Origin: Paracoccus binzhouensis | GTDB lineage: Bacteria > Pseudomonadota > Alphaproteobacteria > Rhodobacterales > Rhodobacteraceae | Reading direction: 5' to 3' | DNA length: 64,000 bases | NCBI RefSeq assembly: GCF_016446475.1 | Contig: NZ_JAEHFP010000005.1 | Location: forward strand, 1 to 64,000 | Shown here: positions 1-64,000 of the stretch, piece after piece | How the letters are laid out: every line of letters starts with the position of its first letter | Numbering within the stretch: the stretch's first letter is position 1 | The notes under the pieces: model-generated | Told to the model about the DNA's origin: nothing | The model's database searches: none | What the model saw: the letters and a program-made list of their open reading frames with translations, nothing else | Translations under genes and position numbers: made by a program

Positions 1-94
1 CCCACATTCTCCAAGTAAGTCGCTGATTTCGCTGTCGTAATCGTGATATTTCGCATATAAATCATGGCGTTGACGGCTGCGAGGGGCGCGTTTC

Positions 95-1450
95 ATGGAT
101 CACCTGGAGGGTGCGGGCTTGGCGCGGGGAGATCGGGTTGATTTCGACCGCCGTGTGCGTCTGGAGTTCCGTGGTGCGCAGATCAGTTCAGACGGTGGCC
201 TGCTGGTGATGCGCGAGCTTGATGACGTGCTCGGCCTGTCCAATCTGGCGTCGGAGGCGCTGCGAGACAGCCGCACCGGGAAGAACACGCTCCATCGGCT
301 TGACGGATTGTTCCGGCAATCGGTGTTCGGACGACTGGCCGGATACGAGGATGTGAACGATGCCGACCGCTTGGCCCTCGATCCCGTGATGCGTCAGGTC
401 GTTGGCGGCAGGGCCGTCGAGGCGCAAGCTGCTTCGGCATCGCAGATGGGACGGTTCGAGACCGAGACGCTGGCTCTGGCCGCGAACCGGGCGGCGCTGG
501 CCGATCTGAACGGCCAATGGATCGACCGGTTTCATGACCGCAACGGGTTGAAATACATCGTGCTGGACATGGACAGCTCGGTCAGCCCCACCCACGGCGA
601 TCAGGAAGGTACTGCCTGGAACGGGCATTTCGACTGCACCTGCTATCACCCCATCTTCTTGTTCAACCAGTTTGGCATGCTGGAGCGCTGCGCCCTGCGT
701 AACGGCAATGTCCACAGCGCCGATGGCTGGCGGGATGTCCTTGATCCCGTCATTGCCCGATATGCTGGCCGCGACCTTGGTGGACGCTTCTTCCGGGCCG
801 ACGCTGCCTACGCGATCCCCGCGATCTATATGCGGCTGGAAGAAGCCAGGTTCTTCTACGCCATCCGTCTGCCCGCCAACGCCGTCTTGCGCGAGAAGAT
901 CGCGCATCGGCTGACACGGCCCGTGGGACGGCCTTCGCTGACCAAGGTCAAACGGTTCTTCGAGGACTTCGAGTATCAGGCGGCGTCCTGGGACAAGCCG
1001 CGCCGCGTCATCGCCAAGATCGAATGGCATCCGGGCGAGCTGTTCCCCAAAGTCGGCTTCATCGTCACCAACCTGCCGATGGAGCCAGACTGGGTGGTGA
1101 GGTTCTACAACCAGCGCGGCACCGCAGAGCAGCACATCAAGGAAGGCAAATATGCCTTTCGCTGGACGCGGCTGTCATGCCGGAAGTTCCGGCACAACGA
1201 GGTGCGGCTGCAACTGCACGCGCTGGCCTACAACCTGGCAACCTTCCTGCGCTGCATCGAACTGCCCGAGGCCATGGCGGACTGGTCGTTGACCAGCCTG
1301 CAACTCAAGCTGATCAAGATCGGCGCCCGCGTCGTCCGCCACGCCCGCGCCATTACCTTCCAGTTGGCCGAGGTCGCCGTCACCGGCCCGATGGTGCGGG
1401 CCGTCCTTGCCGCCATCCGCCGTCTTCGAACGCCTCCGTCATGCGCATGA
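95..1450 (+). CDS. IS1380-family transposase
   Basis: DDE transposase of 451 aa that moves its insertion sequence by cut-and-paste. The family call rests on the N-terminal block with 'SSDGGLL', on the DMDSS motif (D158/D160), on FRADAAYA (D236) and on the [13 protein letters not shown] block (E345), which together supply the DDE acidic residues. The length is normal for IS1380. The start is the ATG at 95; no strong Shine-Dalgarno site is seen. The stop TGA at 1448-1450 lies inside a 62-bp sequence that is tandemly duplicated directly downstream. The terminal inverted repeats could not be identified, and the left end may lie at or just before base 1. It inserted upstream of the aldehyde dehydrogenase and marks the left of the window as rearranged DNA. 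Confidence 0.93.
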
Positions 1451-1529
1451 CCACGATCCATGCCCAACTTGCCGCCATCCGCCGTCTTCGAACGCCTCCG
1501 TCATGCGCATGACCACGATCCATGCCCAA
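1406..1529. repeat. perfect 62-bp tandem duplication at transposase 3' end
   Basis: Bases 1406-1467 are repeated exactly at 1468-1529. The unit covers the last 14 codons and stop of the transposase plus 17 bases of 3' flank. The unit is not a multiple of three, so the second copy is read in another frame and adds nothing to the protein, because the stop in copy one ends translation first. Confidence 0.97.
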
Positions 1530-1787
1530 GCTGAACGAAAGCGGCAGGACAGGTCGGTCTGCCGCGCGGAAAAGCGGCTCTGCCGGGCCAGAATGCTACG
1601 GGTTCGAGGCTTGATCCACCCGACTTCGGCCGTTTGCGCGACGACAGACACCGCTCGGGGCGAAAAACGCTTGCCCAGCGAGCAAAATCAGGCGATCTTG
1701 AAGTCAAGCGGCAGGCCACTTGGGGAATGTCGGCTCAAACGACGTCGAACAATCGACGCCCGAGGAAACCAGCAGGAGGCTCTTTCC

Positions 1788-3305
1788 GTGACCAAGCCCG
1801 AATTCATCCGCGCCGCGACGCCCAAGTTCAAGACGCGCTACGACAACTTCATCGGCGGCCAATGGGTCGCTCCGGTCAACGGCCGCTATTTTGAGAACAC
1901 CTCCCCGGTGAACGGCCGCGTCCTGTGCGAGGTGGCTCGCTCGGACGCGGCTGATGTTGAATTGGCGCTGGACGCCGCGCACGCCGCCAAGGACGCCTGG
2001 GGCAAGACCAGCGTCGCCCAGCGCGCGCTGATCCTTAATCGGATCGCCGACCGCATCGAGGCCAATCTTCAGGCCGTGGCCGAGGCTGAGACCTGGGACA
2101 ACGGCAAGCCGGTGCGTGAGACCTTGGCGGCGGACATCCCCCTGGCCATTGACCACTTCCGCTATTTCGCCGGCTGCATCCGCGCCCAGGAGGGCGGCAT
2201 TTCGGAGCTGGATAACGACACGGTCGCCTATCACTTCCACGAGCCGCTGGGTGTGGTCGGGCAGATCATCCCGTGGAACTTCCCTATCCTGATGGCGGCG
2301 TGGAAGATCGCCCCCGCCCTGGCGGCGGGCAACTGCATCGTGCTGAAACCGGCGGAACAGACCCCGGCCTCGATCCTGCTGCTGGCCGAACTGATCCAGG
2401 ACATTCTGCCGGCGGGCGTGCTGAACATCGTCTCCGGCACGGGGGTCGAGGTCGGCGAGCCGTTGGCCACAAATCCGCGCATCGCCAAGATCGCCTTCAC
2501 CGGCTCGACCGCCGTCGGTCAGAAGATCATGGAGTACGCGACGCAGAACATCATTCCGGTGACGCTGGAACTGGGCGGCAAATCGCCCAACATCTTCTTC
2601 AAGGACGTCATGGACGCCGACGACGCCTTCCTGGACAAGGCGCTGGAAGGTTTCGCCATGTTCGCCCTGAACCAGGGCGAGGTCTGCACCTGCCCCAGCC
2701 GCGCCCTGATCCACGAAGACATCTATGAGGCCTTCATTGAGAAGGCCATCGCCCGCGTCGAGGCCATCAAGCAGGGCGATCCGCTGGACCCGACCACCCA
2801 GGTCGGCGCCCAGGCCTCGGACCAGCAGTTGCAGAAGATCCTGAGCTATTTGAAGATCGGCAAGGACGAAGGGGCCGAGGTCCTGACGGGCGGGGAGCAG
2901 TCGCTGCTGCCGGACGACCTGTCGGGCGGCTATTATGTCAAGCCGACGGTGTTCAAGGGCACCAATGACATGCGGGTCTTCCAGGAGGAGATCTTTGGTC
3001 CGGTCCTGGCCGTGACCACCTTCAAGACCTTCGAAGAGGCGATGGAGATCGCCAACGACACCGAATACGGCCTGGGCGCCGGTGTCTGGTCACGCGACAT
3101 GAACACCGCCTATCGCGCCGGCCGGGCCATTCAGGCCGGGCGGGTCTGGACCAACTGCTATCACCAGTATCCGGCGCACGCGGCCTTTGGCGGCTACAAG
3201 AAGTCGGGCATCGGCCGCGAGAACCACCGGATGATGCTGGACCACTATCAGCAGACCAAGAACCTGCTGGTCAGCTACAGCCCGGACAAGCTGGGCTTCT
3301 TCTGA
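1788..3305 (+). CDS. NAD-dependent aldehyde dehydrogenase (AldB/ExaC type)
   Basis: Oxidises aldehydes such as acetaldehyde to carboxylic acids with NAD+; cytoplasmic; 505 aa, typical of the family. The sequence shows [13 protein letters not shown] (NAD binding), ELGGKSPN with the general-base glutamate E261, and [11 protein letters not shown] with nucleophile C300 and the second cysteine C302 characteristic of the AldB/ExaC subgroup. The GTG at 1788 is chosen because a perfect AGGAGG lies at 1774-1779; the frame stays open upstream to 1407 but that part resembles nothing. It is followed by a terminator and then the alcohol dehydrogenase, so the two probably convert an alcohol to an acid in two steps. 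The exact substrate cannot be read from sequence. Confidence 0.93.
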
Positions 3306-3314
3306 TCCTTTCGG

Positions 3315-3342
3315 AGGCGCGGACGTTCAGTCCGCGCCTTTT
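3315..3342 (+). terminator. rho-independent terminator after aldehyde dehydrogenase
   Basis: A perfect 9-bp GC-rich stem (AGGCGCGGA at 3315-3323, TCCGCGCCT at 3331-3339) with a 7-nt loop runs into a T tract at 3339-3342. It lies 10 bp after the stop codon and before the ribosome binding site of adhP, so adhP either has its own promoter or receives attenuated readthrough. Confidence 0.8.
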
Positions 3343-3374
3343 CTCTTTCGCGATCCAACCGAGGAGTAGTGATT

Positions 3375-4406
3375 ATGGCCAGGACCATGAAGGCCGCTGT
3401 CGTGCGTGAGTTCGGCAAACCATTGGTGATCGAGGATGCGCCGATCCCGACGCCGGGCCCCGGCATGATCCAGGTGAAGATCGAGGCCACCGGGGTCTGC
3501 CACACCGATCTGCACGCGGCTGAAGGCGACTGGCCGGTCAAGCCGAACCCGCCTTTCATTCCCGGCCATGAGGGCGTCGGCTACGTCTCGGGCGTCGGCG
3601 CAGGCGTCAAGCATGTGAAGGAAGGCGACCGGGTTGGCGTGCCCTGGCTCTACACCGCTTGCGGCCACTGCAAGCACTGCCTCGGCGGCTGGGAGACCCT
3701 GTGTCACGAGCAGCAGAACACCGGCTATTCGGTGAACGGCAGCTTTGCGGAATATGTCGTCGCCGACCCGAACTTCGTCGGCCACCTGCCGGCCAACATC
3801 AGCTTCGAGGAAATTGCGCCGATCCTGTGCGCCGGGGTCACGGTCTACAAGGGGCTGAAGGTTACGGACACCAAGCCGGGCGACTGGGTGGTGATCTCGG
3901 GCGTGGGCGGTCTGGGCCACCTGGCGGTGCAATACGCCAAGGCCATGGGCCTGAACGTGGCGGCGGTCGACATCGACGACGCCAAGCTCGACCTGGCCCG
4001 TCGTCTGGGCGCGACCGTGACGGTCAACGCCAAGACCTCAAACGACCCCGCCGCCGACATAAAGCGCCAGACCGACGGCGGCGCCCAGGGGGTGCTGGTC
4101 ACGGCCGTGTCGCCCAAGGCGTTCGAACAGGCCCTGGGCATGACTTCGCGCGGGGCGACGGTGGCCCTGAACGGCCTGCCGCCCGGCGATTTCCCGCTGT
4201 CGATCTTTGACATGGTGCTGAACGGGACGACGGTGCGTGGGTCGATTGTCGGCACGCGACTGGACCTTCAGGAAGCCCTGGATTTTGCGGCCGACGGCAA
4301 GGTGAAGTCGATCAATACAATCGAACCGCTGGACAACATCAACGACATCTTCGCCCGCATGCACAGAGGCCAGATCGAAGGCCGGGTGGTCATGTCGCTC
4401 GGTTGA
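3375..4406 (+). CDS. adhP: zinc-dependent alcohol dehydrogenase (AdhP type)
   Basis: Reversible NAD-dependent oxidation of primary alcohols to aldehydes; cytoplasmic medium-chain dehydrogenase, 343 aa. Catalytic zinc ligands are visible as C42 in GVCHTD and H65/E66 in GHEG. The structural zinc site is the four-cysteine block C96-x2-C99-x2-C102-x7-C110. The Rossmann motif GVGGLG follows near residue 180. The ATG at 3375 has GAGGAG 8 nt upstream (3361-3366), which fits better than the GTG at 3369. With the upstream aldehyde dehydrogenase it forms an alcohol-to-acid pair. Its 3' end overlaps the tail of a convergent soxR remnant by 17 bp. Confidence 0.93.
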
Positions 4407-4723
4407 TTTGTGAAGATCGTTGAGTTCCCTCATCGCCGTTGCCTTTGCGAAGGTCTGCTGTCGTGTCTCGTTCGAGCAGGACAGCGCCTTCGCCGAGTTG
4501 GCTCAAACGATCGCTCGGATTTCTGAGGGGGCAGTCGGCCATCGAAAGACAGCCGCAGCCGATGCACCCGTCGAGCTGGTCACGCAACTGACCTAGGCTG
4601 CGTATGCGGTCAGTCAGCATGTCTCGCCAACTTGTGGAGAGCTGTCGCCAGTCGTCCAAGGCGGGGGCTCGGTCGGAAGGGAGTTTGGCCAGCGCCGTCT
4701 TGATCGCCGCCAGCGGAATACCG
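4390..4723 (-). pseudogene. soxR: soxR 3' remnant (redox-sensing MerR-family activator)
   Basis: The minus frame encodes the C-terminal half of SoxR: the start of the dimerisation helix (GIPLAAI, DDWRQLS), then the [2Fe-2S] cluster motif CIGCGCLS..DC and CPLRNPSDRL. SoxR normally has about 150 residues with an N-terminal MerR DNA-binding domain. Here homology begins abruptly at GIPL (near 4723) and the DNA-binding half is absent, so the gene is truncated, presumably by a rearrangement. The iron-sulphur ligands remain intact. The short frame upstream (RPHPFNP) has no resemblance to SoxR. The remaining bases to msrB (4724-4864) hold no recognisable gene. Confidence 0.8.
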
Positions 4724-4864
4724 GGTTGAACGGGTGCGGGCGAACTTCGTCCACGGCTTCCGCAAGCTCGAGGTCGAGATCACGACGTTCTGATTCCCTG
4801 CGGCGGGGGTGAAACCTCAGCCGCGTTCCGGGCGTATTAAGGCGGTAATGCCGATATTGCCGGG

Positions 4865-5362
4865 ATGAAACCGATGATCTTGCCCATCCTCGACCGCCGC
4901 TGCCTGCTGGCCGCCGCTGCTGCGCTGCCGTTCGTCAGCGCCTGCGGAGCGGCTCCTGCCGAGGCAAAGACCTTTCCCAAGGGCAAGTCCAATGCGGAAT
5001 GGAAGAAGCTGCTGACCCGCCAGCAATATTACGTGCTGCGCGAAGCGGGGACGGAGCGCGCCTTCACCTCGCCGCTCGACAAGGAAAAGCGCAAGGGCAC
5101 CTTCGTGTGCGCCGCCTGCGCCAACCCGGTCTACGCCTCGGCGCACAAGTTCGACAGCGGCACCGGCTGGCCGAGCTTCTGGCAGGCGATCGACAAGGGG
5201 GCGGTGGGTACCAGCACCGATTACCTGATCGGTTATGCCCGCACCGAAGTGCACTGCGCTGATTGCGGCGGGCATCTCGGGCACATCTTCGGCGATGGCC
5301 CCAAGCCCACCGGCAAGCGCCATTGCATCAACGGCGTGGCGCTGAAATTCGTGCCGGCCTAG
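4865..5362 (+). CDS. msrB: peptide-methionine (R)-S-oxide reductase MsrB, lipoprotein form
   Basis: Reduces methionine-R-sulfoxide in oxidised proteins. It has 165 aa. The N-terminus has basic residues (DRR), a hydrophobic run of alanines and leucines and a lipobox-like VSAC around residue 27, so the protein is probably exported and lipid-anchored. Zinc ligands are the CAAC and CADCGGHLGH pairs, and the catalytic cysteine is in RHCINGV near the C-terminus, so it should be active. SGTGWPSF is the family signature. The ATG at 4865 is used, with no clear ribosome binding site; an in-frame ATG at 4874 is an alternative. It converges tail-to-tail with the PilZ gene, the stops overlapping at CTAG. 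Confidence 0.92.
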   Translation: MKPMILPILDRRCLLAAAAALPFVSACGAAPAEAKTFPKGKSNAEWKKLLTRQQYYVLREAGTERAFTSPLDKEKRKGTFVCAACANPVYASAHKFDSGTGWPSFWQAIDKGAVGTSTDYLIGYARTEVHCADCGGHLGHIFGDGPKPTGKRHCINGVALKFVPA

Positions 5363-5646
5363 GCGCCCGGCGCGGCTTCCTCCAGCAGGGCGGGCGCCTG
5401 AAGCAGCGCCGCGAGCCGCGCGAAATCGCCCAGAGTGAAGGTGTCGTCGAACACCACGCCATATTGCTGGTCACGCCGCCAGCGCATCTTGGCGCGCACC
5501 TCGCGCGGTTTGCCCGACAGGTCCGGCATCTCCATGCGCACCGTCTGGTCGATGGCCAGCAACCGGTCGCAGGTCAGGCGCGCGCCTTGCTGCGAGAGGT
5601 TCTCCACCATCGCTTCGACACTGCCCGACAGCATCTTGATCGTCAC
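5359..5646 (-). CDS. PilZ-domain protein (probably 5'-frameshifted)
   Basis: 95 aa from the GTG at 5646, nearly all a PilZ fold: FPVTI, NLSQQGARL, then KMRWRRDQQYGVVFD. PilZ domains commonly bind cyclic-di-GMP. The usual RxxxR arm of active binders is not convincingly present in this part, because homology to the domain extends upstream of the GTG (EYPKRGLRL...CFP) into a frame without a normal start. The preceding 48-aa ORF (5643-5789) ends out of frame right where this begins, so loss of one G in the run near 5688-5691 would explain both. Either a frameshift mutation or a sequencing error is possible. Confidence 0.6.
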   Translation of the reverse strand: MTIKMLSGSVEAMVENLSQQGARLTCDRLLAIDQTVRMEMPDLSGKPREVRAKMRWRRDQQYGVVFDDTFTLGDFARLAALLQAPALLEEAAPGA

Positions 5647-5789
5647 CGGGAAGCACAGGGCGAGCCGCAGGCCGCGCTTGGGATATTCGCCTCTATAAGA
5701 GCCAATGCCCGCAGGTTGACCTTCTTAACGTCGGCCGGTGTCGGGGGTGCCGCTCGCTTCCGGCGGATCCATTGCCACAACTTTCTCAT
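5643..5789 (-). CDS. short ORF, probable N-terminal piece of the PilZ gene
   Basis: 48-aa frame beginning MRKLWQWIRRKR, with GGAG 5 nt before its ATG at 5789, which overlaps the preceding stop as ATGA. After residue about 32 it merely reads the PilZ coding sequence in the wrong frame. Joining its first 32 residues to the PilZ frame by a -1 shift near 5690 would give one protein of about 140 aa. This reconstruction is an inference. Confidence 0.4.
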   Translation of the reverse strand: MRKLWQWIRRKRAAPPTPADVKKVNLRALALIEANIPSAACGSPCASR

Positions 5790-6037
5790 AGCGGCTCCGG
5801 CGCCACGAGCATTTGCCGTGTTTTCAGGTTGCCGTCGATCCGACGGTGGAGGTCGATGCCGTTCCCGCGCGAGTGCCCGAACTCCATCAGCTCGGCCACG
5901 GTTTCGTATTGGGTGTTGGGCCCGAAGAACTTGGCATTTCCATGCCATTTTTGTCCTTCGATCACACGCATGCGCCAGATCCCGACGGGGGCGGGGATCG
6001 TTACCTCGCTGTTTGCCGCGACGAAGACGGAGATCAC
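5786..6037 (-). CDS. small protein of unknown function, possibly 5'-truncated
   Basis: 83 aa from a GTG at 6037, with the segments KFFGPNTQYET and HSRGNGIDLHRR. No family is recognised. Its TGA overlaps the ATG of the next ORF (ATGA), suggesting translational coupling with the PilZ gene. The frame continues upstream of the GTG without a clear start and then runs into the oppositely oriented helicase remnant, so it may have been truncated at the island boundary near 6030-6060. Confidence 0.4.
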   Translation of the reverse strand: MISVFVAANSEVTIPAPVGIWRMRVIEGQKWHGNAKFFGPNTQYETVAELMEFGHSRGNGIDLHRRIDGNLKTRQMLVAPEPL

Positions 6038-6743
6038 ATGGCGGTCTGTCTCAGTTGGCGACGACTCCCCGCAGATTGATTTCGGAGACGGCTCTCTGCT
6101 GATCTACAGTCATCTCTATGCCTTGCCCGATGGTATTCGGGTTGAGCCTTATCCTTCAGATCGGATCGAGGTTTGGGACTGGTCGGGGACAAATATCCGA
6201 ACAGAATCGCAAGGATCGGAAAAGCGAGCCGATTCCGTCCAGCGGCGTATCATCGAGACCCTGCTCGCCGACGCGGACGCCTACGATCTGATTTTCGACG
6301 ACGATGGATCTGGCGAGATCGCGGATGTGGTGACGCTTCGCGTCACCGAGGGCCTTGTCCAGGTCACGCTCCATCATTGCAAGTTTTCGAGCGCCGACAC
6401 GCCCGGCGCCCGCGTGAAAGATCTCTACGAAGTATGCGGGCAGGCCCAAAAGTCCGCCCGCTGGCGCGACCGTCCCAACCGTATGTTCACGCATATGCTC
6501 AGGCGCGAGAAGCTGCGCCTCGACAAGGGGCAAAGCTCTCGCTTCGAACATGGGAACGCCGCGTTCCTCAAGCGGCTGAAAGCGAGCTGGCAGGACTATC
6601 GCTACGAATTTGACGTCCGCATCATTCAGCCCGGACTGTCACGGGCGGCGATCACCGAGGAAGGGTTGCACTTGCTCGCCGGAGTCGAAACCTATTTGCT
6701 GGAGACCCGCGCGATGAAATTGCGGGTCTTGGGCAGCGCATAG
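6026..6743 (+). pseudogene. C-terminal fragment of a large helicase/nuclease-type protein
   Basis: The plus frame becomes protein-like at about 6026 (VSVGDDSPQIDFGDG) and runs to a stop at 6741-6743, about 230 residues. It holds the blocks DDDGSGEIADVV and HHCKFS, then VKDLYEVCGQAQKS and FDVRIIQPGLS, and ends ETYLLETRAMKLRVLGS. From memory this resembles the extreme C-terminal domain of long DEAD/DEAH-helicase proteins in defence islands; the D..E..D plus HCK spacing recalls a PD-(D/E)XK nuclease core. No plausible start or upstream helicase domain exists here, because the DNA to the left reads as antisense to the PilZ neighbourhood. It is therefore a truncated remnant. Family assignment is tentative. 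Confidence 0.5.
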
Positions 6744-6774
6744 CCATCACAGGCCCGCCTCGCGTCTGCCTCGA

Positions 6775-9700
6775 TCACCCAGGCATCAACCGCTGCTGAG
6801 CATCGACGTCGGTCATCGGCTGGTTGGTTGCCAACGCAGGCGCCGCCATGTCACCGCCATCCAATTTTGGAGCGCCGGTCTCCGCCATCTGCCCATGGCC
6901 GTTGGCCGATGAGTCCGGGGCAGTCGTGTGTTGTTGCCGCAGACCCATCGCGGAAAAATCCAGGATCAGCGGTTGCAGCAGCGCACGGGTCGCTTCCCCG
7001 CCGCGCGACAACACGTCAATAAAATCTTCCTGGTTGGGCTGGCCGAGAGCCAGTCGATAGATCATGCGCTGTTCCCGAAGTTGCGCGAATCGCAGCATGT
7101 CCCGACCAAAGGGACGCTCGAAAACGTGCCGGCGGATTTCAGCGCCATCGAGCACCCACCACGGGCGAAGGCCGCTCTCATCAACAAAGCGCTGCGCGTG
7201 CCGCTCCACGCATTGCCAGGGAGAGTGTTGCACCACGGCGGTATCGCCAAGCACTTCATCGCGAAGCTCTTCCGCCAGCTTCCGTCTGACCGACAGACCC
7301 GCATAGCGTTGGATGCGGCCTTCGCGTTGCTCGAGGTCGAGCGGGTTGGAGGAAAGGTCCCAGTGAACCACATGCGAACACCACGGATGAAAATCCAGAC
7401 CCTCCTGCCCAACGGATGTAGTCGCCAGGACATGCGGCCAGAAAGGCGTGTTGAAACTTCGGCGCACTTCATCTGGACGCGCCGGGGCGGCCGGCGCGAC
7501 GCCTCCCTCCACCTTGACCACCGGCTCGGCCTCCGCGTCGCCAAACGGGACGGCGACATGGCAACGGACAGGAATCTTGTGTGACTGTCCGCCAATCCCA
7601 TGAAAGCTGAAACTGCCGGCACGGAGCCCGAGCGACGCCTTCAGATCCCTGGAAAGACCCGCTGCGCCCTCATGGAGATTCTGGGCGCGGAGCCAGAAAT
7701 GCTCGTCCAGAACGCTCTCGAATCCGCCGTCGACCACCGCTCCCATGACCCGCTCGACCGCATTCCTGCCTGGCAGCGATGACAAAATGACCGGGTTGTC
7801 GAGATAGGCGCGCAGGCCCTGCCAACTGAGCTGGACCAGTTCGGGGTATCGCGGGCCATCCAGGATCGTCGGGTCATGACGCCGCAGAGCCCGGCCGAGC
7901 ACGACGCCCGGCGCGCCAATGGCGTAATCAACGAGGTCGGAAAGCTCGGCCGGCGAAAGCCTGTCGATCGGCGGGGTCTGGCGCCATTTTCGCACCGCCG
8001 ATTGCGCGGCGCGATCATCACCGATCGCACTGCTCCATCCCGCCGCCGACTGCTCCGCAATACCCGCCATGCGTTCGATGGAGGCCAAGACACGGGCAAT
8101 CGATCTGTGGCGTCGGCGGGCCTTAACGGTGTCCCGCTCGACAATACCTCTCGGCAAAGCAGCGAGAATCTGCCGGCGAATTTCCTTGCGGACAGCAGCC
8201 AGCGGCGCCCCCGCCTTTGCGAGCGGATCGGTGTTACGGATCAACCACGGCGAGGGATGAAACGCCGCCATGACAGGGCCAGGGATCGCCGCCAGCTTGA
8301 AGCGCCGCCGTCTGTAGGCCTTTTCGTATCCCCCCTGTTTCTTAGGAAGGCACCGTGCCTCGACCCCGAAGCTGAGAAGCGCGGCGACGCTGGGGGGCGT
8401 TGCGCGGAACCGGCTGAACATAAGGAGCTTGGGATCAGCCCCGCCTTTCTGATCCGCCGTCGCCGCCGCCCACCCCCCGCGAAGCGGCCACCATGCAAGC
8501 GATGGGGCGACCCAGGGCAACGACAACAATGCGGGCGGAGCAACACTGCTCAGCGCACGAAGTTTGGCGTCCGGCCATTCGGCCGGAGCGTTGAGCTTGT
8601 TGCGGCGCTCGCGCGTCATCCGCGTGAGCTTCGGCGCAGCCTTGATCCTGGACTTCTTCCACGCCGCATAGCGCGGCCCGAGGGACTGGGCCGGCAACGG
8701 AACCGACGACCAGTAGGGCAACGCCTCGTAGCGCACTTGCTCGGCGAAGCTCTCCGCCAAATGCCGATACACCTGAAAATCCTCAGGCAGCGGGTCCGCA
8801 TGGAGAAACCTGGTGCCGGCGAGCGGATCGGAGGACGCCACGCTGTCCCGCTCCGTGCGGGACATCACCGGCGTCATGAGTTGCCGAAGTTCATCCCTAA
8901 GCCGACGCGCTTCCGCTACCTCTTCCATCAGTTCCGGGCGGCTTGCATCGGAATGGGCCGAGATGGCGCGCAACTTGTCCCCAAAAACCGCGAAGAGATC
9001 CCTTGCGCGATCTCGCGTGTCCGAGCCGGCAAGAAACTCGATCAGTTTCAGAAGCTCTGCGTGAGCAAGCGCGCCGCGCGCTTCCTCCCATCGCGTGGTC
9101 AGATACGGATATGGCGTGGCGCTCAGCAGCAGGATCGCCGGACGTCTGGCCGAGCCTTCAGGCTCAAGGAGCGCCTTCAGGAGCGGGTCGGCGTCCTTCT
9201 CGTCCAGAAGCTGCCGGTAGCGCTGGAACTCGTCGAGAATAACCAGGTCCGGCGGTTGATGGCGCAATGTCGCCAGTGCCAAGGCTCGCCGGAGACGGCC
9301 AACGAAGGTGGTCGGCCTGAGCGGCTTGATCCTGCGCGCGGGGTCGCCGTGAAGCGCCAGGTCGAACATCGCACGCACAGGTACACCGAACTCAACCCCC
9401 AGCGCCTCACGAAACCTCTGCCGCAAGCCGGGTGGCGACATCGCAAACTTCTTCTCGGCCTCCGTAACGGCCCAGTCCCAAGAGCCGCGCGCACTAAGTC
9501 GCAAGATGTCGGGGTCGAGATTGCGAGCGAACGAAGGATAGCTCTGTTCGAGCAGCACCTTCAAGAACGCCCGTTCTTCCTTGCGGCCTCCGGTCAGGCG
9601 AGCCTTCGCACCCGGAAACGAGGTCGCAGGGGTGAGCGCATAGATCAAAACCGGGGTGGCAGGCCGCTTCTCGACGGCGATCAGCGAAAGCCGATCAGGC

Positions 9701-9972
9701 GTCTTGATCGCATCTTGTAGTTGAGAGTCGCCCAGGAAGTCGACAACCCGGCTTTTGTTCTGGTGCGAAACAGCGTGCCCGTTGGCGATGTAATAGATGG
9801 TCAGGGGCCGGCGGCCGTCATCGGTCATGCGGCAAGCCAGTTCCTTTGCCACGACGGTTTTTCCGAGTCCGACCTCATCGGCGACCAGAAAGCGCCTTCG
9901 GCCGTCAGGGTCCGCGAAGGCCGCGAACGCCGCATCTACGGCCGCCTTCTGAAATGGCTTTGGGGCACTCAC
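6775..9972 (-). CDS. SNF2-like helicase/ATPase (candidate defence module A)
   Basis: 1065-aa superfamily 2 ATPase. Motif I is DEVGLGKT at residues 32-39, motif II DEFQ near 246 and motif III LLSATPY near 283; the second RecA lobe has TSVGQEGLDF near 854 and QREGRIQRYAG near 884. This is the SNF2/DEAD architecture found in DNA translocases and in many phage-defence proteins. The GTG at 9972 is chosen because it overlaps the upstream stop as GTGA, giving translational coupling to the PLD-family gene. It is the last gene of a four-gene minus-strand operon. It probably acts on DNA as motor for the nuclease partner; that role is inferred from context. The long middle part (about 350-800) has no recognised domain. 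Confidence 0.8.
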   Translation of the reverse strand: MSAPKPFQKAAVDAAFAAFADPDGRRRFLVADEVGLGKTVVAKELACRMTDDGRRPLTIYYIANGHAVSHQNKSRVVDFLGDSQLQDAIKTPDRLSLIAVEKRPATPVLIYALTPATSFPGAKARLTGGRKEERAFLKVLLEQSYPSFARNLDPDILRLSARGSWDWAVTEAEKKFAMSPPGLRQRFREALGVEFGVPVRAMFDLALHGDPARRIKPLRPTTFVGRLRRALALATLRHQPPDLVILDEFQRYRQLLDEKDADPLLKALLEPEGSARRPAILLLSATPYPYLTTRWEEARGALAHAELLKLIEFLAGSDTRDRARDLFAVFGDKLRAISAHSDASRPELMEEVAEARRLRDELRQLMTPVMSRTERDSVASSDPLAGTRFLHADPLPEDFQVYRHLAESFAEQVRYEALPYWSSVPLPAQSLGPRYAAWKKSRIKAAPKLTRMTRERRNKLNAPAEWPDAKLRALSSVAPPALLSLPWVAPSLAWWPLRGGWAAATADQKGGADPKLLMFSRFRATPPSVAALLSFGVEARCLPKKQGGYEKAYRRRRFKLAAIPGPVMAAFHPSPWLIRNTDPLAKAGAPLAAVRKEIRRQILAALPRGIVERDTVKARRRHRSIARVLASIERMAGIAEQSAAGWSSAIGDDRAAQSAVRKWRQTPPIDRLSPAELSDLVDYAIGAPGVVLGRALRRHDPTILDGPRYPELVQLSWQGLRAYLDNPVILSSLPGRNAVERVMGAVVDGGFESVLDEHFWLRAQNLHEGAAGLSRDLKASLGLRAGSFSFHGIGGQSHKIPVRCHVAVPFGDAEAEPVVKVEGGVAPAAPARPDEVRRSFNTPFWPHVLATTSVGQEGLDFHPWCSHVVHWDLSSNPLDLEQREGRIQRYAGLSVRRKLAEELRDEVLGDTAVVQHSPWQCVERHAQRFVDESGLRPWWVLDGAEIRRHVFERPFGRDMLRFAQLREQRMIYRLALGQPNQEDFIDVLSRGGEATRALLQPLILDFSAMGLRQQHTTAPDSSANGHGQMAETGAPKLDGGDMAAPALATNQPMTDVDAQQRLMPG

Positions 9973-11822
9973 GGGCGTTTGCCCTTGATTTCGGCAACCC
10001 CGAGTCCGCTGCGGAGCTTGCCCCACAGATCATCGAAGCGGCGCAGCATTTCCGCAATCTGGGGGTCGTCCTGCCTGGCCTCCTCAAGCACGGCCGGCAG
10101 ATATTGGGATACCCGCCGCTCGATCTCGCGGAACTTCTGGGGATCACGCGCCCATGCCGCCAACATCTCCTCCAATGTCGGCAGCGAAGAGTCGAGCGCC
10201 GGATTCATTCCTGGAGCGGCTCGATCCCGTGGTTCGTCATTCGTCCAGTCGCCTTCCCCCTGGCGCCCGTCCTCCGCCAGCAATCCGGCGAGCCACAAGA
10301 GAAACCCTCTTGCTCCCAGAAAGCGCACGAACGCCGCGCGGTCGCGATCTTCCCCAAATGGCGGATCTGCGGGGGCGCGTTGCAACCAGGAGAGTCCCTT
10401 TTCTCCACGGCTCACGCGCAGCCGCACGAACTCGCTCCGCTCCGCGGGCGCGATCGGTCCCAGAAGCATAGTGGTTTGCCCGCAGGGCCACGCAACCAGT
10501 TCGCCATAGAGAGTGCCCACCTCGAGCGCGATGTCCGGCTCGTCCGGATGAGGACCGCCTGGATGGAGATCGGAGCGATGCACAAGGCGCGTGCCCTCAT
10601 CGTCAAAACCGAGTTGCGCCGCCCATCGGGCCGCGACCTGCGCGCGCGCGCGTTCGAGCGCCTCCTCCTCCAGGGCCGCGTCGTCGGGCGCATATTCCAC
10701 GAGAGACGCCTCAACCAACCGGGCTGAGCCGAGAAGGGCTTTCAGCCCCCTCTCGACCGACTCCGTAACGACCAGCTCGGCGGTAACTTCGGCATTGCGG
10801 CCAGTCCAGGCGCGCATGGTCGCGTTCGCGCTGCCGAGCCATAACCGCCGCTTTTGTCCCGATCGCATGAACAGCAACTTCGCGTGAAGGCCACGGCCAA
10901 GTTCCTCTTCCTCGTCGTCAGCCGGATCACGGTCGGAGGCCGTAACGGCCGTCTCTGCATCGGGCTCGGGGTCGCCGACGGGATAGTCCGGCGCGTCCAG
11001 CGCGAGCAGATCATCGAACGCCGCCAGCGGCGGACCAATCCGCTCGATCTCGCGCATTGTCGTCAACAGCACGCGCCGCGTCGGTTTCGAGCCCTGTGGC
11101 GCTTGTCGGGCGAGAAACGTCTTGTCGATGAACGGGCTCACCACCACGACTTCTTCCGTTCCTACCGTAGGCACAGGGACTGCCATATCCCCGCTTCCAT
11201 CCGACCAGCGAAGCCGCTCCACGCGCACTCCTGTCGGAGCGCGCCAGGCTACCTTTGCGACGGCAGCGCCCAATGAAACAGGCCGCACGCCCTTGAGCGC
11301 CGCCCTCTCGGCCAGCGCACGCGCCACATCCTCTGCGCCTGGGATGGAAGCACCGGCTTTCTCCCCGGACAGGAGCAGCAATCCGATGTCCCGGTTCACA
11401 TTTTCGGTGAGATTGCGGCTCCCGATCCAAAGGCGCCAACCGGCCCTCCCGCCTGCATCGCGCGTGCGCACGAGGGCTGCCTTGGGATGCCAGCTATGGG
11501 TCGCTTCATCGAAATCGACTTCGCGCACAAATTGGTCCAGGACCGCCGCGATACGCGGTGTCCGACGCATTTTTGCCAAGCGGCCTCGCTGGATGATGAT
11601 GCGCACCTTTCCACGAAGGCGCTCAACCGCATCCGCGAAGTCGGAAGGGCTCCCACGGCCTGCATCTGTGTCCTTGCCCGCCAGAGCAAGCAGCGCCGCG
11701 CCAATCGATCCCAGATCCGCCGAATAGGAGGCCAGCAAGGCCAATTCGACATTCTCGTCGGAACCGGGGCGAAGACCCTCAAGAAACGAGAGCGCCGGCC
11801 AGTTGTCGACCGTCCCGATCAT
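9969..11822 (-). CDS. phospholipase D-fold nuclease-like protein (module A)
   Basis: 617 aa. Two HxK-type PLD half-motifs are visible: WHPKAAL followed by GSRNLT near residue 110, and LHAKLLF followed by LGSANAT near residue 312. A two-motif PLD fold acts as phosphodiesterase, and in defence operons usually as a nuclease. The N-terminus MIGTVDNWPAL starts at 11822, where ATG and the upstream TGA overlap (ATGA), so this start is preferred over upstream in-frame codons. The stop overlaps the GTG of the SNF2 gene. The C-terminal third is charged and unrecognised. Together with DUF6361 and the SNF2 motor it should form one functional unit; substrate specificity is unknown. Confidence 0.75.
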   Translation of the reverse strand: MIGTVDNWPALSFLEGLRPGSDENVELALLASYSADLGSIGAALLALAGKDTDAGRGSPSDFADAVERLRGKVRIIIQRGRLAKMRRTPRIAAVLDQFVREVDFDEATHSWHPKAALVRTRDAGGRAGWRLWIGSRNLTENVNRDIGLLLLSGEKAGASIPGAEDVARALAERAALKGVRPVSLGAAVAKVAWRAPTGVRVERLRWSDGSGDMAVPVPTVGTEEVVVVSPFIDKTFLARQAPQGSKPTRRVLLTTMREIERIGPPLAAFDDLLALDAPDYPVGDPEPDAETAVTASDRDPADDEEEELGRGLHAKLLFMRSGQKRRLWLGSANATMRAWTGRNAEVTAELVVTESVERGLKALLGSARLVEASLVEYAPDDAALEEEALERARAQVAARWAAQLGFDDEGTRLVHRSDLHPGGPHPDEPDIALEVGTLYGELVAWPCGQTTMLLGPIAPAERSEFVRLRVSRGEKGLSWLQRAPADPPFGEDRDRAAFVRFLGARGFLLWLAGLLAEDGRQGEGDWTNDEPRDRAAPGMNPALDSSLPTLEEMLAAWARDPQKFREIERRVSQYLPAVLEEARQDDPQIAEMLRRFDDLWGKLRSGLGVAEIKGKRP

Positions 11823-13048
11823 TCGGCGTTCGCCAGATCGTTGAGGAGCATGCTGACCTGCTCCCATCTATAGTGGAGAGGTCCAGCCAGGCCATGCTCG
11901 TCGTTCGACCATTCGAGCCGACGCGCGCGTCCGTTGGGCGTCAGGGGAAGCCGCGCGCGAGGCCCCTTCCGGGCTTCGGCTGCCGCATAGACCTCGAAAA
12001 GCGGTCTGGGATCTGTCGATTTTGAAGCTATCCACTCCTTCGTCGCCGTCACGACGGCGCGCAACTTCAACGGCAGTGCGCCTATGTCTGCCTCAAGCGC
12101 GTCGACGTCGAGTTTGGCCGCGACAGCGCCGTATTCGGCGACGGTCGAGGCGAGGTGATCGCGATGTCGGGTCGACGCCTCTCTTTTGTCGTCGGCCTCG
12201 ACGACATGTTCGAGGAGAGCGTCGTAGACGGCGCGCCCCACGCCGGCCAGATTGGCCGCCTGCTGCGCCCGAGCCAGCGGCGCCCGGTCGGGACCGGCAA
12301 TCGCACGGGTCTCGTCAGCCCACATTCCCGGTGGCGATGCGGCGTCTGTCCGAACAAGACGCGCGAGCAAGGAAAGCTCATGGCCTCCGCTGCCGCGTAG
12401 TTGGGCGAGGCGCTCGCGGAGAAATTCGGCCTCGGCGACCGCCAGCCGGAGAGTGATCGATCCACCGCGCCAGCTATCCGGGCGCTTGGGAAGCGGGACG
12501 AACGGCGGATCGAAGCCGAGGAGTGGCTGTCCGTCATCGTCGGTCGCCGCCCTCACGCCCTTCAGCAGTCTATGCGCGTGCGCCCGAGAAATCGTCCGCC
12601 CGTCAAGACGCGGGCGCAGGATTCCCCACACTGCGAGTGCATTCCAGTAGACGGTCGATGGCGGCTGACTGGACGGCTTGGGAAAGACACGACCGCCAAT
12701 GACCTGGGACTCGCCTGCCTCCCGGAGCCGCCCGGCAAGCACTCTTTCGCGTTCGCGTAGGGCACGATCGGCCGCCGGTCCCGTCAAACCCGCGAGGTCC
12801 TCGAACAACCAGGGCACAAAGATCGCGTAACGCGCCCGCGTATGCAGGACCGATGTGCCTGGGAAGAAATGATCGGCATACCGCTGATGGATGGTCAGAA
12901 AGCCGATCTCGTCACGCACGCCCATGGACTCCTCATCCATTTGCGCCTTGGCGCGGGCCAGCGCCTCGCGGGACAAATAGGTCCACCCCAACGCAGGTTC
13001 GAGCTGTATGGCGCGTCGAGCGTGTGACGATCTCGTGGGCTGACGCAT
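11819..13048 (-). CDS. DUF6361 family protein (module A)
   Basis: 409 aa. The region MGVRDEIGFLTIHQRYADHFFPGTSVLHTR..YAIFVPW is characteristic of DUF6361, a family of unknown activity that I recall seeing beside helicase and PLD genes. No catalytic motif is apparent. The ATG at 13048 has GGAGC 8 nt upstream and lies 5 bp after the stop of the ATPase gene; a GTG at 13063 is the alternative. The stop overlaps the PLD gene start as ATGA. The cluster order suggests that DUF6361, PLD protein and SNF2 ATPase are made in fixed proportion. Its role, perhaps as scaffold or sensor, is inference. Confidence 0.7.
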   Translation of the reverse strand: MRQPTRSSHARRAIQLEPALGWTYLSREALARAKAQMDEESMGVRDEIGFLTIHQRYADHFFPGTSVLHTRARYAIFVPWLFEDLAGLTGPAADRALRERERVLAGRLREAGESQVIGGRVFPKPSSQPPSTVYWNALAVWGILRPRLDGRTISRAHAHRLLKGVRAATDDDGQPLLGFDPPFVPLPKRPDSWRGGSITLRLAVAEAEFLRERLAQLRGSGGHELSLLARLVRTDAASPPGMWADETRAIAGPDRAPLARAQQAANLAGVGRAVYDALLEHVVEADDKREASTRHRDHLASTVAEYGAVAAKLDVDALEADIGALPLKLRAVVTATKEWIASKSTDPRPLFEVYAAAEARKGPRARLPLTPNGRARRLEWSNDEHGLAGPLHYRWEQVSMLLNDLANAE

Positions 13049-13053
13049 CGCAT

Positions 13054-14274
13054 TCAGCTCCACAACGTGGATATGGGCGCTGCTGCCAGGCGATCGCCGA
13101 ACGGCACGACGTCCGTGCTGTCGTAGAGAACGGCGCCAAACGCGAAGCGGTCACCACAGGCGTCGGCGAGCGCGCGCAAGCCGGAAAAATCACCGGCCTT
13201 GACCGTAGCGCTCGCTTTGACCTCGATGCCAGCGATCATCCCGTCGTCGCGCTCCAGCACGATGTCGACTTCGCGCATGTCCCGGTCGCGGAAGTGATAT
13301 GGCGCCAACCGCAGATCCGACGCGGTCATCAGCTTGAGCACTTCCGAGAATACGAAGCTCTCAAGTAGCGCCCCGAACGCGCCACGGTCTGTCTTCACCC
13401 TATCGAAGGTTAGGCCGCGCGCGCTCGCCAGGAGACCAGGATCAAGGAAATGTAGTTTCGGCGTCTTGACGATGCGCTTCAGCACATTGGTGAACCAGGG
13501 CTGCAGCGTCGCGATCAGAAACACCTGTTCGAGCAGTCCCACATAGCGCTGCCCGGTCTTGTGGCTGACATTGATGCTGGCCCCGAACTGCGAATAGTTA
13601 ACCAGCTGGCTAGAATGCTCGGCCAGCAGCCGCACGAATTTTGGAAGCTCGGTCAGCTTCTCGATCTCCGCGATGTCCCTGAGATCGCGAGTTAGGACCG
13701 ACGTGAGATAGGATCTCGCCCAGTCCTGCCTGCGCCGTTCGCTGTCTCGAGCAATGGCTTCGGGAAACCCGCCGAGCAAGGTGGAATGGATGAGCTCGTC
13801 ACCGACGATCGCATTGCGGGCCTGCTGCAGCTTTCCCTCGAAGAGGCGCTCAAGGAAGGTCGGAGTACTGCCGTCGATCTCGGCCTTCGCCAGCGGCAGC
13901 ATCCGGAGCGTTTCCATCCGTCCGGCAAGACTGTCGGCGACCCGCGGCAAGGTCAGCACATTGGCCGAGCCAGTGAGGAGAAATCGACCAGGGCGATAAT
14001 CCTCGTCGACCGTCTTCTTGATCGCGAGGAGCAGATCAGGTGCGCGCTGGATCTCATCGATGATGGCTCGATTCAGGCCCCGGATGAACCCGGCTGGATC
14101 AGCCTGCGCAGCTTCGAGCACGGTCTGGTCGTCTAGCGTGATATAGGTGCGGTCGGCCTCCCCCATCTTCCTGACGAGCGTGGTTTTGCCCGCCCGGCGT
14201 GGCCCCACGATGAGGACCACGGGTGTATCTAGAAGGGCTTCTTCCGCCCGGCGCTCCACAAACCGCTCGAACAT
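13054..14274 (-). CDS. AAA ATPase with DUF4143 domain
   Basis: 406 aa. Walker A is GPRRAGKTT at residues 24-32, Walker B is IIDEIQRAPDLL and sensor I is LLTGSANVL; the C-terminal DUF4143 nuclease-like domain carries REVDIVLER and GIEVKASATV, the D-(x)n-E-x-K pattern of restriction-like folds. Such ATPases are common in bacterial islands but their function is poorly known. The ATG at 14274 is preceded by GAGG; the open frame upstream lacks homology. It heads the four-gene operon, ending 5 bp before DUF6361, so it may belong to module A or be a hitch-hiker. A promoter-like pair lies just upstream (14302-14330). Confidence 0.85.
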   Translation of the reverse strand: MFERFVERRAEEALLDTPVVLIVGPRRAGKTTLVRKMGEADRTYITLDDQTVLEAAQADPAGFIRGLNRAIIDEIQRAPDLLLAIKKTVDEDYRPGRFLLTGSANVLTLPRVADSLAGRMETLRMLPLAKAEIDGSTPTFLERLFEGKLQQARNAIVGDELIHSTLLGGFPEAIARDSERRRQDWARSYLTSVLTRDLRDIAEIEKLTELPKFVRLLAEHSSQLVNYSQFGASINVSHKTGQRYVGLLEQVFLIATLQPWFTNVLKRIVKTPKLHFLDPGLLASARGLTFDRVKTDRGAFGALLESFVFSEVLKLMTASDLRLAPYHFRDRDMREVDIVLERDDGMIAGIEVKASATVKAGDFSGLRALADACGDRFAFGAVLYDSTDVVPFGDRLAAAPISTLWS

Positions 14275-14301
14275 TCCATCCTCGAGTTGCTGACAATTGG
14301 A

Positions 14302-14330
14302 ACTATCTATGTCGGCTAGTTGGAAGTCAA
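14302..14330 (-). promoter_or_regulatory. candidate sigma-70 promoter of module A
   Basis: On the minus strand TTGACT (14330-14325) and GATAGT (14307-14302) are separated by exactly 17 bp, 27 bp before the ATPase start at 14274. Five of six and four of six consensus bases match. This is a motif match only. Confidence 0.4.
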
Positions 14331-14575
14331 CGGATAGCTGATTGGAACGCGTTGGGTCGCGATCTGGAAGTGGCGGTACGTCTGAGCCCGTAGTCTCGGC
14401 CGACCTCTCCACGGGGGCGCGCGTCGCCGGTGTGCAATGGAATTTCGGGATCAACGATCAATTGCCGGTTCAGGCCGCTTCGATTTTCCTTCTCAACGCC
14501 AAATCCGCAGCGCATCAAAATTTGTGGCGACCGAACTCAACGGTGCGGCCCGAGCCTACGCAGCCGACTGAAATA

Positions 14576-14815
14576 GCAAGTGAAGATCGCCGCAGATCCC
14601 CGAAACCATCTTTACTTGCTTGGCAACTTCGCCAACATCGGCCCGTCTCATGAGGCGGCCGTCCGACCGCAAGTTAAGATGGTTGCACCCTCCCGCAACC
14701 ATCTTTACCGGCGTCGATTGCAAGTTATGATCGACGCCGGTCCCCGCAACCATCTTTACTTGCTCGGGCAGCAAGTGAAGATTAGATCCTGCCCCCGCAA
14801 CCACTTTTATTATAA
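14576..14815. repeat. array of four imperfect inverted-repeat units
   Basis: GCAAGTGAAGAT-type left arms at 14576, 14669, 14720 and 14771 alternate with right arms of the type CCGCAACCATCTTTACTTGC. Units span 14576-14619, 14669-14708, 14720-14763 and 14771-14815, the last degenerate. Unit 2 folds as a 13-of-14-bp hairpin (GTTAAGATGGTTGC with GCAACCATCTTTAC), and a perfect 10-bp repeat CGGCGTCGAT/ATCGACGCCG is interwoven at 14709-14739. Unit lengths and spacers are irregular, unlike CRISPR. The gene-free stretch 14331-14919 otherwise contains only the terminator-like hairpin at 14847. The role is unknown. Confidence 0.75.
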
Positions 14816-14846
14816 CTCCATAGAATGTGAGATATAACAAACACTT

Positions 14847-14866
14847 AGGCCGCCGAAAGGCGGCCT
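14847..14866. terminator. hairpin terminator downstream of hsdR
   Basis: AGGCCGCC-GAAA-GGCGGCCT is a perfect 8-bp stem with a tetraloop, 54 bp beyond the hsdR stop (14920). The T-rich tail (TTTGCTGTTT) is on the plus side; the minus-side tail is weak. It probably separates the hsd operon from the module A side. Confidence 0.5.
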
Positions 14867-14919
14867 TTGCTGTTTCGCAGTTATCTCCACCATGGGATCG
14901 GCATGCCCCCATCGCCCCA

Positions 14920-17900
14920 TTAAGCCGCGGCCCTCTTGCGAACGTCTTCAAGAATCCTGACGATCTCAATAACTCCGGCGCTGTCAAAGACGCCCTCGAC
15001 GCCCATGGCATCGAAGTCGGTAAACGGGCTCTCGTAAAGCAGTCTTGGGTCCATCACACCCCGTTCGGTGAGATGGTCGATAATCATGTTCACGAACTCG
15101 ATCTGGTTCGCGGATAGTGCTCGCCCTAACTGGAATTGATCGAAGGCACGCTTGGCGGCCTCCCGATCCAGGCCAACCAGAGACCGGATGAACACGCCGA
15201 GGCCCCCTTCGCTACGAATACGATCCAGGTCCCCCGGAACCGCGATGCCAGCATCAACGAAGACGCGCTCCAGCTCGGCCAAGTCCTGCGCTGTCAAAGG
15301 TTCATTGCGGCGAACTTTCTGAATCGCGATGTGATCTTCGTGTTCCTTCAGGAAGTGCCGCACCTTCATGCGGAAGCGGTGCGTATCGGTCCCGACGGCC
15401 ACGCCATGAAACTCGATCTCGCTTGAGGCACCGATCTCGTCCTCAAAGTCGGTATAGATATGCGGGCGTTTCTTCAGCTCGATGAGCTTGATCAGGCTAC
15501 GCAGCCGGCGGCGAACCATTTCGAGCATCGGCGGCGTCACGTCCTGCCAGAACTCGTCGGTCTGAACCTCCAGGATGAACGCCATTTCAGCGGCCACCAT
15601 TGGTACGTTCCCGAGCTCTTCGAGGGAGGAGGCCAAATCGATGATGCGCTTCTTGAGACTGGCGAAAGCTTTCTCTGCACGCAATACCGCGAGCTGAGTT
15701 TGCAGAATGAGGTAGTCGAACTGCTTGGCTACGATATCATCATCAACCAAGGCTGACGGCAGCCCGGCGACGTGTTCGATCAGCTCGGTGCGCTCGTCTA
15801 GGCCCAGCTTTGCCCATATATCGGCTGCCTGATATTTCTCCACGACCCTGCGCTTGGGACGGACGATGAAGTTTTCGACGCTCATCCCGTCCACCTCCTG
15901 ACGAAGATGAGCGACGATGTCGTGCCGCAGGATCGCCGTTGGGTTTTCTCCATCCTGATGTGCCTGCCGGTCGAGTTCACCAACAAGCTCGACGCGGGCG
16001 GCAAACAAGCGCTCGCTCAGCGAAGCGCCCGACGATCCTTCAGATAGATCGGGGTTCTGGTTAAAGAACTCAAAGTTCTGGCAGAAATCGAAGACGTAGA
16101 AGTACTCCTTGTGCTGCCCGACACCGAACAGATCCGGGCACAATCGCGTTCCCCTCCCTATCATCTGCCAGAACTTCGTCTTTGAACGAACAATCTTGAA
16201 AAAGACGAGGTTTACCACCTCTGGAATGTCGACTCCGGTATCGAGCATATCCACCGAGATGGCGATATGAGGTTCCTTGTCGGCGGACGAAAAATCGTCA
16301 ATCAACGACTGGGCATATTCGGTCTTGAAGTCGATGACGCGGGCAAAACGCCCTTGGAGATGCGGATAGTTGGCATCGAAGCGTTCAGAGATGAACTGCG
16401 CATGGTCATGGTTCTTGGCAAAGATGATGGTCTTGCCCAGACGATCTCCGTCAGCGACCTTCAGGCCTTGGGTCACGACGTGTTCTAGAACCTTGTCGAC
16501 CGTGTCCTCATTGAACAGCCACTTGTTGACGGCTGCGGCCTCGACGCGATCGGGGATAGCGCCGTCCTCGTCCCACTCGATCGCGTCCCACGCCTCTTTC
16601 TCCTCTTCCGAGAGGTCATCGTATTTGATCCCCTCCCGTTGGAACTTGAGTGGCACAGAAACGGCCTTTGGCGGCACAAGGAAGCCGTCGCTGACGGCTT
16701 CGTCCAACCCATAGGCATCGGTCGGGATGCCCCGCTCAAGGTCGAAGAGCGCATAGGTATCGCGGTCCACCTCATCTTTTGGCGTCGCGGTGAGTCCGAC
16801 CAGCAGACTGTCAAAGTAGTCGAAGATCGCCTTGTACTTTCGATAGACGGAACGGTGTGCCTCGTCGATGACGATTAGGTCGAAATGCCCTGACCCAAAA
16901 CGCCTTACACCGCTTTTCGTCTCGTCGATCAGGCCCATCATGGTCGGGTAGGTCGAAACGTATACCCGTCCATGGGCGGCCTTGTCGGTGACCAGGTTCA
17001 CGGGTGAAGCCTGCGGCAGGAATGCTTTGAACGCATTGGTCGCCTGATTGACGAGCGCGACGCGGTCAGCGAGGAACAGGATGCGCCTCGCCCAGTTGGC
17101 GCGCATCAACAGGTCAGATAGCGCGATAACGGTCCGGGTCTTTCCCGATCCAGTCGCCATGACCAACAACGCCTTACGCAGATTGTCCTTCTCGAAGGCC
17201 TCTGCGACGCGCCGGATAGCGCGGGTTTGGTAGTAGCGCTCGACGATCTTTGAATTGATGTCCTCCGGCGCCAGCGGCTTGCGTGTCGATCGCCGTTGGA
17301 TCGCAAGCTCCAGCTCATCCCTCTTAAGAAAGCCCTGAATCGGACGCGGCGGGTATCGGCGATCATCCCAGATCCAATGCTCATAGCCGTTGGAATAGAA
17401 GATGATCGGCCGCTGCCCGAACTGGCGTTCTAGTGCATCGGCGTACAGCTCGGCCTGACGCTGACCTTCCCGTGGATCCCGGCGGGTGCGTTTCGCCTCC
17501 ACCAGGCCGAGCGGTCGACCGTCGGCACCCCAGAGCACGTAATCGACGAAGCCCTCACCCGTCGCATTGGGCATTCCGGTTACGGGGCACTCGGTATCAT
17601 GACCCGGCTTGGTGAATGTCCAGCCTGCCTCCGCGAGCAGGAGGTCAATAAAGGCATCCCGGGTTTGCGCCTCATTGTAGTCGTGTCCGTCGGGGATGGC
17701 TTGGTTGGCTTTCTTGACCTTGGCGATCTCGTCTTGAAGCCGCTTGATCTCGGCCTCCAACTTTAGCCGGTCGCCGTCGCTTTTCAGGCGCAGCTGCTCG
17801 GCACGATCTCGTTCCCTTGCTGCCTCCTCGAAGCGTTTGGCGATCTCCTTGAGCTTGCCGAGTGTGGATGCCTCCACTTGAGTGGTGCGCGGCAATGCAT

Positions 17901-18312
17901 CAGCCGAAAACGCGACTTCGGCGGCAGGCTTTGCGCCCTTCGCATAGGTACGTACCAGCCAATACGCGATATGGAACAACTCCCTGACCGCCGTGATGGC
18001 GCGGCCAGGGGCGACAGCCTTGGATTCATGCACGGCTACGTTGCCGAGGTCCTTGACGACTTTCCCTTTGGCGACCAACGCATCACCCACGAGCTTGCGG
18101 AATGTCGGCTCATGGATCAGCGCGGAAAGTGTCGTCTCGTAGGGCGGCCGAAGCGTGCGGTCGTGGCGGTACATCCACTTGACTGCGACCTCCAGCGCCA
18201 GCCGTGCGTAGAAACAGGCACTGCGCGGGTCGGAAAGCGCCAAGATCTCGGCCTTCACGGCATGCTCATGGACCTCAGAAAATTCGGCTTGGAGGAATGC
18301 GAACTGGCTCAT
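14920..18312 (-). CDS. hsdR: type I restriction enzyme, R (translocase/nuclease) subunit
   Basis: 1130 aa. The order is an N-terminal DUF4145/HEPN-like domain (residues 1-140), a coiled charged linker, the HsdR nuclease domain around 215-320 (VDYVLWG..GRPLGLVEAK supplies the D..ExK core), a helicase with Walker A TGSGKT near 386 and DEAH near 482, and an EcoEI-type C-terminal region. It uses ATP to translocate DNA and cut remote from unmethylated target sites in the HsdR-HsdM-HsdS complex. The ATG at 18312 overlaps the upstream stop (ATGA). It is the last gene of the operon, separated from hsdM-hsdS by three accessory genes. All catalytic motifs are intact. Confidence 0.93.
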   Translation of the reverse strand: MSQFAFLQAEFSEVHEHAVKAEILALSDPRSACFYARLALEVAVKWMYRHDRTLRPPYETTLSALIHEPTFRKLVGDALVAKGKVVKDLGNVAVHESKAVAPGRAITAVRELFHIAYWLVRTYAKGAKPAAEVAFSADALPRTTQVEASTLGKLKEIAKRFEEAARERDRAEQLRLKSDGDRLKLEAEIKRLQDEIAKVKKANQAIPDGHDYNEAQTRDAFIDLLLAEAGWTFTKPGHDTECPVTGMPNATGEGFVDYVLWGADGRPLGLVEAKRTRRDPREGQRQAELYADALERQFGQRPIIFYSNGYEHWIWDDRRYPPRPIQGFLKRDELELAIQRRSTRKPLAPEDINSKIVERYYQTRAIRRVAEAFEKDNLRKALLVMATGSGKTRTVIALSDLLMRANWARRILFLADRVALVNQATNAFKAFLPQASPVNLVTDKAAHGRVYVSTYPTMMGLIDETKSGVRRFGSGHFDLIVIDEAHRSVYRKYKAIFDYFDSLLVGLTATPKDEVDRDTYALFDLERGIPTDAYGLDEAVSDGFLVPPKAVSVPLKFQREGIKYDDLSEEEKEAWDAIEWDEDGAIPDRVEAAAVNKWLFNEDTVDKVLEHVVTQGLKVADGDRLGKTIIFAKNHDHAQFISERFDANYPHLQGRFARVIDFKTEYAQSLIDDFSSADKEPHIAISVDMLDTGVDIPEVVNLVFFKIVRSKTKFWQMIGRGTRLCPDLFGVGQHKEYFYVFDFCQNFEFFNQNPDLSEGSSGASLSERLFAARVELVGELDRQAHQDGENPTAILRHDIVAHLRQEVDGMSVENFIVRPKRRVVEKYQAADIWAKLGLDERTELIEHVAGLPSALVDDDIVAKQFDYLILQTQLAVLRAEKAFASLKKRIIDLASSLEELGNVPMVAAEMAFILEVQTDEFWQDVTPPMLEMVRRRLRSLIKLIELKKRPHIYTDFEDEIGASSEIEFHGVAVGTDTHRFRMKVRHFLKEHEDHIAIQKVRRNEPLTAQDLAELERVFVDAGIAVPGDLDRIRSEGGLGVFIRSLVGLDREAAKRAFDQFQLGRALSANQIEFVNMIIDHLTERGVMDPRLLYESPFTDFDAMGVEGVFDSAGVIEIVRILEDVRKRAAA

Positions 18313-20408
18313 GCATCACCTCCATTTCCGAGTTGACGTTCAAGGGATTGACGGACAAGCCCGATGACGTATGGCAACTCGTCCAGGGCAGTGAATCTTA
18401 CCTCGACATCGCCATTCCCCCACCGGCCGAGGCCAGAGACATCCTTACACATGCCACGCGGGTCACTGATATCCGCAAATCCCATGTTTAGCGACAACCG
18501 CAACTGCTTTGCCTGCGGGACGACGTCCACAAAATTCGTTTCCGCCTTGTACGCTACGTAGAGCTTGAGGAACTCTTCGCTGACGCAGGGATCGAGCTTC
18601 AGGACTTCTTGCCGGAACGCATCAAAAAGCTCTCGCGTCGGCGAGTTGAGGAGGTGCGGGTGGTCGTCAATTGAGTACCCTGCGGCCTTGGTCTTATCGG
18701 GCTGGTATGCGGCAAGCACATCGGGCGGCATCACCGGCGCTCGCCAAACATCCGACGCCTGGGCCGCCAGCTTTGACGCACGTGACTTGATAGTGTCTTC
18801 GTTCCAATCCTCCAACTCGCCGAGCCCCGCGTTGACCCGGAGCGGGCTCTGTTTGAAGCCTCCATCCATATCGCGCTTCTCTTTGAAGGACCGATTGCTG
18901 TATTCGGAATTGTATCCTGTCAGCGTCAGGTTCCCGAGCGTATGCAGATAGGTCTGATGGATACGCTCCCACTCATCGCCAAGTGCAATCCTCCAAGCGT
19001 TCGAAAGCACCTCGCTCTGGGGCATGATGTGTTCAATCGTGTACTCGTCTACCGGCACCCTTTCCTTTCGTGCATGGTTTTCGAAACGACGAAGCCAATA
19101 GCTGCGGCTTCGGAAATTATAGAGATCACGGGTCTGCATATCCCGCTTGAACTCGTCGTCGCTCGGGAAGCGCCGATAAGACGGCATCAACAGGAAATGC
19201 ACCTTTATGCTTTCCAGATATCGATCCTTCTTCAATGCCTTCGTGAAGGTGGCAAAGGTTTTGTTCAGTGAATTCGTCGGTATCGCGCAGATGGCACGCC
19301 TGAATACGTAGGCCTCGATCAGGCGGACAGCTTCGAGGAGCTCTTCTTTACCTAGTAAGCCGTCGACATAGTCATGATAGAGTTCCAGCAGGAAGGGGTA
19401 CGCCACATCGACCCGGAGCTCTCGGAGGTCGTGGAATGCAAGCTTCAGTACGGGATCGCTCTCCGCGCCCAATGCCATGGCGCAGTAGTATTTTGCGAAA
19501 TCGCGGATGTCTTTGACCAGTGTTTCTACGCCCGCATCCGCAATCTTCGGAGAGCGCGCATGCCCTTTGAACGCCTCGTACACATCGTCGAGGCGGGGGA
19601 TTTCGCCAGTCTTCACGGTCAGGTAGTGACGCATGAAACTGTCAAAATGGGTATTGTAAGCCTCCTGCCCGAAGGCCACTTCCATCGGCCGCCAGAATTG
19701 CTCATAGAGTCGGGTCTGTAGCTCCGGCTCCAACCCCATCAGGATGAAGTTGCGGATCAGGTCGGCTTGGCTGAGTTCCCGGCCCGTCGAGTTCATGCTC
19801 TCGAAAATGAGCTGTGGGTTGTCCTGGTCCCGGCTGAGCGCGATGTCGACGACGACCAATTTGGCGAGCCCATTGCAAACCGCAACAAAATCGCTCTGAC
19901 GGGAGGCGATTAGATCGCGGAATAGGTCGTAGTTCTGCGTGACCCTGAGCGATCGTTCGGCCGGCTTGTCATTCTGGCCAACGATCGACGTCAGCGTAAC
20001 CTTGTCGGTTTGAGACAAGAGAAGCTTGTAGTGACGTTCCCCTGTCTCTTCGGGATTGAGAAGGTAGTAGTTCCTGAGCTTGCGGGCCGAGAAGCCATCG
20101 AAGGGTTCTGCATCGCCCAGCGCTTCGGACAGCGCAGCTAGCAACAGCGTTACGGTCGTCAGCCGCTGTTGGCCGTCGATGACGAGCAGTGGCGCCTGGT
20201 GAGAAACTTGGGAAAGCCCTGCCTCGATGTAGACGATGGAACCGATAAAGTGGACCGATATTGCGTCGTCGCTTCCTGCGCGGATGATGTCATCCCAAAG
20301 CTGAACGCATTCACGCTCGGTCCAGGAATAGGTCCTCTGGTAGATAGGAATCACGAACTGCGGCGATTTTTTGAGAAACGCGAGGAGCTTTGCTTCCGTT
20401 GCCTTCAT
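18309..20408 (-). CDS. DUF262/DUF1524 (GmrSD-like) protein with C-terminal DUF5655-like domain
   Basis: 699 aa. The N-terminal DUF262 is ParB/sulfiredoxin-like, with IPIYQRTYSW and LLVIDGQQRLTT near residues 18-84. The C-terminal DUF1524 His-Me finger nuclease is recognisable from YTIEHIMPQSE near 452 and HTLGNLTLTGYN. A last segment of about 120 residues resembles DUF5655. GmrSD proteins are NTP-stimulated nucleases that cleave hypermodified (glucosylated hydroxymethyl-cytosine) phage DNA, so this could extend the type I system to modified DNA. The start at 20408 is 13 bp after the upstream gene, and the stop overlaps hsdR. The substrate of this variant is inferred. Confidence 0.85.
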   Translation of the reverse strand: MKATEAKLLAFLKKSPQFVIPIYQRTYSWTERECVQLWDDIIRAGSDDAISVHFIGSIVYIEAGLSQVSHQAPLLVIDGQQRLTTVTLLLAALSEALGDAEPFDGFSARKLRNYYLLNPEETGERHYKLLLSQTDKVTLTSIVGQNDKPAERSLRVTQNYDLFRDLIASRQSDFVAVCNGLAKLVVVDIALSRDQDNPQLIFESMNSTGRELSQADLIRNFILMGLEPELQTRLYEQFWRPMEVAFGQEAYNTHFDSFMRHYLTVKTGEIPRLDDVYEAFKGHARSPKIADAGVETLVKDIRDFAKYYCAMALGAESDPVLKLAFHDLRELRVDVAYPFLLELYHDYVDGLLGKEELLEAVRLIEAYVFRRAICAIPTNSLNKTFATFTKALKKDRYLESIKVHFLLMPSYRRFPSDDEFKRDMQTRDLYNFRSRSYWLRRFENHARKERVPVDEYTIEHIMPQSEVLSNAWRIALGDEWERIHQTYLHTLGNLTLTGYNSEYSNRSFKEKRDMDGGFKQSPLRVNAGLGELEDWNEDTIKSRASKLAAQASDVWRAPVMPPDVLAAYQPDKTKAAGYSIDDHPHLLNSPTRELFDAFRQEVLKLDPCVSEEFLKLYVAYKAETNFVDVVPQAKQLRLSLNMGFADISDPRGMCKDVSGLGRWGNGDVEVRFTALDELPYVIGLVRQSLERQLGNGGDA

Positions 20409-20421
20409 TCTTGTACCCCCC

Positions 20422-21252
20422 TTACGCGCCCCGATAGATGCTTTCTGAATTAAGAAGATCGGTTAGATATGGCGTGAATCCGGCAAGCAATACAGTAACG
20501 CTTACAAGATCACGCATTTCTATTTCCCGAATACGATTGTTTGCATTTCCGCCATGCCGAATACCAGGATAATCAGATGCAAAGCGATACATCTCCTTCA
20601 TCGCATCCTTGACCTTGTTGTGAGGCCATGTACCAACTTGGTCACAAATCTGGCCAAGCGTATTGGCATTGACACCTGGACAGCGCTGACCAATGGCCTC
20701 CAGCAAGTTCACCTGTTTCTGGATGCAGGTTTTTATGCGCCCCGGAGATCGATCAGCACGAAGGTCGCGGACAGCTTCTTCAAACTCGACCATCAGCGGA
20801 TGGAGATCGGCATCGCGGGACGTCGCTTCCTTCAAGTCGCGGATCAACCGAGCGAACACGCCGGTCAGCGTCGGATTGAGACTGAAGGGGCGGCGCAGGT
20901 CGTAGCGCAGGCTGTATTTTTCGAGAAAGGCCTCGATCAGCAGGAAGTAGCGGTTGGCAAGCGGATCACCACCAAGGTCGGCAGCGATGCCATGCGCGCG
21001 CTCCATGAAATCCAGGAGCGCAAGCTCGCCCCGGAAGGCGGTGGCCTTCGTCTTGCGAAACGCTGAACGAGCTTGGTCGGGTTGATCAACAATATCAGCA
21101 AGCGTTGTCACGTCGGGGGCGGTCTCGAATGCCCCAACGAGTTCCCGGTAAAGTTCGCAGAACAGGTCTTCCGGCGCGTCGGGATGCTTGGCCAGTTTCG
21201 ACCAGATTTCACGCCATGTTTCCGACCAGACCCCGATGATTTCACCCCGCAT
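20422..21252 (-). CDS. unknown protein embedded in type I R-M operon (HEPN-like C-terminus)
   Basis: 276 aa, mostly helical. No family is firmly recognised. The C-terminus has DYPGIRHGGNANNRIREIEMRD, similar to the end of HEPN-like or abortive-infection proteins in which an arginine and histidine sit in a short turn; that is suggestive only. The ATG at 21252 overlaps the preceding stop (TAATG), and the stop lies 13 bp before the GmrSD-like gene, so it is translated as part of the hsd operon. Its conservation next to hsd genes would decide whether it is an antiphage accessory or a regulator. Confidence 0.6.
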   Translation of the reverse strand: MRGEIIGVWSETWREIWSKLAKHPDAPEDLFCELYRELVGAFETAPDVTTLADIVDQPDQARSAFRKTKATAFRGELALLDFMERAHGIAADLGGDPLANRYFLLIEAFLEKYSLRYDLRRPFSLNPTLTGVFARLIRDLKEATSRDADLHPLMVEFEEAVRDLRADRSPGRIKTCIQKQVNLLEAIGQRCPGVNANTLGQICDQVGTWPHNKVKDAMKEMYRFASDYPGIRHGGNANNRIREIEMRDLVSVTVLLAGFTPYLTDLLNSESIYRGA

Positions 21253-22055
21253 TATCTCCCCCCGAGTCCGGTCTTCACGCAGTCATCCAGCTTACGATGC
21301 AGAAGGGATATCAACGACAGATAGTCGGCAGCATCGCCCTCGCCCTTCCAAAGGAGTTTTGGTTCGTGGGCCAAGGGGTTTCGAACAGCCGCAAAGCATC
21401 CCTTCATCAGTGATGCGAAACCCTTGTGTTCTGACCGTTCTGTTTCCGTCTGGAGCGTGTTGAGTGCAAGAACCGGCCGTTCCACAGAGAACACCCTGTC
21501 CACCAGTATCACCCCATCTCCATCCGCTCCGGACAATTCCCGAATGCGCTGCGCAAGCCCCTTGGTCGCCTCAAAGACAGCATGGAAATAATTGTCTTGG
21601 AGAAGCTCCGGCTTACAGTATTTCACAACCTCACTATGAATTCGACGGCCACGGAACTTCGCTTGAATGGTCTGCGCACGCTGATGTGCCTCATCAATCG
21701 TACTCACCGCAGCAGTGCGTCTGAACTTCCCGTCCTTTCCGTACTCCAATCCAGAAAACACAAGGATCGCATTCAACTGCTGCCTTACATTTTCGAACTC
21801 ATCCGGGCGATCGACATAGGCAGCTGGGTCAAGCAAGGTGCGAACGAAGTCAATCAGCTTGCTGGGCGCTCGGTCATGTATTTGATAGTGGCTGAACGTC
21901 CTATAGATTCGACGCCACTTTGTGCTCTCCCCGGACGTATCCGTAAGGCTCAAGCTATTCAGTACCTGCGAAATGGCACCCCCCGTAGCACAATCCCCCA
22001 GAAGCCGAGCGATACTTTCAAGCTGGCGATCCGAGAGGAGAGGAAGAGAACTCAT
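21252..22055 (-). CDS. TIGR02391 (Ymh) family protein
   Basis: 267 aa. Residues about 140-262 match the TIGR02391 pattern: IHSEVVKYCKPELL, YFHAVFEATKGLAQRIREL, GxxLVDRVFS, PVLALNTLQTETE, then RNPLAHEP. The family is commonly found within type I restriction operons and phage genomes, and its RN..AHE region looks like a HEPN-type RxxxxxH motif, so an RNA-targeting role is possible but unproven. The start overlaps the hsdS stop (TGATG) and the stop overlaps the next start (TAATG). Confidence 0.8.
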   Translation of the reverse strand: MSSLPLLSDRQLESIARLLGDCATGGAISQVLNSLSLTDTSGESTKWRRIYRTFSHYQIHDRAPSKLIDFVRTLLDPAAYVDRPDEFENVRQQLNAILVFSGLEYGKDGKFRRTAAVSTIDEAHQRAQTIQAKFRGRRIHSEVVKYCKPELLQDNYFHAVFEATKGLAQRIRELSGADGDGVILVDRVFSVERPVLALNTLQTETERSEHKGFASLMKGCFAAVRNPLAHEPKLLWKGEGDAADYLSLISLLHRKLDDCVKTGLGGR

Positions 22056-23224
22056 CAGGACAGCTCCCGTCGAAACGCGCGCTGCCGTAGAGAAGCAAAC
22101 AATCCGGCCAACGCCTCATCGCTTCTCCGAAAAATCGATTGTAGTTCTTTCGCCGCGGCCAGCTTGCCAACGAAATCACTCTGAATATCCAGCGGCGGAA
22201 GTCGCAATGATAAAGATTTGATGATGCCCATATTCAAGCCCGGCATCACCGCACCTTTCGCTTGAACACCAAGCTGTTTCAATATGTCAGGATGATTCAA
22301 GAAAGCCGCTTGAAGGAAACCCGGCAGCGCTTTACTTCGATCTAGCGTAATGCAGCACAGATGTTTCGTGTTGATTGCGGTGGGAATGTCCTCTGGCACG
22401 ACGGCACAGCGGCCGCAGGTGCCCATAATGGTGATCAATACGTCGCCTGGGCGGACGGTAAACCTTCTTAGCTTCTGATACTTCTCCGGAGTGATAAACC
22501 GCCGCCGATCCCATGCAAACTCGTTTGTCACGGCATTGTCGATTCCCAATACCGCCACCCCGTCATCAACAAACTCGGAATGCAGCAACTGACTGCCAAA
22601 TGGACCAGTGCGAATGTCCGTGGCTATGTCATCTACACTTACCATTGGCCATGTAGATCTTTCCCCCAGTACAAAAGCTTCATAAAATAGCGACACGGAT
22701 AGATTGTCTAACAGCTCAGTGGCCCTATTACGGGCACGGCGTAAGGCATCGGCTTGGTCGAGGATCGCCGCAATCCGCCGCTGCTCGTCGAGCGGGGGGA
22801 GCGGGATTTCGAACTCAGCCAGAGCCTTGGGGCTCAGGCGCGGAAGATTTGCACCTTCGGAGCGCGAGGTCGCATAATCAACCATCGATGGTTGACGCAG
22901 GAAGTGCGTCAGATAAGACCGATCCAATCTTGCGCCCGGCATGATGGGAAGAATGTCAGTGCTGCAAACACCACTGAAGTCCGGGGTTGCAATCTTGGCG
23001 AGGTAAGGCCGAAGCTTGCCATACAAGACGTGTTTCGGCGTAAAGCGGAACTTGGAACTGGCGAGATCGCCATTCGCGACGGGCTTGATATCGAGCAGTC
23101 GGCCGCCGGATTCTATGTGCTCCAAACCTACATAGAGTGTGCCGTCGGCGATGTCGGAGGGCGCTACACCTGTGCGATCGATCATAGCGACTTCGTGGAG
23201 GTATACTGTTGGCCACGCCGTCAT
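22055..23224 (-). CDS. hsdS: type I restriction enzyme, S (specificity) subunit
   Basis: 389 aa. Two target-recognition domains are each followed by a conserved helix: LPPLDEQRRIAAILDQADALRR at the end of the first half and LRLPPLDIQSDFVGKLAAAKELQ in the second. It selects the bipartite DNA sequence methylated by HsdM and recognised for cleavage. The ATG at 23224 overlaps the hsdM stop as ATGA. The actual recognition sequence cannot be predicted from inspection. Confidence 0.93.
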   Translation of the reverse strand: MTAWPTVYLHEVAMIDRTGVAPSDIADGTLYVGLEHIESGGRLLDIKPVANGDLASSKFRFTPKHVLYGKLRPYLAKIATPDFSGVCSTDILPIMPGARLDRSYLTHFLRQPSMVDYATSRSEGANLPRLSPKALAEFEIPLPPLDEQRRIAAILDQADALRRARNRATELLDNLSVSLFYEAFVLGERSTWPMVSVDDIATDIRTGPFGSQLLHSEFVDDGVAVLGIDNAVTNEFAWDRRRFITPEKYQKLRRFTVRPGDVLITIMGTCGRCAVVPEDIPTAINTKHLCCITLDRSKALPGFLQAAFLNHPDILKQLGVQAKGAVMPGLNMGIIKSLSLRLPPLDIQSDFVGKLAAAKELQSIFRRSDEALAGLFASLRQRAFRRELS

Positions 23225-24759
23225 CCCAACATCCCCTCCAGTTTGTCCATGCCTTCAGAAATCGCTGCCTCGATGGTACGTAGCTCGGCGATGATCTTGG
23301 CGGGAGGATCGCACTCCACCTGTGTATGCTCTACTTCCTTGTAGCGATTGAGAGAAAGGTCGTATCCCGCCGCTGCGATATCGACCTTGGAGACGCAGAA
23401 GCTCTGGGCTGTGCGAGCGTTGCTGCGCTCATTGTCGCCGCGCTCTTCCCAGCGCATCAGCAGGTCGGGCAGATTATTTTTTTCGTGCTCCTCATCCGTC
23501 AACGGCTCGCCGGGTACCGGGCCGAGCTTCTCATCGGGCAACAATGTCGTCCGCTTATCGTCCAGCGAATAGCCGTCGGCCTGAATGTCATAGAACCAGA
23601 CATGATCCGTGCCGCCGACGCCGGTCTTGGTGAAGACCAGGATTGCCGTTGAAACCCCGGCATAGGGGCGAAACACGCCGGAGGGCAGTTTTATCACGGC
23701 GTCGAGCTTGTGCTCCTCCACCAGCATGCGCCGGATTTCCTTATGTGCTTTGGATGAACCGAACAGCACGCCATCGGGTACGATCACCGCCGCCCGACCG
23801 CCGGTCTTGAGGAGACGCAGGAAGAGCGCAATGAACAGCAACTCCGTCTTCTTGGTCTTTACGATCTTCTGCAGGTCCTTGGCGGTCGCTTCGTAGTCGA
23901 GCGATCCGGCGAAAGGCGGGTTGGCCAGAACCAGAGAATAGGCGCCTGCATCCTCGGCATGGTCCTCGGCCAGACTGTCGCGATAGGTGACATTCGGATT
24001 CTCGACGCCGTGCAGCGTCATGTTCATCGCGCCGATGCGCAGCATTGTGGTGTCGAAATCGAAACCGTGGAACATACTTTCGTGGAAATGCTTCCGCAGC
24101 GACGCATCACGCATCAGTTCGGGGTGCTTCTCGCGAAGGTACTCGCCCGCGGCAACTAGGAAGCCACAGGTGCCGGCGGCCGGATCACAGATCACGTCGG
24201 TCGGCTTCGGCTCCGTCAACTCGACCATCAGCCGAATAATGTGGCGCGGCGTGCGGAACTGGCCGTTCTGACCGGCGCTCGCGATCTTCGCGAGCATGAA
24301 CTCATAAACATCGCCCTTGGTGTCCCGATCCTCCATCGGGATTCGGTCAAGTTTCTCGACCACCTTGGCCAGAAGCGCCGGGTTCGAGAAACCAAGGCGC
24401 GCATCGCGCATCAGCTTGCCGTAGCTGGATTGGGTGCCGTTCAGCGCGCGCAGGAATGGGAAGACATGTTCATCCACTACTTCCATCATCTCGCGAGGCT
24501 CAAAATTCTTGAAGCGCGACCAGCGAAGATCGTCGTAGGAGCGTCCCTTTTCGTCTCTTCCATCGGGGAAGATGCGGCGCTCCATCGGAATCTTGAGCGT
24601 CTGGCTCTTGCGCTCTTCGAGGGTATGGAGATCGTCGAGCCGTTTAATGAACAGCAGGTAGGTAATCTGCTCGATTACAGAGAGTGGATTGGCAACGCCG
24701 CCAGCCCAGAAGTCATTCCAGATACTATCGACCTGATTTCGGATTGCGCCGGTCAGCAT
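23221..24759 (-). CDS. hsdM: type I restriction enzyme, M (adenine methyltransferase) subunit
   Basis: 512 aa. The HsdM N-terminal bundle is followed by the N6-adenine methyltransferase fold, with SAM site DPAAGTCGFL near residue 190 and catalytic NPPF near 280. It methylates host DNA at the HsdS-defined site, protecting it from HsdR. The ATG at 24759 has an AGAGGGA-type ribosome site. It is the first gene of the six-gene operon; no convincing promoter is seen in the 58 bp to the CapW-type gene, which is transcribed toward it, so readthrough from that regulator gene is possible. Confidence 0.94.
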   Translation of the reverse strand: MLTGAIRNQVDSIWNDFWAGGVANPLSVIEQITYLLFIKRLDDLHTLEERKSQTLKIPMERRIFPDGRDEKGRSYDDLRWSRFKNFEPREMMEVVDEHVFPFLRALNGTQSSYGKLMRDARLGFSNPALLAKVVEKLDRIPMEDRDTKGDVYEFMLAKIASAGQNGQFRTPRHIIRLMVELTEPKPTDVICDPAAGTCGFLVAAGEYLREKHPELMRDASLRKHFHESMFHGFDFDTTMLRIGAMNMTLHGVENPNVTYRDSLAEDHAEDAGAYSLVLANPPFAGSLDYEATAKDLQKIVKTKKTELLFIALFLRLLKTGGRAAVIVPDGVLFGSSKAHKEIRRMLVEEHKLDAVIKLPSGVFRPYAGVSTAILVFTKTGVGGTDHVWFYDIQADGYSLDDKRTTLLPDEKLGPVPGEPLTDEEHEKNNLPDLLMRWEERGDNERSNARTAQSFCVSKVDIAAAGYDLSLNRYKEVEHTQVECDPPAKIIAELRTIEAAISEGMDKLEGMLG

Positions 24760-24817
24760 CGTTTTCCCTCTTTCACAATTTTTCCATCCCCGCCATTCGT
24801 GCCGACGAATTCCGTCG

Positions 24818-25696
24818 TCATCTCATGGCCTCGGCCAGGGCCGCGTCGAATTCGGCGCGATTGGTGACAACAACGGGCGTCTCGTGCGGATCGTCGAGAA
24901 TGTCCGCTACATCCAGACGCAATCGCTTTCGGAAGTAATACAGCAGTGCTCGCCGCACAGGGATCGCCACACTGTCATCGCGCATGCCGTAGTCTTGCGC
25001 GATGACCCTGCGTTGATTCTCACCGATGTTCGGATTGGGCGAAAGTGTCACTTCAAAAAACTCATTCCAGTGCTTGTCATCTTCCGGTCTTGCACCGGGT
25101 TGATCAGCGGCGCGTGCCTCAAGGCATCTGGAGATCAGGAAATCCTTGAACTTACGATCTATGTGACAGAAGGCTCTGACGTGCCAACGGAATCCGTCGC
25201 TGCCGAAGGCATGAGGCGTGATGCGACGCCAGATGGGTGCGGGCCGGAGCTCGTTCATTGACTGGTACAGGACCTCCACCGAGGTCGCGTCTCTCACGGC
25301 AGCTAGGATCATGCGCAAGACCGGCACGTCCACACGGCGATGCGGCACCGGCATGGTGTCAACGCTCGGCAGTCTGGCAAGCCAAGTCCGCTCCCCGTGC
25401 AGGATCGGGTCAACCGCGAAGGTCAACTGAGCGAGGTACCGATCTGCGTCGGGCTTCAGGAAGCGGGGTTTGAACGAATCGGTGGCGAAGTATCGCTTCT
25501 GGCTGCGGTCATATCGCACGTTTTCGGGCGCCAATTCCTGATACTGGGTGAGGTCCTTTGATGCCTGGGGCACTGACACGCCGAAGAAGCCCGTGATGTC
25601 GGCCCGATTTATACCTCCCTCCCAGAACAGCCTGAATTCAATGAATTCAAGCCTTTGCTCCACTCCCCATCGCAGTTCTGGGTCGCCAACTGACAT
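24818..25696 (-). CDS. capW: CapW/BrxR-type WYL-domain transcription regulator
   Basis: 292 aa. An N-terminal winged helix-turn-helix (LRWGVEQRLEFIEFRLFW, INRADITGFFGVSVPQASKDL) is followed by a WYL domain (about 110-200, RRITPHAFGSDGFRWHVRAFC) and a C-terminal WCX dimerisation region. This architecture is that of CapW, which represses CBASS operons, and BrxR, which regulates BREX. No BREX gene is near. The gene is divergent from the MBL/E2-E1-JAB operon with 131 bp between, and a perfect palindrome there is a natural operator. The downstream hsd operon runs in the same direction and might be co-transcribed. The ligand that relieves repression is unknown. Confidence 0.85.
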   Translation of the reverse strand: MSVGDPELRWGVEQRLEFIEFRLFWEGGINRADITGFFGVSVPQASKDLTQYQELAPENVRYDRSQKRYFATDSFKPRFLKPDADRYLAQLTFAVDPILHGERTWLARLPSVDTMPVPHRRVDVPVLRMILAAVRDATSVEVLYQSMNELRPAPIWRRITPHAFGSDGFRWHVRAFCHIDRKFKDFLISRCLEARAADQPGARPEDDKHWNEFFEVTLSPNPNIGENQRRVIAQDYGMRDDSVAIPVRRALLYYFRKRLRLDVADILDDPHETPVVVTNRAEFDAALAEAMR

Positions 25697-25724
25697 GTGT
25701 GCTCCGATCAGTATAGTAACGCTA

Positions 25725-25751
25725 TTGACAGCGAAACGCTGCCGATATAGT
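25725..25751 (+). promoter_or_regulatory. candidate CapW-controlled promoter with operator palindrome
   Basis: A perfect -35 TTGACA at 25725-25730 and a -10-like TATAGT at 25746-25751 (15-bp spacing; TAGTTT gives 17) lie upstream of the MBL gene. The palindrome CAGCG-AAA-CGCTG at 25729-25741 fills the spacer, so a dimeric regulator bound there would block RNA polymerase. Binding by the divergently encoded CapW-type protein is inferred. Confidence 0.5.
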
Positions 25752-25827
25752 TTTTATGTTAATTTGGCTGACGATTCAAGGGCCGACTCACGGTCTCGGC
25801 GTCGGCACACCTTGTTAGGAGGCCGCA

Positions 25828-26991
25828 ATGGCATCGAAGATCACCCTGTTCCCGGTCGGTAACGGCGACATGACGCTCATCGAGACCGACTCCGGCCGCA
25901 AGATACTGATTGATCTCAACATTCGGGCTGCCGCCGATGACTCTGACGACGATACGCCGGACGTCGCTAGCATGCTCAGGGAGCGTCTCGAACGGGACGC
26001 TGATGGCAGGCTGTATTTGGACGCGCTGCTTCTCAGCCATCCCGACAAGGATCACTGTACTGGCCTGCGGAAGCATTTCCACCTCGGCCCGCCCGATGAA
26101 TGGTCGAAGAAGGACGATAAGATCTTCATCCGCGAGATGTGGTCGTCGCCGATGGTGTTCCGCCGCGCGTCGCGCAATAACGTGCTGTGCGACGATGCGA
26201 AAGCGTTCAACACCGAGGCCCGGCGCCGCGTTCAGAAGTTCCGTGACGTTGGCGGCATTGTCGGCGACGGTGATCGCATCCTCATCCTTGGAGAGGACGA
26301 AAACGGCAAGACCGACGACCTGACGGCGATTCTCGTGCGCGGGGACGAAACCTTCTCGCGCATCAACGGCCAGTACGACTGGTCGATGACGGCACGGCTT
26401 CTGGCGCCGCTTCCCAAGACCGATGACGACGAGGAAGAAGAGGCGCTGTCCAAGAACCAGTCCAGCACGATCCTCCAGTTTTCTTTGGCTGGCGATCAGG
26501 TCGGGGACAGGTGCCGGTTCCTGACTGGCGGGGATGCGGAAGTCGCCATTTGGGAACGGCTCTGGCAGCGGCACTCCTGGCGGTCGGACTGGCTGTCCTA
26601 CGACATCCTGCAGACGCCTCACCATTGCTCGTGGCACAGCCTGTCGCATGACAGTTGGAGTGAGATGGGCGAGGACGCGGAGGTCTGTGAGGACGCGCGA
26701 AATGCGCTGTCTCAGGCCCGCGACGGTGCGACGATCGTCGCCAGCAGCAAGCCCATCAAAGACGACGATAGCGACCCGCCTTGCATCCGCGCCAAGCGGG
26801 AATACGTGGCCATCGCGGATGGCGTGAATGGCACGTTCAAGTGTGTGGGCGAACACCCTTCGGAGAAATCCCCCGACGTGATGGAGTTCGAGATCGGCAA
26901 GGATGGTCCGCGGCTGAAGACGAAGCTCATGAAGGCGGCGACCGTCCTCAGCTCCGGCGTGATCGGCGGACAGCCCCTGGCTCACGGCTGA
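25828..26991 (+). CDS. metallo-beta-lactamase-fold hydrolase (module C)
   Basis: 387 aa. N-terminal strand pattern FPVGNGDMTLIET and the metal motif SHPDKDH (H71, D75, H76) identify an MBL-fold hydrolase of the ComEC/Rec2-like cytosolic type; later blocks FLTGGDAE and TPHHCSWHS supply further ligands. It has no signal peptide. Its substrate is unknown, but association of such MBL proteins with E2-E1-JAB fusions is a known gene-neighbourhood theme in bacterial ubiquitin-like systems. The ATG at 25828 is preceded by a perfect AGGAGG (25817-25822). It is the first gene of a three-gene operon; the next start follows after 5 bp. Confidence 0.8.
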   Translation: MASKITLFPVGNGDMTLIETDSGRKILIDLNIRAAADDSDDDTPDVASMLRERLERDADGRLYLDALLLSHPDKDHCTGLRKHFHLGPPDEWSKKDDKIFIREMWSSPMVFRRASRNNVLCDDAKAFNTEARRRVQKFRDVGGIVGDGDRILILGEDENGKTDDLTAILVRGDETFSRINGQYDWSMTARLLAPLPKTDDDEEEEALSKNQSSTILQFSLAGDQVGDRCRFLTGGDAEVAIWERLWQRHSWRSDWLSYDILQTPHHCSWHSLSHDSWSEMGEDAEVCEDARNALSQARDGATIVASSKPIKDDDSDPPCIRAKREYVAIADGVNGTFKCVGEHPSEKSPDVMEFEIGKDGPRLKTKLMKAATVLSSGVIGGQPLAHG

Positions 26992-26996
26992 AACCG

Positions 26997-29288
26997 ATGG
27001 CGGACATCCGACTCAGCGACACCATCCTGCGCGCGCTGGCTCTGGTGTCCGCCCATCCCGCCGTTTTCCATGTCGGCACGCCATCTCTCGTGGATGGGGG
27101 CGGCACGGTGGTCGTGGATGTGACGTTCGACGTCAACCTGCCGAACAGCTGGCGGCGGGCAGGGGAAAGCCCATCAGGGGTGAAGCTCCAAGAGGTTGTG
27201 CGCATAGCCTTTCCGTGTGGATTCCCGCTTGAGGCGCCAGAGGTTTCGCTGCGCCGGGACTTCAACCGCAACCTCCCGCATATGCAGCCATGGTTGACCG
27301 ATGGACGCCCCGTGCCCTGCCTCTACGATGGCGACTTGGCTGAGCTGCTCCACCACGAAGGCCTGGCCGGTATCCTCAATCAGACGGCCGTCTGGCTGGA
27401 GCGCGCGGCGCTGGGTACGCTCATCGATCCGAAGCAAGGCTGGGAGCCCGTTCGGCGCGATAGCTTTGCGGACGATCTCGTCGCCGACGCCGAAGGGCTC
27501 CGGCGGCTGGTTGACCGTAAGGGTGGTTACCGCTTCTTTGAGCTGGACTATTTGAGGATGGAGGCCAATGGCTCCAGCGTCATCCACGGTCACATCTCGG
27601 GTGTCAGCCCCAAACTGAACACTGACGCCGTCCCGAGGCTATTCGGGGAAACGCCAACGGCGGCAAATACGTTGCGCCGAGGCCGTTCGCTGGGTCTTGT
27701 AGTCTGGCCGGGAAAACTGCCGTCGGGCAAGCTGGCCATTAGCGATGTATACCTGCCCGAGACGGTTACTACGGTCGCGGAACTGAAGCAACGTGCGGAG
27801 CTATACGGGTGCGCCCGCGAACTCGATACCGCGCTCAATTGGCTGAAGAGATGCTTGTCAGGTTATACCGGCGGGCCATTCCCGCTGGCTGTCGTTCTGT
27901 TGGCGCGCCGCCCGTGCAACGTGATCGGCAGTCAAAGTCCAATCGAACTGTGTCCCTATGTCGTGGACATTCGGTCGCCCAATCTATTTGCCGAGGGCGA
28001 GGCAACGCCAACACGGCCTGCCGCGCATCGTCACGCCGTGAGCCGTGCCCTTCTGGCTCAGATGGCCGGTGGCGCAGCGACCTCCGAGCGTCCGCCGTGG
28101 ACCCTGATCGGGGCTGGCAGTTTAGGCTCCAAGCTGGCGCTTCATCTCGCACGGGCCGGAAATGGACCTGAGGTCGTCATCGACAAGTCGTCGATGGCTC
28201 CCCACAACGCTGCAAGGCACGCCCTCATTCCCACCACAGGAGACATGCAAATCCTTTGGATGGATGCCAAGGCCAGACTGTTGTGCGATGCGTTGAAAGG
28301 CCTCCAACAAGAGGCGGTATCTGTGGTCGCCAACGTGGCAAGCATCCTCAGTTCCAGGGAGCAGGTGCGCCGGGCTTGGTCAAAGCGGTCCTGGGCGGTC
28401 GTGAATGCCACGGCATCACTGGTTGTGCGCGACGCACTGGCCTCCAGCAATCTGCTTCCAACTCGCGTGGTCGAGACCTCTTTGTTCGCGGGCGGGCTTA
28501 TCGGAATCATCACCGCAGAAGGACCAGGACGAAACCCAAACACGGGCGACTTGATGGCAGAAAGCTATGCCCTCCTCCATGAGGACCTGGCGGCGGCAGG
28601 TGCCGTTTTCGGAGACAATGCCGCGGCGTCGCGGCAAACGTTAGGCCAGGGCTGCGGCTCCATGACAATGGCAATGTCCGATGGGCGGCTTTCGCTTTTC
28701 GCGGCTGGCATGTCCGAGTATTTACTGCGGCGACAGCGCGAGGGGCTACCGGAGAATGGTGGCGAGGTCCTCATAGGACGGCTCTCCGACGACGGGCTCG
28801 GTCTCGTGTGGCATGTTCATCTCGTTTCACCCGTTGCCGAAGTCAGCACGACCAATGGAGAAGCATGGCGCGTTCACGTCCATCCGCGTGCACTGGCGAA
28901 GATCCAGGAAGAGACAGCGCGTTGGCCGACGTCGGAAACCGGGGGCGTACTCGTCGGCCGGGTTTCAGAAGCGTCCCACACGTTCCACGTCGTTGACGTC
29001 CTGGACGCGCCTGAAGATAGCCATCGCTCGCCGAACGAGTTTGTGCTCGGAACGAAGGGTCTGCGCCAGAAGCTGACATCGTACTCCGAAGGGGTGGGTT
29101 GGTCACTCTTTTGCCTTGGAACCTGGCACAGTCATCTTTCAGCGAGTGGCCCATCTCTGACAGATCGTGCGACCGCAACAGCTGTCTCAATCGCACGTCT
29201 GACGCCGGCCGTTCTTCTCATCCACACACCGACCGGATTCCATGCGCTTCTCGCCGATTCTGCGGGCGTGGCCAAGGGAGGCGCATGA
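26997..29288 (+). CDS. E2-E1-JAB triple fusion: ubiquitin-like conjugating and deconjugating enzyme (module C)
   Basis: 763 aa with three domains in order. An E2-like conjugating domain (about 1-150) has candidate catalytic C108 in PVPCLYDG. An E1/ThiF-type adenylating domain (about 365-610) has nucleotide loop GAGSLGS at 372-378 and candidate catalytic C553 in QGCGSM. A JAB/JAMM isopeptidase domain (about 625-763) has E647 in ETGG, H711/H713 in WHSH, S720 and D723; the HxH-to-S spacing is one residue shorter than canonical. In CBASS, separate Cap2 (E1-E2) and Cap3 (JAB) attach and remove the C-terminus of the CD-NTase; here all are in one chain and no CD-NTase is near. The ATG at 26997 is 5 bp after the MBL stop, with a weak ribosome site. 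Confidence 0.85.
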   Translation: MADIRLSDTILRALALVSAHPAVFHVGTPSLVDGGGTVVVDVTFDVNLPNSWRRAGESPSGVKLQEVVRIAFPCGFPLEAPEVSLRRDFNRNLPHMQPWLTDGRPVPCLYDGDLAELLHHEGLAGILNQTAVWLERAALGTLIDPKQGWEPVRRDSFADDLVADAEGLRRLVDRKGGYRFFELDYLRMEANGSSVIHGHISGVSPKLNTDAVPRLFGETPTAANTLRRGRSLGLVVWPGKLPSGKLAISDVYLPETVTTVAELKQRAELYGCARELDTALNWLKRCLSGYTGGPFPLAVVLLARRPCNVIGSQSPIELCPYVVDIRSPNLFAEGEATPTRPAAHRHAVSRALLAQMAGGAATSERPPWTLIGAGSLGSKLALHLARAGNGPEVVIDKSSMAPHNAARHALIPTTGDMQILWMDAKARLLCDALKGLQQEAVSVVANVASILSSREQVRRAWSKRSWAVVNATASLVVRDALASSNLLPTRVVETSLFAGGLIGIITAEGPGRNPNTGDLMAESYALLHEDLAAAGAVFGDNAAASRQTLGQGCGSMTMAMSDGRLSLFAAGMSEYLLRRQREGLPENGGEVLIGRLSDDGLGLVWHVHLVSPVAEVSTTNGEAWRVHVHPRALAKIQEETARWPTSETGGVLVGRVSEASHTFHVVDVLDAPEDSHRSPNEFVLGTKGLRQKLTSYSEGVGWSLFCLGTWHSHLSASGPSLTDRATATAVSIARLTPAVLLIHTPTGFHALLADSAGVAKGGA

Positions 29289-30047
29289 ATGTTCAACCTC
29301 GAAACGCTCATCAGCGATCCCTACAACCGTAAAGCCCGGCTTCAACCTGCGCTCCTCACGCTGTTACCCATATTGGTTGCATCGGTGTTGCTGGTCCCGG
29401 AAATTCAGTCGTCTTGGGGTGCTGCTGTCGGCGTGGTGGTGTATTGCGGCGGTGCGATGTGGCTGACTCAGCTTGGCAGAGATCGTGGCAAAGCGCTTGA
29501 GCCGATGCTTTTCAAAGCGTGGGACGGTAAGCCTTCCGTCGCGATGCTGCGACATCGTGACTCCTACCTCTCGAAGGCGACCAGAGAGCGGTATCGTGCG
29601 TTCCTCGAACGTCGAGTTCCGGACCTGAAGCTCGCGTCGCCGGAGGAGGAGGAGAGTTCACCGACCAACGCCGATGATGGGTATGAGAGTGCTACTGCTT
29701 GGCTGCTCGCTCAAACCAGGGATCGCGAGCGCTTTCGCCTGATCTTCGAGGAAAACATCAATTACGGGTTCCGCCGGAATATCTGGGCACTCAAGCCTCT
29801 GGCGCTTGTTGTAGATGGACTACTCATTACGGTCGTACTGACGACGGTCGTGATCTTTTCAACGGAAAGCGTCACCTCAACTTTGCAGGTGATCGACAAG
29901 CCGACTTGGGCCGCTGCTTTGTTTACTCTGGCCCACATGTTGGTCTTCGCAGTCATGGTGCGTCGCGACTGGGTGCGCGCGACAGCGAACGCCTACTCAC
30001 AGCAACTCTTAGCCGCATGTGACATCCTTGATAGTAGCGATCGCTGA
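29289..30047 (+). CDS. four-helix membrane protein, candidate effector (module C)
   Basis: 252 aa. Two hydrophobic segments at about 21-39 and 42-58, a charged cytosolic stretch with an acidic run (PEEEESS), then two more at about 170-192 and 205-224. No sequence family is recognised, though the size and paired-helix layout resemble SLATT/S-4TM-type pore-forming effectors of nucleotide-signalling defence systems. The ATG follows directly on the stop of the E2-E1-JAB gene, indicating translational coupling and a joint function. A likely model is that it is the target or effector controlled by conjugation; this is inference from position and topology. Confidence 0.65.
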   Translation: MFNLETLISDPYNRKARLQPALLTLLPILVASVLLVPEIQSSWGAAVGVVVYCGGAMWLTQLGRDRGKALEPMLFKAWDGKPSVAMLRHRDSYLSKATRERYRAFLERRVPDLKLASPEEEESSPTNADDGYESATAWLLAQTRDRERFRLIFEENINYGFRRNIWALKPLALVVDGLLITVVLTTVVIFSTESVTSTLQVIDKPTWAAALFTLAHMLVFAVMVRRDWVRATANAYSQQLLAACDILDSSDR

Positions 30048-30052
30048 CCGAC

Positions 30053-30196
30053 TTATTTCTCGGCCAGCAGTATTCGCTGTATCGTTCCAGGCTGGACTGC
30101 ATAGATGAGAGCTGCTTCAGCCGTCGAAAGCGCGTTGGCTTTAATCTCTTCCATACCATCAACGACGCGACCAATACTCTCCGCAAATCCGGACAG
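30053..30196 (-). pseudogene. remnant or micro-ORF with HTH-like end
   Basis: A 47-codon open frame between in-frame stops reads ...MEEIKANALSTAEAALIYAVQPGTI..., ending RILLAEK. The LSTAEAALIYAV pattern resembles the recognition-helix region of small excisionase/AlpA-type proteins. It has no ATG/GTG near its beginning except an internal ATG and is probably the 3' end of a decayed regulator. The interval 30048-30231 otherwise shows nothing. Confidence 0.3.
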
Positions 30197-30231
30197 TTAG
30201 TCTGAAGCCAACGGCCATTTGCTGAGTTGTA

Positions 30232-30504
30232 TTATCCGTCCCGCGCCGCATCGAGCAGATGCCGGTAGCCGTGCTCGGTCATCCAACGGGCGCGCTTCAG
30301 ATGCGTCTCCCAGCAGCGGCGAGCGCGGTGAGGCTCCGCGTCCGGATCGCGATGCAGGACGATGCCGGCGACCTCGCGCCAGTCGGCGCCTTCAGCCTCA
30401 GCGTCGAGCAGGCGCAGATAGGTGATGAAATGGTCCTCATCATAGGACGTGGTTTTGTCCGCCCACGGCACCTCGTCGGCGATCTCGGGATCGAGTTTGG
30501 CCAT
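30232..30504 (-). CDS. DUF2285 protein, QseM-like antiactivator of ICE transfer
   Basis: 90 aa from the ATG at 30504, preceded by GGAGG with good spacing. The sequence (SYDEDHFITYLRLLDAEAEGADWREVA, RRCWETHLKRARWMTEHGYR) is a stand-alone DUF2285 domain, a helix-turn-helix variant. In Mesorhizobium ICEs the small DUF2285 protein QseM binds the activators FseA and TraR and keeps the element silent in most cells. An FseA-like gene lies 1.4 kb away in opposite orientation, which supports the same role. The quorum-sensing partners (TraR, QseC) are not in the window, so the regulatory input here is unknown. Confidence 0.75.
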   Translation of the reverse strand: MAKLDPEIADEVPWADKTTSYDEDHFITYLRLLDAEAEGADWREVAGIVLHRDPDAEPHRARRCWETHLKRARWMTEHGYRHLLDAARDG

Positions 30505-30643
30505 GTGCCCGTCCTCCAAACCTTGCACATCCATGGCATCCGTTCGGGCTGCCTCCGGGCTTCGGGTGCGAGGCGCTGCTCGATCCATCATAATACGGAA
30601 TGGCGCCGGAGGCCTGCGGGCATATGTCGATCAATGTCTCCGG

Positions 30644-31525
30644 TCAGGCGCAATTCTTGCGGAACAGAGAAGGCGTCGTCCCCGTCATCTTGCGGAACAC
30701 GTCCGTGAAATGGCTGTGGCTGGAAAAGCGGAGAGCGAGCGCGATGTCCGTGATCGACGCGCGGTCCGACAGCAGCATCTCCTTCGCCTTCTGAATCCGC
30801 CGCTCGGTGATGTAGCGGCAGGGCGGCTTTCCAAACGTCGCCTTGAACGCCTTGCCGAAATGGTGTGGGCTGAGTCCCGCTTCCGCGGCGAGCGCTGCGA
30901 GCCCGATATCTTCGTCCAGATGCGCCTCGATGAAGTCGATGATCCGCCTTCGGCGCGAGGCGCCGAGACCGCCCCTGATCGATGGCGGCGGCCTACCGTT
31001 TTCGCCATAGGTCTCGAACAAGCGCAGAGCGAGCGAGGTGCCGACGAGGTCCAGGCAGAGCCCGCCGCAGCGGCTATCGTCGATCAAGCTGCGCCTGAGG
31101 CAGGCTATCAGCTCCTCGACCGCCGGGTCGCGGAGCGCCGCTCTACCTCTGATCTCGGGCACGCGCCCGTCGAAGGCGTTGCCGATTGTGCGTTCGATGA
31201 AGCTATTTTCCATGGCAATGACGAAGGACTGCTTGTCGGCCGTCCAGCCGACATGAGTGGCCCGATCGGCCGGGCTCAGATGAAAGTGTCCTGCAGCAAC
31301 AGGGTATTTCTCGGTGCGGCGGCTTTCAGGCAAACGGCAGATGAGATCCAGCGGTTCGCTTTCATGCATGAAAAGGGCGAACTGTGCCGTGACGATCTGT
31401 GTCCCGGGATTGATCGGGATATCGCATCGGCTAACGACAATGCCGTTGCGGGCGATGCGCCGCGTGACGGACAGTACCGGGGACGCAATTTCCGACGTGA
31501 AATCGACCAGAGTGGTTTCGGCCAT
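30644..31525 (-). CDS. AraC/XylS-family transcription regulator
   Basis: 293 aa. The N-terminal half is an AraC-binding-like cupin region (about 20-180); the C-terminal 100 residues hold two helix-turn-helix units (IGLAALAAEAGLSPHHFGKAFKATFG and SITDIALALRFSSHSHFTDVFRKMTG), the AraC signature. It likely binds a small molecule and activates neighbouring genes. The start at 31525 is the first ATG of the frame. It lies between the QseM-like and FseA-like genes, which is not a place where I know an AraC regulator in related ICEs, so it may be an extra control on excision or an unrelated passenger. Confidence 0.88.
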   Translation of the reverse strand: MAETTLVDFTSEIASPVLSVTRRIARNGIVVSRCDIPINPGTQIVTAQFALFMHESEPLDLICRLPESRRTEKYPVAAGHFHLSPADRATHVGWTADKQSFVIAMENSFIERTIGNAFDGRVPEIRGRAALRDPAVEELIACLRRSLIDDSRCGGLCLDLVGTSLALRLFETYGENGRPPPSIRGGLGASRRRRIIDFIEAHLDEDIGLAALAAEAGLSPHHFGKAFKATFGKPPCRYITERRIQKAKEMLLSDRASITDIALALRFSSHSHFTDVFRKMTGTTPSLFRKNCA

Positions 31526-31957
31526 GACGCAATCTCCATCGCCTGAAAATTGATATCTCGGCCGATAGCAGGTTGCCGGCCTTTAACAAGTTCCATTCCC
31601 GGTAGAGTGTGTGTTTCAAAATAGATGATCCTGTGACAACTTTGTGATGAGGGCGGCGCAACTGTGGCAATCTCCAGTTTCGGTTTCTCTGCCCGAATTC
31701 ATTTGTACTTTAATAAAATTCTGTAGTTTGCAGGTCTGGCGTTGCGAATATTGTAACGATTTCCTGAAAGACGCCGCGAAAACACGGAAGCCAACCCGTG
31801 TCTCAACTATCGATAGTAATCGATGTCGTCGGCGCCCTCCCGCCAGTGACATCGACCTGGCAGGAGGCGGCTTGTCCCAGGTGCTGAGCGACAGATCGTC
31901 AAATGGCCGCGCCGCGTCCGCTACGGCCGGGTGGCCTCATGGGAGGAGACAAGCCCC
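31526..31957. other. intergenic control region upstream of fseA-like gene
   Basis: 432 bp between divergent AraC and FseA-like genes, with no supported ORF. The stretch 31620-31790 is locally AT-rich compared with its surroundings and probably contains both promoters. A palindrome CTATCGATAG lies at 31807-31816 and its half TCGAT recurs just after. The ribosome site GGGAGGAG at 31941-31948 serves the ATG at 31958. Confidence 0.4.
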
Positions 31958-32816
31958 ATGTCCAAGGAGAAGACCGTCCCCGGCATAAGTCCGCGCGCCG
32001 ACTGGCGCGATCCCGAAAGTTACAAACCCCTCATCGACCTGGACCGGGCCGGTTGGGCCTGGGAGTGGCTCAAGCGCAATCCCGACTTCGCCACGGCTGC
32101 CGGTGGGCTGCCACAGGTGTCGCCTCCACTCCGTCCGTCCGCCACCGAGCCCCGGCTGAAGGCCGCTCAGCCCCGAATCCTCCGTATCCAGAATCCGGGG
32201 CCGTTCGAACACTGGGGCGTCTTCTTTCACCACTGGCGTTGCCCTACCGGCTACGGACGTCTTTTGGCTGCCCGATCTCAATCCATCGGTGCTCGTCGTG
32301 GAAGCGCAGCCCATTGCACCCGGCCACACCGACGCCTTCGACATCCGATGCTTTGCGTCACTGGCGACTGTGTTGTGCTGCGGCGGATCCGAGCACGTGC
32401 TTTTCAGCGATGGCTTTCGCCATCTCCAACTGATGGTGACGGCAGGCAGTGTTCTCGATGGCCCGGTGTGCTTCCGCTACCTGCTGTCGGGTCTCCGGCA
32501 CACGGAGGCGAAGGTTCCGGCGCTGCAACGGCTGTGCGGGCTTTGCCGCCTCGGCCGTCTGCCGCGCGGCCTCTTTCCGCCGGAGCGCCGGGCCAAGCGC
32601 TGGGCGATGATGCTGCGCGCCTGGGACGGAGAAATGGCGGGCGCAAGCCGGCGGCAGGTGGCGGCGGCGATCTTCGGGGAGACGGCGGCGCACGAGCTCT
32701 GGGAGTCCGGTTACCGCTCCCGCATGCAGCGGCTTGTCCGCGAGGCCGAGGAGATGATCAGCGGCGGCTACCTGAGACTTCTGGGGCGGGCGGCAGAGGG
32801 AAAGGGAGGCTTCTGA
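31958..32816 (+). CDS. fseA: FseA-like ICE excision activator, joined by a +1 frameshift (DUF6499 + DUF2285)
   Basis: The first frame (from the ATG at 31958, strong GGGAGGAG) encodes a DUF6499 domain: RADWRDPESYKPL, DRAGWAWEWLKRNPDF. At 32225 the meaningful sequence moves to the +1 frame and continues TTGVALPATDVFWLPDLNPSV, then a DUF2285 domain to the stop at 32816 (RAKRWAMMLRAWDG, RQVAAAIFGE, SRMQRLVREAEEMI). Read through the shift the protein has 285 aa. FseA of ICEMlSym(R7A) is made the same way from two overlapping frames by programmed +1 ribosomal frameshifting and activates the excisionase gene rdfS. Without frameshifting the first frame continues for about 300 codons of unrelated arginine-rich sequence. 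A mutation or sequencing error remains possible. Confidence 0.78.
32222..32231 (+). promoter_or_regulatory. putative +1 ribosomal frameshift site (UUC UUU CAC)
   Basis: In the zero frame the codons are TTC TTT CAC. A tRNA-Phe on TTT (32225-32227) can slip forward one base to TTC (32226-32228), after which ACC ACT GGC is read in the frame that carries the DUF2285 homology. The homology break falls exactly here. No obvious stimulatory stem-loop or zero-frame stop codon was identified. Confidence 0.6.
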
Positions 32817-32880
32817 CGGATGAAGGGCTGAAGCCGGCAAGAGAGAGCCGGCCCGCCCGCAACCCGTGAGGAGACCTCCC

Positions 32881-33402
32881 ATGTTCCAGTTCGTCCGCCT
32901 GTCCGCCGTCATCGGCATTGTATTTTTCGCCTGTCTGTCCTTCTGGCCCGCGCTCGACGAGGAGCATTCCGGCCCGGCCAATGTGATCGACGCCGATACA
33001 ATCGAAGTGGGCGGCGAGAAGCATCGCCTCTACGGCGTCGATGCCGTGGAGATCGACCAGCGCTGCCGCCGTCGCGACAGCGCGGAATGGCCTTGCGGCA
33101 GAGAGGCCGCCGCCGCGCTCGCCAAATTTCTCAAAGGCCGGAAGGTCAATTGCGAGGTCTGGCAGGGAACGACGCGCGATGCCCATGGCCGCTTCGTATC
33201 TGTTTGCTATGCCGGTGGCGACGACATCAGTAGCTGGGTGGCGAAGAACGGCTGGGCCGTCGCCAATCGCGACGCCAATCGCCTCTACAACTACACAAGC
33301 GACGAGGGCACGGCCCGGTTTCTGCGCCGCGGCATCTGGGACGGAACCTTCGATCCGCCCGCCGAATGGCGGCGCCGGCAGCAGGCGGGAGGGCAGCCAT
33401 GA
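32881..33402 (+). CDS. SNase-like (thermonuclease-fold) protein
   Basis: 173 aa. One N-terminal hydrophobic segment (about 5-22) is a signal peptide or anchor, so the product is probably periplasmic. The nuclease fold is shown by VIDADTIEV, HRLYGVDAVE and DAHGRFVSVCY, followed by WVAKNGWAV. Staphylococcal-nuclease-type enzymes cleave DNA and RNA with Ca2+; in conjugative elements similar proteins may process DNA during transfer or entry. The ATG at 32881 follows a GAGG motif. The stop overlaps the next ATG (ATGA). The catalytic glutamate and arginines appear present (VDAVEIDQRC). Confidence 0.82.
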   Translation: MFQFVRLSAVIGIVFFACLSFWPALDEEHSGPANVIDADTIEVGGEKHRLYGVDAVEIDQRCRRRDSAEWPCGREAAAALAKFLKGRKVNCEVWQGTTRDAHGRFVSVCYAGGDDISSWVAKNGWAVANRDANRLYNYTSDEGTARFLRRGIWDGTFDPPAEWRRRQQAGGQP

Positions 33403-34244
33403 ACGCGCTGTTTCCTCCGCCGGTCGATACCGCCACCATCAGGCTGCGCGCGCTTTCGCTCGGCGCCGGCGTCCAGTCCACCACCCTCGCACTGATGGCC
33501 GCCCACGGTGAGATCGGCCCGATGCCCGACTGCGCCATCTTCGCCGACACCGGCTGGGAGCCGAAGGCCGTCTATGAGCATCTCGCTTGGCTGCGGTCGC
33601 CGAATGTCCTGCCGTTCCCGGTGCATATCGTGACCGCCGGCAACATCCGCGACGGGCTGGTCCGCGGCGCGCAGGGCGAGCGCTGGGCTTCGATCCCCGC
33701 ATTCACCAAATCCGCATCGGGCAAGGTCGGCATGATCCGCCGGCAGTGCACCAAGGAGCTGAAGATCGTGCCGATCCGCCGCAAGGTGCGTGAGCTGGTC
33801 GGGCTCGCGGGCAAGCGCTCGCCGGACTGCCCCGTCGTGGAACAGTGGATCGGTATCTCCCTGGACGAGATCGTGCGTATGAAAATGTCCTTTGAACCCT
33901 GGCAGGTAAACCGCTGGCCGCTCATCGAACTGGGCATGACGCGCCGCGACTGCCTGCGCTGGCTGGAACGGCACGGCTATCCCATGCCGCCCAAGAGCGC
34001 CTGCATCGGATGTCCGTATCATTCCGACGTCATGTGGCGGCAGATGCGCGACGAGGATTCGGACGGCTTCGCCGATGCTGTCGCCATCGACCGGCTGATC
34101 CGCACCGGCTTCCGCAATCTGCGCGGCGAGGTGTATCTCCATCGCTCCTGCGTGCCGCTCGACGAGGTCGATCTCGATACGCCGGCGGACAAGGGACAGC
34201 TCGACCTCTTCGCCGACGAATGCGACGGCATGTGCGGCGTGTGA
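33399..34244 (+). CDS. PAPS-reductase-like / N-type ATP pyrophosphatase protein
   Basis: 281 aa. LSLGAGVQSTTLALMA is the SGGxDS-type PP-loop seen in adenylyl-transferring ATP pyrophosphatases, and ADTGWEP fits PAPS reductase/DndC-like members. Four later cysteines include CIGCPYHS, which could bind an iron-sulphur cluster, and RRQCTKELK. The substrate is unknown: it could be sulphur transfer or nucleic-acid modification. It starts at an ATGA overlap with the SNase-like gene and is followed by a strong terminator, so the two form the end of a transcription unit. Such proteins recur in this ICE family. Confidence 0.7.
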   Translation: MNALFPPPVDTATIRLRALSLGAGVQSTTLALMAAHGEIGPMPDCAIFADTGWEPKAVYEHLAWLRSPNVLPFPVHIVTAGNIRDGLVRGAQGERWASIPAFTKSASGKVGMIRRQCTKELKIVPIRRKVRELVGLAGKRSPDCPVVEQWIGISLDEIVRMKMSFEPWQVNRWPLIELGMTRRDCLRWLERHGYPMPPKSACIGCPYHSDVMWRQMRDEDSDGFADAVAIDRLIRTGFRNLRGEVYLHRSCVPLDEVDLDTPADKGQLDLFADECDGMCGV

Positions 34245-34264
34245 CCTGTTCTGCCTGATCGCCG

Positions 34265-34302
34265 AAACGGCCGCTCTCGACAAGTTCGAGAGCGGCCGTT
34301 TT
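34265..34302. terminator. strong bidirectional terminator
   Basis: A perfect 16-bp inverted repeat, left arm 34265-34280 beginning AAACGGCC and right arm 34286-34301, with a 5-nt loop. The A-rich left edge and T-rich right edge make it work in both directions. It is 20 bp after the PAPS-reductase-like stop. Confidence 0.85.
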
Positions 34303-34362
34303 GCCCGTGACGGGTTTTCAGGTCCGGAACGGTTCCGGGCCGCCCGTCGCGGGAGAACATCG

Positions 34363-34749
34363 ATGCGCGATCGCGATTACAGTGCCGACATCGCCAAGGC
34401 CCTCGCCACGCCGGGCGGCCATCTGAAGCTCGGCCGCGGAGGGTTCAGTCTGCACTACCTGAATGAGTATGGCGGCCAGAGCAGTCTGTCCGGCTACGAT
34501 TGCGACACCGTGAAACTGCAGGCCATCGCCGCCGGACTTCCGGTGATCGACAGCCGCTGCGTCGACTTCGACAAGGTGGCCAGGCTCGCCATATCCGGGC
34601 CGATGATCTGCGTGGGCGGTGCGCCCGACCCTGAGCCATGGGGCGCGTTCTCTTATGCGCCGCTGATCGAGGTGGCGCGGGCATACGCCGCGGCCGGGGC
34701 TGAGGTCTACAACCTCGACCTGGAGGAAGCGGCGGGGGCGGCGGCCTGA
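34363..34749 (+). CDS. conserved ICE protein of unknown function
   Basis: 128 aa starting at the ATG at 34363, with GGGAG upstream. It is soluble, with a C-terminal AAGAEVYNLDLEEAAG. No domain is recognised. It lies between a strong terminator and the ParB-like gene, in the same orientation as the backbone, so it is likely expressed with parB and may be a partner of it. Confidence 0.65.
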   Translation: MRDRDYSADIAKALATPGGHLKLGRGGFSLHYLNEYGGQSSLSGYDCDTVKLQAIAAGLPVIDSRCVDFDKVARLAISGPMICVGGAPDPEPWGAFSYAPLIEVARAYAAAGAEVYNLDLEEAAGAAA

Positions 34750-34831
34750 GAGGGAGAGGGAAGTGGGTATCTTCGTGACGAGCTTGTCAGGCGAAAGAGA
34801 GGCTTTCTCCGGCTCGTCACGGAGAACCGAC

Positions 34832-36919
34832 ATGGCAACGCCTAAGAAAATCTCCCTCTCCCAGTCCCGGGATATTCCGTTCGACAAACTGGTGCTGTCG
34901 AGCCGCAACGTCCGGCGGGTGCGGGCCGGCGTATCGATCGAGGAACTGGCCGAGGACATCGCCCGGCGCACGCTGTTGCAGTCCCTGAGCGTGCGGGCGG
35001 TGATCGGCGAAGGCGGTCAGCCCACCGACAGATACGAGGTGCAGGCCGGCGGACGGCGCTACCGGGCGCTGGAGCTGCTGGTCAAGCAGAAGCGGCTGGC
35101 GAGGAATGCCCCAATCCCCTGCATCGTGCGCGACGACGGCATTCTGGAAGAGGATTCGCTGGCAGAAAACTGCCAGCGCGTATCGCTCCACCCGTTGGAT
35201 CAATTCCGCGCCTTCCAGTCGCTCAAGGAGCAGGGGCTCGGCGAGGAAGAGATCGCCGCCCGCTTCTTCGTGACGCCGCAGATCGTCAAGCAGCGACTGA
35301 AGCTCGCTAGCGTGTCGCCCGGGCTGTTGGAAGTCTATGCCGATGACGGCATATCGCTGGAGCAACTGATGGCCTTCACGATTTCCGACGATCCTGCCCG
35401 GCAAGAACAGGTCTGGGATACCGTGCGGCGCGGCTACAACAAGGAGCCCTATTACATCCGCAAGCTGCTGACCGAGAACACCGTCCGCGCCACCGACAAG
35501 CGTGCCCGCTTCGTCGGGCTCGCGGCCTATGAGGAAGCCGGCGGCATCGTGCTGCGCGACCTGTTCTCGCAGAATGACGAAGGCTGGCTCCAGGATGTGG
35601 CGTTGCTGGAGCAGCTTGTCACCGAGAAGCTCGCGGCCGAGGCCGAGGCGATCAAGGCCGAAGGCTGGAAGTGGATCGAGGTCGCTCCGGACTTCCCCTA
35701 TGGCCACACCGCCGGCCTGCGCCGCGTCATGGGCGAAATGGAGCCGCTGTCCAATGAGGAGCACTCCCGCCGCGAAGCCCTGCGGTCGGAGCTCGAGGAG
35801 ATCGAGCAGCGCTATTTCCAAGAAAGCGACGAGGATCTGCCTGAAGAGATCGACCGGCGCCTCGCCGAGATCGAGGCGGCACTCGACGCCTTCGAGGAGC
35901 GGCCGGTCCGCTACGACCCCGAAGAGGTGGCGCGCGGCGGCTCCTTCGTCTCCATCGACGGCGACGGCCGGCTGAAGGTCGAGCGCGGCTATGTCCGACC
36001 CGAGGACGAAGCCCCGATCGCGGACGACGGGGGTGATGCTGGCGAAACAAGAGGCGATATCGATGCAGCATCGCCAAGTTCCGTCGAAGGCGCGCATTTC
36101 GCATCCAGTCAGAAGCCGACGAACACGAGTTCCTCCGACGCCGACGCGGATGGTGAGGAAGACGGCCTGAAGCCGCTGTCCGAGCGCCTGGTCATGGAAC
36201 TGACAGCGCACCGGACGCTCGCCCTGCGCGATGCATTGGCGGGCGATCCGGACATCGCCTTCCTCGCCGCGCTGCATGCCCTCGTTCTTCAGACCTTCTG
36301 GCGTTATCCGACGGCGAGTTGCCTGGAGATTCGCGCCGAAAGCCCGACGCCGACCGTTCAGGGGCCGGGGCTGAAGGAAAGCCAGTCGGCGAAGGCCATC
36401 GATGAGCGGCACGCGAATTGGGAGAAGCAGCTTCCCGACGAGCCGGACCTGCTCTGGGAGTTCCTCTGCGATTTCGACCACGACAGCCGCATGGCGCTCT
36501 TCGCCCATTGCGTCTCGCTCACCGTCAACGCGGTGCATGAGCCGTGGAATCGGACACAGGGACGCCGGCATCATGCTGACCAGCTCGCCTGCGCGGTTTC
36601 GCTCGACATGACCGCGGCCGGGTGGAAGCCGACGGTGGAGAACTACCTCAATCGCGTGCCGAAGGCCCGCATCCTCGAGGCGGTCACCGAGGCAAAGGGC
36701 GTCGGCATGGCGGAGCTCATCGAAGGGCTGAAGAAGTCCGACATGGCCGAACAGGCCGAGCGGCTTCTCACCGATACCGGCTGGCTGCCCGAGCCGCTGC
36801 GTACGCCCGGCGTCGAGACAGCTTCGGTTGCCGGTGAAGGCGCTGAGGCCGAACCGGACGATCAGGCCCAGGGAGGGCCGGCTGCCGATCTGCCGGAGTT
36901 CCTCACCGCCGCCGAGTGA
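34832..36919 (+). CDS. ParB/RepB-like partition protein
   Basis: 695 aa, much longer than chromosomal ParB (about 300). The N-terminal ParB nuclease-like domain is clear: IPFDKLVLSSRNVRR, VQAGGRRYRALELLVKQKR and LAENCQRVSLHPLDQ (residues about 15-115). A KorB-type HTH follows (IAARFFVTPQIVKQRLKLASVSPGLL, about 130-165). The middle is an acidic coiled coil with many Glu, and the C-terminus is unrecognised. The ATG at 34832 has GGAG upstream; earlier in-frame codons give no homology. No ParA is adjacent, so a role in regulation or maintenance of the excised ICE is likely. Confidence 0.88.
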   Translation: MATPKKISLSQSRDIPFDKLVLSSRNVRRVRAGVSIEELAEDIARRTLLQSLSVRAVIGEGGQPTDRYEVQAGGRRYRALELLVKQKRLARNAPIPCIVRDDGILEEDSLAENCQRVSLHPLDQFRAFQSLKEQGLGEEEIAARFFVTPQIVKQRLKLASVSPGLLEVYADDGISLEQLMAFTISDDPARQEQVWDTVRRGYNKEPYYIRKLLTENTVRATDKRARFVGLAAYEEAGGIVLRDLFSQNDEGWLQDVALLEQLVTEKLAAEAEAIKAEGWKWIEVAPDFPYGHTAGLRRVMGEMEPLSNEEHSRREALRSELEEIEQRYFQESDEDLPEEIDRRLAEIEAALDAFEERPVRYDPEEVARGGSFVSIDGDGRLKVERGYVRPEDEAPIADDGGDAGETRGDIDAASPSSVEGAHFASSQKPTNTSSSDADADGEEDGLKPLSERLVMELTAHRTLALRDALAGDPDIAFLAALHALVLQTFWRYPTASCLEIRAESPTPTVQGPGLKESQSAKAIDERHANWEKQLPDEPDLLWEFLCDFDHDSRMALFAHCVSLTVNAVHEPWNRTQGRRHHADQLACAVSLDMTAAGWKPTVENYLNRVPKARILEAVTEAKGVGMAELIEGLKKSDMAEQAERLLTDTGWLPEPLRTPGVETASVAGEGAEAEPDDQAQGGPAADLPEFLTAAE

Positions 36920-37029
36920 TCGCTCCGGCTGTTCCCGTCAATCCCATCCACATGAAGCCCGGCCCCGCGCGGCGTCAGCCCGCGCAAGTCGAAAGACTGG
37001 CCGGGCTTCGCTTTTTCTGGAGACGTCAC

Positions 37030-37656
37030 GTGCAACGCGAACGCATGACTTTTCTAAACGAACGCCCCGTCCACACGCCCTGGGGCGTCGCCGACTACGC
37101 CCGCGAATACGCCGAGGGCATCGTCTTCTACGGCACGCCGTCCCATGGCGGCTTCAAGCTTTTCGCCGAACGCCTGGCGCAGATGCATCCCGCCTTGCGT
37201 GAGCCCGGCGGCTGGTTCGAGGAGGACTGCGCCTGGGCCAAGGTCGCCTTCGCCTTTCGCGAATGCTTCACTGAGGAGCAGCAGGAGGCCGCAATCCAGA
37301 CACTCAAGGATTGGTGCCCGGATGAATATGAGGCGGTCACCGGCGAAACCCTCGCCCCCGGCGCATCCCACATCAAGGACCAGCGCCTTTTCCACGAATG
37401 CCATGCGCAAGACTGGGTGGTGATCAGCGCCATCAGGTCGGACCAGCATCCCGGCACGGTGGAATGCATTGCCACTCTTGGCGGCAAGCGCGGGGAATGG
37501 GGCAAGTCTGATCGGGAGAAGCGCCGCTATCCCGTGCCGGATGCCGAATATGACCGGCGCGGCAAATTCGGCTTCGTCATCGATCCCGATCGCCACGCGC
37601 TCTGCGACGGCCCCACCGTCGCTGACGCGACCATCGCGCGGAGGGCGGCGTCATGA
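37030..37656 (+). CDS. DUF7007 family protein
   Basis: 208 aa from the GTG at 37030, chosen because GGAG lies 8 nt upstream; an in-frame ATG at 37045 is the alternative. The pattern TPWGVADYAREYAEGIVFYGTPSHGGFKL is typical of DUF7007, a conserved family of unknown function in alphaproteobacterial ICEs. It has no signal peptide or membrane segment. The stop overlaps the start of the DUF6117 gene (ATGA). Confidence 0.72.
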   Translation: MQRERMTFLNERPVHTPWGVADYAREYAEGIVFYGTPSHGGFKLFAERLAQMHPALREPGGWFEEDCAWAKVAFAFRECFTEEQQEAAIQTLKDWCPDEYEAVTGETLAPGASHIKDQRLFHECHAQDWVVISAIRSDQHPGTVECIATLGGKRGEWGKSDREKRRYPVPDAEYDRRGKFGFVIDPDRHALCDGPTVADATIARRAAS

Positions 37657-37865
37657 TCCCTGACCACATCCGCGCCAATTTCCAGACCCTCATGCGCGCC
37701 GCCGAAAACGACGACCTGGCGCTGATGGAGTGTTCAGACGCCGAATCCGGCGCGCCGCGTTACGTCATATGCGCCGTCGGCCGCAACGGCGGCGAATACC
37801 TCTTCACCCCCTTCGGCCATCTGGCAGAGGGGAATCCCTACGAGGCTTACCTCCCGCCAGAGTGA
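37653..37865 (+). CDS. DUF6117 family small protein
   Basis: 70 aa. The sequence (HIRANFQTLMRAA, ALMECSDAESG, ICAVGR..GEYLFTPFGHL) matches DUF6117, a small acidic ICE protein of unknown function. It is translationally coupled to DUF7007 and lies in front of the helicase/methyltransferase gene, so it is part of the core backbone. Confidence 0.75.
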   Translation: MIPDHIRANFQTLMRAAENDDLALMECSDAESGAPRYVICAVGRNGGEYLFTPFGHLAEGNPYEAYLPPE

Positions 37866-37953
37866 GAGCAGGCCGGGATGAGGGTGGGCCGGGAGCGGGC
37901 GAGAGAGAGCCTGCCCCGGCCTTTTCCTGAAACCTCAATCCCGGAGCAATCTC

Positions 37954-40900
37954 ATGAATCTGATGACGCCAGCGGCGGCGGTGACGGCCGCCGCACCCCT
38001 CCGTGCGCCCGAAGAGGAGGCCGCCTGCATCCTCAAGGCGGCGGAGCGCATTCTCACCGGTCTCGAACGCGGCCTTCTCATCGAGGCCCGCGTCCTGCGG
38101 CAGGCGATGGAGGAGGCGTTCGGCGGTTCGGACGCCGAGGGCTGCTGGACCTGGAAAGCCGCATATGAAGCTTGCGAAGCCGCGCAGGTGCTGTTCCTCC
38201 GCAAATATGGTCGCGCCATGCGGGAGAAGGCGGGCTCGCCCGCCGCACAGCTCGCCATGCTGTCCCGCATCGCCGGGCTTCTTCCCACCCACACCCGGCG
38301 CACGCAGGAGTCCGAGGAGTTCCAGCAGTTCAGCACACCCATGCCCCTTGCTTATGCGGCCGGCATCGCGGCGGGCCTCACCGGCGACGACGCGCTGCTG
38401 GAGCCGTCGGCCGGCACGGGGATGCTTGCCGTATTCGCCGAGATTATGGGCGCGCGGCTGGCGCTCAACGAGATCGCCGAGACGCGGGCTGCGCTCCTGC
38501 GGCGACTGTTCCCGGACAGCCTGGTTACCACGCATGACGCTGCCAGCATCGATGACCGGCTGGCGGACGATATTGCGCCGTCGGTCGTTCTCATGAACCC
38601 GCCCTTCTCGGCGGCGCTCCACGTGCAGGGGCGCGTCTCCGACGCGGACTTCCATCACGTGCGCTCGGCGTTGGCGCGGCTGCCCGAGGGTGGTCGCCTG
38701 GTCGCCATCACCGGACACAATTTTCCCTATGACCGGCTCAATGGCGCGGTGCGCTTCACCTGCGTCGTGGGCGGCTCCGTCTACCACAAGCACGGAACCA
38801 CCTTCGACACGCGCCTCACCGTCATCGACAAGTCGCTTGAAACGGCTTCGCCGCCGGTTTCGCCGCGCGCGGAGAACGCCGCCGAATTGCTCGCCCGCGT
38901 CATCGAACATGTGCCGCCTCGTTTGGCTGTAGACGTCGAGATCGGGCTCGGGACAGCGGCGAAGCCCGCTGTTGCGCGCGAGGTCGCGCCAATCGCGCGC
39001 AGGCCGCAGCCTGTCATTTCTGCGTCGCCCGATGCTGTCGAGCTCACCTATGAGCCCATCGAATGGAAGCCGGCCCAGGGCGCCGACCTGACCGACGCGC
39101 TCTACGAGGGCTACGCCCTGCAATCGATCCATATCCCAGGCGCCAAGCCGCATCCTACGAAGCTGGTGCAGTCGGCGGCTATGGCCTCGGTGGCGCCGCC
39201 GCACCCTTCCTATCGGCCGCATCTTCCGGTGCATATATTAAAGAGTGGCATCCTCTCCGACGCCCAGCTTGAGAGCGTCATCTATGCCAGCGATGCGCAT
39301 TCCCGGCATCTCGCCGGATCGTGGACGGTCGATGAGACCTTCGACAATATCCATGCCGCTCCGGAAGGCGCCGAGAATGCTGTGCGTTTCCGCCGCGGCT
39401 GGTTCCTGGGCGACGGCACCGGCTGCGGCAAGGGCCGACAGGTCGCCGGCATCATCCTCGACAACTGGATCAAGGGCCGCCGGAAGGCGCTGTGGATCTC
39501 GAAATCCGACAAGCTGATCGAGGATGCCCGGCGCGACTGGTCGGCGCTGGGCATGGAGCAACTGCTCGTCCAGCCCCTGTCTCGCTTCAAGCAGGGCACG
39601 CCTGTCCGGTTGTCGGAAGGGGTGCTGTTCGTGACCTACGCCACCCTGCGCAACGAGCCGCGCCTGCGCCAAGTCATCGACTGGCTGGGAGACGGCTTCG
39701 ACGGCGTGATCGTTTTCGACGAAGCCCATGCCATGGCCAACGCCGCCGGCAGCAAGGGTGAGCGCGGTGAGCAACTCCCCTCTCAGCAGGGCCGCGCTGG
39801 GCTGCGCCTGCAGCGCGCCTTGCCGGATGCCCGTATCGTCTATGTCTCCGCCACCGGCGCCACGGACGTGCGCAACCTCGCCTATGCCGAGCGGCTGGGC
39901 CTGTGGGGCGGCGAGGATTTCCCTTTCGCCAATCGAGCCGAGTTTGTGCAGGCGGTCGAGGCCGGCGGGGTCGCGGCCATGGAGGTGATGAGCCGCGACA
40001 TGAAGGCCCTCGGCCTCTACACGGCGCGGTCGCTGTCCTATGAGGGCGTCGAGGTCGAGATCGTCGACCACAATCTCACCCCGGCGCAGGTGGAAACTTA
40101 CGACGCCTATGCTGAAGCGTTTCAGGTGATTCACTCCAACCTGAATGCCGCCCTCGAAGCCTCGAACGTCACCGGCGAACGAAAAACCCTCAACGGCCAG
40201 GCGAAGTCCGCTGCCCTGTCGGTGTTCGAGGGCGCCAAGCAACGTTTCTTCGCCGCGCTGCTTTCGGGGCTGAAGACCGCCACGCTCATCAAATCCATCG
40301 AGGCGGATATAGCGGCGGGACATGCCGCCATCGTGCAACTGGTCTCTACCGGTGAGGCGATCCTCGACCGCCGCCTGTCCGAGATTCCAGCCGAGGAATG
40401 GGTGGACCTGAACGTCGATCTGTCGCCCCGCGACGTGATCCTCACCTATTTGCAGCACGCCTTCCCGACGCAGCTCTATGAGCCTTACACCGACGAGGAC
40501 GGCAATCTGCGCTCGCGCCCCGCATTCGATGCCGAGGGCAACCCGATCCAATGCAGGGAGGCGCTGGCGGCGCGTGACCGGATGATCGAACGCCTCGCCT
40601 CGCTCGATCCCGTGCCCGGCGCGCTCGACCAGATCATTCAACGCTTCGGGACAGACAAGGTAGCGGAAGTGACGGGACGGTCACGGCGGATCGTGCGCAA
40701 GGGCGATCGGCTTTGTGTCGAAAATCGTCCGCCCTCGGCCAATCTCGCCGAGACGCAGGCCTTCATGGATGACGACAAGCGCATCCTGATCTTCTCGGAC
40801 GCCGGCGGGACGGGCCGTTCCTACCATGCCGACCGGGGCGCGAAAAATCAGCGCCTGCGCGTCCATTACCTGCTCGAAGCGGGATGGAAGGCCGACACCG

Positions 40901-42210
40901 CCATCCAGGGACTCGGCCGTTCCAACCGCACCAATCAGGCGCAGCCGCCGCTGTTCCGCCCCATCGCCACGGACGTGAAGGCCGAGAAGCGCTTTCTTTC
41001 GACGATTGCCCGCCGCCTCGATACCCTTGGCGCCATCACGCGCGGGCAGCGCCAGACTGGCGGCCAAGGGCTGTTCCGCGCCGAGGACAATCTCGAAGGC
41101 GATCAGGCCCGCGCGGCGCTCAGGCAGTTCTATTACTGGCTGGCGCAGGGCGCCATTCACGGCTGTTCGTTGACTCAGTTCGAGGAAATGACCGGCCTGA
41201 CGCTGACCTTCGAGGGCGGCAACATGAAGGAGGAATTGCCGCCGATCACGACCTTCCTCAACCGGCTGCTGGCGCTGCCCATCGCCATGCAGAACACGCT
41301 GTTCGCGGCGTTCGAGGAGATTTTGAACGCCCGCATCGAGGCGGCGATTGCAGCGGGTGTCCACGATATCGGCCTGGAAACCATCCGCGCCGAAAGCCTG
41401 ATCGTCACCGACCGGCGCACCGTCTGGCGGCACGACAGCGGCGCTGAGACGCGGCTGTTCACGATCGAGCGGCGCGATCGCAACCGCCCCATGACGGCGG
41501 AAGAGGCGATCACCATCGAAGACGGGCGATTGCTCGTCAATGAGCGCTCCGGCCGCGCCGCCGTCAAGACGTCCGCGCCGAGCCTGATGCTCGATGACGG
41601 CAGCGTGGAACGCCGCGTCCGGTTGTTGCGCCCCATGCAGCGCGACACGATGAGCGTCGATGACTTCGCCGCCACGCACTGGAAGGAAGCGGAGAGGCAA
41701 GAATTTATCGCCGCATGGGAAAAGGAGATCGCCGGGATTCCGGAATTCTCGACGAGCACGTTCCATCTCGTCACCGGCCTGCTGCTGCCGATCTGGCGGC
41801 GTCTTCCGGAGAGCAACGCCCGCGTTTACCGGCTGCAAACCGACGATGGCGAACGCATCATCGGCCGCATGCTGACGCCCATCGAGGTGGAAGCGTTCTG
41901 CCGCAATATCGGCATGGAGGCGCCGAAGCTCTCCACCGGGGACGCCTGGGGCCTGATCAACGAAGGCAAGGTCACGGCCCATCTCGCCGATGGCCTGGTT
42001 CTACGCCGCGTGCGCGTGATGAACGAGAGCCGCATCGAACTCACCGGCTTCACCTCAGGCGTGGTCGATGCCCTGAAGGCGCGCGGCCTGTTCGGCGAGA
42101 TCATCTCCTGGAAGCTGCGGTTGTTCGTGCCTGTGGGCGAGGCCGGCAAGGCAATTTTCGAGAGCCTCGCCGACCGTTGGCCGCTCACCGAAATCGCGGA
42201 TCGGGGGTGA
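37954..42210 (+). CDS. methyltransferase-strawberry-notch-helicase fusion
   Basis: 1418 aa. The N-terminal part is a class I SAM methyltransferase with LEPSAGTGML near residue 150 and catalytic NPPF near 215. It continues as a superfamily 2 helicase of the strawberry-notch type, with GDGTGCGKGRQ (Walker A) near 487 and DEAHAMANA near 588, and the second lobe ends around 1000 with IQGLGRSNRTNQAQ. A C-terminal region of 400 residues is unassigned. Such proteins are conserved in conjugative elements and may modify and remodel the incoming DNA to escape host restriction. The ATG at 37954 has GGAG upstream. The next start follows after 3 bp. Confidence 0.88.
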   Translation: MNLMTPAAAVTAAAPLRAPEEEAACILKAAERILTGLERGLLIEARVLRQAMEEAFGGSDAEGCWTWKAAYEACEAAQVLFLRKYGRAMREKAGSPAAQLAMLSRIAGLLPTHTRRTQESEEFQQFSTPMPLAYAAGIAAGLTGDDALLEPSAGTGMLAVFAEIMGARLALNEIAETRAALLRRLFPDSLVTTHDAASIDDRLADDIAPSVVLMNPPFSAALHVQGRVSDADFHHVRSALARLPEGGRLVAITGHNFPYDRLNGAVRFTCVVGGSVYHKHGTTFDTRLTVIDKSLETASPPVSPRAENAAELLARVIEHVPPRLAVDVEIGLGTAAKPAVAREVAPIARRPQPVISASPDAVELTYEPIEWKPAQGADLTDALYEGYALQSIHIPGAKPHPTKLVQSAAMASVAPPHPSYRPHLPVHILKSGILSDAQLESVIYASDAHSRHLAGSWTVDETFDNIHAAPEGAENAVRFRRGWFLGDGTGCGKGRQVAGIILDNWIKGRRKALWISKSDKLIEDARRDWSALGMEQLLVQPLSRFKQGTPVRLSEGVLFVTYATLRNEPRLRQVIDWLGDGFDGVIVFDEAHAMANAAGSKGERGEQLPSQQGRAGLRLQRALPDARIVYVSATGATDVRNLAYAERLGLWGGEDFPFANRAEFVQAVEAGGVAAMEVMSRDMKALGLYTARSLSYEGVEVEIVDHNLTPAQVETYDAYAEAFQVIHSNLNAALEASNVTGERKTLNGQAKSAALSVFEGAKQRFFAALLSGLKTATLIKSIEADIAAGHAAIVQLVSTGEAILDRRLSEIPAEEWVDLNVDLSPRDVILTYLQHAFPTQLYEPYTDEDGNLRSRPAFDAEGNPIQCREALAARDRMIERLASLDPVPGALDQIIQRFGTDKVAEVTGRSRRIVRKGDRLCVENRPPSANLAETQAFMDDDKRILIFSDAGGTGRSYHADRGAKNQRLRVHYLLEAGWKADTAIQGLGRSNRTNQAQPPLFRPIATDVKAEKRFLSTIARRLDTLGAITRGQRQTGGQGLFRAEDNLEGDQARAALRQFYYWLAQGAIHGCSLTQFEEMTGLTLTFEGGNMKEELPPITTFLNRLLALPIAMQNTLFAAFEEILNARIEAAIAAGVHDIGLETIRAESLIVTDRRTVWRHDSGAETRLFTIERRDRNRPMTAEEAITIEDGRLLVNERSGRAAVKTSAPSLMLDDGSVERRVRLLRPMQRDTMSVDDFAATHWKEAERQEFIAAWEKEIAGIPEFSTSTFHLVTGLLLPIWRRLPESNARVYRLQTDDGERIIGRMLTPIEVEAFCRNIGMEAPKLSTGDAWGLINEGKVTAHLADGLVLRRVRVMNESRIELTGFTSGVVDALKARGLFGEIISWKLRLFVPVGEAGKAIFESLADRWPLTEIADRG

Positions 42211-42213
42211 CAT

Positions 42214-43227
42214 ATGTCCCGCGCCGCCGATCTGGCGCGCCGTCTCGGTGAACAGGCCGAGGCGGTGTGCCGCTACTACCTGCCGAATGGCCGCCGCCAG
42301 GGCCGATACTGGATCTGCGGCGATGTCATGGGAACGCCGGGGCGGAGTCTTTATGTGCACCTTTCCGGCGAACGTGCCGGGAAGTTTTGCGATGCCGCTG
42401 ATGGAACGCATGGCGATCTTCTCGACCTCATCGCCCTCAATCGCGGCCTCGGCTTCCGCGCCGCGCTCGATGAGGCGCGGGGATTCCTCAGTCTGCCCGT
42501 TCTGCCGATCCGCACAGTCGCCCCGCCCGCGCCGTCGGGCTCTTCCGAAGCGGCGCGGCGGCTCTTTGCCGCGTCGAAGCCGATCCGGGGCACGCTGGCC
42601 GAACGCTATCTCCAAAGCCGCGGCATCATTCTACCTGCGGACGTTGCCGCTCTGCGCTTCCATCCGCGCTGCTTTCATCGCGGGCCTGCGGGGCGCGAGA
42701 TATGGCCGGCGCTCATCGCCGCCGTCACCGATCAGGGCGGCGCCATCACTGGCGTGCATCGCACCTGGCTTGATCCTGACGGCGGCAAGGCGCCTCTCGA
42801 TCAGCCGCGTCGCGCCATAGGCCATCTTGCCGGAAACGCGGTCCGGCTCGGCCTTGCCTCCGACGTACTGGCGGCGGCGGAAGGCATCGAAACGGCGCTG
42901 GCGCTCAAGACCGTGATGCCCGCCATGCCGGTCGCCGCCGCACTCTCCGCCGCCCACCTCGCTGCCCTGGTGTTCCCGCCCACGCTGCGCCGTCTCTATG
43001 TCGCGCGCGACAATGACGAGGCCGGGCGTTTCGCGCTGGAACGCTTGCGCGCCCGCTCCAGAGCCGGCGATATCGACATCCGCGCGCTGGCACCGAGGAC
43101 GGAGGATCTCAACGCCGATCTCCTCACCCTCGGCCCGGACCGGCTCAGGGCATGGCTCGCAGAGCAGCTCTTCCCGGACGATGTTCAGCGTTTCCTTGTC
43201 GCGGGCGGACGGACGCGATGCGCGTGA
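42214..43227 (+). CDS. Toprim-domain (primase-like) protein
   Basis: 337 aa. N-terminal DUF7146-like part (about 1-190) is followed by a Toprim domain with the catalytic glutamate in AAEGIETAL and the DxD-like VARDNDEAG. It lacks the CHC2 zinc finger, so it is probably a primase-related protein for replication of the transferred strand or of the excised element. It is coupled to the helicase gene (3 bp gap). In the 235 bp before the DUF2493 gene nothing else is supported. Confidence 0.83.
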   Translation: MSRAADLARRLGEQAEAVCRYYLPNGRRQGRYWICGDVMGTPGRSLYVHLSGERAGKFCDAADGTHGDLLDLIALNRGLGFRAALDEARGFLSLPVLPIRTVAPPAPSGSSEAARRLFAASKPIRGTLAERYLQSRGIILPADVAALRFHPRCFHRGPAGREIWPALIAAVTDQGGAITGVHRTWLDPDGGKAPLDQPRRAIGHLAGNAVRLGLASDVLAAAEGIETALALKTVMPAMPVAAALSAAHLAALVFPPTLRRLYVARDNDEAGRFALERLRARSRAGDIDIRALAPRTEDLNADLLTLGPDRLRAWLAEQLFPDDVQRFLVAGGRTRCA

Positions 43228-43462
43228 AGGTCCTCAGCGCCGGATGGCGATGAGCGAGCATTGGGCCGGCCTCCCGGTTCGGCAAGGGCCGCGCCACGGC
43301 CTTTCCAGGAGGGGGATCTGCCGGAGGCAGGCCAAGCCGCAACGGCTTCGCCGTCCTCCACTGGCGTTCCGGCCCTGCGGGTGCGGCCCGGCCTTGCGCC
43401 TCCGGTGGGCGATCCCCGGAAAGGCCGCGACGGGCGCGGCCTCGGAACCGGGAGACAGACCC

Positions 43463-44404
43463 ATGCTGCACGACCTCTTCACCGACGACGCCTTCGAACC
43501 CCACCACGCGGCATCGCCAACCGCCCGTGTCCTCGACGAAATGGCGCTTCACGGCGCCCGTCCCGGCCCGGACGATCCGGAGCGCCTGACCGTGCCCGAA
43601 GCCGACCGGGCCGAGCAGGAGATCGAGACCGCCGCAGCCGCCCTCATTGCCCTCATGGCCGATACGGCGCTCGACGACGATCTCGACGACGTCCTCTGGG
43701 GCTTCGCCAATCTTTTCCACCGCCGCCTCGGCTATCTCGATCGCATGCTCGACGACAACGAGATGGCGCAGCGCCGCTTGGCAAGCGAGCAGGACGGCTC
43801 GGAGGTCAAGTCCGTCGAGCTCGAGCGCCTGATTGCCCGTGGCGAGGCATTGCTCGAACGCCGCGCCGCCTTCGAGAACCTCCGCGATCTTGCCGCCATC
43901 CAGTTCGAATCTGCGACTGGTTCCGCCTGGCGGCCGCATACCGGCTCGATGACGAACCGGCGGACGATGACGGCGGCCATGATCGACAGCCGCGATTTTC
44001 TGGCCGCCAAGCGCCGGGCCGAGATTGAGCCGCTGCTGCCCGTCGGTCCGCGCATCGTCTTCACCGGTGGCGTCGACTGCAACGATCACGCCCGCATCTG
44101 GGAGGCCCTCGATAAGGCGCGCGCCAAGCATTCCGACATGGTGCTCATCCATGGCGGATCGCCCAAGGGCGCCGAGAAGATCGCCGCCTGCTGGGCCGAC
44201 AATCGCGGCATACCGCAAATCGTCTTCAAGCCCGATTGGACCCGCCATCGGAACGCCGCGCCCTTCAAGCGCAACGACCAGATGCTCGAAGCAATGCCCA
44301 TCGGCGTCATCGCCTTTCCCGGCTCCGGTATCTCCCAGAACCTCGCCGACAAGGCGCGGAAGATGGGGATCGCGGTGTGGAAATTTGGCGAGGGCGGCGC
44401 GTAA
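43463..44404 (+). CDS. DUF2493 (YspA/SLOG-like) protein
   Basis: 313 aa. The C-terminal 120 residues carry RIVFTGGVDC, HARIWEALDKA, VLIHGGSPKGAEKIA and IAFPGSG, typical of DUF2493 with a SLOG/LOG nucleotide-binding fold. The N-terminal half is acidic and helical. SLOG proteins bind or hydrolyse nucleotides or nucleoside derivatives; the ligand here is unknown. The ATG at 43463 follows GGGAGA. It belongs to the ICE backbone downstream of the Toprim gene and is followed by the oppositely oriented accessory pair. Confidence 0.82.
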   Translation: MLHDLFTDDAFEPHHAASPTARVLDEMALHGARPGPDDPERLTVPEADRAEQEIETAAAALIALMADTALDDDLDDVLWGFANLFHRRLGYLDRMLDDNEMAQRRLASEQDGSEVKSVELERLIARGEALLERRAAFENLRDLAAIQFESATGSAWRPHTGSMTNRRTMTAAMIDSRDFLAAKRRAEIEPLLPVGPRIVFTGGVDCNDHARIWEALDKARAKHSDMVLIHGGSPKGAEKIAACWADNRGIPQIVFKPDWTRHRNAAPFKRNDQMLEAMPIGVIAFPGSGISQNLADKARKMGIAVWKFGEGGA

Positions 44405-44484
44405 TGCGCCGCCCCATTCTCATGCAAGTCTTGCTCCATTGAATGCCGGCGCAGACACGTCTGCTCCTGCGGGCCGAACCCAGC

Positions 44485-45801
44485 TCAGCCGCTCCGCATT
44501 CCTTCTTCCGGAGACCAGGTTCTATGTCCGACTATGCGCCGTGGTGGTGGGCTGCCCAGCAATGCCAGACCATCCCGATATAGCGCGTAGGCGTATTCAG
44601 ATTCGGACGAAACATCGCTCTCTTCGCCTCGATCCATGGCGAAACCGGAGGGTTCGACACGTGGAAGTTCGAGGACTGCGGGCATGTTCTCTCGCCCGCT
44701 GCGAATGATCGCGCTCAGGGAGTTCAGAAACCGTTCAGCGGACTTTTCCTCCATGACGAACCATCCCGCAAAGCCATCGCCGCTTCGTCGTAGCAAGCGC
44801 CTTCGCGGAAAACGCGGCCACCATCTCGGATCATGCCAGAGGTCGTCCAGCCAGTGGGGATAGTCGTGGAATGGCCAGAGGGGTTCCGCGCTGGCGAGAA
44901 ACGTTCGACCCGCGTATGGAATTGCCAGGAAGCTGAGTGGTGAATCAACATCGGGGCGCTCCCCTCCAGCGCGAGCCCAATCGATCCAAGCTACAACGCT
45001 CGGCGCATCCATGAGAGAAAAATTGGCGCGATGCGTCGCGAGCGCGAGCGAGGTCGGCGTCGACTCCGGGCTCGAGCCTGGGGGCGGTTCCGTAGGAGGC
45101 GACCGCTTGCCACGCGGCTTGGAAATGCGCGTCTCGGCAGCATGCAGAAAGGCGCCCGCTGATCCTGGTCTTGAGCCAAACGCGATCGAGTAGCCGTGAA
45201 TGACCTTACCGTGGAGCGATTCGGCCGCCAGATGGGGCTTCACCTGCTTGCTGTACTTGCGCTGTGCCTGTCCGGTGATGGTCGCGGCCGACACGTTGGC
45301 GGCAAACGATCCACGCGCTTCCGCCAGCACCACTCCGTAGCCCGAAACCGCACCGTCGCCATAGATGAAGTCGGCATGCGGGGCGAGCGCACTCGAAAGG
45401 CAGACAGCATTGTCTCGCCACGTATAGCCGAGCGCATTCATGAGCAGGTCGGTGACGCCGGCTCCGAGGCGCCCGGCGAAGGTGGTCCTTTCGGCGTCGG
45501 CCAGCGAGTTGATGTGCTGTGTGAGCGCGAATGCGGGGCCATCCTCGATCAGCCATTCCACTTCAGTCAGGGCGCTGTCTCCCCACCGCGCCAACATTTC
45601 CGGCGGTGCATCCCGCAGCGTTGCCGTTCTTGCCATCGACGCCGCAAGAGCGGTCGGCCCGAACGTCAGGGTCTTGCACATACCGGGGGCATTGAAGCCC
45701 ACGGAGATCGGACTTGGGTTATGCCGATGGCGCGTGTGTCCAGTGATGCCGACCGATTTTTCGGCTCGCCAGACCGCAGCGGAGGTCAAGACATCGCTCA
45801 T
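44485..45801 (-). CDS. unknown accessory protein paired with DUF6650
   Basis: 438 aa from the ATG at 45801; the in-frame ATG at 45867, overlapping the DUF6650 stop region, would add 22 residues. The stretch ADFIYGDGAVSGYGVVLAEARGS (D, then E-A-R 15-20 residues later) resembles the restriction-endonuclease D-(x)n-E-x-K core with K replaced by R, which is suggestive only. There is a proline/serine-rich linker around residue 215-240. No membrane segment is seen. With the DUF6650 gene it forms a two-gene minus-strand cassette between the DUF2493 and DUF736 backbone genes, so it is probably cargo. Confidence 0.55.
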   Translation of the reverse strand: MSDVLTSAAVWRAEKSVGITGHTRHRHNPSPISVGFNAPGMCKTLTFGPTALAASMARTATLRDAPPEMLARWGDSALTEVEWLIEDGPAFALTQHINSLADAERTTFAGRLGAGVTDLLMNALGYTWRDNAVCLSSALAPHADFIYGDGAVSGYGVVLAEARGSFAANVSAATITGQAQRKYSKQVKPHLAAESLHGKVIHGYSIAFGSRPGSAGAFLHAAETRISKPRGKRSPPTEPPPGSSPESTPTSLALATHRANFSLMDAPSVVAWIDWARAGGERPDVDSPLSFLAIPYAGRTFLASAEPLWPFHDYPHWLDDLWHDPRWWPRFPRRRLLRRSGDGFAGWFVMEEKSAERFLNSLSAIIRSGRENMPAVLELPRVEPSGFAMDRGEESDVSSESEYAYALYRDGLALLGSPPPRRIVGHRTWSPEEGMRSG

Positions 45802-45856
45802 GAGATGCTTCCGGCCGACAGCTTGCCCCGTCCGCTCCGCGTCTGTCGCAGCACCT

Positions 45857-46390
45857 TCATGATGCATCGTCCGCCGAGGGAAGAATCGATGCGAGCTCGC
45901 CCTCGACATCGATGCCATATTGATAGGCGAGGGCTGCGACGTGGGTGCCAAACGTCGCCCGCAGTTCCCCAAGAGCGACGAAGAATGGTGGGCTGCCTTC
46001 TTCGTCGCCGAAGCGACCTCTGCCATACAGGGGTGGCAGGTTGCGGAAATCCGGATGCGGCTCCTCGAGGAACCTTCGACAGGCGGCGCGCATGGCACGG
46101 ATGGATCCGGCGGCCCGAGCGGTCTCGGGCAGAGCTTGCAACGTCTCTGTCAGCAGTTCGCGCACATGCAGGACCGAAGCGGTCACTTGTGAGACGACTT
46201 CGAGATGGTATGGGACGAAAAGAACACGCCGGTCTTCCAGCGCGGTCAGCAACCGCCGGATAATCTCTCGTTCGTCAGCGGGAGGCGTCCACTGAACCCC
46301 AAAAAATGGCAGCGAGAACCCCGTCAATCGATGGGCCAGCGATTTCGCCGCTATCTTTCCCTTCTTCGTGATGTCACCCGATTTGCTCAC
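45857..46390 (-). CDS. DUF6650 family protein
   Basis: 177 aa. FSLPFFGVQWTPP, EREIIRRLLTALEDRRVLFVPY and HVRELLTETL fit DUF6650, a family with no known activity. It lies directly upstream of the 438-aa unknown on the minus strand, with the next gene's possible start overlapping its stop, so the two are co-expressed. Start at ATG 46390. A two-gene toxin-antitoxin or defence cassette is conceivable but nothing in the sequence proves it. Confidence 0.65.
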   Translation of the reverse strand: MSKSGDITKKGKIAAKSLAHRLTGFSLPFFGVQWTPPADEREIIRRLLTALEDRRVLFVPYHLEVVSQVTASVLHVRELLTETLQALPETARAAGSIRAMRAACRRFLEEPHPDFRNLPPLYGRGRFGDEEGSPPFFVALGELRATFGTHVAALAYQYGIDVEGELASILPSADDAS

Positions 46391-47378
46391 GCCCAGGTCC
46401 CCCCAATTGTTCGACGGCTCTACAATAACCCAAGATTGAATCTACCATCGTTTGTGAAATTTGCCGTAGATCAAACCAGCCCAGGGCATCAGAGAAGCCC
46501 TTCTCGCGGCAAACGTAATAGGGTGAGAAGGGTGCCGGAAGATGTGGCGCCCGCGCGGGGACAAGCCCCGCGCGCCGGGCTCTCGTGAACCGAACCGCCT
46601 TCGGCGTTTCGGCCTTCGGCTTCGATCCCTGGCGCGAGCGCCCGCTCCGCGGGCGGGTGGCGGTCCAACAGCGCCGGCCAAGGCGCGCCCCGCCGGAGGC
46701 GATGGTGACGGGGCCTGGAGATGAGAATGCGGCGCTGACTATGGCTCCCAAGGGCAGGCCGGAACGCCATCTTTCCTGCATCTCCGGCTCCGATGGGCGT
46801 GCGTATGCGGTCGAAAGGGGCACGGCACGCAGGCGGTCGGATTGGTCTCGCTGCCTGCGGCTACGGTGGCGCACCGGCGCCAGTTTCATCGCCGCGGCGA
46901 TGCCGTCAACGGCGCGCAGCGGGAGCTTTGGACATGCCTGAGCGCGGTCGAAGCCCGAGTGGTTGGCGGTTTTCGTGTCGTTGTAACCCCAGCCAAGCCG
47001 TCGTCCGATGCGGTGAATTCGGTGGCGGGAAAGGCCATGGCGCTCCTTCGCCAACTGTTCATCGAGGCAGTCACCATCCCTGCATGTCTCTCATCGCGTA
47101 AATCCCGCGCCGGTCCGTTCAACCCGCCGTCCGGGAAAATTTCCCCTGCCGCGAAAAGTGCTCCGCTGACGCTGCGCCCCTTCGGGTGACGGCGAAGCCG
47201 TCAACTTTTCCCGGCATTCCTCGCGCCCGCTTCGCTCCAAATTTTCCCTTCCGGCGGGTCCTCCACTTCGTTCCGGCCCTCCGCTCACGCTGCGGGTGAA
47301 CCGGCCCGCCTATGCGGTCTTTCCGCTGGAGCCATCGCAGGGATGGTCCCTGCGACGAACAGCGAAAGGATCATCACC
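46391..47378. other. gene-free 988-bp segment, hairpin-rich
   Basis: I see no supported coding sequence. Open frames here are arginine/proline/serine-rich and have no ribosome sites or recognisable families. Short GC hairpins are frequent (GCGGGGACAAGCCCCGC at 46554-46570; CGGGTGACGGCGAAGCCG near 47184). A perfect 9-bp inverted repeat at 47335-47355 stands before the DUF736 gene and is listed separately. Confidence 0.5.
47335..47355. promoter_or_regulatory. perfect inverted repeat before DUF736 gene
   Basis: TCGCAGGGA-TGG-TCCCTGCGA (9-bp arms, 3-nt loop) ends 23 bp before the DUF736 ATG. It could be an operator or a leader hairpin. A similar-sized repeat stands before the small gene at 48053. 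Confidence 0.5.
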
Positions 47379-47717
47379 ATGGCCATCACCCTCGGCACGT
47401 TCACCAAGCAGAACGACGGCAGCTTCACTGGGACCCTCAAGACCCTCAACGTCACCGCCAACCTCGTCGTCGTCCCCGTGGACAAGATGTCCGAAAACGC
47501 CCCCGACTATCGCGTCTATGCCGGCAACGGCCAGCGCTACGAGGTCGGCGCCGGCTGGAGCCAGGTCGCCAAGTCGAGCGGCGAGACCTACCTGAACCTC
47601 AAGATCGCCGCGCCGGAATTCGGCCCCAACTGGGTGCGCGCCCGCCTCGTCAAGCTGGAGACGCCGATGGAGGACGGCACCTCGCACCTCGCCCTGTGGG
47701 AGCCGCGCGAGCGCTGA
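47379..47717 (+). CDS. DUF736 family protein
   Basis: 112 aa. MAITLGTFTKQNDGSFTGTLKTL and the C-terminal FGPNWVRARLVK are diagnostic of DUF736, a small conserved protein of alphaproteobacterial conjugative elements, probably a single-strand-binding-like beta-barrel; the biochemical role is not established. The ATG at 47379 is preceded by AAAGGA. Confidence 0.88.
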   Translation: MAITLGTFTKQNDGSFTGTLKTLNVTANLVVVPVDKMSENAPDYRVYAGNGQRYEVGAGWSQVAKSSGETYLNLKIAAPEFGPNWVRARLVKLETPMEDGTSHLALWEPRER

Positions 47718-48052
47718 TCCCGCCCACTCCCGAAGACCCCGCCGGAGCGCATCCGGCGGGGCTTATCTTCATGCATTCCGCCGCGCCCGACCGCCGCAAT
47801 CCAAGCGGTGTCGGCGCTGGTCGCGCCGACGGGCTTTCCGTCTCGATCTTCCCATTCTGCCATCCGGCGCAACGAGCCTGTAAAGGATCGCGGGCACCCT
47901 CCAAAATGCTCCGTTCCGCTGGCGCTCCACTCCGCATTTTGGCTCCTCCCGCGCCCGCTTCGCGGCGGCTTCGCCGTCCTTGACAGGCTCTATCCGGATG
48001 ACCGGGGACCCCGTTCTCTGACCAAGAGAACGGCTCAATCAAGGAGGTTCCC
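47718..48052. other. intergenic region between DUF736 and small ORF
   Basis: 335 bp without a supported gene. It contains a strong hairpin CCCCGCCGGA/TCCGGCGGGG at 47737-47761 (5-nt loop, followed by CTTATCTT) that probably terminates DUF736 transcription, and an 8-bp inverted repeat CCGTTCTC/GAGAACGG at 48011-48033 just before the next start. Confidence 0.55.
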
Positions 48053-48265
48053 ATGTCCATCCAGATCAATTTCGCCCACGACATCCGCGTTGAATATCGC
48101 GGCCATTTCTACGCCGAGGACGAGCTGCGCGAGAGCATCTGGCTCGTCAATATGGAGCTCCGCAATGGCCTGCCGAGGCGCGAGCGCATCGAGGCCAAGC
48201 GGCAGATCGCGGAGATGGAAGCAGCGCTCGAGGCGCTGCTGAACACCGCGGAGGCGGGGCACTGA
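48053..48265 (+). CDS. small conserved ICE protein (70 aa)
   Basis: 70 aa, with strong AAGGAGG before the ATG at 48053. Acidic/basic helical sequence (DELRESIWLVNMELRNGLPRR, ROD-like C-terminal AEMEAALEAL). No family is recognised. It lies upstream of the RdfS-like gene; a hairpin at 48011-48033 precedes its ribosome site. Confidence 0.6.
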   Translation: MSIQINFAHDIRVEYRGHFYAEDELRESIWLVNMELRNGLPRRERIEAKRQIAEMEAALEALLNTAEAGH

Positions 48266-48323
48266 GCCCCGCTTTTCGCGGCGTTTTCGAGCCGGACGCC
48301 GGTCTCTCGTCCATCCATCGCGA

Positions 48324-48354
48324 GGGGGGATCGTTTTTGGCACCCCCCGTTTTT
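48324..48354. terminator. terminator-like hairpin before rdfS-like gene
   Basis: GGGGGG (48324-48329) pairs with CCCCCC (48343-48348), followed by GTTTTT. An outer repeat GGATCG/CGATCC reinforces it. It separates the small ORF at 48053 from the excisionase gene. Confidence 0.45.
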
Positions 48355-48429
48355 CGATCCTGAGCAAGCGCGCTCCCCGCCGACATCCTTCGCCCATTCG
48401 CGTCGATCTTCGCCGAAAGGAGCCAAAGG

Positions 48430-48669
48430 ATGATCGATCACACATCGAGGGCGGCCGAGGCTCGCAAAGGCTCGCCATTCCTCTCCACGCGGGAGGCCGC
48501 ATTCTATCTCGGCCTCTCCTTCCGCACCCTTGAAAAGATGCGCCTGACGGGCAACGGCCCGCGCTTCCGCAAGCATGGCCGCTTTGTCCGCTACCACATC
48601 GCCGACCTCGATGCCTGGTCGGAAGGACGGCGGCATTCCTCCACATCTGACGGGAGAGAACGCGGATGA
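48430..48669 (+). CDS. RdfS/AlpA-like excisionase (recombination directionality factor)
   Basis: 79 aa. A MerR-type winged HTH is evident: LSTREAAFYLGLSFRTLEKMRLTGNGPRFRKHGRFVRYHIADLDAW. Excisionases of this type bend DNA at the attachment site and drive integrase toward excision; in ICEMlSym(R7A) RdfS lies just upstream of traF and is the target of FseA. Here its stop overlaps the traF start (ATGA), reproducing that arrangement. Ribosome site AAAGGAG. It is probably transcribed with the transfer genes, which would link excision to conjugation. Confidence 0.8.
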   Translation: MIDHTSRAAEARKGSPFLSTREAAFYLGLSFRTLEKMRLTGNGPRFRKHGRFVRYHIADLDAWSEGRRHSSTSDGRERG

Positions 48670-49169
48670 AAGGGCCTGCCGTTCGTCCTCTTGCCGCCAT
48701 GCTTGCGGGCATCGCGCTCGTCGGCTTCTCCGCCATCGCGCACCCCCAGCCGCGCCTTGTCTGGAACGCCTCGGCCAGCGCGCCGATCGGTCTCTATCGT
48801 GTTATTTCCGGCGCGCCAGAACGCGGCGACTTCGTCCTGGTCCGCATCCCGAAATCCATCGAAAAGCTGGCCGCCATCCGCGGCTATCTGCCCGCCGGCG
48901 TGCCGCTCATCAAGCGCATTGCCGCCGTCGCCGGGGATGATGTTTGCGCCTTCGACGGGGGCGTCATCGTTAATGGCGAAATCGTTGCCCGCCAGCGCAA
49001 GGTGGATCGGGCAGGACGTTCCCTGCCGCGCTGGAATGAATGCCGGGAACTTGTCCAGGGCGAATTCTTCCTCTTGGGCGACGCACCGGACTCCTTCGAC
49101 AGCCGCTATTTCGGGCCGGTGACGAGCGCCCGCGTGATCGGGAGGCTCGCGCCGCTATGGACCGACTGA
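48666..49169 (+). CDS. traF: TraF-type S26 signal peptidase for conjugation
   Basis: 167 aa with one N-terminal membrane segment (about 8-26). The catalytic dyad is S38 in SASAPIGLY and K83 in VPLIKRIAAV; the box LLGDAPDSFDSRYFGPV is conserved. TraF proteins in the plasma membrane mature and cyclise the conjugative pilin subunit. Its start overlaps the RdfS-like stop and its stop overlaps the transglycosylase start by 13 bp, giving a tightly coupled operon. Confidence 0.9.
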   Translation: MKGPAVRPLAAMLAGIALVGFSAIAHPQPRLVWNASASAPIGLYRVISGAPERGDFVLVRIPKSIEKLAAIRGYLPAGVPLIKRIAAVAGDDVCAFDGGVIVNGEIVARQRKVDRAGRSLPRWNECRELVQGEFFLLGDAPDSFDSRYFGPVTSARVIGRLAPLWTD

Positions 49170-49807
49170 GCCCCCTCATCTTTGCGGCCACGGCCGCCAT
49201 CATCACGCCCGCCGAAGCCGGTGTTCTCGACAAATGGCAAGCCCATATCGCCGAAGCGTCGCAGCGTTTCGGCATCCCCGCCAGATGGATCGAGGCGGTC
49301 ATCATGGCCGAGAGCAGCGGCAACCTGAAGGCCATCTCCTCCAAGGGCGCCATGGGTCTGATGCAGCTCATGCCGGAGACCTGGGCCGAGTTGCGCGATC
49401 AACATGATCTCGGCGCCGATCCCTTCGATCCGCGCACGAACATCCTCGCCGGCACCGCCTACCTCAAGGCCATGCAGGACCGCTTCGGTCATCCGGCGCT
49501 GTTCGCCGCCTACAACGCCGGACCGGGCCGCTACGAGGATCATCTGCGGACCGGAAAGCCGCTTCCCGCCGAGACCCGCGACTATGTCGCGCGCATCGCA
49601 GAGATGCTCACGGGTGCGGGCCATCTCGCTTCGGACGGAACGAATTCCCCGCCGACCGGCACGCGGAATCCCGATCAAATCGCGTCCGGGCAGCGGCTCT
49701 TTTTCTCGCTCTCGACGACGAAAAGCGAGGCCGCAGGCAACGAAGATTCCGTCGCTAATGGTGAGCTTTTCGTGCCGCTCTCCCAACGAAAATCCGACGA
49801 GAAATGA
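49157..49807 (+). CDS. lytic transglycosylase (conjugation-associated)
   Basis: 216 aa. Signal peptide (about 1-21) followed by an SLT domain with catalytic E52 in AVIMAESSGN and the motifs GLMQLMPETW and FAAYNAGPG. It opens peptidoglycan locally so that the type IV secretion channel can be built. The C-terminal tail (about 170-216) is hydrophilic and not conserved in simple transglycosylases. The ATG at 49157 overlaps the end of traF. It is the last gene before the oriT-like region. Confidence 0.9.
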   Translation: MDRLSPLIFAATAAIITPAEAGVLDKWQAHIAEASQRFGIPARWIEAVIMAESSGNLKAISSKGAMGLMQLMPETWAELRDQHDLGADPFDPRTNILAGTAYLKAMQDRFGHPALFAAYNAGPGRYEDHLRTGKPLPAETRDYVARIAEMLTGAGHLASDGTNSPPTGTRNPDQIASGQRLFFSLSTTKSEAAGNEDSVANGELFVPLSQRKSDEK

Positions 49808-50173
49808 GACCGGACATGCGCGTCCGGAGTCCGTTTCCCGCCCCGATATTCGTGTTCACCGCAGTCCGGCGGCGTGGCTTCGCCGCCGCCGGGCTTTCTC
49901 GCCATCAGTCGACGTAATCGCAGATGATCGTGGATGGTCGCAGACAGGCTGATGGAAGCCGCGTAAGGCAAGATGAAGCTCCGGCACCATCCGCCAAGTC
50001 GCGGATCGTAAGCCTTTGTCTGCACATTGGTTTTTCCGTCGGCGGATGGTGCTACGCACCACCGCCGTGGTGCCATGGGGGCCGCAATGCCCCGGATTTC
50101 CTGCGGTCGGTTGGCACCAATTTCCAGAGGCTCGTTTCGTGGCCATTCTATTGGGGTCTATGAGGAGCAGACC
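49808..50173. other. oriT-like region upstream of relaxase gene
   Basis: 366 bp without a gene. It contains hairpins CCGGAC/GTCCGG at 49810-49827 and CGGCGGCG/CGCCGCCG around 49868-49890, and then a perfect 12-bp inverted repeat GCACCATCCGCC at 49984-49995 with GGCGGATGGTGC at 50041-50052. Two further nested hairpins (GGTGC-TAC-GCACC at 50048-50060; CACCAC-CGCC-GTGGTG at 50057-50072) touch its right arm. In ICEMlSym the transfer origin lies upstream of rlxS, so this is the candidate oriT; the nick site is not identifiable by eye. Confidence 0.55.
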
Positions 50174-52153
50174 GTGTTCGACGACGACAATTTCAAACCC
50201 AAACTCGGCAAGATCCGGTCGCGCGGCTCGAAGGGCGGACGCAAATTCCTGCATCAGGTTCTCGCCGCGTCGAACCTCGCGCGCGGCGGGGCGGGCGGCA
50301 CACGCAAGTCCCGCTTCACCGGCAGCCGCATCGGGCGCGGCGCCGGCGTCGGGCATGTGCTCGCCAATCGCGATCGTTACGCTGCTTTCCGCCAGCGCCG
50401 CGTCATCATCAAATCCCGCATCGTCAAGCTGGCCGGGAAGGGGATGGACGGGGCGCGGGCGCATCTGCGCTATATCCAGCGCGACGGCGTGACACGCGAG
50501 GGTGAGCCGGGCGAGCTTTACGGCGCCGAGCAGGACCGGGCGGACGGAAGAGCCTTCCTGGAGCGCTCGGAGGGCGACCGCCACCAGTTCCGCTTCATCG
50601 TCTCAGCCGAGGACGGCGCGGAATACGACGACCTCAAGCCGCTCACACGCCGCCTGATGACACGCATGGAGGAAGATCTCGGGACCAAGCTCGATTGGGT
50701 GGCCGTCGATCACTACAACACCGGCCATCCGCACACGCATATCCTGGTGCGCGGCCGCGACGAGCGCGGCAAGGACCTCATCATCGCCCGCGATTACATC
50801 ACCACCGGCATGCGCGAACGCGCCGCCGAGATCGTCAGCCTGGATTTCGGGCCGCGCTCGGATTTCGAGATCGAGAGCCGGCTGCGTCATGAGGTCGAGC
50901 AGGAGCGCCTGACCAGCATCGACCGCCGCCTCATCCGCGACATGGACGATACTGGTCTCGTCGCCGCGACCGACCGCGACGCCTTCCGGCAGAGTCTGCG
51001 CGTGAGCCGGCTGCAGAAGCTGAAGCGGCTCGGCTTGGCCGAGGAACTTCGCCCCAGCCAATGGCGGCTGGAAGTGGAGCTGGAGGATACGCTCCGCCGC
51101 ATGGGCGAGCGCGGCGACATCATCAAGACTATGCACCGCGAAATGGCCGGGCAAAACATCGCCCGCAGCCCCGGCGATTACGCGATCCTCGACCCAACGG
51201 ACGCGAACACGAAGTCCGTCATCGGGCGCGTGGTGGCGCGCGGACTATCCGACGAACTTCACGACCGCCACTATCTGATCGTCGACGGGGTGGATGGGCG
51301 GACCCATTACGTCGACATCGGCAGGGGCGAGGCGACCGAGCCGACATCGGACGGCAATATCGTGCGGGTGACGCCGAAGACCATCGAGCCTCGGCGAGTG
51401 GACCGAACCGTCGCCGAGGTCGCCGGCGCCAACGACGGGCGCTACACCATCGACCTGCACCTCAAGCATGATCCCCGCGCCACCGAGGAATACGCCGAGA
51501 CCCATGTGCGGCGGCTCGAGGCCATCCGCCGCGCCACCGGTGGCGTCGCCCGCGAGCCCAACGGTAGTTGGATCATTGAGCCCGACCATCTTGACAGGGT
51601 GGTGGAGTACGAGCGGAGCCTGGCTCGCGCAGCGCCGGTCATTGTGGAGAAGCTTTCCCATCTCACGCTCGACCAACAAGCGGGCGCCGACGGGGCGACC
51701 TGGCTCGACCGCCAGCTCGTCTCGGATCATCCCGAGCCCACCCGCGACTCCGGTTTCGGCCGGGAGGTGCGTGAGGCCCAGGCGCGCCGTCGGCAATGGC
51801 TGATCGCCGAAGAATTGGCTTACGAGGAACAGGATCGGATCGTCTATCGTGCCAACATGCTTGCCGTTTTGCGCCGGCGCGAGCTTACTCGCGTGGCCGG
51901 TCAGCTCTCCGAGGAGTTGGGCCTTGCCTATGTCGAAGCCCGCCCCGGCGAGCCGGTGGAGGGCACGCTCCGCCGTTCCGTCCAACTCGCCAGCGGCAAA
52001 TACGCCGTCATCGAGAAGTCGCGCGAGTTCACCCTCGTTCCTTGGCGGCCCGTCCTCGAGCGTCACATCGGCAAGCAGGTCTCCGGCATCATGCGCGGCG
52101 ACGGCATCTCCTGGACCATCGGGCGGCAGAGGAGCGGGCCGAGCATATCGTAG
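50174..52153 (+). CDS. rlxS: VirD2/RlxS-type relaxase with DUF3363 domain
   Basis: 659 aa. The N-terminal relaxase domain contains a candidate nucleophile tyrosine (AHLRYIQRDG, about 101) and the metal-binding triad HPHTH near residue 185. A DUF3363 domain follows in the second half. It nicks oriT, stays bound to the 5' end and pilots the DNA strand through the channel. The start is GTG at 50174 with GAGGAG 6 nt upstream; the frame opens further upstream but without homology. It is followed by oppositely oriented envelope genes, so the transfer operon is interrupted here before the coupling protein at 61 kb. Confidence 0.93.
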   Translation: MFDDDNFKPKLGKIRSRGSKGGRKFLHQVLAASNLARGGAGGTRKSRFTGSRIGRGAGVGHVLANRDRYAAFRQRRVIIKSRIVKLAGKGMDGARAHLRYIQRDGVTREGEPGELYGAEQDRADGRAFLERSEGDRHQFRFIVSAEDGAEYDDLKPLTRRLMTRMEEDLGTKLDWVAVDHYNTGHPHTHILVRGRDERGKDLIIARDYITTGMRERAAEIVSLDFGPRSDFEIESRLRHEVEQERLTSIDRRLIRDMDDTGLVAATDRDAFRQSLRVSRLQKLKRLGLAEELRPSQWRLEVELEDTLRRMGERGDIIKTMHREMAGQNIARSPGDYAILDPTDANTKSVIGRVVARGLSDELHDRHYLIVDGVDGRTHYVDIGRGEATEPTSDGNIVRVTPKTIEPRRVDRTVAEVAGANDGRYTIDLHLKHDPRATEEYAETHVRRLEAIRRATGGVAREPNGSWIIEPDHLDRVVEYERSLARAAPVIVEKLSHLTLDQQAGADGATWLDRQLVSDHPEPTRDSGFGREVREAQARRRQWLIAEELAYEEQDRIVYRANMLAVLRRRELTRVAGQLSEELGLAYVEARPGEPVEGTLRRSVQLASGKYAVIEKSREFTLVPWRPVLERHIGKQVSGIMRGDGISWTIGRQRSGPSIS

Positions 52154-52237
52154 CCATTCGAGGGGGAGACCGGTCGCCAGGGTGTGGCCTTCAATTGACA
52201 ATCGCGGCGTCAATCAAACCGATGGTGCTGTCTGCCG

Positions 52238-53077
52238 CTAAGCGCTGCCAAGCATGCCTGTCGCCAGGAGTGTTCCGAGAAGTCCCGCCAAAATCAGGCG
52301 GTAGAGAACGAACGGCAGAAGGGTCGCCCGCCGGAGCCACGCCATCAACCCTGCTATTGCGGCAAGCGCGCTGAAGAACGCCAGCACACCTGCGACAAGC
52401 GCATCCGTCTGTATCGCCGCGCTGCCGGACTGGACGAGGTCGGCGCCACCGAGAACGCCCGCGGCTGCTGTCGTCGGGATGGACAGAAGCAGGGAGAAGC
52501 GCGCGGCCTCGGGCCGCCGCTGGCCGAGAAAGAGCGCCGCAGTCATGGTGATTCCGGACCGGCTGACACCGGGAACCAGGGCGAGCGCTTGCGCCAGGCC
52601 GATAATCATCGCGTCGCGCCAGCTAAGATTCGCGACCGTCCCCCGGGCCTTGGCTGCGCGCCGGTCGGCCAGCCACAGGACAATCCCGAACACGAGCGTC
52701 GTCACGGTGATGAGTGCCGGGCTGCGCCAGTCATTGGCGATGTGATCCTTGAGCAGCAAGCCGGCAATGACGACCGGCACCGTCGCCGCAACAATCTGGA
52801 GGCTGAGCCGGGCGTGGTCCGTCATGCGTCCGCGCAGTGCGTCGATACCGCCGGTCACCAGCCGCGCCGTATCGCGCCGGAAGTAGAGCATCACAGCGAA
52901 GAGCGTGCCGATATGCATCGCCACATCGATAGCGAGCCCCTGGTCGTCCCAGCCCGTCAGCGCTGGAACCAGAATCAGATGGGCCGAGGAGCTGATCGGC
53001 AGAAACTCGGTTATGCCCTGGACGATCGCGAGAACGACCAGATGAAAGAGCGGATTGCCCGTCGCCTCCTCCGCCAT
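52238..53077 (-). CDS. uppP: undecaprenyl-diphosphatase (BacA type)
   Basis: 279 aa integral membrane protein. GITEFLPISSSAH at residues 21-33 and PGVSRSG in the second half are the catalytic signatures of BacA-type UppP, which recycles the lipid carrier of peptidoglycan and gives bacitracin resistance. The ATG at 53077 overlaps the stop of the exchanger gene (TGATG), and the codon-usage is like the neighbouring cargo. As an extra copy on an ICE, it may reinforce the envelope in the recipient. Confidence 0.92.
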   Translation of the reverse strand: MAEEATGNPLFHLVVLAIVQGITEFLPISSSAHLILVPALTGWDDQGLAIDVAMHIGTLFAVMLYFRRDTARLVTGGIDALRGRMTDHARLSLQIVAATVPVVIAGLLLKDHIANDWRSPALITVTTLVFGIVLWLADRRAAKARGTVANLSWRDAMIIGLAQALALVPGVSRSGITMTAALFLGQRRPEAARFSLLLSIPTTAAAGVLGGADLVQSGSAAIQTDALVAGVLAFFSALAAIAGLMAWLRRATLLPFVLYRLILAGLLGTLLATGMLGSA

Positions 53078-54042
53078 CACGACCCCATCCCGTTCCTGAA
53101 CAGGAAGATCATGTATGCGGCATAGACGGCGAGCATGCCGATGCCCCAGAGGCGGCCGATACGTTGCGTTGCGAACAAGAGCACGAGCAACGCGCAGCTC
53201 GCGCCGAGCATGACCGGCGTGTCGATATCGCGGAACCGGGCGCCGACTTCGATCGGCTGGATGACCGCGGTCGTTCCGAGAATGGCGAGGACATTGAAGA
53301 TATTGCTGCCGATGACGTTGCCGAGCACGACATCGGAATGCCGCCGGACCGCCGCCACGATGGCCGTCGCCAGTTCGGGTAGCGAGGTGCCGACGGCGAC
53401 CAGCGAAAGGCCGATCACCGCATCGGGGACGCCGAACGCGCGCGCGATCGAGATCGACCCGTCCACCAGAAGATCGGCGCCAATCACGAGAAGGGCAATT
53501 CCGCCCAAGGAGACGAGCGGCGGCAGCCATGCGCGCTTGAGCGGCACATCCTCGAATTCCTCGGTCTCCTGTTCGAAGACCGTCAGCGTCTTCTCCCGCC
53601 GCTCCAGCCAGTAGCTGGCGAGCAGGTAGACGGTCAGGACGGCCAGCAGGGCGAAGCCTTCCACCCGGGTGATGACCTGTCCCTGAACCAGCCCGAACAG
53701 CGCCAGCGCCACGAGACTGGCAACCAATGCTTCCCGCACCGCCGTGCGCTTCCATCCTGAAATGGGCATGATCAGCGCCGCCACGCCGAGGATCAAGAAC
53801 ACATTGGCGATGTTGCTGCCGACGACATTGCCGAGTGCGATCTCGGGCGATCCGCCCAGCGCCGCATTGACCGAGACCAGGAGTTCGGGCGTCGAAGTTC
53901 CGAACCCGACGATCACGAGTCCGATTATGAGCTTGGACAGCCCGAACCGCTCGGCGAGCGCGACACTGCCACGAACCAGCCCCTCTCCACCGAGAAACAG
54001 CAGCACGAGGCCCGCCGCCGCCAAACCGAAATCCGTCACCAT
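53077..54042 (-). CDS. Ca2+/cation antiporter (CaCA superfamily)
   Basis: 321 aa with about ten hydrophobic segments in two homologous halves. Each half has an alpha repeat: GFGTSTPELLVSV plus GNVVGSNIANVF in the first, and AVGTSLPELATAI plus GNVIGSNIFNVL in the second. This is the YrbG/CaxA-like sodium(proton)-calcium exchanger of the inner membrane. It is coupled to uppP. The ATG at 54042 follows after a 22-bp gap from the CorA-like gene. The ion specificity cannot be assigned. Confidence 0.92.
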   Translation of the reverse strand: MVTDFGLAAAGLVLLFLGGEGLVRGSVALAERFGLSKLIIGLVIVGFGTSTPELLVSVNAALGGSPEIALGNVVGSNIANVFLILGVAALIMPISGWKRTAVREALVASLVALALFGLVQGQVITRVEGFALLAVLTVYLLASYWLERREKTLTVFEQETEEFEDVPLKRAWLPPLVSLGGIALLVIGADLLVDGSISIARAFGVPDAVIGLSLVAVGTSLPELATAIVAAVRRHSDVVLGNVIGSNIFNVLAILGTTAVIQPIEVGARFRDIDTPVMLGASCALLVLLFATQRIGRLWGIGMLAVYAAYMIFLFRNGMGS

Positions 54043-54064
54043 TCTATCGTATTTCCTTGCAGGT

Positions 54065-55036
54065 TCAGAGCCAGCCGCGGCGCTTGAAATAGACGTAGGG
54101 GAGTATCGCCGAGAGCACCATGAGCCCGAGCGCCATCGGATAGCCGTAGACCTCGTCGAGCTCGGGCATGAATTGGAAATTCATGCCGTAGATCGAGGCG
54201 ATGAGCGTCGGCGGCAGGAACACGACGGCGGCGACCGAGAAGATCTTGATGATCGCGTTCTGCTCGATGTTGATCATGCCGAGCGTCGCATCGAGCAGAA
54301 AGGTGATCTTCTGTGAGAGGAAGCTCGCATGGTCCGCCAGCGAGCGCACGTCGCGGGCGAGCGTCTTGATGCGCTCGCGCACATCCTTGCCGCTCTTGCG
54401 CTGCATCGCTCCCTGGCCCAGGAAGCCGACCAGCCGCTCGAGCGTCACGAGGCTGTCGCGGATGTTGGATGTCAAGTCGCCTTTGCGGCCGATGGTTTCG
54501 AGGACCTTCTGAAAATCCTGGCTCTTGGTCGGCTTGGCTCCCTTGTGCTGGAACACGTCCCGCGAAATGCCGTCGATGTCGCGCCCCGCCCGTTCCAGGA
54601 TATCGGCAAGCCTGTCGACGATGGCCTCAAGCAGGGCGATGAGCACGCCTTCGCCCGTCTCGCACCCCATCGGCACCTTTTCGGCGCGCATGGGAAAGGT
54701 CTTGAAGGCACGGGGCTCGTGATAGCGGATGGTAACTAGCCGGTTGCCCGTGAGAACGAAAGTCACCGCCTGCATCTGCGGATCGTCGCCATCCGCCTGC
54801 GCGGGCAGGGTGGCCGTCATGAAAGAGGCTCCGTCCTCGTTGTAGAGGCGCGACGATATCTCGATCTCCTCCATCTCCTCCCTTGTCGGGATATCGATTC
54901 CGAGCCGCTTCTCGAGATCGTCTTCCTCGGCGTCCGAGGGGTTGACGAGATCGATCCAGACCATGCTTTCGGGAAGCTCCGATGTTCCCTCGACCGCTCT
55001 CAAGCGGCCGCCCTCATTCAAGAATCCGCGGATCAT
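54065..55036 (-). CDS. CorA-like Mg2+/divalent-cation transporter
   Basis: 323 aa. The N-terminal alpha/beta cytosolic funnel and long helix are followed by two C-terminal membrane segments with the YGMNF selectivity motif (about 283-287). ZntB-type transporters have GIN or other variants, so Mg2+ or Co2+ uptake is favoured. The start at 55036 is an ATG with GAAAGGAGG upstream. It is the first gene of the three-gene envelope cassette corA-CaCA-uppP. Confidence 0.92.
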   Translation of the reverse strand: MIRGFLNEGGRLRAVEGTSELPESMVWIDLVNPSDAEEDDLEKRLGIDIPTREEMEEIEISSRLYNEDGASFMTATLPAQADGDDPQMQAVTFVLTGNRLVTIRYHEPRAFKTFPMRAEKVPMGCETGEGVLIALLEAIVDRLADILERAGRDIDGISRDVFQHKGAKPTKSQDFQKVLETIGRKGDLTSNIRDSLVTLERLVGFLGQGAMQRKSGKDVRERIKTLARDVRSLADHASFLSQKITFLLDATLGMINIEQNAIIKIFSVAAVVFLPPTLIASIYGMNFQFMPELDEVYGYPMALGLMVLSAILPYVYFKRRGWL

Positions 55037-55191
55037 CGGCGCCTCCTTTCCTTCATGCAGTTCTCCGGGAAAAATGCCGTTGGACGACGGCGGCGACAGT
55101 ACCCATCCGGCCTCCGCCTGCCAATCGAATTATTCCCGACCGGGAACTTTCTGTTGACGCCGGGCGACGGGATCGCTTTCATCTGATCGTC

Positions 55192-55323
55192 ATGAGCGAC
55201 AGCCAATCCATCGCGGCGTCAAGCGATCTCGGTGCCTTCATCCGCTCGCGGCGAAAGGCGCAGGGGCTCACACAGCGCCAGCTGTCTATGGCCGCCGGAA
55301 ACAAGAACAGGAGACGCGAGAGC
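55192..55323 (+). pseudogene. 5' fragment of a HipB/XRE-type regulator fused to the next gene
   Basis: ATG at 55192 begins MSDSQSIAASSDLGAFIRSRRKAQGLTQRQLSMAAG, the start of an XRE/HipB helix-turn-helix, but after about 36 residues it runs into unrelated sequence and then in frame into the zinc-ribbon protein. A promoter-like TTGACG lies just upstream. It is a remnant left by a deletion and may add an N-terminal extension to the zinc-ribbon protein. Confidence 0.55.
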
Positions 55324-55572
55324 ATGCAATGTCCCGTTGACAATGAAACACTCGTCATGACCGAACGCAGCGGCGTCGAGATCGATTACTGCCCGAAATG
55401 CCGGGGCGTGTGGCTGGATCGCGGCGAACTCGACAAGATCATCGAGCGATCGGCGGCGCCATCGGATCCCTCGCCAAGGCAGGAGTCGTCCCGCCAGCAA
55501 GCCTACGGGCACGGCGGCAAGCCGTACCGCAAGAAGAAGGAATCGTTCCTGAGCGAACTTTTCGACTTCTGA
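55324..55572 (+). CDS. zf-TFIIB-like zinc-ribbon protein
   Basis: 82 aa from the ATG at 55324, with AGGAG 10 nt upstream. The domain reads CPVDNETLV..GVEIDYCPKCRGVWLDRGELDKI: C3, C23 and C26 are conserved and the fourth position is D6 (or later). The C-terminus is rich in serine, lysine and histidine. Function unknown; these proteins are common in proteobacteria and often near membrane-stress genes. In-frame readthrough from the HipB fragment would give a longer fused product. Confidence 0.78.
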   Translation: MQCPVDNETLVMTERSGVEIDYCPKCRGVWLDRGELDKIIERSAAPSDPSPRQESSRQQAYGHGGKPYRKKKESFLSELFDF

Positions 55573-56021
55573 GGGGCCATGCCGACGCACCTCCTGACAT
55601 GGCGGTTTGGCAGCATGTCCGTTCCGGTTGGACGGGTGCCGTGAGTGCTATTTCGCGGCGCGCCGTCACCCGGCGACAGGATTTCGGCATCTGACCAATT
55701 GCGGTCACATTTTCTTCCTATGCGAGGCAAAAGACTGAATTTGTTAATAGAATAATGAAGAAAGCGCTCGACAGACCTTTTTCTGAATACTCTCCTTGTG
55801 TGCGCCGAAGGCGACGACCCGTGCCCTTTCGATTATCCGGGCGAGCCCTTTGGGCAGTCGCGGATTCCATGATGCCCTGCATCAAGCCGGCGCCGAGCCT
55901 GTGGATGGTCCATTTGTTCACGCGGCCGCCACCGGGACGGTTTTTGAGCCCACCACCCGCCACAACGTGATCGCGAACCTCGGTTCGCACCCGCTTCCAA
56001 ACATTGCAGGGAGGTCAAACC
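55573..56021. other. gene-free interval before the ABC cargo operon
   Basis: 449 bp. An AT-rich stretch (about 55700-55760, including TTTGTTAATAGAATAATG) stands out from the GC-rich context and probably carries the promoter of the ABC genes. The short frames present have no homology or ribosome sites. Confidence 0.45.
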
Positions 56022-56942
56022 ATGATTGAAGTGGAGTCGCTGACACGCGTCTACGGCAGCCTTACGGCTGTCGACAACGTCAGCTTCTCGATCGGAAAGG
56101 GAGAGGTCGTCGGCCTGCTCGGCCACAATGGCGCCGGCAAGAGCACGATCATGAAGATGCTCACGGGCTATCTCGAGCCCACCTCGGGGTCGATCCGTGT
56201 CGACAGTCTTCGGATGGGCCACGACACGCGCGCGATCCAGGCGCGCATCGGCTATCTGCCGGAGAACTGTCCCGTCTGGCCCGAAATGACGCCGATAGAC
56301 TATCTCGACTACCAGGCCAGTCTGCACGGCGTTGCCGCCGCCGATCGCGATGCCAAGATCGCGCGCGCCATCCGCCGCGCGCAGCTTGCCGAGAAGGCGA
56401 GGGATCGCATCGAGACGCTCTCGCGCGGCTACCGCCAGCGCGTCGGGGTCGCCCAGGCGATCCTGCACGATCCCGACATCATCATCCTCGACGAGCCGAC
56501 CAACGGTCTCGACCCGACCCAGGTGCGCGAGATGCGGGGCCTGATCCGCGAACTGGCGCAATCCGCAACGGTCATTCTCTCGACCCACATTCTTCAGGAG
56601 GTTCGTGCGGTCTGCGAGCGCGTGCTGATCATGCGCCGAGGCCAGTTGGTGCTCGACGAGAGGATCGACGCGCTGGAAGCCGCCAGTGGGCTGCGGCTCG
56701 CCACGGATCACGATCTGTCGGATCGCCTTTCGCAGCTTGACGGCGTCAAACAGGTGCAGGCTCTCGACAGTGTCGATGGACGGTTCGCCTTCGCGCTGGA
56801 CGCCGGGCACGAAACGGCGCCCGAGATCGCGCGCGCCGTCCTCGATGCAGGCGCCGCGCTTTACGCGCTGGAGCCGCATCGGCGCGACCTCGAGACCGTT
56901 TTTGCCGAACTCAACGAAGGGGAGGCCGCACATGCTGCGTGA
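56022..56942 (+). CDS. ABC transporter ATPase, GldA-like
   Basis: 306 aa. Walker A GHNGAGKST at residues 34-42, signature LSRGYRQRVGVAQAI near 135, Walker B IIILDEPTNGLDP near 155, and a C-terminal extension after about residue 215. The family resembles GldA of gliding-motility operons and other type-2 exporters. The ATG at 56022 has GGGAGG upstream. Its stop overlaps the following start by 11 bp, indicating coupled translation with the permease fusion. Confidence 0.93.
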   Translation: MIEVESLTRVYGSLTAVDNVSFSIGKGEVVGLLGHNGAGKSTIMKMLTGYLEPTSGSIRVDSLRMGHDTRAIQARIGYLPENCPVWPEMTPIDYLDYQASLHGVAAADRDAKIARAIRRAQLAEKARDRIETLSRGYRQRVGVAQAILHDPDIIILDEPTNGLDPTQVREMRGLIRELAQSATVILSTHILQEVRAVCERVLIMRRGQLVLDERIDALEAASGLRLATDHDLSDRLSQLDGVKQVQALDSVDGRFAFALDAGHETAPEIARAVLDAGAALYALEPHRRDLETVFAELNEGEAAHAA

Positions 56943-59862
56943 GATCTCCGCAACCGCCCGCAAGGAGTTCGCGGGCTTTTTCTCGTCCCCTGCCGCCTAC
57001 ATCTTCCTCGGCGGTTTCCTCGCGGCGACGCTGTTCATCACTTTCTGGGTCGAGACGTTCTTCGCGCGCAACATCGCGGATCTGCGGCCGATGTTCAAAT
57101 GGATGCCGGTCCTGATGATCTTCCTTGCGGGCGCGCTCACCATGCGCGCCTGGGCGGAGGAGAGGCGCGCCGGCACGCTTGAAACGCTTCTGACCACGCC
57201 GGCGCGCCCGCTGAGCCTGGTTCTCGGCAAATTCCTCGCAGTCGAGGCGCTGGTCGCGGTCGCGCTCGTGCTGACCCTGCCGCTGACCGTCAGCGTTTCG
57301 ACGATGGGGAACCTCGACTGGGGGCCCGTCGTCGGCGGTTATGTCGCCACACTGTTCCTGGCCGCCGCCTACGTGGCGATCGGCCTGTTCGTCAGCGCCC
57401 AGACCGACAATCCGATCATTGCGCTGATCGTGACGGTCCTGGTGTGCGCGGTGTTCTTCTTCATCGGCTCGGACCTGCTGACGAGCCTGGCCGGACGGGA
57501 CTTCGCCGCCATTCTCGCCGCCATCGGCTCGGGCACGCGCTTCGATTCCATCACGCGCGGCGTGCTCGACCTGCGCGACCTCTACTATTACATCTCGATT
57601 GCAGGCGCGTTTCTCGCCCTCAACGCGTACCAGCTTCACCGCCTCAAATGGGCCGGCAATCCCACCGGCAGCCGGCACGCCCTGTTCTCCGGCGTCGCGG
57701 CGCTGGCGGTGGCGAACCTGCTGATCGCCAATGTCTGGCTTGCCCCGGTCGCACAGGCGCGCGCCGATCTGACACAGGGTGGCCGGTATACGCTGTCCGA
57801 GGCAACGGCAACCGCGCTGTCCGGCCTTGAGGAGCCGCTGCTCATCCGCGGCTATTTTTCGACGCAGACCCATCCGCTGCTCTCGCCGCTGGTGCCCCAG
57901 CTCCGCGATCTCCTGACGGAATACGCGGTTGCCGGCGGCGAGGAGGTCAGGGTTGAATTCGTCAATCCCACCGAGAATCCGGACGCCGAGGAATCGGCCG
58001 CGGAATTCGGCATTCGGCCCACTCCGTTCCAGACGGCCAGCCGCTACAGTTCGTCGGTGGTGAGTTCCTATTTCGACGTTCTGGTCTCCTATGGCGACGA
58101 ATACGAGACGCTGGGCTTCCGCGACCTGATCGAGATCAAGGGTCGGAGCGCGGAAGACATCGATGTCGGGCTCGCCAACCCGGAATACGCGATCACCTCG
58201 GCCATCAGGAAGGTGACGCAGGCCTATCGTTCCGGCGGCGATCCTTTTTCGGCGATTGCCGGCGGGGTGGCGTTCAAGGGCTATGTCTCGCCGGCCGAAG
58301 CGCTGCCGGAAAGCCTGCGCCCGGTACGGGCGGACCTGGTTGCCGCTCTCGAAGAGATCGCAGCGGACAATCCGGACAGCTTCTCCTATTCGCTCGAGGA
58401 TCCTGAGGCCGACGGCGGTGCGCTGGCCGGCCAGCTTCAGGAAGAGTTCGGGCTCGGCCCGCAGCTTGCCGGTCTCTTCGATCCCCAACCCTTCTGGTTC
58501 TCGCTCCGGCTCGAGGGCGACGGGCGCAATGTACCGGTTACCCTGCCTGAAACGGGGGAGCTGGATTCCGCAGCCTTTCGCGAGGCCATCGAGGCGGCGG
58601 CGAAGCGGCTGGCGCCGGGCTTCCTGCGCACGATCGCGCTGGCGACCCCGTCGCCGCAGGCCGCCGCGAACCCGATGATGGGACCGGCAGGCCCCAGCTA
58701 CAGCCAGTTGCGCCAGCGGCTCGGCGAGAACGCACGGGTCGTGAGCGCCGATCTGTCGACCGGACGCGTCCCGCAAGGGACCGATGTGCTGATGGTGCTC
58801 GCTCCCGATGCGCTGGACGAAAAGGCCCGGTTCGCAATCGACCAGTTCCTGATGCGCGGCGGCTCGGTCGTTCTCGCCACTTCGCCCTATCAGGTCGATA
58901 TGACGCGCACGCTGAGCGCCGCATCCCACGAATCCGGCCTGTCGGAGTGGCTGACCGGGTACGGCATAGAAATCGGCGAGAACATGGTGCTCGACCCGCA
59001 GAGCGCGGCGCTGCCGGTTCCAACCGAACGGACGGTTGCCGGAATCCCTCTGCGCGAGGTGCGCATGGTTCCCTACCCATTCTTCCCCGACGTCCGGGAA
59101 GACGGGCTGGCCCAGGATCATCCCGTGACGGCGGCGATGAGCCAACTCACGCTTAACTGGGCCTCGCCGATTACGATCGACGAGGAGGCCGCGGGCGACC
59201 TCTCCATCGCCCGGCTCATCCAGAGCTCGCCGCGAAGCTGGACCGTCGAAAACCCGGACGTCATGCCGGACTACCGGGCTCATCCCGACACCGGCTTCGC
59301 GCCGGGCGAGGAGAGCGAACGCCATACGCTCGCGGTCGCGGCAACGGGCCGGTTCACATCGGCCTTTGCCGGCCAGGACTCGCCGCTCGTCTCCGCACCC
59401 GAAGACACCGGGGACCAGGACGGCGCGGAGGAGCCGGCCGCCAATGCGGAAGGTGCCGATACCGACGCGGAGAGCGAGCCGGCGGCACCGGAGTTCGGCG
59501 GCGTCATCGAAAGCTCGCCCCCAGGCGCCAAGCTGGTGGTCGTGTCGGCTTCGGGCTTCGCTTCGGACCTGATGCTGGATCTGGCGTCGCAGGGGGCGGG
59601 AACGACCTACACCCGGCCGGTGGAGTTCCTGCAGAACGTCGCCGACTGGGCCACCGAGGACCCGGCCCTGCTGGCCCTGCGCGGGGAAACCCAGTTCGCC
59701 AACATGCTCGCGCCGATGTCCGATACGCAGCGGACCATGTGGGAGTATCTGAACTACGGATTTGCCGCACTCGGACTGCTCCTCGTCTGGGGGCTTCGCC
59801 GCATTGCGCGGTCACGCGGCCGCGCACGCTACGATCGCATTCTCAATGAGGTGACGGCATGA
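56932..59862 (+). CDS. fused ABC permease and GldG-like periplasmic protein
   Basis: 976 aa. The N-terminal 245 residues are a GldF-type ABC-2 permease with about six hydrophobic segments (FFSSPAAYIFL..., LLTTPARPLSL). A further transmembrane helix around 262-278 anchors a long periplasmic part containing the ABC_transp_aux/GldG fold (FVNPTENPDAEE, VLMVLAPDALDEKAR, MRGGSVVLATSPYQ), and a C-terminal membrane helix ends the protein. Fusion of GldF and GldG is found in several proteobacterial operons. Together with GldA and DUF4340 it forms an exporter or envelope machine of unknown substrate; no other gliding-motility gene is present. Confidence 0.88.
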   Translation: MLREISATARKEFAGFFSSPAAYIFLGGFLAATLFITFWVETFFARNIADLRPMFKWMPVLMIFLAGALTMRAWAEERRAGTLETLLTTPARPLSLVLGKFLAVEALVAVALVLTLPLTVSVSTMGNLDWGPVVGGYVATLFLAAAYVAIGLFVSAQTDNPIIALIVTVLVCAVFFFIGSDLLTSLAGRDFAAILAAIGSGTRFDSITRGVLDLRDLYYYISIAGAFLALNAYQLHRLKWAGNPTGSRHALFSGVAALAVANLLIANVWLAPVAQARADLTQGGRYTLSEATATALSGLEEPLLIRGYFSTQTHPLLSPLVPQLRDLLTEYAVAGGEEVRVEFVNPTENPDAEESAAEFGIRPTPFQTASRYSSSVVSSYFDVLVSYGDEYETLGFRDLIEIKGRSAEDIDVGLANPEYAITSAIRKVTQAYRSGGDPFSAIAGGVAFKGYVSPAEALPESLRPVRADLVAALEEIAADNPDSFSYSLEDPEADGGALAGQLQEEFGLGPQLAGLFDPQPFWFSLRLEGDGRNVPVTLPETGELDSAAFREAIEAAAKRLAPGFLRTIALATPSPQAAANPMMGPAGPSYSQLRQRLGENARVVSADLSTGRVPQGTDVLMVLAPDALDEKARFAIDQFLMRGGSVVLATSPYQVDMTRTLSAASHESGLSEWLTGYGIEIGENMVLDPQSAALPVPTERTVAGIPLREVRMVPYPFFPDVREDGLAQDHPVTAAMSQLTLNWASPITIDEEAAGDLSIARLIQSSPRSWTVENPDVMPDYRAHPDTGFAPGEESERHTLAVAATGRFTSAFAGQDSPLVSAPEDTGDQDGAEEPAANAEGADTDAESEPAAPEFGGVIESSPPGAKLVVVSASGFASDLMLDLASQGAGTTYTRPVEFLQNVADWATEDPALLALRGETQFANMLAPMSDTQRTMWEYLNYGFAALGLLLVWGLRRIARSRGRARYDRILNEVTA

Positions 59863-60944
59863 GAACGACACTCATCGCACTCTCCGGCCTGTTCGTTGCA
59901 CAGATCGCGCTGGCCGTCTGGTTGAACCTGTCGAGCGGCGGCCTTGCCGGGCAGCCGCCGGGCACCCCTCTGCTGGCCTTCGAGGCCGATGCGGTCGAGC
60001 GCCTGACGATCTCGGATGCGGACGGGCAATCGGTGACCCTGGCGCGCGCTGACGAGGGCTGGCGGTTGCCGGACGCCGGCGATTTTCCGGCCGACACGAC
60101 AAAGGTCGATGGTTTGCTGGCGGATCTGGCGAGCGCGGAGCAGGGAGCGGCGGTCGCGACATCGGATACGGCCGCCGAGCGCTTCCGCGTCTCGGATGAC
60201 GCCTATGAGCGCAAGATCGTGCTCGAGCGTGAGAGCGGCGACCCGGCCACGGTCTATCTGGGCACCTCCCAGGGCACCCGCCAGGTGCATGTGCGACGCG
60301 CGGAGCAGGACGGCGTCCATCGCATCGCTTTTTCCACCTGGCGCGCGCCCGCGGACCGGGCCGACTGGCTCGATAAGACAGCACTCCAGGTCGACCCGGC
60401 TGAAATCGCCTCGCTAAAGTGGAACGGCATCACGCTGGAAAAGGTCGCGTCCGAAAGCAATGGATCGGAGTCTGAAGACCAGGGTGAGACAGATGCGAAC
60501 GCGGCCGGCACGGCGACCTGGCAAGCGACGGGAACGCCTGTCACGGACCCGCCGGCCGATGCGGTGAATGCCCTTACCGACCAGCTTTCCCGGATCCGCA
60601 TCAACGGGCTCGTGCCCGAGGAGGACAGCGACGCCTATCAAACCGCCGCGCTGGCGCTCGACATCGTGCTCGAGGACGGGACAACGCGCACCTACACGCT
60701 CCTGAAAGGCGGCGATGACACGTCTTACGCGGTCAGGAGCTCGACGCTCCCCGGACTGATGACGGTTTCTGCTTCCACCGCCGAGGCGATCGTGGAGGCG
60801 GCCGCCGATCCCGCGCTGACCGGGGCGGAGACGCCGCCTGAGGAATCGAGTCCGGCAGACAGCTCGGAGGCAACCCCGCAGGAGAACGCCTCCGCGGATG
60901 CGGCTCAATCAGCCGATCCATCCGAAGATACTCCACAACAGTGA
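59859..60944 (+). CDS. DUF4340 domain protein
   Basis: 361 aa. Signal anchor at about 5-22, then DUF4340 repeats (LTISDADGQSVTLARADEGWRLPDAGDFPADTTKVDGLLADL). The C-terminal 60 residues are low-complexity, rich in Ala, Ser, Pro, Glu. DUF4340 proteins occur as the third gene after GldA and GldFG in proteobacterial clusters. The ATG at 59859 overlaps the upstream stop (ATGA). Confidence 0.88.
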   Translation: MRTTLIALSGLFVAQIALAVWLNLSSGGLAGQPPGTPLLAFEADAVERLTISDADGQSVTLARADEGWRLPDAGDFPADTTKVDGLLADLASAEQGAAVATSDTAAERFRVSDDAYERKIVLERESGDPATVYLGTSQGTRQVHVRRAEQDGVHRIAFSTWRAPADRADWLDKTALQVDPAEIASLKWNGITLEKVASESNGSESEDQGETDANAAGTATWQATGTPVTDPPADAVNALTDQLSRIRINGLVPEEDSDAYQTAALALDIVLEDGTTRTYTLLKGGDDTSYAVRSSTLPGLMTVSASTAEAIVEAAADPALTGAETPPEESSPADSSEATPQENASADAAQSADPSEDTPQQ

Positions 60945-60947
60945 TAC

Positions 60948-60987
60948 ACTTGTGCCGCCGCCATCAAAGCGGCGGCACAAGTTTTTT
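60948..60987 (+). terminator. rho-independent terminator of the ABC cargo operon
   Basis: A perfect 14-bp stem (60948-60961 pairs with 60969-60982, ACTTGTGC...) with a 7-nt loop and a run of six T at 60982-60987, starting 4 bp after the DUF4340 stop. Confidence 0.95.
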
Positions 60988-61162
60988 AGACGAATTGGGA
61001 AATCATTAACCGTTGCGTTCTGCGCACACTTCCAAAATGCGCGCTGTAGTCATGCTTGCATTTTGGGTACTGAGCGCATTCCAGCGTATATGATGGTCAT
61101 AGGCGTTTTCAGCCTTCCGCGCGATGCTCGTTCCGTTTGCCCTACAGAACGGACCGACGCCC

Positions 61163-63199
61163 ATGACCCCGACCAAACTACTGATCGGCCAGATCACCAT
61201 CGTCTTCGCCATCGTCATTCTGGGCGTGTGGACGGCGACACAGTGGTGCGCGGACATGCTGGGCTATCAGGCGCAGCTTGGCCGCCCTTGGTTCGTCCTC
61301 ATCGGCTGGCCGGTCTATGAGCCGTGGAAGCTTTTCGACTGGTGGTACCACTACGAAGCCTATGCGCCGGAGGTGTTCGACAAGGCCGGAATGCTGGCGG
61401 CGGGCAGCGGCTTCATGGGCTGTGCGGCGGCGATTATCGGCTCGTTGTGGCGGGCACGGCAGAGCCGGCTTGTCACCACTTATGGGTCGTCGCGCTGGGC
61501 CGTGAAGAGGGATATCCAGAAAGCGGGACTGTTTCGTCCCGCGGGCGTGTTTCTCGGCCGGCTGAAGGACCAATACCTGCGCCATGACGGACCGGAGCAT
61601 GTCATGGCCTTCGCGCCGACGCGATCCGGCAAGGGCGTCGGCCTCGTCGTGCCCACGCTGCTCACCTGGACCGGCTCGGCGGTGATCCACGACATCAAGG
61701 GCGAAAACTGGCAGCTGACCGCGGGCTGGCGGTCGAAATTCTCGCACTGCCTGCTGTTCAACCCGACCGACCCGCGCTCGGCCCGCTACAATCCGTTGCT
61801 GGAGGTGCGCAAGGGGCCGGACGAGGTGCGCGACGTCCAGAACATCGCCGATATCCTGGTCGATCCCGAGGGCGCGCTCGAACGCCGGAACCATTGGGAA
61901 AAGACCAGTCACGCCTTGCTGGTCGGCGCCATCCTGCACGTGCTCTATGCCGAGGAGGAGAAGACGCTGGCGCGCGTCGCCACCTTCCTTTCCGATCCGC
62001 GCCGGTCCTTCGCCGCGACGCTGCGGCGCATGATGGCGACCAACCATCTCGGCACGCCGGAGAATCCGAAGGTCCATCCGGTCGTGGCCTCGGCCGCGCG
62101 GGAGGTGCTGAACAAGTCGGAGAACGAGCGCTCGGGTGTGCTCTCCACCGCCATGTCATTTCTCGGTCTCTATCGTGACCCCACCGTCGCAGCGACGACT
62201 GCGGCCTGCGACTGGCGCATCGCCGACCTGATGGATGCGGAATATCCGGTGTCGCTCTATCTGGTGATCCCACCTTCCGACATCTCGCGCACCAAGCCGC
62301 TGGTGCGGTTGGTCTTGAACCAGATCGGCCGACGGCTGACCGAACGGCTGGAGGGCGATCCGAAGAAAAGCCGAAAGCATCAGCTCCTCATGATGCTCGA
62401 TGAGTTTCCCGCGCTGGGACGGCTCGATTTCTTCGAGACAGCGCTCGCCTTCATGGCGGGTTACGGCATCCGCGCCTATCTCATCGCGCAGTCCTTGAAC
62501 CAGATTTCCAAGGCATATGGCGAGAACAACGCCATTCTCGACAACTGCCATGTCCGCATCGCCTTTTCCTCCAACGACGAGCGGACAGCGAAGCGCATCT
62601 CCGACGCGCTGGGAACGGCGACCGAACTGCGCGCCCAGCGCAACTATGCCGGCCACCGGCTGGCGCCGTGGCTCAGCCACGTCATGGTCAGCCGGCAGGA
62701 GACGGCGCGTCCATTGCTTACGCCCGGCGAGGTGATGCAATTGCCGTCCGCGGACGAACTGGTGCTGGTCTCCGGCCTGCCACCGATCCGGGCGAAGAAG
62801 CTCCGCTATTACGAAGATCGGAACTTCACGCAGCGTGTTCTGTCGGCCCCACATCTTTCCGAAGGCGGCTACGAGGACAAACCGGCACCGCGCCCCGACG
62901 ACTGGAGCGGCCAGGTGCGCGATACCGACGACCGCCTGATGCCTTCCGACGAAGGTGGCACCCGGCAGGGTTCCCTTGTCGAGGAAGGCGGGCTTCAGCA
63001 GCAGCGCCATCCGGGCTTGGCGGAGGAAGAGGTCGCGAAGCCCGTCGAGCCGGGGCAGCCGGATCTTCCGGGGCTCGATGCAAACGAGTCGGATGTCGTC
63101 GCCGACAAGCGCGCCCTGGATCGGCTGTCGAAGCCGGCGCGCGTCTATGGCGTCAACGAAGCGATGGGGCCGGAGAAAGATATCCTCGAAGGATTTTGA
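61163..63199 (+). CDS. virD4: VirD4/TraG-type coupling protein
   Basis: 678 aa. Two N-terminal membrane helices (about 8-27 and 75-98), Walker A FAPTRSGKGVG near 150-160 and Walker B LLMMLDEFPALG near 409-418, then QSLNQISKAYGENNAIL and a hydrophilic C-terminal tail (about 560-678). It connects the relaxase-DNA complex to the type IV secretion channel and powers transfer. Start ATG at 61163; alternative upstream codons at 61124 lack homology. Relaxase and coupling protein are normally close in such ICEs; here 9 kb of cargo separates them. Confidence 0.95.
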   Translation: MTPTKLLIGQITIVFAIVILGVWTATQWCADMLGYQAQLGRPWFVLIGWPVYEPWKLFDWWYHYEAYAPEVFDKAGMLAAGSGFMGCAAAIIGSLWRARQSRLVTTYGSSRWAVKRDIQKAGLFRPAGVFLGRLKDQYLRHDGPEHVMAFAPTRSGKGVGLVVPTLLTWTGSAVIHDIKGENWQLTAGWRSKFSHCLLFNPTDPRSARYNPLLEVRKGPDEVRDVQNIADILVDPEGALERRNHWEKTSHALLVGAILHVLYAEEEKTLARVATFLSDPRRSFAATLRRMMATNHLGTPENPKVHPVVASAAREVLNKSENERSGVLSTAMSFLGLYRDPTVAATTAACDWRIADLMDAEYPVSLYLVIPPSDISRTKPLVRLVLNQIGRRLTERLEGDPKKSRKHQLLMMLDEFPALGRLDFFETALAFMAGYGIRAYLIAQSLNQISKAYGENNAILDNCHVRIAFSSNDERTAKRISDALGTATELRAQRNYAGHRLAPWLSHVMVSRQETARPLLTPGEVMQLPSADELVLVSGLPPIRAKKLRYYEDRNFTQRVLSAPHLSEGGYEDKPAPRPDDWSGQVRDTDDRLMPSDEGGTRQGSLVEEGGLQQQRHPGLAEEEVAKPVEPGQPDLPGLDANESDVVADKRALDRLSKPARVYGVNEAMGPEKDILEGF

Positions 63200-63406
63200 A
63201 AGTGAGCATTACACATTCGTCGCTTCCTGCCCGTCGAGATCCTCGCCTCAGGCACCGCCGCCTCTCAATTGGCGAACAGAGAGAGCCCAGATACTTCAGC
63301 CGTTTGTATCGCTTTAACCCTATTACGGAAATCTGCCCATCAAGCCGACCTGCCGTTCCTGAGCCCAAACAGACGATCTTGCGTTCCGGAACAGAATCCT
63401 CTCAGC
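63200..63406. other. intergenic region between virD4 and arsenic transporter
   Basis: 207 bp; no ORF, hairpin or recognisable element supported. Confidence 0.4.
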
Positions 63407-64000
63407 CTAATGAGGCGGCGATAGTCGCGGGATCCATCGCACATAGACAAGCTCGCTGATGAGCTCGACCATAGTCTGGGTGACGACGACGGCGGGTACA
63501 AGCGGCAACCCGTCCGGAACCGCGAAGGCAAGCGGGAGGATCACAAGCGAGTTGCGCGTGGCAGCGCTGAACGCCACGGCCCGCGTGCCGCCAGCGTCGA
63601 GGCGGCTGGCGCGCGCCACGATCCAGCCGAGTACCGGCGCCACGACGGCATAGGTCAGGTAGAGCGGCGCCGCAGTCAGCGCCGCACCCGCAGCCTCTCC
63701 TATCCGGGGCATGACGGCAGCCAGGACAAGGAAGAGGACGACGGCTGTCGCCGGCACCGGCAGCAGGCCAAGCGCCGTCGATGCGCGCTTGCCGTTTGCC
63801 GCGCGAGCCGCACAGAACTGAAACGCGGCCGCGAGCAGCAGCGGCACGGCGATCAGCCATAAGAATGCGTGGATGAAGGGCTCCAGATGGACGAGGCCCG
63901 AGGCGTCGCGGCCGAGCAACACGCGCAGATAGACGGGTAGTAGCGCCATCTGCAGCAGCAGCAGCGCCGGGGTCGCTGCCAGCAGCAGCCTGGCGTCGCC
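63407..64000 (-). CDS. ACR3/SBF-type arsenic-resistance transporter (partial)
   Basis: The minus frame stays open from 64000 to the stop at 63407, giving the C-terminal 197 residues; the N-terminus lies beyond the window. Five or more membrane segments are evident. The stretch AVAFSAATRNSLVILPLAFAV matches the bile-acid:sodium symporter/ACR3 superfamily, where a cysteine-containing helix earlier in the protein extrudes arsenite; that part is outside. The stop is followed by the virD4 intergenic space. It marks the start of another accessory segment, possibly an ars operon. Confidence 0.75.
   Translation of the reverse strand, partial: GDARLLLAATPALLLLQMALLPVYLRVLLGRDASGLVHLEPFIHAFLWLIAVPLLLAAAFQFCAARAANGKRASTALGLLPVPATAVVLFLVLAAVMPRIGEAAGAALTAAPLYLTYAVVAPVLGWIVARASRLDAGGTRAVAFSAATRNSLVILPLAFAVPDGLPLVPAVVVTQTMVELISELVYVRWIPRLSPPH

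Follow-up and report, generated by a model that had tools for sequence, protein, structure and literature searches.

The FseA activator of the integrative and conjugative element ICEMlSymR7A (Mesorhizobium japonicum, a root-nodule bacterium; genes msi172-msi171) slips at UUU-C; this frameshift was reportedly first described in a paper of 2015, and the element uses an RlxS relaxase. According to PMC10359603, FseA is made in ICEMlSymR7A by a low-frequency +1 frameshift at a site that UGGGGG adjoins, needs an Arg37-Asp210 contact between its two domains, and is bound at DUF6499 by QseM; it also gives 4709 FseA homologues, about 61% of which need a +1 frameshift, names RovC as a regulator of a type VI secretion system, and describes FseA-type genes as often misannotated or unannotated, so such switches are under-counted. 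A look for the term UUU in PMC10359603 gave no match, and the same frameshift system is reviewed in PMC5009743. The locus described here lies in a 64,000-nucleotide stretch of Paracoccus binzhouensis DNA (the window) and resembles its R7A counterpart in the DUF6499 and DUF2285 halves, in the +1 shift after W-G and in the QseM-type gene on the element, which here too has a relaxase of the RlxS family; it differs in a zero frame that stays open for 213 codons past the slip codon, in the residues at the junction (W-G-V-F-F here, W-G-L in the FseA paper), in the AraC gene alongside fseA and in the serine recombinase with which the contig ends. Judged by its letters, the locus pairs an FseA with its QseM and belongs to a kind that has been published: it has a DUF6499 domain with AWEWLKRN (an AWEFLRRN-type motif), a DUF2285 domain, a +1 site after W-G, R40 and D223, and a predicted RovC-like fold. 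The open zero frame and the adjoining AraC-QseM pair are its unusual points; otherwise it is an ordinary family member. We consider it in all probability (about 0.93) a genuine, conserved FseA-type switch gene of a mobile element, laid out in two frames that are probably joined by a one-base ribosomal slip.

The zero-frame half of the gene (31958..32227, plus strand) extends from ATG 31958, which is preceded by the ribosome-binding-site-type sequence GGGAGGAG (31941..31948, plus strand; invariant in all 8 members of the window clade described below), to the slip codon; it contains the AWEWLKRN motif and matches PF20109 with E 1.7e-11, this being what we take to be the present Pfam model for the domain that the FseA paper calls DUF6499. 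The +1-frame half (32229..32816, plus strand, including the stop codon) holds the middle domain and DUF2285 (PF10074, current Pfam name RovC_DNA-bd; E 3e-21). The frames meet at 32213-32230 in TGG GGC GTC TTC TTT CAC, where TGGGGC (32213..32218, plus strand) consists of the conserved W-G codons, resembles a ribosome-binding site and stands just 5′ of the proposed slip site UUU-C (32225..32228, plus strand). The P-site tRNA-Phe would move one base forward here, from UUU to UUC; C 32228 would be skipped and ACC at 32229 would become the first +1 codon. Past the slip codon the zero frame runs on for 213 codons and a stop (32228..32869, plus strand), its stop codon (32867-32869) lying 3′ of the +1 stop (32816). 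The first-pass annotation had placed DUF6499 and DUF2285 in different frames with the switch at TTC TTT CAC, as is borne out by the PF20109 and PF10074 matches and the letters at 32222-32230, and had also seen correctly that the zero frame has no early stop: it reaches 32869 and is likewise open in 8/8 clade members. Transcriptional slippage was considered and set aside, as the site has no long homopolymer.

The slip site was compared across 126 different fseA-type loci, assembled from whole-genome searches, five named records and stretches fetched by place (a convenience sample, no census); 84 have the +1 offset, 39 are single-frame and three (L051, L074 and L125) have offset 2, these three being excluded from the slip counts and the tree. 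At the slip position, four codons after TGG, TTT was found in 81/84 of the +1 loci and TTC in none, and the slip codon is thus retained almost throughout the frameshifted members; elsewhere in those 81 genes, TTT accounts for 153 of 574 Phe codons (Fisher P about 1.5e-41, a nominal value as the sequences are related). The window reading TGG GGC GTC TTC TTT C matches the position of TGG GGG TTG CGA TTT C in other loci, and TGGGG stands 5′ of the slip site at 78 of the 81 located sites. Conservation of UUU-C among homologues, a check put forward in the first-pass annotation, was confirmed with UUU-C at 77/81 located sites and UUU-U at the other 4/81. The three +1 loci without TTT at the usual place are L027, with TTT one codon later, and L081 and L108, with TGT. 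The last two genes, in which TGT replaces the slip TTT and the +1 offset is present, are either decayed or use another slip. The 39 single-frame genes yielded 24 TGGGG sites; TTT lies four codons past one of these, with G as the next base, and TTT-C lies there at none.

A quick tree was calculated for 114 of the 126 loci (offset-2 loci, loci with weak DUF2285 scores and identical proteins were omitted). Well-supported (starred) branches require at least five changes between frameshifted and single-frame genes, and the best tree has ten, so that the benefit of a frameshift could be tested between near relatives, such as the window clade and L028/L056. The window clade of 8 (SH-aLRT 100) lies in a group of 13 (SH-aLRT 97) together with the frameshifted L098 and L105 and the single-frame L028, L056 and L099. 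Single-frame homologues without UUU-C, which the first-pass annotation would have held against a programmed slip, do exist (39/126), but they are interleaved with frameshifted genes on the tree, which points to gain or loss of the site and not to an error. The genome from which the window comes has five different fseA-type loci (L001-L005, on contigs C2, C93, C192, C205 and C216), all with the +1 offset, which suggests several integrative and conjugative elements or remnants of them. Two tandem single-frame fseA-type genes were observed at L205:9792-11227.

The joined product is collinear across the junction with 27 natural single-frame homologues (25-46% identity), and over the 28 rows of the alignment R40 on the zero-frame side and W103, D223 and G228 on the +1 side are invariant. 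R40 and D223 are taken as the counterparts of the Arg37-Asp210 pair of FseA, R40 being equated through the AWEFLRRN motif and D223 through its place in the DUF2285 domain, with no alignment to R7A FseA. AlphaFold2 modelling of the joined product on that alignment gave a mean pLDDT of 87.5 and a pTM of 0.85, with a modelled strand (88-91) spanning the junction. In VIA-align 2, RovC (6xz5) was ranked first (Z 14.4, rmsd 3.0, 198 residues, model 6..275; 19% identity in the structural alignment), and QseM was ranked second on the DUF2285 part with Z 4.4, a value that means little alone. A Foldseek search of the joined model against the PDB returned no significant match (best E 0.68), phmmer gave a weak match between the +1 half and RovC (E 0.038), and neither fseA half nor the QseM-like ORF matched an NCBIfam family at E 0.01. 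The predicted model nevertheless has the RovC/FseA fold, the same as that of Yersinia RovC over the 198 residues at 19% identity.

Two rival accounts of the offset were weighed. A sequencing error, or decay of the gene by a one-base indel, would leave the two parts of a single domain architecture one base out of register, and the source genome is a draft of 270 contigs. The near relatives argue against this: the window clade (n=8) comprises the window, records from Hoeflea, Tistlia, Telmatospirillum, Rhodovibrionaceae and Sphingobium and two further genomes, its other members are 89-99% identical to the window in the DUF2285 half, and all 8, spread over different genera, share the offset down to the base, which is why the offset is not a sequencing error. 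The slip site reads TTCTTTCACCA invariantly in 8/8 clade members, its codon being kept as TTT against codon preference, and mean dN is below mean dS in both halves (0.046 and 0.159 in the DUF6499 half, 0.044 and 0.114 in the DUF2285 half). Error or decay can hence be given next to no weight, and the view of the first-pass annotation that this is probably a conserved regulatory frameshift rather than a defect is supported, neither the offset, nor its position, nor TTT varying within the clade. No further clade member came from viral contigs, in which no relative of the locus was found, from plasmid records, in which the best of 4 had 42% identity, or from another 196 genomes of the class, a set partly shared with earlier draws, which gave no new locus. 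The other account holds that DUF6499 ends in the zero frame and that the DUF2285 part starts internally as a separate protein; a product of the zero frame is expected either way, and internal starts are common. The first ATG, GTG or TTG of the +1 frame is, however, GTG 32289, and a separate second protein is unlikely because this start would cut off W103 (codon 32265-32267) together with middle-domain strands. Moreover, R40 and D223, the presumed counterparts of the contact needed by R7A FseA, sit in different frames and are both invariant, and 39/126 homologues are natural single-frame fusions. Two proteins are accordingly very improbable, if less so than error or decay, and a single protein joined by a +1 slip is the preferred reading.

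A third alternative is dual coding, in which the long zero frame would itself be selected in this clade, either for a second product (DUF6499 with a long Arg-rich tail, e.g. a QseM decoy) or for retaining ribosomes on the mRNA up to the next gene. With the slip codon included, the open zero frame measures 214 codons and passes the +1 stop in 8/8 clade members; 71 other frameshifted genes reach a median of 18 on this count, L086 and L087 alone among them being open to the +1 end and one more exceeding 150 codons (79/84 loci counted, 8 of the clade and 71 others; the rest lacked a located TGGG-TTT or had unreadable codons). Synonymous codon shuffling, which covered 77/84 loci (8 clade, 69 others; the rest left out on the same grounds), predicted 2.8-3.9 stops for each clade gene, with a P of none of 0.007-0.042. 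T precedes GA at 0/122 clade places, against 215/1327 in other frameshifted genes and 76/641 in ten window ORFs, and precedes AA or AG at 0/71, against 44/605 and 13/330, respectively, the 8 clade members not being independent in these counts; by alignment column, T before AA, AG or GA occurs in none of 22 critical columns and in 43/138 other columns of the clade. The overlap has a mean dS of 0.114, below that of the DUF6499 half (0.159) and of the next gene, which encodes an SNase domain (0.196; pairs with L008 left out, as its length differs), and the spacing from the zero-frame stop to the SNase ATG is 11 bases in 8/8 clade members. On the other hand, fully open frames elsewhere are at about chance level (1.2 expected by shuffling in the 69 other genes and 2 seen, L086 and L087), and in these genes too stop-making codon pairs are rarer than predicted, with 252 stops seen against 333.6. 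Retention of the open frame within the clade after an open ancestor gave P 0.011, or 0.039 with the background of other genes and 0.049 by relocation. The clade having been picked partly for its open frame, the P values of these zero-frame tests are too favourable. Clade identity is lower in the zero frame (87.0%) than in the +1 frame (91.0%), zero-frame dN (0.070) exceeds dS (0.050), and the single-frame sisters L028 and L056, which have no zero frame that could be coupled, lie at a similar distance from the SNase gene (48 and 50 bases, from coordinates). Selection on the zero frame is thus borderline (P 0.01-0.05) and may reflect chance; dual coding is possible on these sequence comparisons, yet unlikely.

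Upstream of fseA, an AraC-family regulator gene (30644..31525, minus strand; PF12833, E 4.2e-24) is followed on the same strand, after 52 bases, by a QseM-like lone DUF2285 gene (30232..30591, minus strand; PF10074, E 8.5e-10), whose presumed antiactivator product matches the solved QseM (PDB 7uqt) with E 3.1e-21 over 80 residues; the position of the qseM-like gene behind an AraC gene distinguishes it from QseM itself. The pair is divergent from fseA across an intergenic region (31526..31957) with 93% mean column identity over the 8 clade members, which presumably holds the araC-qseM and fseA promoters. The SNase-domain gene (32881..33402, plus strand; PF00565, E 3.9e-08) lies downstream of fseA, its ATG being the one 11 bases past the zero-frame stop. 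AraC, both fseA halves and SNase have the same order in 7/7 other clade loci (AraC 86-97% identical), and a QseM match was found beyond AraC in 7/7, partial in L007 and L008, the one in L008 lying about 1.2 kb from AraC and being cut by the locus end. A related AraC gene (32-48% identity) is also present near fseA in L163, L164, L186 and L187 and not in L170, L171 and L188. A lone DUF2285 gene was found within about 8 kb in 62/83 frameshifted and 4/31 single-frame loci (Fisher P 3e-9), L083 being a doubtful case among the 62 with two weak, adjoining matches; for loci without such a neighbour within about 1.5 kb, stretches of 16 kb were examined. A link between frameshift and QseM neighbour beyond shared descent was looked for in five independent starred-branch pairs, which had no trend (mean 1.1 the same way, 1.0 opposite), so ancestry can explain the association. 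For some elements, the presence of AraC and QseM-like genes in divergent orientation to fseA suggests a non-quorum-sensing input; no paper that combines QseM and AraC with an integrative and conjugative element came up in a literature search.

In the reading favoured here, the locus encodes a transcriptional activator of the FseA type that belongs to an integrative and conjugative element. The majority of ribosomes would stay in the zero frame, giving DUF6499 followed by an unrelated tail, while a minority would slip +1 on UUU-C, just past the RBS-like TGGGG, and make the full DUF6499-middle-DUF2285 protein. By analogy with R7A FseA, the full-length protein would switch on excision and transfer genes, and by analogy with R7A QseM, the product of the qseM-like neighbour would block the DUF6499 domain by binding to it. 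More speculatively, and with slightly lower odds than dual coding, the unslipped ribosomes of this clade, presumably the majority, might stay in an open frame until 11 bases short of the next gene and yield abundant DUF6499 with a 213-residue Arg-rich tail that titrates QseM and sets the threshold of the switch, with AraC and not quorum sensing as the input.

The contig gives fseA the setting of a conjugative element: it encodes an RlxS relaxase, T4CP and T4SS proteins, and also a ParB-domain protein, a Strawberry-notch-type helicase and a Toprim protein. ICEMlSymR7A has the LuxR-family TraR, whereas no LuxR-type autoinducer-binding domain (PF03472) was found on contig C216, which may not hold the whole element; in the genome this domain is confined to C215 and C230. 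A large serine recombinase at the contig end, running off it (L159:1477-3297), is probably the integrase of the element. At 26781-30047, an ORF with prokaryotic E2, ThiF and JAB domains is followed by a 252-residue ORF; the region looks like defence cargo and is near WYL regulator, restriction-modification and GmrSD genes. Further ORFs at 52238-55036 and 56686-60944 comprise a BacA-domain ORF, a CorA-type transporter and a large ABC-2/DUF7088 ORF with a DUF4340 ORF.
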